Assembly: GCA_955652215.1 (NCBI GenBank)
Contig: CATPAX010000084.1
Coordinates: forward strand, 1 to 7,022
DNA length: 7,022 nucleotides
Reading direction: 5' to 3'
Source of the DNA: an uncultured Solirubrobacteraceae bacterium
Lineage (GTDB): Bacteria; Actinomycetota; Thermoleophilia; Solirubrobacterales; Solirubrobacteraceae
Shown: positions 1-7,022 of the stretch, piece by piece
Position numbering within the stretch: position 1 is the first letter of the stretch
Layout of the letters: each line of letters opens with the position of its first letter
Notes under the pieces: generated by a model
The model's database searches: none
Seen by the model: the letters and a program-made list of their open reading frames with translations, nothing else
Told to the model about the DNA's origin: nothing
Position numbers and translations under genes: made by a program

Positions 1-430
1 CGGAACGGCCGCGCTGCTCGACGATCGGGAGCTGCACGAGTGGCTGCGCGGAGCCCACCAGACCTCAATGTGGACGACGGCTGTGTGCACCGGCTCGCTC
101 CTCCTCGGCGCTGCCGGACTGCTGCAGGGCAAGCGCGCAACAACGTACTGGCGCAGAATCGACCGGCTGCGCGAATACGGCGCCGAGCCCGTGAAAGAGC
201 GGTTCGTATTCGACGGCCGCATCGTTACCGCCGCAGGGGTATCGGCGGGTATTGACATGGCGCTGGCCCTCGCTGCCCGGATCGCCGGCGAGGACACAGC
301 CAAGGCAATCCAGCTTGCGATCGAGTACGACCCCCAGCCACCATTTGACTGCGGGTCGCCAGACAAGGCCCCCGAGTCGATTCACAGGGCGCTCGCGGAC
401 CTCGATCGCGGTCTGGCTCCGGCGAGCTAG
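1..430 (+). CDS. DJ-1/PfpI family protein, isonitrile-hydratase-like, C-terminal part (5' end outside window)
   Basis: The reading frame is open from position 2 and ends at TAG 428-430, giving 142 visible residues with no start in the window. The ATG at 68 is internal, because family sequence (GTAALLDD...LHEWLRG) continues upstream of it. The DJ-1/PfpI nucleophile elbow is AVCTGSLLL, with the cysteine codon at 86-88. It is followed by AAGLLQGKRATTYW and then AAGVSAGIDMALALAARIAG and IQLAIEYDPQPPFD, which I recognise as signatures of the subgroup that includes Pseudomonas isonitrile hydratase InhA. Members are cytosolic enzymes or stress proteins, and the true substrate here is unknown. About 60-80 N-terminal residues should lie before the window. 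The stop overlaps the stop of the convergent acyltransferase gene. Family assignment is secure; isonitrile hydratase activity is only a guess. Confidence 0.88.
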   Translation, partial: GTAALLDDRELHEWLRGAHQTSMWTTAVCTGSLLLGAAGLLQGKRATTYWRRIDRLREYGAEPVKERFVFDGRIVTAAGVSAGIDMALALAARIAGEDTAKAIQLAIEYDPQPPFDCGSPDKAPESIHRALADLDRGLAPAS

Positions 431-1212
431 TGTCCCGAGCCGGCGCTGGTGGCGCTCTCGAGGTCGAGGCGCCGCTCCCGGGCGGCGCGGACCGCGCCGG
501 AGTGACCGAGCTCCTCGAGCTCACCATGCAGCTCCCTGATGCGCTCGAGGATGTAGTCGGCGGCCTGCTGCTGCTGCTCGCGGTTGCTGTGCTCGACCGG
601 TTCGAACCGAAACGGCGCTCCGTAGCTGACGGTGACGCGCGGAAACCGCAAGCGCTTCCAGTTACGGACGCGGTGCGATCCGAGGATCGCCACGGGAACC
701 ACCGGCGCGCCTGATTCGATCGCCAGGCGGCCGATGCCAGGGCGTGCCTCAGAGCCCACGGTTCCCGTTCGAGATCGCCCCCCTTCGCAGTACATGACGA
801 CCGGACCGCCGCGGTCGAGGATCGCGAACGCAGTCGTGAACGCATCCCCGTCCTGGTAGCCGCGACGCACCGGGAACACCCCGCCATGACCGAACACGTA
901 TGCCCCGATGCCCTTGAACAGCTGCGACTTCGCCATGAACTGAACGCGCCGGCGGATGAACGCCCCGACGAAGAAGTGGTCCATGAACGAGGCGTGGTTT
1001 GGCGCGAGGATCACAGCTCCGTTGGGAACGTTCTCGCTTCCCACTCCCCGCGCTCTGAACACAAGCAGCGAATACAGCACGACGGCCAGCCGTACGGCCT
1101 CATAGACCCACTCCGGCCCGCGCCGACGCGTGCGCTCATGGAACTGGTCGAAGTACTCCTTCGGACGCGGGTCCTTGTAGACCTGCGGCCTGATCTCGAC
1201 GTCTGGGGGCAC
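427..1212 (-). CDS. PlsC-type 1-acylglycerol-3-phosphate acyltransferase
   Basis: This 261-residue protein probably moves an acyl chain to lysophosphatidate or a related acceptor in phospholipid synthesis, at the inner face of the membrane. All four acyltransferase blocks are visible: NHASFMD with H73 and D78 (the HX4D catalytic pair), GVFPVRR at about 111-117, EGGRSRTG at 143-150, and GAPVVPVAI at 168-176. A hydrophobic stretch at about 38-52 may anchor the protein. The C-terminus after about 210 is charged and rich in Gln, Glu and Arg. The start is GTG, forced by an in-frame TGA four bases upstream, and I see no Shine-Dalgarno sequence before it. The gene is last in a minus-strand run behind the tandem YbjQ-like gene, separated by 75 bases that contain a strong hairpin. 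Acyl donor and acceptor cannot be told from sequence, so no plsC symbol is given. Confidence 0.9.
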   Translation of the reverse strand: MPPDVEIRPQVYKDPRPKEYFDQFHERTRRRGPEWVYEAVRLAVVLYSLLVFRARGVGSENVPNGAVILAPNHASFMDHFFVGAFIRRRVQFMAKSQLFKGIGAYVFGHGGVFPVRRGYQDGDAFTTAFAILDRGGPVVMYCEGGRSRTGTVGSEARPGIGRLAIESGAPVVPVAILGSHRVRNWKRLRFPRVTVSYGAPFRFEPVEHSNREQQQQAADYILERIRELHGELEELGHSGAVRAARERRLDLESATSAGSGH

Positions 1213-1228
1213 TGCTCAGGAATACCCC

Positions 1229-1257
1229 CGGCGCGCCCGGAGGTGACGGGCGCGCCG
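1229..1257. repeat. Strong GC-rich inverted repeat (11-bp stem, 7-nt loop)
   Basis: Arms 1229-1239 and 1247-1257 are perfect reverse complements (CGGCGCGCCCG / CGGGCGCGCCG) around a 7-base loop. It lies in the gap between the stop of the YbjQ-like gene and the start of the acyltransferase gene. No T-run follows on either strand, so it is not a classical intrinsic terminator. It could be a partial terminator, an mRNA processing or stability element, or a structure in the acyltransferase leader. The stem is seen directly; the role is inferred. Confidence 0.55.
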
Positions 1258-1287
1258 ATGCCATCCGATCAGTGCTCGCAGCGGCGG

Positions 1288-2199
1288 CTAACCGCTGACG
1301 TTGAGCACCAGGGCCGGCTTCTCGATCGCGTGGTCATCGCTGATCGGCACCACAGCGTTGCCGATCGCGAAGAATTCGATCACATGCGAGCCCCAGCCAT
1401 GGCTGCGCTCGACGATCCGAGCGCCGACCACACCCTCGGCCTGGAGCTCAGTGGACTCGGTCTGCATCCGCTCCATGGCCAGCTCGCGTGCCTCGTACAG
1501 GGCCTGGGTGTAGGTGACCATCTCCTGGTTACGCCCGATCTGCTTGAAAGACGCGCGGAGTCCCTGATGGGCCACGTGGTAGACGCAGTTGCCCATCACC
1601 ATTCCCACCGGCCGGTAACCGACTCGCAGCAGCGTCGAGAACTCCTGTCCGCTCAGATCCGAGGTGAATGGCCTGCCGTTCGGGGCCCGGTGAAGCTCGC
1701 CGCCGCGGTGCTTGACGGCGGTGCCGACAGCAATGAACTCAGCCAGGTCCGCTCCCCAGTCGTAGCGGCCGATATCGAGCCGTACGCCGACCACTCCATC
1801 GGCTCCGAGCTGATCGGCCTCCTCTTCCATGCGCGTCATCGCGAGGTCGCGGGCGTGATACATCGCCTGAGTCAGGACACCCATCTCCTGGTTCTGGTTC
1901 CAGTTGGCCTGCTGGAAGCCGATGTGGTAGATCGAGCTGCCGAGGACCAGACCCAGTGGGTCAAAGCCAGCCTCCTTGACGAGCAGGAACTCGTTGATCG
2001 AGAGGTCGCTGGTGAAGTGACCCTGACTGACCTCCTGCTTCATCCGCGCGATGCGCTCGCGGCCGGACTCCGGGATCCCGGCTAGTCCCGCCTGATAGGC
2101 GTCGGCGTGCGGGGCCTCCGCGGGAGCCACCCGCTCATTCGCCACTGCGACCTCGGGCGCGGGCTGCTGCTGGTCGTCATCGCGCTTCAAGAAACCCAT
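1288..2199 (-). CDS. Tandem YbjQ-like (heavy-metal-binding domain family) protein
   Basis: This 303-residue soluble protein consists of two copies of a YbjQ/DUF74-like domain, at about residues 62-164 and 178-284. Both copies start FTSDLS and contain a G-x-x-P-x-G-x-V-x-G segment leading to YH (I90-Y-H in copy 1, V206-Y-H in copy 2). Both continue with NQEM, a helix of the pattern ARxLAMxRM, then GVVG and a final beta segment EF-x-A-x-G-x-AV. The N-terminal 60 residues are Gln/Glu/Ala-rich and probably disordered. YbjQ homologues are called putative heavy-metal-binding on structural grounds, but their function is unproven. I see only one cysteine (C205), so cysteine-based metal binding is unlikely. 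A clear SD (AGGAG, minus strand, at 2206-2210) sits 6 bases before the ATG, fixing the start. It is preceded by a 133-residue gene of unknown function and followed by the acyltransferase gene. Confidence 0.85.
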   Translation of the reverse strand: MGFLKRDDDQQQPAPEVAVANERVAPAEAPHADAYQAGLAGIPESGRERIARMKQEVSQGHFTSDLSINEFLLVKEAGFDPLGLVLGSSIYHIGFQQANWNQNQEMGVLTQAMYHARDLAMTRMEEEADQLGADGVVGVRLDIGRYDWGADLAEFIAVGTAVKHRGGELHRAPNGRPFTSDLSGQEFSTLLRVGYRPVGMVMGNCVYHVAHQGLRASFKQIGRNQEMVTYTQALYEARELAMERMQTESTELQAEGVVGARIVERSHGWGSHVIEFFAIGNAVVPISDDHAIEKPALVLNVSG

Positions 2200-2249
2200 A
2201 TCTCTCTCCTGTTCGGTCTGTGTCGCAAGTCATGAATTGGCCTTCACTC

Positions 2250-2270
2250 GAGTCGCATTCGTGACTCACG
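2250..2270. promoter_or_regulatory. Small palindromic cluster between two minus-strand genes
   Basis: The 11-mer CGTGACTCACG at 2260-2270 is a perfect dyad around one central base. In addition GAGTC (2250-2254) and GACTC (2263-2267) form a 5-bp inverted repeat. It lies just after the stop of the 133-residue gene and about 50 bases before the YbjQ-like start. It could be an operator or a weak hairpin. The symmetry is seen directly; no function is assigned. Confidence 0.25.
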
Positions 2271-2273
2271 CCA

Positions 2274-2675
2274 CTAAGTGCCCTCGATCAGCAGGCGCTC
2301 GAGCGCCTGCCGCGTCTTCTGATTGCGCTGGGCTTCCGCGGCGAGAGCTGCGCCCAATGCATCAAGCCAATCTTCGACCTCAATCGCCTCTGTCTTGAGC
2401 ACGATCCCGCCTGACACTCGCGCCCGCCTCGCCTCCAGGACGTCGCGATCGCCGCGCACCAGCTCGAGTCGCTGGTCGCCCAGATGGACCGAGAGCATGC
2501 GCACTTGCTTCGGACCCAGGAGGCCCTGCCTTCCGAACTTCACCGAGACCCTGCCCGGCAGGATGTCGGCGAGCTTGGACGCCAGACTCCCGACGAACGT
2601 AAGCGTGTCGGTGGAGTCGACCCGCAGCGATGCCGCGAGCAGGTCGAGGTCGAAGCTCGAGCCCTCCGTTTCCAC
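2274..2675 (-). CDS. Hypothetical protein, 133 aa, first gene of the minus-strand run
   Basis: I do not recognise this protein. It is 133 residues, soluble, with no signal peptide or membrane segment. Residues about 5-35 look helical and hydrophobic-acidic (FDLDLLAASLRVDS). A central part follows with alternating beta-like segments (RVSVKFGR, VRMLSVHLGDQRLELV) and then VSGGIVLKTEAIEVEDWLDALGAAL. The tail is a charged helix rich in Ala, Gln, Glu and Arg. The GTG start is the only candidate near the 5' end and has no properly spaced SD, but TAGCCT (a TANNNT -10-like motif) lies 8 bases upstream on the same strand, so the message may be leaderless. It is followed after 73 bases by the tandem YbjQ-like gene, which suggests a shared role. 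Coding bias and its position make it likely to be real. Confidence 0.72.
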   Translation of the reverse strand: METEGSSFDLDLLAASLRVDSTDTLTFVGSLASKLADILPGRVSVKFGRQGLLGPKQVRMLSVHLGDQRLELVRGDRDVLEARRARVSGGIVLKTEAIEVEDWLDALGAALAAEAQRNQKTRQALERLLIEGT

Positions 2676-2683
2676 GCCCTCAG

Positions 2684-2689
2684 AGGCTA
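2684..2689 (-). promoter_or_regulatory. Possible -10 element (TANNNT) for the 133-aa gene
   Basis: On the minus strand the hexamer reads TAGCCT and is separated from the GTG start by 8 bases. That spacing is what leaderless actinomycete transcripts usually show. No convincing -35 is seen. It lies in the short divergent gap shared with the aldo-keto reductase gene. Confidence 0.25.
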
Positions 2690-2758
2690 CTGCGGCCCGC
2701 GGGTCCCCACCCCGCCGACCCGGATGGTTTGCGGTCGCGAGGTCAGGGAACGCTCAAG

Positions 2759-3604
2759 ATGATGAGCACTCATACAGACACCCACTCAGTTCCCACCCTT
2801 GCACTGCACGACGGCCACCGGATACCGCAGCTCGGCTTCGGCGTCTTCCAGGTCCCTCCTGGAAGCACGGCCGACATCGTTCTGCGCGCGCTGCGCACCG
2901 GATACCGCTCGATCGACACGGCGGCGGCCTACGGGAACGAAGCCGGAGTCGGAGAGGCGATCTCCGCCAGCGGCATCCCTCGCGACGAGCTGTTCATCAC
3001 GACCAAGCTCGCCAACGACGACCACGGTCGCGACCGGGCGCATCGCGCACTGCACCAGAGCCTGGAGCGCCTCGGCCAGGACTACGTTGACCTGTACCTG
3101 ATCCACTGGCCGGTCCCTGCTCGTGATCTGTATGCGGGCACCTGGGAAGCGCTGATCGAGCTCAAGGAAGAGGGCCTGGTCCGGTCGATCGGCGTCTCGA
3201 ACTTCCTGCCCGAGCACATCGAGCGGATAGCCGACGCGACGCACGTCACGCCCGTCATCAACCAGATCGAGCTTCACCCCCGCTTTCAGCAGCCGGAACT
3301 GCGGCGCTGGCATGAGCAGCACGGCATCCTGACCGAAGCCTGGAGCCCGCTCGGGCAGGGCAGCATCCTCGACGACCGCGTGATCGAGCGGGTCGCCTTG
3401 GAGCATCAACGGACACCCGCCCAGGTCATCCTCCGCTGGCATCTGCAGCTCGGCAACGTGGTGATCCCGAAGTCCGTCACCCCGAAGCGGATCGAGGAGA
3501 ACTTCCACCTGTTCGATTTCGAGCTCTCCGAAGAAGACGTGGAAGCGATCAGCCAGCTCGAGACCGGCGGGCGCATCGGCGGAGACCCGGCCACCTTTTC
3601 CTAA
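2759..3604 (+). CDS. Aldo-keto reductase (AKR5-like, DkgA/YvgN type)
   Basis: A cytosolic NADPH-dependent carbonyl reductase of 281 residues, the usual length for AKR5-type enzymes. The TIM-barrel family signatures are complete. The catalytic tetrad is D53 and Y58 (SIDTAAAYGN), K83 (ITTKLAN) and H116 (LYLIHWPVP). The strand SIGVSNF is at 143-149, NQIELHP at 168-174, and the NADPH-binding block IPKSVTPKRIEEN at 236-248 has K238, S239 and R244. The start is taken at ATG 2759 (a second ATG follows at 2762), because AGGGA at 2745-2749 gives an SD about 9 bases upstream. The frame is open further upstream, but that stretch does not resemble the family. Substrates of such enzymes are broad: aldehydes, methylglyoxal, 2,5-diketogluconate. 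The physiological substrate here is unknown. It is transcribed divergently from the 133-residue gene. Confidence 0.92.
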   Translation: MMSTHTDTHSVPTLALHDGHRIPQLGFGVFQVPPGSTADIVLRALRTGYRSIDTAAAYGNEAGVGEAISASGIPRDELFITTKLANDDHGRDRAHRALHQSLERLGQDYVDLYLIHWPVPARDLYAGTWEALIELKEEGLVRSIGVSNFLPEHIERIADATHVTPVINQIELHPRFQQPELRRWHEQHGILTEAWSPLGQGSILDDRVIERVALEHQRTPAQVILRWHLQLGNVVIPKSVTPKRIEENFHLFDFELSEEDVEAISQLETGGRIGGDPATFS

Positions 3605-3641
3605 CGCTGACCGAGACAGAGTGCTCCCGCCGGGCCCGGAA

Positions 3642-3647
3642 TATGCT
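3642..3647 (+). promoter_or_regulatory. Possible -10 element upstream of the biotin carrier gene
   Basis: TATGCT fits TANNNT and stands in a locally AT-richer patch within the 72-base gap between the aldo-keto reductase stop and the carrier protein start. A transcript starting about 7 bases later would have a short leader containing the SD. No clear -35 is seen, so this is tentative. Confidence 0.25.
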
Positions 3648-3664
3648 TCCGCCAGCCCGCGAGC

Positions 3665-3671
3665 AGAGGAG
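3665..3671 (+). promoter_or_regulatory. Ribosome binding site that supports a TTG start
   Basis: AGAGGAG lies 5 bases before the TTG at 3677-3679. The family start MPEVEA-type sequence follows directly, and no ATG or GTG lies nearby in frame, so this SD decides the start of the carrier protein gene. Confidence 0.6.
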
Positions 3672-3676
3672 CGCCA

Positions 3677-3889
3677 TTGCCTGAGGTCGAGGCTCACATC
3701 ACCGGCACCGTCTGGAAGATCGAAGTCGAGGTAGGCGACAACGTCGCGGAGGGCGACACGGTCGTGATCCTCGAGTCGATGAAGATGGAGATGCCGGTCG
3801 AAGCAGAAGATCCTGGAGTGGTCACAGAGATCCGCTGCGAGGAGGGCCAGTCCGTGTCCGAGGGCGACACGCTCGTTGTCCTCGAGTAG
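3677..3889 (+). CDS. Small free-standing biotin/lipoyl carrier protein (BCCP-like)
   Basis: A 70-residue protein that is nothing but one biotinyl/lipoyl domain. The motif ESMKMEM at 33-39 places the biotin-accepting lysine at K36; the M-K-M form is typical of biotin rather than lipoyl carriers. The two-fold beta hammerhead repeat is visible as VEVGDNVAEGDTVVILE and CEEGQSVSEGDTLVVLE. It resembles mycobacterial TB7.3, a stand-alone biotinylated protein of about 71 residues. It would be biotinylated by BirA and carry CO2 for a carboxylase or decarboxylase whose other subunits are not in this window. The start is TTG with a good SD. A crotonase-family gene follows after 39 bases, then bioB and bioF, so a biotin user sits beside biotin synthesis genes. 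Confidence 0.9.
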   Translation: MPEVEAHITGTVWKIEVEVGDNVAEGDTVVILESMKMEMPVEAEDPGVVTEIRCEEGQSVSEGDTLVVLE

Positions 3890-3902
3890 GCGGCAGATAG
3901 CA

Positions 3903-3926
3903 CGCGGCCGGCCGCTGGTCGCCGCG
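3903..3926. repeat. GC-rich inverted repeat just before the crotonase start
   Basis: GCGGCCGGCCGC at 3904-3915 is a perfect 12-bp palindrome. Alternatively CGCGGC (3903-3908) can pair with GCCGCG (3921-3926), two bases before the ATG at 3929. It could tune translation of the crotonase gene, which has no visible SD. In DNA this GC-rich it may also be chance. Confidence 0.3.
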
Positions 3927-3928
3927 CA

Positions 3929-4738
3929 ATGACAGAGCCAGGCGAGGGCGCCACGGGAGGCGGTCAGCTGATCGTCGAGGAGCCCGCGCCCGGCGTGGCC
4001 AGACTAACGATCTTCAATCCCGGCAAGCGGGGTGCGCTCGATCACGCGATCCTCGACGCGTTCGCTCGCCTGATGCCCGAGCTCGACGCTCGGTGCGTGC
4101 TCGTAACGGGAGTCGCCGACACCTTCTCGGCGGGATACGACATTGGCAACCTCTCCGACGGGGTGCTCGAGAGCGAGGCCGAGAAGCTAGTCGCGCACCC
4201 GTTCACGGAAGCAATCGAGGCGATCGCCGCGTATCCGTTCCCCACGATCGCGTCGCTCAACGGCCACGCGATCGGCGGCGGACTCGAGCTGGCGCTTGCC
4301 TGCGATCTGCGGATCGCAGCGGCGAGAGTTCTGGTGGCGATGCCGCCAGGGAAGCTCGGACTCGTCTACTCACATACCGGGATCGGCAAGTTCATCGAGG
4401 TGATCGGAGCGGCCCGCACCCGCGAGCTGTTCCTGGCCGGAAGCCGGATCGACGCCGCCACGGCAATGTCGTGGGGCCTGGTCAACCGCCTCGCGGAGGC
4501 AGAACATCTGACCCAGCGCGCGCTCGATTGGGCCAAGGCGATCGCCGCCGACGCTCCCCTCGCCCAGCGAGGCAATAAGCGCATGATCGACGCGGTTCTC
4601 GCCGCCCGCGGCCAGCTCGACCAGGGCACCGAGCGCGCGCTGATCGAACTGCGCGAGGCCTGCTTTCGCTCCGAGGACTTCCGTGAGGGAGTCCGCGCTT
4701 TCGCCGAGAAGCGCGCCCCGCGGTGGCAAGGGCGATAG
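3929..4738 (+). CDS. Crotonase-family protein resembling methylmalonyl-CoA decarboxylase
   Basis: A 269-residue crotonase-fold acyl-CoA enzyme. The oxyanion-hole elements are SAGYDI (residues 67-72) and NGHAIGGGLELALACD (111-126, with E120 in the place of rat enoyl-CoA hydratase Glu144). The second hydratase glutamate (Glu164) is absent: the aligned stretch reads AMPPGKLGLVY, putting P140 there. That stretch instead matches E. coli methylmalonyl-CoA decarboxylase, whose MTPVNLGVPY ends in Tyr140, aligned with Y147 here. The C-terminus (SEDFREGVRAFAEKRAPRW) is also close to the E. coli protein. By inference it acts on a carboxylated or branched acyl-CoA rather than simply hydrating enoyl-CoA. 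It starts at ATG with no clear SD and lies 39 bases after the biotin carrier gene and 96 bases before bioB. It will usually be annotated only as enoyl-CoA hydratase/isomerase. Confidence 0.85.
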   Translation: MTEPGEGATGGGQLIVEEPAPGVARLTIFNPGKRGALDHAILDAFARLMPELDARCVLVTGVADTFSAGYDIGNLSDGVLESEAEKLVAHPFTEAIEAIAAYPFPTIASLNGHAIGGGLELALACDLRIAAARVLVAMPPGKLGLVYSHTGIGKFIEVIGAARTRELFLAGSRIDAATAMSWGLVNRLAEAEHLTQRALDWAKAIAADAPLAQRGNKRMIDAVLAARGQLDQGTERALIELREACFRSEDFREGVRAFAEKRAPRWQGR

Positions 4739-4821
4739 ACCGGAAACGAAAAAAGAGCCATATAGGGAGTTCTCTGAGCTTCTGGACGTCGATCGGGTCA
4801 GCGGTCGTCCGGCCAGCGGCT

Positions 4822-4827
4822 TATCGT
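4822..4827 (+). promoter_or_regulatory. Possible -10 element for a leaderless bioB transcript
   Basis: TATCGT (TANNNT) ends 7 bases before the GTG start of bioB. The gene has no SD, and an in-frame stop at 4775-4777 with no other start codon in between leaves GTG 4835 as the first possible start. No good -35 is visible. The 96-base gap also holds an A-rich patch at 4744-4755 with TATAGG at 4761-4766, a second promoter candidate. Confidence 0.3.
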
Positions 4828-4834
4828 CCCGCGC

Positions 4835-5995
4835 GTGCCGCCGCTGATCAGCCGAGAGCAGGCCCTTCGGCTCGGAGAACTCGAGGACCGCGCCGAGATC
4901 GAGGCGCTGGTCGAGCGGGCATGGGAGGCTCGCCAAGAGCAGTTCGCCGACGCAACGGACATGTGCTCCCTGGTCAACGCGAAATCGGGCGGCTGTGCGG
5001 AGGACTGTGGCTTCTGTGCCCAGTCGAAATACGCCGAGGCGGACACCCCGATGCACGCGATGATGGAGCCCGAGCAGATGCTCGAGCATGCTCGTGCGGC
5101 GGAGGCGGCCGGAGCTCACAGGTTCTGCATGGTCACCCAGGGCCAGGGTCTCTCGCGCCGCGACTTCGAGAAGATCCTGACTGGGGCGCGCCTCGTCGCT
5201 GAGAACACGTCGCTCAAGCGCTGCGTCTCGATTGGCCACGTGAATGCCGACCGCGCCAAGGCGCTCAAGGACGCCGGGGTGCAGCGGGTTCATCACAACG
5301 TCGAGACCGCCGAGTCCTACTACCCCGAGGTCTCGACGACCGTCCGCTACGGGGCCCGCCTGCGAGCGATCGATGCAGCGCGGGACGCAGGGCTCGAGAC
5401 CTGCGTAGGAGGGATCCTGAATCTCGGGGAGAGTCGCGAGCAGCGGGTTGAGATGGCGTTCGAGCTGGCTGAGATCAATCCGACCAGCGTGCCGATCAAC
5501 CTCCTGAACCCGCGTCCCGGAACGAAGTTCGGCGACCGCGAGACGATGGACCCGTGGGAGGCGATCAAGTGGATCGCGATCTTCCGCCTGATCCTCCCCG
5601 AGGCACTGTTCCGGTTGTGCGGCGGGCGGGTTGAGAATTTGGGTGAGTTCCAGCAGACCGCGGTCAAGGCTGGGCTCAACGGGGTGATGATGGGGAACTT
5701 CCTGACCACACTCGGGAACACGCCCGACGAGGACCGATCGATGTTCGAGGGGCTGGGGCTGAACGTCGCCCGCCAGCCCGACAACGGCTCGAACCCACGC
5801 CCGGACAACCGCTCGGGATGGCTGCAGGGCGAGACGCCCGATGCAGTCAACGAGACGCTGCGACGGGCGGAGCCCGCCGCTGAGCTGACAGTGAGGTTGT
5901 GGGATCCCTCAGTGCAGCTGCGAAAGCGCCGCAAGCGTTTTGTTCCACCGCGCCCGGATGGTGCGCCAGACACAAGGAGGGGCAGCGTCGGATGA
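4835..5995 (+). CDS. bioB: Biotin synthase (radical SAM), with C-terminal extension
   Basis: Inserts sulfur into dethiobiotin to make biotin. The radical-SAM cluster motif CAEDCGFC gives C54, C58 and C61. The auxiliary [2Fe-2S] ligands known from E. coli BioB (Cys97, Cys128, Cys188, Arg260) align with C98 (RFCMV), C130 (KRCVS), C190 (ETCVGG) and R260 (LFRLCGGR). YNHN is replaced by VHHNVET (152-158), and LNPRPGT at 224-230 is typical. The core ends near residue 310. About 75 further residues follow, containing RPDNRSGW and LWDPSVQLRKRRKR, a basic tail beyond the common 320-350 length that I associate with actinomycete BioB proteins. The start is GTG without SD, and the transcript may be leaderless. 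The stop overlaps the bioF start (ATGA), so the two are translationally coupled. Confidence 0.96.
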   Translation: MPPLISREQALRLGELEDRAEIEALVERAWEARQEQFADATDMCSLVNAKSGGCAEDCGFCAQSKYAEADTPMHAMMEPEQMLEHARAAEAAGAHRFCMVTQGQGLSRRDFEKILTGARLVAENTSLKRCVSIGHVNADRAKALKDAGVQRVHHNVETAESYYPEVSTTVRYGARLRAIDAARDAGLETCVGGILNLGESREQRVEMAFELAEINPTSVPINLLNPRPGTKFGDRETMDPWEAIKWIAIFRLILPEALFRLCGGRVENLGEFQQTAVKAGLNGVMMGNFLTTLGNTPDEDRSMFEGLGLNVARQPDNGSNPRPDNRSGWLQGETPDAVNETLRRAEPAAELTVRLWDPSVQLRKRRKRFVPPRPDGAPDTRRGSVG

Positions 5996-7022
5996 TCGAG
6001 ATCGACACGCGGCTGCAGGAGCTCAAGGCGACGGGACTGGACCATCGCATCCGCCGGATCAGCGGTCCTCAGGGTCCACACGTGCTGCTCGACGGCAAGC
6101 CTGTGCTGTTGCTCTGCTCGAACAACTATCTCGGGCTCGCAGACCATCCTCGGGTTCGTGCGGCGGCGGCGGACGCAGCGATGCGCTGGGGCGTCGGGAC
6201 CGGCGCTTCGCGACCTGTCTCGGGCACGATGACGATCCATCGGCGGCTCGAGGAGCACCTCGCCGAGTTCGAGAACCGCGATAGCGCGCTCCTGTTCGGG
6301 TCGGGCTTCCTGGCCAAGACGGGCGTGATCGCCGCATTGGCCCGCGCCGGCGATGTCGTCTTCTGCGACGAACTGAGCCACGCTTCGATCATCGACGGCT
6401 GCGCCCTGTCGCGGGCAGAGGTGTTCGTCTACGACCACCTCGACTCCGAGCACCTAGCGTGGGGGCTCGAGCAGTCGGAGGGTCGGGGAGCGCTCATCGC
6501 CACCGACAGCGTGTTCTCGGTCGACGGCGACATCGCGCCACTGACCGAGATCGTCGAGCTGGCCGAGCGCCACCGGGTGCGCGTTCTGGTCGACGAGAGC
6601 CATGGCATCGGGACGCTTGGCCCGGGCGGCCGAGGCGCGCTCGCGGAGCTCGGGCTCGACGGGGAGATCGACGTGATCGTCGGGACGCTCGGAAACGCGC
6701 TCGGTTCTTACGGCGCATTCGTAGCGTGCGACCGAGCTATGTCGAACTACCTGCTGAACGCCGCCCGGACGTTGCTCTACTCGACGGCACCGTCACCGCC
6801 GGCGGTCGCCGGCGCGCACGCGGCCCTGGAGCTGATCGAGGAGCGCCCGCAGCTGGTCCAGCGACTTGACGGCGCGGCCACGGCGCTGCGCTCCGAGCTC
6901 GAGCGGGAGGGATTCGATACCGGCAGCACGCGTACCCAGATCGTCTCGCTGCCGGTCGGCGATCCACGCCTGGCGCTCCGGATCTGCGAGTCGGCGCTGA
7001 TTCGCGGCGTCTTCGCCCAGGC
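5992..7022 (+). CDS. bioF: 8-amino-7-oxononanoate synthase-like protein lacking the PLP lysine (3' end outside window)
   Basis: An alpha-oxoamine synthase family member; BioF condenses pimeloyl-thioester with alanine. 343 residues are visible with no stop before the window edge. ATG 5992 overlaps the bioB stop by ATGA, and AAGGAGG (5974-5980) lies 11 bases upstream. Family landmarks: LLLCSNNYLGLADHP (39-53), SRPVSGTMTIH (73-83), DELSHAS (126-132, H130 stacks on PLP), TDSVFSVDGDIAPL (171-184) and VDESHG (200-205, D201 and H204). The expected PLP-binding lysine in GTLGKALGS is an asparagine: GTLGNALGSYG, N235, codon AAC at 6694-6696. The usual asparagine of the SGFxAN motif is lysine K109 (AAG at 6316-6318). 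The frame is otherwise undisturbed and coding bias is normal. Family membership is certain; normal catalytic activity is doubtful. It could be a KBL-like paralogue, but the link to bioB favours BioF. Confidence 0.88.
   Translation, partial: MIEIDTRLQELKATGLDHRIRRISGPQGPHVLLDGKPVLLLCSNNYLGLADHPRVRAAAADAAMRWGVGTGASRPVSGTMTIHRRLEEHLAEFENRDSALLFGSGFLAKTGVIAALARAGDVVFCDELSHASIIDGCALSRAEVFVYDHLDSEHLAWGLEQSEGRGALIATDSVFSVDGDIAPLTEIVELAERHRVRVLVDESHGIGTLGPGGRGALAELGLDGEIDVIVGTLGNALGSYGAFVACDRAMSNYLLNAARTLLYSTAPSPPAVAGAHAALELIEERPQLVQRLDGAATALRSELEREGFDTGSTRTQIVSLPVGDPRLALRICESALIRGVFAQ

What the first reader, a model, noticed from the sequence alone, without database searches (positions are those of the whole stretch)
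6694..6696. BioF-like protein has asparagine in place of the catalytic PLP lysine
Seen: the motif reads GTLGNALGSYG with AAC at the lysine codon (residue 235; E. coli BioF Lys236), in an otherwise intact frame with D201, H204 and H130 kept. Known: this lysine forms the internal aldimine in all active alpha-oxoamine synthases, but the Lcb1 subunit of serine palmitoyltransferase lacks it and works as a partner of an active subunit. Inferred: the protein may be an inactive partner or regulator, may use another lysine, or the base may be an assembly or sequencing error (AAG to AAC is one change).
Basis: partly seen in the sequence, partly recalled or inferred. Interest (0 to 1): 0.8.

Follow-up and report, generated by a model that had tools for sequence, protein, structure and literature searches.

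The report
BioF relative lacking its PLP lysine
In soil bacteria related to Solirubrobacter, a biotin-making enzyme has repeatedly lost residues it needs for catalysis while its gene stays intact, in some genomes with no recognisable biotin synthase gene, which suggests that the protein has a second, unknown job.

Summary
In detail: codon 6694-6696 is AAC, Asn at the position of E. coli BioF Lys236, in an open frame with H130, D201 and H204 kept. It is not a lone base error: a 97% identical protein also has Asn, and 36 of 203 fetched relatives lack this lysine. On a tree rooted with BioF2, lysine changed 6 times. In 111 Solirubrobacterales genomes scored, BioF1 with an intact active site sits beside bioB in 84 of 89; BioF1 with a changed active site has no bioB beside it in 20 of 22. 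Of those 20 genomes, 9 have a lysine-bearing BioF2, 10 have no bioB found, one has only a different bioB. These copies are full length; two genomes sharing Gly at the site give dN/dS 0.13. I read BioF1 as released from catalysis but kept for another role (a pseudoenzyme). The window, with bioB still attached, looks like an early stage; its biotin is probably made through an unlinked BioF2, as in related genome G001. The second role, and a BioF2 in the window's genome, are not shown; 15 of the 20 keep lysine, so a changed substrate is a real rival.

The parts
5992..7022 (+). bioF1: BioF-like protein, 3' end cut by the window (343 residues seen)
   Evidence: TIGR00858 358.6 bits for the fragment, 407.3 for the full-length relative P0001 (cut-off 426.45)
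6694..6696 (+). AAC (Asn235) at the position of the PLP lysine (E. coli BioF Lys236)
4835..5995 (+). bioB (biotin synthase), intact, overlapping the bioF1 start by 4 bases
   Evidence: (TIGR00433 343.2 bits, cut-off 225)
3929..4738 (+). enoyl-CoA hydratase/isomerase family gene (ECH), usual neighbour of bioF1 with or without bioB
   Evidence: PF00378; synteny
2630..3604 (+). aldo/keto reductase (open frame as listed; true start uncertain), part of the neighbourhood seen in several relatives
427..2199 (-). acyltransferase (427-1212) and YbjQ-domain protein (1288-2199), part of the neighbourhood seen in several relatives

Best explanation
The protein is an inherited BioF1 that should not act as an ordinary 8-amino-7-oxononanoate synthase, because it cannot form the internal aldimine. 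BioF1 is kept in this order for a second role that does not need the reaction. Where a genome no longer depends on BioF1 for biotin (it has a second cluster with BioF2, or no biotin synthase), the active site drifts or is remodelled while the rest of the protein is kept. Shown: the substitution, its recurrence, the link with loss of adjacent bioB, purifying selection after loss of lysine in one pair of genomes. Inferred: the second role (most likely structural or regulatory, as an inactive subunit or binding protein), and that in the window's own genome the BioF step is done by an unlinked lysine-bearing BioF2, as in the related genome G001.
For: 36 of 203 homologues lack K; 6 changes, or 7 losses if K is never regained, on a tree of 140 proteins rooted with BioF2. 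111 genomes scored: intact pocket, bioB adjacent 84, not 5; changed pocket, adjacent 2 (both T352S only), not adjacent 20; Fisher 2e-15, not corrected for kinship. The 5 intact exceptions still have bioB: G198-G201 elsewhere, G058 3.5 kb upstream. No bioB over cut-off in G003, G027, G029, G033, G034, G065, G068, G069, G072, G078. BioF2 in G001, G026, G133-G139, lysine and the other eight pocket residues present in 9 of 9. G001: M at the site, bioB1 lost, bioA-bioF2 and a second bioB on other contigs. dN/dS G065-G072, both Gly at the site: 0.130 (95% 0.08-0.19); window-G001 0.174 (0.13-0.24). Pocket columns changed 51/121, other near-invariant columns 138/1254, in 11 unlinked copies without BioF2; 22/77 and 120/798 in 7 with BioF2. 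The 25 unlinked copies scored are complete frames.
Against: About 66 of 232 genomes of the order have no BioF1-strength hit (counted by eye), so the supposed role is dispensable, and G023 has a BioF broken into five pieces between bioB and bioD. 15 of the 20 changed, unlinked copies keep lysine, so many could be enzymes with another substrate. The window lineage has lost only the lysine: in P0001 the other eight scored pocket residues are kept, and bioB is still attached, so the window does not fit the rule by itself. dN/dS after the loss cannot be measured there (no DNA for P0001). Several unlinked pairs are less constrained: G078-G068 0.449, G027-G029 0.367, G003-G034 0.294, G071-G069 0.250. 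On the earlier midpoint-rooted tree of 204 proteins 4 changes suffice, and K in P0002 could be a regain. Most genomes are drafts or metagenome bins whose completeness was not shown.
Confidence: 0.55

Rival explanations
1. Relic under slow decay: BioF1 has no function once biotin synthesis is moved or lost, and we see the early part of its loss.
For: About 66 of 232 genomes lack a BioF1-strength hit (by eye); G023 has a broken copy; active-site residues change in different ways in different lineages; G078-G068 dN/dS 0.449, G027-G029 0.367.
Against: dN/dS 0.130 in G065-G072, which share Gly at the site and lack bioB and bioA, lower than 8 of the 10 usable bioB-linked pairs; the 25 unlinked copies scored are full-length frames (copies with weak or partial hits were mostly not fetched); four pairs within G135-G139 give 0.10-0.20.
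Confidence: 0.2
2. Remodelled enzyme: BioF1 has taken another substrate or reaction, and in some lineages PLP is held without the lysine (Asn, Thr, His or Met in its place), or it catalyses slowly from the external aldimine.
For: 15 of 20 changed unlinked copies keep K, while N47, R349 and T352, which I recall as lining the substrate pocket, change repeatedly (N47 to D, G or S; T352 mostly to A); in the 37 lysine-less sequences, D204 and H133 are kept in all and H207 in 36.
Against: Different lysine-less lineages carry different residues (N, T, M, A, S, H, G, deletion), as expected of release rather than of a new catalytic residue; G071 also lost H133 and H207.
Confidence: 0.17
3. Inactive half of a mixed dimer, as Lcb1/SPT1 is for Lcb2/SPT2: BioF1 pairs with BioF2 or with the serine-palmitoyltransferase-like paralogue of these genomes.
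For: In SPT the active site is held to lie between the subunits and SPT1 lacks the lysine (PMC6148460, passages); a lysine-bearing SPT-like paralogue was seen in G001, G002 and G003 and, judged by E-value alone, in many others; activation by a dead paralogue is known elsewhere (PMC3663545, abstract).
Against: By E-value the SPT-like paralogue also occurs in many genomes without BioF1; SPT1 also lacks the H, D and R residues, which the window lineage keeps; no gene pair of two bioF side by side was noticed.
Confidence: 0.07
4. Sequencing or assembly error at 6696.
For: One base separates AAC from a lysine codon.
Against: P0001 (97%) shares Asn; 36 of 203 homologues lack K.
Confidence: 0.01

Closest known systems
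8-amino-7-oxononanoate synthase BioF (E. coli BioF, TIGR00858)
   Same: Fold, length of the core, H133, D204, H207, position in a bioB-bioF operon
   Different: No PLP lysine; P0001 has a C-terminal tail of about 70 residues (E. coli BioF is 384 residues, P0001 453). P0001 scores 407.3 against the cut-off 426.45, but lysine-bearing P0002 also falls short, at 410.3
Lcb1/SPT1 subunit of eukaryotic serine palmitoyltransferase
   Same: Oxoamine synthase fold without the PLP lysine
   Different: SPT1 also lacks the H, D and R residues (PMC6148460, passages seen); the window lineage keeps them; no partner known; here the lysine was lost several times within one bacterial order
Catalytically dead deoxyhypusine synthase paralogue of trypanosomatids (PMC3663545, abstract seen)
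   Same: A dead copy kept beside a related enzyme
   Different: Other enzyme and organism; activation by the dead copy was measured there, nothing is measured here
SPT K265A crystal (PDB 4bmk, title only)
   Same: An oxoamine synthase without its lysine still folds and holds PLP, there as an aldimine with myriocin
   Different: Laboratory mutant

Membership tests
BioF (8-amino-7-oxononanoate synthase) | Oxoamine-synthase fold and sequence | tested here: met
BioF (8-amino-7-oxononanoate synthase) | PLP lysine (E. coli K236) | tested here: not met
   Asn at 6694-6696
BioF (8-amino-7-oxononanoate synthase) | Curated cut-off of TIGR00858 (426.45 bits) | tested here: inconclusive
   P0001 407.3; lysine-bearing P0002 410.3 also fails; G001 BioF2 451.8 passes
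BioF (8-amino-7-oxononanoate synthase) | Activity on pimeloyl thioester and alanine | not testable with these tools
BioF (8-amino-7-oxononanoate synthase) | Genes of biotin synthesis alongside | tested here: met
   bioB directly upstream in the window; for the five scored lysine-less copies of other genomes bioB is not adjacent, though G001 keeps bioD
Lcb1/SPT1-type inactive subunit | No PLP lysine | tested here: met
Lcb1/SPT1-type inactive subunit | Other catalytic residues (H, H, D, R) also missing | tested here: not met
   H130, D201, H204 kept; R361 kept in P0001
Lcb1/SPT1-type inactive subunit | Stable complex with an active paralogue | not testable with these tools
   Only that a BioF2 or an SPT-like paralogue exists in related genomes
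Pseudoenzyme (dead but selected) | Purifying selection after loss of the catalytic residue | tested here: met
   G065-G072 dN/dS 0.130, one pair only; for the window lineage itself not testable

The most novel reading that the evidence does not exclude
BioF has a second, non-catalytic function in Solirubrobacterales, hidden as long as BioF also makes biotin and laid bare several times over when a second BioF or an outside supply of biotin took over: a recurrent bacterial pseudoenzyme, perhaps a subunit or regulator that acts through its fold and its conserved C-terminal tail.
Probability: 0.4. Interest if true: 0.75.

Novelty: new variant of a known kind. Interest (0 to 1): 0.6.

Why it matters
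If true, BioF, taken as a one-job biotin enzyme, does something else in an order of soil bacteria, and the natural lysine-less copies separate that job from catalysis. Annotation by name would mislead: at least ten genomes here carry a full-length bioF homologue but no biotin synthase found, in drafts of unknown completeness.

Tried and rejected
Base error and alternative lysine: rejected. ECH as obligate partner: it occurs in many genomes without BioF1, so not supported. NCBIfam cut-off as a sign of lost function: rejected, lysine-bearing P0002 also fails it. A second bio cluster as the sole cause of pocket loss: no, G035 has both clusters and an intact BioF1. Biotin importer BioY as a clean marker: found in 4 of 8 changed-copy genomes and in 2 of 8 bioB-linked ones. 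Viral contigs: no relative confirmed. Plasmids: 619 records hold a relative, all under 60% identity. Papers: none noticed on a lysine-less BioF or on a BioF kept without biotin genes in the searches (listings and starts of abstracts only, open-licence papers only; the term also matched 'biofilm').

Full report
What is in the window. The frame from ATG 5992 encodes a BioF-like protein that runs off the window's end (343 residues). It overlaps the stop of an intact bioB (4835-5995) by 4 bases; upstream lie an enoyl-CoA hydratase family gene, an aldo/keto reductase and, on the other strand, a YbjQ-domain protein and an acyltransferase. Codon 6694-6696 is AAC. Aligned to E. coli K-12 BioF, residue 235 is Lys236, and His133, Asp204 and His207 are kept as 130, 201 and 204.

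Real, inherited and repeated. The nearest protein, P0001 (97%, 453 residues), has Asn too; P0002 (86%) has Lys. Three protein searches, each listing its best 120, gave 203 proteins; 36 of them lack lysine here (19 N, 8 T, 3 M, 3 H, 1 A, 1 S, 1 with four residues deleted at the site); H130 and D201 are kept in 36 of 36, H204 in 35. The nearest named relatives are Solirubrobacteraceae, Solirubrobacterales and Conexibacter (67-79% identity). With the motif and some pocket columns taken out, a tree of 140 proteins rooted with BioF2 needs 6 changes, or 7 losses if lysine never returns. An earlier midpoint-rooted tree of 204 proteins needs 4. The window and P0001 are sister to lysine-bearing P0002; next to them is a group with T, M or A that includes genome G001.

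The link with biotin genes. The window's own genome is not held. The order of G001 has 232 genomes held. I fetched BioF1 from 113 of about 165 with a strong BioF hit and scored nine pocket positions (E. coli N47, G108, H133, D204, H207, K236, R349, T352, R361; the choice is partly recalled; by recall, H133, D204, H207 and R361 correspond to the residues named for SPT in PMC6148460, passages). Two genomes had too short a flank. Of 89 with an intact pocket, 84 have bioB within 2.5 kb upstream (or within the shorter flank held, at least 1.3 kb where none was found); of 22 with a changed pocket, 2 do, and those carry only T352S (Fisher 2e-15, which ignores kinship; counting only scored genomes the 20 fall in 6 clades of the tree). 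The five intact copies without adjacent bioB belong to genomes that have bioB elsewhere (G198-G201; G058, 3.5 kb upstream). The changed, unlinked copies belong to two kinds of genome. Ten have no bioB over cut-off: G003, G027, G029, G033, G034, G065, G068, G069, G072, G078. Nine have BioF2: G001, G026, G133-G139, with lysine and the other eight pocket residues in 9 of 9, and a second bioB in the seven tested. G071 has only a distinct bioB and no bioA over cut-off. The importer BioY was found in 4 of 8 changed-copy genomes tested and in 2 of 8 bioB-linked ones. Only 5 of the 20 have lost the lysine itself (G001 M, G065 and G072 G, G068 T, G078 S); the commoner changes are at N47 and T352. G035 has both clusters and an intact BioF1, so a second cluster does not force the loss.

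Kept by selection. The 25 unlinked copies scored are complete frames. G065 and G072 share Gly at the site, lack bioB and bioA over cut-off and have no bioD hit beside BioF1; they give dN/dS 0.130 (bootstrap 0.08-0.19) over the first 380 codons and 0.166 over 428; their ECH gives 0.198. Window against G001 gives 0.174 (0.13-0.24), part of which may predate the loss. Of 11 bioB-linked pairs one was saturated; the other ten range from 0.023 to 0.425, eight of them above 0.130. Nine unlinked pairs with lysine range from 0.098 to 0.367, and G078-G068 gives 0.449, so some lineages are looser. Among 125 columns nearly invariant in the 86 bioB-linked proteins, pocket columns changed in 51 of 121 cells and the others in 138 of 1254 in the 11 unlinked copies without BioF2; 22 of 77 and 120 of 798 in 7 of the 9 with BioF2; 21 of 55 and 73 of 570 in the 5 lysine-less genomes. 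The pocket is given up faster than the rest. AlphaFold gives a middling model (mean pLDDT 73; under 50 at 42-44, 70-76, 236-238 and in the tail, among others) whose best PDB matches are oxoamine synthases.

How it works, most likely. Shown: no lysine, hence no internal aldimine by the known mechanism (PMC9304779 and PMC11906848, passages). Inferred: BioF1 has a second role that needs its fold but not the reaction; when biotin is made through BioF2 or comes from outside, the active site is free to change. The window is an early stage: lysine gone, other pocket residues still there (P0001), bioB still attached. G001 is one step on: bioB1 lost, bioD1 kept, Met at the site, with bioA-bioF2 (lysine present) and another bioB elsewhere; it is a metagenome bin, so foreign contigs cannot be excluded. 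I put 0.97 on the substitution being real and inherited, about 0.9 on the protein not being an ordinary BioF by itself, 0.55 on the whole account, and lower on any named role.

What it is not shown to be. A mixed dimer as in SPT1/SPT2 is possible, but nothing shows a partner; an SPT-like, lysine-bearing paralogue is seen in G001, G002 and G003 and, by E-value, in many more, including genomes where BioF1 is missing. A substrate change is a serious rival, since 15 of 20 changed copies keep the lysine. Decay is the third: about 66 of 232 genomes have no BioF1-strength hit (by eye), and G023 has a BioF in five pieces between bioB and bioD.

Noticed in passing
P0001 residues 436-453; C-termini of BioF1 loci: BioF1 often ends in a variable linker and a short conserved motif, about FD-x-E-A...A-A at the very end: in 50 aligned proteins A452 and A453 are invariant, D440 and E442 nearly so. 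A loose form is present in 11 of 11 unlinked copies without BioF2, 3 of 7 with BioF2, 18 of 25 unlinked in all and 48 of 86 bioB-linked.
   Followed up: partly
P0124; P0123: P0124 has four residues deleted at the lysine site and P0123 has Arg for His204, in proteins of normal length.
   Followed up: no
P0126, P0132, P0157: His in place of the lysine with changes around it (GTLGHSLGSHG in P0126); PLP dehydratases with His at this place are recalled from other families.
   Followed up: no
L112:374-1498 (-) and its relatives: A lysine-bearing oxoamine synthase paralogue, best matching NCBIfam serine palmitoyltransferase models but below their cut-offs; by E-value it is common in the order.
   Followed up: partly
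L100, L101, L102, L103 (loci of G035, G026, G137, G131): A second biotin cluster bioA-(bioD)-bioB2-bioF2, its bioB2 only 34-36% identical to the window's bioB.
   Followed up: partly
L109:6820-7488, L110:5107-5739, L225:3037-3663, L226:6749-7387, L227:3195-3860: A gene of 208-222 residues (NUDIX-like by eye only) follows bioF1 where bioB and bioD are missing.
   Followed up: no
L316:1790-4834 (G023): A BioF broken into five matching pieces lies between a bioB and a bioD match; real pseudogene or sequencing faults, not examined.
   Followed up: no
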